Shown piece after piece: positions 1 through 7,060 of a DNA stretch of 7,060 nt. Under the pieces are notes generated by a model that worked only from the letters and a program-made list of their open reading frames with translations, searched no databases and had not been told where the DNA came from. The stretch comes from an uncultured Chlorobiota bacterium (GTDB taxonomy: Bacteria > Bacteroidota > Kapaibacteriia > OLB7), in assembly GCA_946481475.1 (NCBI GenBank), contig CAMLOB010000197.1, forward strand, positions 1-7,060. The letters run 5' to 3'. Position 1 is the first letter of the stretch. Every line of letters starts with the position of its first letter. A program made the position numbers and the translations under genes.

Positions 1-395
1 CACGCGAGGTCTTCCGGGCGCAGCTTGAGCTTTGCCGCAAGCACGGGTTCCCATCCTATCTTGCCGTCTTCAAGCGTCATCGCCCGGATGAATTTCTGAT
101 GTCGCATGCGCTTGACGGCTATTCGCTCGCGCTCGATTTCAAGATCACCCGACGGAATCGCCGGGCCGTCCGGAAACTGGCCGAAGAGATGAACGAGATT
201 GTGCTGAGAGGAGGAGGGCGTTTCTACTTCGCGAAAGACAGCACACTCCGTCCGGAAGATGCGCGACGATTCCTCGGGGATGAGGCCCTGGCGGAATTCG
301 TCCGGATCAAGCATCGTCTGGATCCGCGCGGTCTGCTGGAGACCGATCTTGCAAAACGGTTGTTCGGCTCGCAGAACCGCACACAGGGCTCCTGA
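1..395 (+). CDS. FAD-dependent oxidase, DprE1-like, C-terminal part (5' end outside window)
   Basis: The frame is open from base 3 with no start codon in view, so this is the last 130 or so residues of a longer protein ending at TGA 393-395. Visible motifs are LAVFKRHRPDEF, then DGYSLALDF, then GGGRFYFAKDS, then a final DPRGLLETDLAKRLF. This order matches the C-terminal substrate domain of FAD-linked oxidases of the DprE1 (decaprenylphosphoryl-ribose 2-oxidase) family, in which the GGR-Y-AKD segment carries the conserved active-site lysine. The N-terminal FAD-binding domain should lie upstream. In actinobacteria DprE1 epimerises a polyprenyl-phosphate sugar together with DprE2; homologues elsewhere are often of unknown substrate. 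Family membership is fairly clear from the motifs; the substrate is inference. A 107-nt gap separates it from the next gene, so co-transcription is uncertain. Confidence 0.78.
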   Translation, partial: REVFRAQLELCRKHGFPSYLAVFKRHRPDEFLMSHALDGYSLALDFKITRRNRRAVRKLAEEMNEIVLRGGGRFYFAKDSTLRPEDARRFLGDEALAEFVRIKHRLDPRGLLETDLAKRLFGSQNRTQGS

Positions 396-492
396 ACCGG
401 CGGCACTGCGATGCGTTCTTTATCGAACCCATACGCTGCAAGCGACACATTTTGCATATTCGCTCCATGAGGTCAATCGTCAACCATTCCGT

Positions 493-497
493 GGAGG
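493..497 (+). promoter_or_regulatory. Shine-Dalgarno sequence that decides the beta-helix gene start
   Basis: GGAGG lies five bases upstream of a GTG codon at 503-505. It is the only strong ribosome-binding site near the candidate starts (TTG 452, ATG 467, GTG 503) and places the start directly before a clean signal peptide. Confidence 0.7.
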
Positions 498-502
498 CTC
501 CC

Positions 503-2047
503 GTGGTTTCTCGTCTGCTTATCCGATTCATTCCGATACTCCTGCTTGTTTTCTCCAGATCGATTGCAACGGCCGAGACGATTCACGTCGGTTCCGGCTA
601 TCCGTACGGTACGGTGTCGAGTGCGGCAGAAGATGCGGGGCCGGGAGATACGATCCTCGTCCACGGCGGGGTCTACGGCGGCGGAGAATTCATCGAAGGA
701 TTGCAGGGGAGGAGGGATGCCTGGATTGTTATTGCTGCGGTTCCCGGAGAAGAAGTCGTCTTTGAGGGGGGGACCGAAGCCTGGCATCTGAGCGATGTGG
801 CCTGGCTCTATATCCGTGGATTCGAGTTCAGGGGACAACGTGGGAACGGTGTGAACATCGATGACGGCGGCAGCTATGATACGCCGTCTCACCACATTGT
901 GATCGACGAATGCCGGTTCCGCGATATGGATGCATCGGGAAACAACGATCTGCTGAAGCTCTCCGGACTCGATTCGTTCGAGATTCAGGATTGCATATTT
1001 ACTAATGGAGCCGGCGGCGGAAGCGGTGCGGACATGGTCGGCTGTCACTACGGACTGTTCACATCCAACCGGTTCGAGAACATGGGGAGCAATGCGATAC
1101 AGGCGAAGGGGGGGACGCAATTCATCCGGATCGAGCGAAACGTTTTTCTCCACTGCGGCCAACGTGCCGTCAATCTGGGGGGCTCCACGGGACTCGAGTT
1201 TTTCCGACCGATCGACGCTCCGTTCGAAGCGGCCGATCTTCAGGTCTACGCCAACGTCTTCGTCGGCTCGGTTGCTCCGATCGCATACGTCGGCAGCGTC
1301 CGGGTGGATGTGACCAACAATACGATCTGGCTGCCGGAGAACTGGGTGCTCAGAATCCTTCAGGAGACGGTCGACCCGAATCGCTTCCTCTCATGCGGCG
1401 ACAACATCTTCCGGAACAACCTTGTCGTGGTCGACAACAGTCGGTCGCGTGATGTGAACGTCGGACCGAACACCCGTCCGGAGTCGTTTCTTTTTACCAA
1501 TAATCTGTGGTACAATCTGGACGATCCGGACTGGGAGGGACCTGATCTGCCGGTGCCGGAATCGAACAGCGTTATATCGGAGGATCCGTTGCTTGCCGAT
1601 CCGGAGCGGTTTAACATGATAATTTCTCTCAACAGTCCGGCGGTCGGGGCCGGAGCGCCGGTCGAGTTGCCGGAGCGGGATTTTCTCGGCAACAAGTACC
1701 GTGCTGAGAGATCGATCGGTGCGGTTGAGGGGAATCCTCTTCTTACCGATGGAGTTCCGGATGGTGCAGTCAATTCCTCCGGAGCGGTCGTCCGCATCTA
1801 TCCGAACCCGGCAAGCGGGGATTGCCGGCTTGCCCTGAATCTTCCGGATGAAACGCCGGTCAGAGTTCGATTGTTCGATCTGAGAGGTAAACTGCTGGGA
1901 ACGATCTTCGAGGCCGGGATGAGCAGGGGAGAGCATACCGTACCCATTGTCCTCCCCGGCGAAGACGGCATCTACACATTGCAGGTGGAACTGACCGACG
2001 ATGTCCTGACGACACAGGTCGTCCGGTTGCGAGGGGGAGATGAGTGA
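503..2047 (+). CDS. Secreted right-handed parallel beta-helix protein with C-terminal T9SS sorting domain
   Basis: With the GTG start at 503 the product is 514 residues; in-frame TTG 452 and ATG 467 would add 17 or 12 residues in front of the signal peptide. Residues 1-24 (MVSRLLIRF, a leucine-rich core, then ATA before E) look like a Sec signal peptide. Residues 25 to about 410 have the short N-x-F and N-x-I turns of pectate-lyase-like beta-helices, with a GDTILVHGGVY opening coil and a closing segment (NSPAVGAGAP, then RDFLGN, then SIGAVEG) typical of this fold. Residues about 429-514 form a T9SS type A sorting domain: VVRIYPNPASG, VRVRLFDLRGKLLG, GIYTLQVE and a final VVRLR. The protein is therefore probably exported by Sec, moved across the outer membrane by T9SS and anchored or released. 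The catalytic residues of a polysaccharide lyase were not identified, so enzymatic activity is unproven. The gene overlaps the following glycosyltransferase gene by 8 nt. Confidence 0.88.
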   Translation: MVSRLLIRFIPILLLVFSRSIATAETIHVGSGYPYGTVSSAAEDAGPGDTILVHGGVYGGGEFIEGLQGRRDAWIVIAAVPGEEVVFEGGTEAWHLSDVAWLYIRGFEFRGQRGNGVNIDDGGSYDTPSHHIVIDECRFRDMDASGNNDLLKLSGLDSFEIQDCIFTNGAGGGSGADMVGCHYGLFTSNRFENMGSNAIQAKGGTQFIRIERNVFLHCGQRAVNLGGSTGLEFFRPIDAPFEAADLQVYANVFVGSVAPIAYVGSVRVDVTNNTIWLPENWVLRILQETVDPNRFLSCGDNIFRNNLVVVDNSRSRDVNVGPNTRPESFLFTNNLWYNLDDPDWEGPDLPVPESNSVISEDPLLADPERFNMIISLNSPAVGAGAPVELPERDFLGNKYRAERSIGAVEGNPLLTDGVPDGAVNSSGAVVRIYPNPASGDCRLALNLPDETPVRVRLFDLRGKLLGTIFEAGMSRGEHTVPIVLPGEDGIYTLQVELTDDVLTTQVVRLRGGDE

Positions 2048-2741
2048 CGTGAAGAGTCGAGCGGCAAATCATGGCGGAGGGGAACCGACCGAACGACTCG
2101 CCGCGACCTGTGCGGTCATCGTCAACTATCAGACACCCGATCTTCTCGAAGGGGCGGTCCGCTCGTTCAATCAACACTATCCGAACGTGCCGACCATTGT
2201 CGTCGACAACGGATCGCAGGACAACTCCCGCGAAGTCATCACACGGTTATGCGATGAACTCGAATCGGTCAGCGCCGAGTTCCGGACCGACAATGCCGGC
2301 CACGGTCCGGCAATGCACGACGTGATCGCCCGGAACGAGTACGAGTTCTACTTTTTTCTGGACAGCGACACGATCACGCATGAGGGGGGATTCCTTGAGA
2401 AGATGCTGGCCTTCTACGCCGATCCTCTGGTCTACGGGGTCGGCAAGGTTGCACCGTTCAACCGACGGGGATTCCACGACGAAGAGGAAGGAGTGCCGAT
2501 GCTGATCGCCGCCTACATGCTGATCCGCTCGTCGATCTACCGGACGCTCCCTCCGTTCGAACATCACGGTGCTCCGGTCGCGCGGAATTTTTATGAGGCG
2601 GGGAAGAAGAACTATCGAATGCAGGATTTCGATATTGATCGATTTATCGACCACCTGCACCAGGGGACCGTCTCCAGATTCGGATATGGACTCGGACTGA
2701 AAGGAAAGCTCAATTATCTGCTGAACAAACTGGGATTATGA
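2040..2741 (+). CDS. Family 2 glycosyltransferase (GT-A fold)
   Basis: The 233-residue product starts at ATG 2040 inside the 3' end of the beta-helix gene, just after a purine-rich GAGGGGGAG that serves as ribosome-binding site. Family 2 features run in order: CAVIVNYQTPDLL (residues 24-36), VVDNGSQDNS (54-63), NAGHGPAMH (85-93) and FFLDSDT (105-111). The DSD is the DxD-type motif that binds the metal and nucleotide-sugar diphosphate. No membrane segments are evident, so it should act at the cytoplasmic face. It is short for the family: the region after the DxD (residues 112-233) is compact and ends in NYLLNKLGL. Donor sugar and acceptor are unknown. The 8-nt overlap upstream and 4-nt overlap (ATGA) downstream suggest translational coupling with both neighbours, and a role in surface or cargo glycosylation is an inference from that. 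Confidence 0.85.
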   Translation: MSDVKSRAANHGGGEPTERLAATCAVIVNYQTPDLLEGAVRSFNQHYPNVPTIVVDNGSQDNSREVITRLCDELESVSAEFRTDNAGHGPAMHDVIARNEYEFYFFLDSDTITHEGGFLEKMLAFYADPLVYGVGKVAPFNRRGFHDEEEGVPMLIAAYMLIRSSIYRTLPPFEHHGAPVARNFYEAGKKNYRMQDFDIDRFIDHLHQGTVSRFGYGLGLKGKLNYLLNKLGL

Positions 2742-3220
2742 GAGGATACGTTCGGTTGACCGGTCTCTTCTTCTGTCTCCTGCTGACCGCTGCTGCCGGC
2801 AACGGCTGCAAGGAAGGGTGCGACGGCGTCGTCTGCGCACCGGCCCCTCCGGCGCTGGTGGTGACGGTGGAAGATACGCTTGCGGTGATCGACACCGTCA
2901 CGCGATACGACACGACGCTGATGGATTCGGTCCGCGTTCCCGACACGACCATCACAACCGTTCCGACCTTTGAGGCGACCGTGACGCTCCATCCGGTGTC
3001 GGGCGATGCTGTCCAGTCATCGGTCCGGACGCTCGATCCGGTGTCGGTCGACACAACCTACGTCCTCACCGATCCTTCCGGACTCGCCCACACTGACTAT
3101 GCCCTGATCGCCCGGCGGGGAGATCGGGCCGATACGTTGACGGGACTGACGATAAGAACGGTGGAGGGGTGTTGCGGGTATGATGTGATCGGGGTGTATA
3201 CGATGAAGTTGCCGGAGTAG
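2738..3220 (+). CDS. Small exported protein, possible lipoprotein, function unknown
   Basis: The 160-residue product starts at an ATG that overlaps the glycosyltransferase stop (ATGA) and ends at TAG. Residues 1-20 form a basic, then hydrophobic export signal (LFFCLLLTAAA). Cys24 follows in AAAGNGC; this is only a loose lipobox (Gly-Asn-Gly before Cys), so lipidation is uncertain. Further cysteines lie at 28 and 33 (GCDGVVC), followed by APAPPALVVTVEDTL, and a late Cys pair lies at 145-146 (GCCGYDV). The middle (residues about 45-80) is rich in Asp-Thr and Thr-Thr with alternating valine, suggesting an extended beta structure. The layout (signal, Cys cluster, one beta domain, late CC) resembles small envelope proteins of the FCB group, but I cannot name a family. 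Context suggests an envelope location with the two preceding genes. Confidence 0.7.
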   Translation: MRGYVRLTGLFFCLLLTAAAGNGCKEGCDGVVCAPAPPALVVTVEDTLAVIDTVTRYDTTLMDSVRVPDTTITTVPTFEATVTLHPVSGDAVQSSVRTLDPVSVDTTYVLTDPSGLAHTDYALIARRGDRADTLTGLTIRTVEGCCGYDVIGVYTMKLPE

Positions 3221-3241
3221 GAAAAATGATTCTTCCCCTGA

Positions 3242-3282
3242 ACAAAGAAAAACGTCGCTACGGAAATTTCCATAACGACGTT
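3242..3282 (-). terminator. Rho-independent terminator of tRNA-Val
   Basis: On the - strand, arms at 3276-3282 and 3251-3257 (AACGTCG and its complement) form a perfect 7-bp stem. It can be extended inward through the GGAAATTTCC palindrome with mismatches. It is followed by TTTTTCTTTG, a T-rich tract. It sits 13 nt past the tRNA-Val 3' end. On the + strand no T tract follows, so it mainly serves the - strand transcript. Confidence 0.7.
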
Positions 3283-3294
3283 CAACGTGGAATG

Positions 3295-3369
3295 TGGGCG
3301 GTGAGAGATTCGAACTCCCGACCCTCTGGGTGTAAACCAGATGCTCTGAACCAACTGAGCTAACCGCCC
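3295..3369 (-). tRNA. tRNA-Val, anticodon UAC
   Basis: The 75-nt gene folds into a complete cloverleaf. The acceptor stem is GGGCGGT with ACCGCCC, the D stem GCTC with GAGC, and the anticodon stem TCTGG with CCAGA. The anticodon loop is TTTACAC, giving anticodon TAC. The variable loop has five bases, and the T arm is GGGAG-TTCGAAT-CTCTC with one G-U pair. The discriminator base is A. The 3' CCA is not encoded (the gene is followed by CATT), so it must be added by CCA-adding enzyme. The gene reads GUA and, by wobble, other valine codons. Confidence 0.96.
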
Positions 3370-3389
3370 GGGCAATCACATAAGGGGGG

Positions 3390-3424
3390 CAAATATAGCG
3401 GCTATCACAAAGAGCCCACACAAA
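3390..3424 (-). promoter_or_regulatory. Bacteroidetes-type promoter of tRNA-Val
   Basis: On the - strand TATATTTG (3397 to 3390) is a perfect match to the Bacteroidetes -7 element TAnnTTTG. It lies about 20 nt before the tRNA 5' end. A TTTG at 3424 to 3421 lies 23 nt upstream of it, at the long end of the usual spacing for the -33 element. The -7 match is strong and the -33 match is plausible. Confidence 0.6.
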
Positions 3425-3477
3425 ATATCTGTGAAGGGTTGCAAACAAACCGCCATTTCACCTTCTTCCACTCCCGC

Positions 3478-3532
3478 ACTCTCAAACCCAGTCACCAGGA
3501 ACTCTCAACTCTACAAACTCCCCAACTCTCAA
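3478..3532. repeat. Three ACTCTCAA repeats between tRNA-Val and ssrA
   Basis: ACTCTCAA occurs at 3478-3485, 3501-3508 and 3525-3532, a period of 23-24 nt, with related ACTCCC words between (3470s and 3510s). The block is strongly C/T-biased on the + strand and lies immediately 3' of ssrA on the - strand. It has no open frame of interest and no clear hairpin terminator for ssrA. It may be an intergenic repeat family; function unknown. Confidence 0.55.
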
Positions 3533-3534
3533 TG

Positions 3535-3899
3535 TGGAGATGGCGGGATTCGAACCCGCGTCCGAAGAGCGACTCGTGAGGCGTCTACGCTGCATAGTCA
3601 ATCTATTTAAGTCTCGTCCGCCGTCATCCCGATTGACGGGGCCTCGGGCGGACCAGTGGATAAAATCTCGTCCGCGGAACCTCCACTCGTTCCGCCGACC
3701 AGTCTGTCTGAAATCGACACCCGCCTCGGAACCGACAGACAGATTCCGGGCGGATGCTCGCCGGGTTAATTACGCAGCGAGACGGTACTCGTATGAGTCC
3801 GCACTTACAGTTCGCTCATTGTGGGGTAACGCACCCAATGAGCAGGTGCGACAGCGCAACCGCACGACATCTTCTCCCCGTCGAAACCAAAGCATCCCC
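3535..3899 (-). ncRNA. ssrA: tmRNA (transfer-messenger RNA)
   Basis: The 365-nt gene has the full one-piece tmRNA layout. The 5' end GGGGATG (3899 to 3893) pairs with CATCTCC before the final A at 3535 to give a 7-bp acceptor stem with one G-U pair. The start continues TTTGGTTTCGACGGGG, the usual tmRNA D-like region, and the 3' end has a T arm, GCGGG-TTCGAAT-CCCGC. A region before the tag (TCATTGGGTGCG and its partner) fits the first pseudoknot. The resume site GTAAGTGCG precedes the tag frame. tmRNA, with SmpB, rescues ribosomes stalled on mRNAs without a stop codon and tags the product for proteolysis. The CCA end is not encoded. No convincing promoter or terminator was found for it. Confidence 0.95.
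3770..3802 (-). other. tmRNA proteolysis tag reading frame (ADSYEYRLAA)
   Basis: On the - strand the resume codon is GCG (3802 to 3800), read as Ala-Asp-Ser-Tyr-Glu-Tyr-Arg-Leu-Ala-Ala and ended by TAA at 3772 to 3770, with a second in-register TAA overlapping downstream (TAATTAA). The Leu-Ala-Ala ending is the usual degradation signal recognised by ClpXP-type proteases. The ten-residue length is within the usual range. Confidence 0.93.
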
Positions 3900-3950
3900 A
3901 TGTTCGTGCTCCTTCGTGATTTGTGCTTCACTTGTGTATGTGCAGACTCT

Positions 3951-4034
3951 GTCAGATGAAGAGCACCACAAAGACACTAAGGACACAAAGAGATCACAAA
4001 GGGTTGTCAAGGTACAAAGAACCGGACATCTGAC
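3951..4034. repeat. CACAAAG repeat cluster bounded by an 8-bp inverted repeat
   Basis: GTCAGATG (3951-3958) and its exact complement CATCTGAC (4027-4034) bracket a run of related words: CACAAAGACAC, GGACACAAAG, ATCACAAAGG and GTACAAAG. Similar words in the opposite orientation (CTTCGTG, TTTGTGC, CTTGTG) lie just to the left at about 3910-3935, so the whole 3905-4015 stretch is an imperfect inverted repeat. This resembles a small non-coding dispersed element. No target-site duplication was seen and no transposase is present. Confidence 0.5.
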
Positions 4035-4088
4035 GAAGTTCTCCCCGTTGAATTTTGTTTTTTCGTACATCCTCTTTCCGATCACTTC

Positions 4089-4119
4089 TTTGTCGCCTGA
4101 TGCCGATTCAGTACATTCG
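4089..4119 (+). promoter_or_regulatory. Probable Bacteroidetes-type promoter of pheT
   Basis: TTTG at 4089-4092 is followed, after exactly 19 nt, by TACATTCG at 4112-4119. The second element matches TAnnTTTG at all but one defined position, and the 19-nt spacing is the textbook value for Bacteroidetes sigma. Transcription would begin near 4125, leaving a leader of about 40 nt before the ATG. No attenuator or T-box is visible in that leader. Confidence 0.5.
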
Positions 4120-4166
4120 GTGATCTTTCTTGAAGTAGAACTTTACAGCAGGGGACAACCGCTCAG

Positions 4167-6572
4167 ATGCCTACCAGTGGAGTGACCGAGTCGGGACTGA
4201 AACGACTCGTGGAATATGATTTCTTACCGGAAACACTTGCGGATCGACTGATTCAACTCGGCCTTGAGGTCGATTCGTTCGATGATCGGGGTGAAAAACT
4301 CAACGGCTTTATCGTCGCCGAGGTTCTGGAGAAGAACCCGCACGAAAATGCCGACAAGCTTTCGGTCTGTACGGTCTCAACCGGCTCCGGCGACCCGGTG
4401 ACGGTCGTCTGCGGTGCGCCGAACGTGGCCGCAGGGCAGAAGATTGCCTTCGCTCCGGTCGGCACGGAAATCCCTGCGGCCGGCTTTACGATTGAGAAGC
4501 GAAAAATCAGAGGTGTCGTTTCCGAAGGGATGATCTGTTCGGAGCAGGAGCTCGGTCTTGGTGAAGGGCATGAAGGCATCCTCGTCCTTTCGCCGGAGTT
4601 GACGCCGGGGACTCCCTTGTCCGATCTGTTCGGCGACGTCATCTACAACGTCGAGGTGACTCCGAACCGGGGCGATTGCCTCAGCCATCTCGGCGTCGCC
4701 CGCGAGATCTCGGCGATCACCGGCAATCCGGTCACTCTTCCGGATGCCGATCCTGTTGAAGGAGAGGAGACGACGGTCGACCTTGTTTCGGTCGAACTTC
4801 AATCCCCCGAACTCTGTCCCCGCTACGCCGCTCGTATCGTCAGAAACGTGAAGATCGGGCCATCTCCGCTCTGGCTGCAGGATGCATTGAAGAAAATCGG
4901 CGTACGACCGATCAACAACGTGGTCGACATTGCAAGCTACGTGATGTTCGAGACCGGGCATCCGCTACACGCCTTCGACTACGATCAGGTAACCGGAAAG
5001 AAGATTATTGTCAGGGGTTCGGTTTCCGGTGAGAAGTTCACGACACTCGACGGCAAGGAACGGGAACTGCCGGAAGGGGCGTTGCTGATCTGCGATGCCG
5101 AACGTCCGGTGGCGATAGCCGGTGTTATTGGTTGAGATTATTCGGAGTTCACCGATTCTTCATCGAACGTACTGATCGAATCGGCCTGGTTCGATCCTTC
5201 ATCCATCCGCAGAACGGCCCGTGCGCTCGGGCTTTCCACCGATGCAAGTTATCGTTTCGAACGGGGAGCCGACATCGGGATTCTGGAGTATGCCGTCAAC
5301 CGGGCTGCAAGCATGATGGCTGAAATTGCGGGAGGAACGGTAACGAAGGGGATTGTGGACGAGTATCCGACTCCGCACGTTCCGACAAAGGTCGATCTTC
5401 GCTTCAGTCGGACCGACGGGATTCTGGGACTGGCAATTGAGCCGGAGCGGCAGATTGCGATTCTCGCATCGCTAGGATTCGAGGTGCTTGATCTCCAGGA
5501 TGAGAGCGTCCGTCTTGGCGTGCCGAGCTGGCGAACGGATGTGACGGGGGAGATCGACCTGATCGAGGAGATCGGCCGGGTTAACGGTTACGGAGAAATT
5601 CCGGCCGACCCACGTGCCATGATCGGATCGTTTGCGGAGGTGGAGCCGTTGCAGGAGACGATCGCCGGAACGCGGCGGTTCTTTGTCGCCAACGGTTTTT
5701 CCGAGGTTGTCGCTCCGAACCAGACCGATCCGGAATCGGCACAACGTTACGGGAAGGCGATTGAGCTGCGGAATGCGCTCGGACTGGATACATCGTTTAT
5801 GCGAACAAATCTGTTGCCGGGGCTGGGGCGCATCGTTGGCCTGAACCAGCGCCGTTCACGTCCGAATCTGCGGCTCTTCGAGATCGGCAAAGCCTTCCGG
5901 GAGGGGAGAGAGGGAGAGGGAACGATTCCGGGGATTGTCGAGGTGGAAGAACTTGCCCTTGTCCTGACCGGGGCCGGAGAGCCGACCGCCTGGGACAGGA
6001 GGGAGTACCAGACCGATCTTTATGATCTGCGGGGCATCATCGATCGCTATCTGGACCATCTCGGTGCACACCGCCGGGATTATCGCCCGGTGGAGGAAGA
6101 ACGCTGGGGGATCGGGCAGCCGGCTCTTGCCCTGTATGTCGATGATGTCGAGATCGGGAGGCTGGGGCCGCTGGATGAGTGGATCTGCAGTCGCTACGAT
6201 CTGATCGGTTGTCCTTCCGTCCTTCTGCTGGATCTGGAAAAGCTGAGCGGATTGAAAGGCAGTACGCCGCAGTATGTCCCTCCATCAAAGTATCCGTCGG
6301 TTGACAGGGATATTTCCCTTGTCCTTGATGCGGGGCTTGCAAATGCACAGGTAGAAGAACGCATTGTAGAGTTGGGGGGGGAGTTGCTTCAATCGATCCG
6401 GTTGTTCGATCTCTATCAGGGGAAAGGAATTCCGGAAGGAAAGAAGTCTTTCAGCTACTCCCTTGTCTTCGGCTCCGGAGAGCGGACACTTGAAGATGAA
6501 GAGGTAGAGAAACAGGTCGGCGAGATTATTGCCGGTCTGGCGAAGTCGTTCGGAGCGGAACTTCGTTCCTGA
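4167..6572 (+). CDS. pheT: Phenylalanyl-tRNA synthetase beta subunit, interrupted by an in-frame TGA at codon 323
   Basis: The frame is 801 codons, close to the usual bacterial PheT length of about 795-800. In order it holds an N-terminal segment ending LIQLGLEVDSF and a tRNA-binding OB domain (residues about 45-155: NADKLSVCTV, VVCGAPNVAAGQK, IRGVVSEGMICSEQELGL). The B3/4 editing domain follows (about 205-375: RPINNVVDIASYVM, PLHAFDYDQVTG), then B5 (about 405-480: PSWRTDVTGEIDLIEEIGRV). The catalytic-like core (about 490-690: FMRTNLLPGLGRI, RLFEIGKAF) and the FDX-ACB anticodon-binding domain (about 704-801: KYPSVDRDISLV) complete it. It joins PheS in the alpha2-beta2 enzyme that charges tRNA-Phe in the cytoplasm. 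Codon 323 (5133-5135) is TGA where the family has the second Gly of GVxGG; normal PheT sequence (DYSEFTDSSSNVLIESAWF) continues in the same frame. The true stop is also TGA. The start is ATG 4167 (AGGGG 12 nt upstream) or GTG 4182; the conserved N-terminal Trp is missing. No pheS is adjacent. Confidence 0.93.
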
Positions 6573-6576
6573 GAGG

Positions 6577-7060
6577 ATGGAGACACGTCAAACAGTAGAT
6601 CAAACGGGGCGGAATATGGATCGGCATCAGGAAGAAATCGTCAGAGCATTCGAGCGACTTCACCGCTCGGTTTCGCTCGTCAGTGAGCGTATCGTTGCGC
6701 TTGGTCGCGACAGAGAAATGCTGCTGGAACGGATCGGCGAGCTCGAGGCGATCAACCTCGAACTCGAATCCCGGATCGCTCAACAGTCCGACGACGAAGC
6801 CCGGATGGGGCGTCGTCTCCGCGAACTGGAAGGAGAAGTGGAACAACTTCAGGCAGAGCGGCAGAGGTTGCTTGACGAGGCGGAGGCCGTGAGAGTCACG
6901 GCAACCGAAAAAGAGCATATCTCACTCGAGCTGCAGAAGGAACTTGATGCGCTTCGGATGCAACTGGAGCAGGTCCGACAAGAGCAACGTCAGGCCGGTG
7001 ATGTGCAAACTCGTGTCGTTGAACTCGAGAGAATGCTGGAAGAGGAGAAGGCATCCGGTG
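6577..7060 (+). CDS. Coiled-coil protein, N-terminal part (runs off the window)
   Basis: An open frame begins at ATG 6577, four bases after the pheT stop, and has no stop through the window end, giving 161 codons so far. A second candidate start, ATG 6616, has GGGGCGG a few bases upstream and may be the real one, because GAGAGG directly abuts the first ATG. The sequence is almost entirely charged and heptad-like (LLERIGELEAINLELESR, LRELEGEVEQLQAERQ, VELERMLEEEK), with Glu, Arg, Gln and Leu dominating and very few Gly or Pro. It has no signal peptide or membrane segment, so a long cytoplasmic alpha-helical coiled coil is expected. The spacing implies one transcript with pheT. In many bacteria the genes after pheT include zapA-type cell-division regulators, so a division-related role is possible, but nothing in the sequence proves it. 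Confidence 0.75.
   Translation, partial: METRQTVDQTGRNMDRHQEEIVRAFERLHRSVSLVSERIVALGRDREMLLERIGELEAINLELESRIAQQSDDEARMGRRLRELEGEVEQLQAERQRLLDEAEAVRVTATEKEHISLELQKELDALRMQLEQVRQEQRQAGDVQTRVVELERMLEEEKASG

Follow-up and report, generated by a model that had tools for sequence, protein, structure and literature searches.

An in-frame TGA in the pheT gene of a Chlorobiota-like metagenome record most likely reflects a base-calling or assembly artefact

The β subunit of bacterial phenylalanine--tRNA ligase (PheRS), PheT, is represented by the profile TIGR00472, and its solved relatives include the Escherichia coli entry 3pco and the Staphylococcus entry 2rhs. The pheT gene considered here lies in the window, that is, the whole stretch of 7,060 nucleotides that was analysed, and it resembles the bacterial family in its length of 801 aa, in its profile score and in the presence and order of five Pfam domains, whereas codon 323, which sits inside a patch of seven changed residues, is broken in the record of the window only (Table 1). 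A described variant of this subunit, E. coli pheT(G318W), concerns the adjoining position: this missense mutant is reported to be editing-deficient, with Trp at Gly318 hindering access to the editing site, while charging activity is kept (PMC4066437). When the window gene is aligned with 3pco, codons 322 and 323 fall on Gly318 and Gly319 of the E. coli subunit, respectively, and the residue mutated in that variant, as it is reported there, thus adjoins the equivalent of the broken codon; in contrast to the missense change, a stop at codon 323 would truncate the subunit from there on. One-directional sequencing errors have been described as well. On the Illumina Genome Analyzer, T accumulation leads to G being called as T increasingly from about cycle 25, with A and C following later, and this is attributed to T fluorophores left in place and assigned to chemistries replaced in 2009 (PMC2745764). 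Error biases vary between data sets: in a further study, G was misread mostly as T in one set, and in HiSeq sets the erroneous base was preferentially G (PMC4787001).

Table 1. Features of the pheT locus in the window, with the basis of each where given.
Feature	Position	Strand	Remarks and basis
Right-handed beta-helix protein	452-2047	+	Weak C-terminal secretion-tail match (PF18962, 21.6 bits, below the cut-off of 27)
Family 2 glycosyltransferase	2040-2741	+	PF00535; 8-base overlap with the end of the beta-helix gene
160-aa protein	2738-3220	+	Lipoprotein-like start; no Pfam match
tRNA-Val (anticodon TAC)	3294-3369	-	Next to the tmRNA
tmRNA	3534-3899	-	RF00023, 142.9 bits; tag ADSYEYRLAA; in divergent orientation to pheT
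pheT (phenylalanine--tRNA ligase beta subunit)	4167-6572	+	801 codons plus stop; broken at codon 323; translation, TIGR00472, Pfam
35-bp patch	5129-5163	+	Seven inferred purine-to-T changes, seven altered residues (321-333); comparison with the P0003 protein, supporting comparison with L001 DNA
In-frame TGA, codon 323 of pheT	5133-5135	+	B3/4 (editing) domain; member of the 35-bp patch
7-bp inverted repeat	5152-5184	+	5152-5158 with 5178-5184; sequence, fold, patch positions
Coiled-coil protein, start (MDRHQEEIVRAFERL...)	6616-7060	+	After pheT; resembles the gene after pheT in L001 (by eye)

With an X placed at the internal stop, the translated frame (801 residues and a final stop) matches TIGR00472 over its whole length with 719.5 bits, above the curated cut-off of 402.65, while the two halves taken singly score 358 and 342.4 bits, both below that cut-off. 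Both halves are in register on the profile (positions 3-321 and 325-798), and the domains tRNA_bind, B3_4, B5, tRNA_synthFbeta and FDX-ACB are all found, in this order. The start of the gene is backed by two relatives (L083 and L084) with a like opening (MPTRRVTESW). The TGA at codon 323 is the single internal stop, and the window record consequently lacks the whole-length open frame of a PheT. The initial annotation had placed this TGA correctly, both in its coordinates and in its frame, and was also right that the sequences on its two sides share one frame and that it falls on the second Gly of the GVMGG segment, a column occupied by Gly in all 120 aligned homologs (the best 120 of 7999 scored). 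Its statements on a possible restart were likewise borne out, as none of ATG, GTG and TTG follows the TGA in frame before ATG 5313, and no Shine-Dalgarno-like stretch that could act as a ribosome-binding site is seen just before the latter.

The remaining genes of the window are given in Table 1. For the beta-helix gene, the closest listed protein (P0243) is identical over 513 residues and comes from a 2468-bp contig; it provides no independent control, since its source is the window's own. Directly upstream of pheT (3900-4166) no pheS is located, and the neighbour on that side is the opposite-strand tmRNA.

The protein search, performed with X at the stop, places first among the best 120 of 7999 scored relatives a near-twin (P0003) of 801 aa, which derives from another assembly (source 'ena', 2823-bp contig), is 99% identical and is open throughout. 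The two proteins differ at 8 of 801 residues, namely 321, 323, 324, 325, 328, 331, 333 and 449. Seven of these eight differences lie within 13 residues (321-333), the other 788 residues holding a single one, and such a concentration was reached in 0 of 1,000,000 random placements. For each of the seven patch residues, a single substitution is the least change needed at the DNA level, from a purine in the inferred P0003 codon to T on the + strand (from G in three cases, from A in three and from A or G in one); since the changes are read back from protein as the smallest change per codon, silent ones are unseen. By this measure, all seven changes (7/7) are purine to T and are clustered in a short stretch. 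The eighth difference, at residue 449 (Arg in the window, Gly in P0003), is not a change to T, and as this Arg is shared, by eye, with a further homolog (P0004), it would represent a change private to P0003. Among the 119 other homologs, Met at residue 321 and Gly at residue 323 are invariant (119/119 each), Ile at residue 328 is found in 118/119 and the strongly conserved Asn at residue 325 in 115/119, and the window is therefore the odd one at several adjacent conserved sites. The gene had initially been regarded as otherwise intact and the TGA as a lone G-to-T change. Neither view can be maintained, as residues 321, 324, 325, 328, 331 and 333 also differ from the near-twin, and the TGA is one of seven inferred changes to T within 35 bases. 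The case for the patch, as read from the aligned proteins, is one that rests on P0003, and P0003 and the window may represent different strains.

The nearest genome relative (L001, 'Chlorobiota bacterium') encodes a PheT protein that is 69-70% identical, and its genus, family and order yielded 1, 5 and 5 genomes, respectively, none of them closer than a 70% identical protein. The comparison with the L001 DNA lends support: 7 of the 11 mismatches in 5128-5164, a region picked beforehand from the P0003 comparison, are purine-to-T, as against 73 of the 774 in the remainder of the gene (Fisher p 2e-5); only six of these seven sites coincide with those derived from P0003, L001 having T at 5157 like the window and 5159 counting instead. 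Tests that do without P0003 set the patch apart only modestly. The densest 37-base interval of purine-to-T differences from L001 is the patch itself (7), with a runner-up of 6 near 5465-5469, and when only codon positions 1 and 2 are considered, the patch holds 4 and ties with an interval near 6357-6367. Residues that no more than one of the 119 homologs shares reach 4 per 13 in the patch and are equally dense near residues 672-674, so that the homolog-only scans (rare residues, and purine-to-T at codon positions 1 and 2) do not single the patch out. Similarly, its T content of 15 in 37 bases (gene mean 8.0) is attained at the same level near 5678 and 6199 in pheT. A search of viral_contigs for same-species DNA with a 34-base exact pattern gave no match.

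We consider that the TGA is a base-calling or assembly artefact and the underlying biology ordinary, with a probability of roughly 0.92. The purine-to-T patch has the look of a string of sequencing or assembly errors rather than of a biological feature: about 35 bases of the contig would carry repeated false T calls, whose simplest source would be the deteriorating end of one or a few reads that the assembler kept where coverage was thin, and one of these false calls would happen to create a stop. The pheT gene of the organism would then be an ordinary full-length gene. Both the attribution to base calling or assembly and the choice between them are what we infer here. A base-call error is the best supported of the four options offered in the initial annotation, given the tight patch of changes towards T and the intact near-twin, but it had been conceived there as a single isolated change, and this part does not stand. 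T accumulation, as described, resembles the patch in that it produces substitutions to T only, hits purines, covers a stretch comparable to a bad read end and leaves no indels (PMC2745764). It also yields C-to-T, and such changes at silent positions of the patch would be invisible. That description deals with reads, whereas the patch is known from a finished contig. T accumulation may be taken as a fitting example for the patch, and not as a demonstrated cause.

Among the alternatives, the one that survives best is that a single event introduced all seven T's within 35 bases and disrupted pheT in a cell or molecule that was itself a dead end, either through error-prone synthesis over a damaged stretch or through damage to the extracted DNA, with purine loss and an A inserted opposite the gap. 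Where a purine is lost and an A is placed opposite the gap, a purine-to-T change results, and all seven inferred changes are of exactly this kind. However, since pheT is essential, a genome mutated in this manner would be too scarce to be assembled unless an intact copy were present, and the near-twin is intact; furthermore, damage to extracted DNA would still amount to an artefact, the change being absent from the organism. A strand or template switch as the origin of the patch was rejected: the rest of the window matches the 44-base patch at 23/44 at best, as it does shuffled patches (21-24 in 20 shuffles), and outside pheT the best matches reach 25/44 in L002 and 24/44 in L001. If such a single event were true, the patch would constitute an unusual one-directional mutation cluster, but we regard it as improbable. 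The same holds, to the same degree, for a purine-to-T-only mutation shower that broke the essential gene in a living cell or an environmental strain of this Chlorobiota-like bacterium.

Less probable still is that the window gene is a decayed second pheT and that the genome carries an intact one at another site, an option which had also been raised at the outset and which we now disfavour. Each of five related genomes (completeness not stated) has one pheT match, free of internal stops. The locus, moreover, appears to be native: a divergent tmRNA is located upstream of pheT both in the window and in two of the five relatives (L002 and L085), while none was found in the 897-1500 upstream bases examined in L001, L083 and L084, and a coiled-coil gene with a like start (MDRHQEEI...) follows pheT in L001. 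A native locus and one pheT match per related genome (5/5) together make a decaying second copy unlikely, and the single difference from P0003 in the 788 residues outside the patch is unlike what a decaying copy would show.

Lastly, although the frame is open on both sides of codon 323 and pheT-like throughout, decoding of its UGA by a suppressor tRNA, as selenocysteine, through reassignment or by stimulated readthrough is highly improbable, since pheT itself terminates with TGA (6570-6572), the listed homologs conserve Gly and not UGA at this column, and the six neighbouring changes would be left without a place in such a mechanism. The tRNA and tmRNA content of the window consists of the tRNA-Val and the tmRNA, and none of the five related genomes has a tRNA-Sec over the Rfam cut-off; matches below it occur in 5/5 of these genomes, and matches were also obtained in 14/14 controls, five of them over the cut-off. 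With regard to readthrough, the inverted repeat proposed to form a stimulating hairpin is present as claimed, but the minimum-free-energy fold pairs its arms elsewhere, the hairpin is thus not predicted to form, and the predicted fold does not stand out (z -0.68, with 44 of 200 shuffled sequences giving an equally good or better one). Base 5157, which is among the changed bases, sits in the 5' arm, so that the repeat in part results from the patch, and on the basis of the modelled fold we judge the repeat to be due to chance. The suppressor tRNA and natural readthrough that had been put forward for this codon find no support here. A near-identical cut-short protein was not found with the 322-aa front half as query, the best of the 120 listed among 6705 being 52% identical; this weighs little, since the window's own front half is likewise not among these 120.

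A stop codon that interrupts an essential gene in frame within a metagenome record can mimic recoding or readthrough, and setting the sequence beside a near-identical protein of a different assembly can expose such a stop as one of a set of one-directional changes. For the Chlorobiota-like bacterium considered here, the TGA in pheT is most likely not a real feature of the organism.
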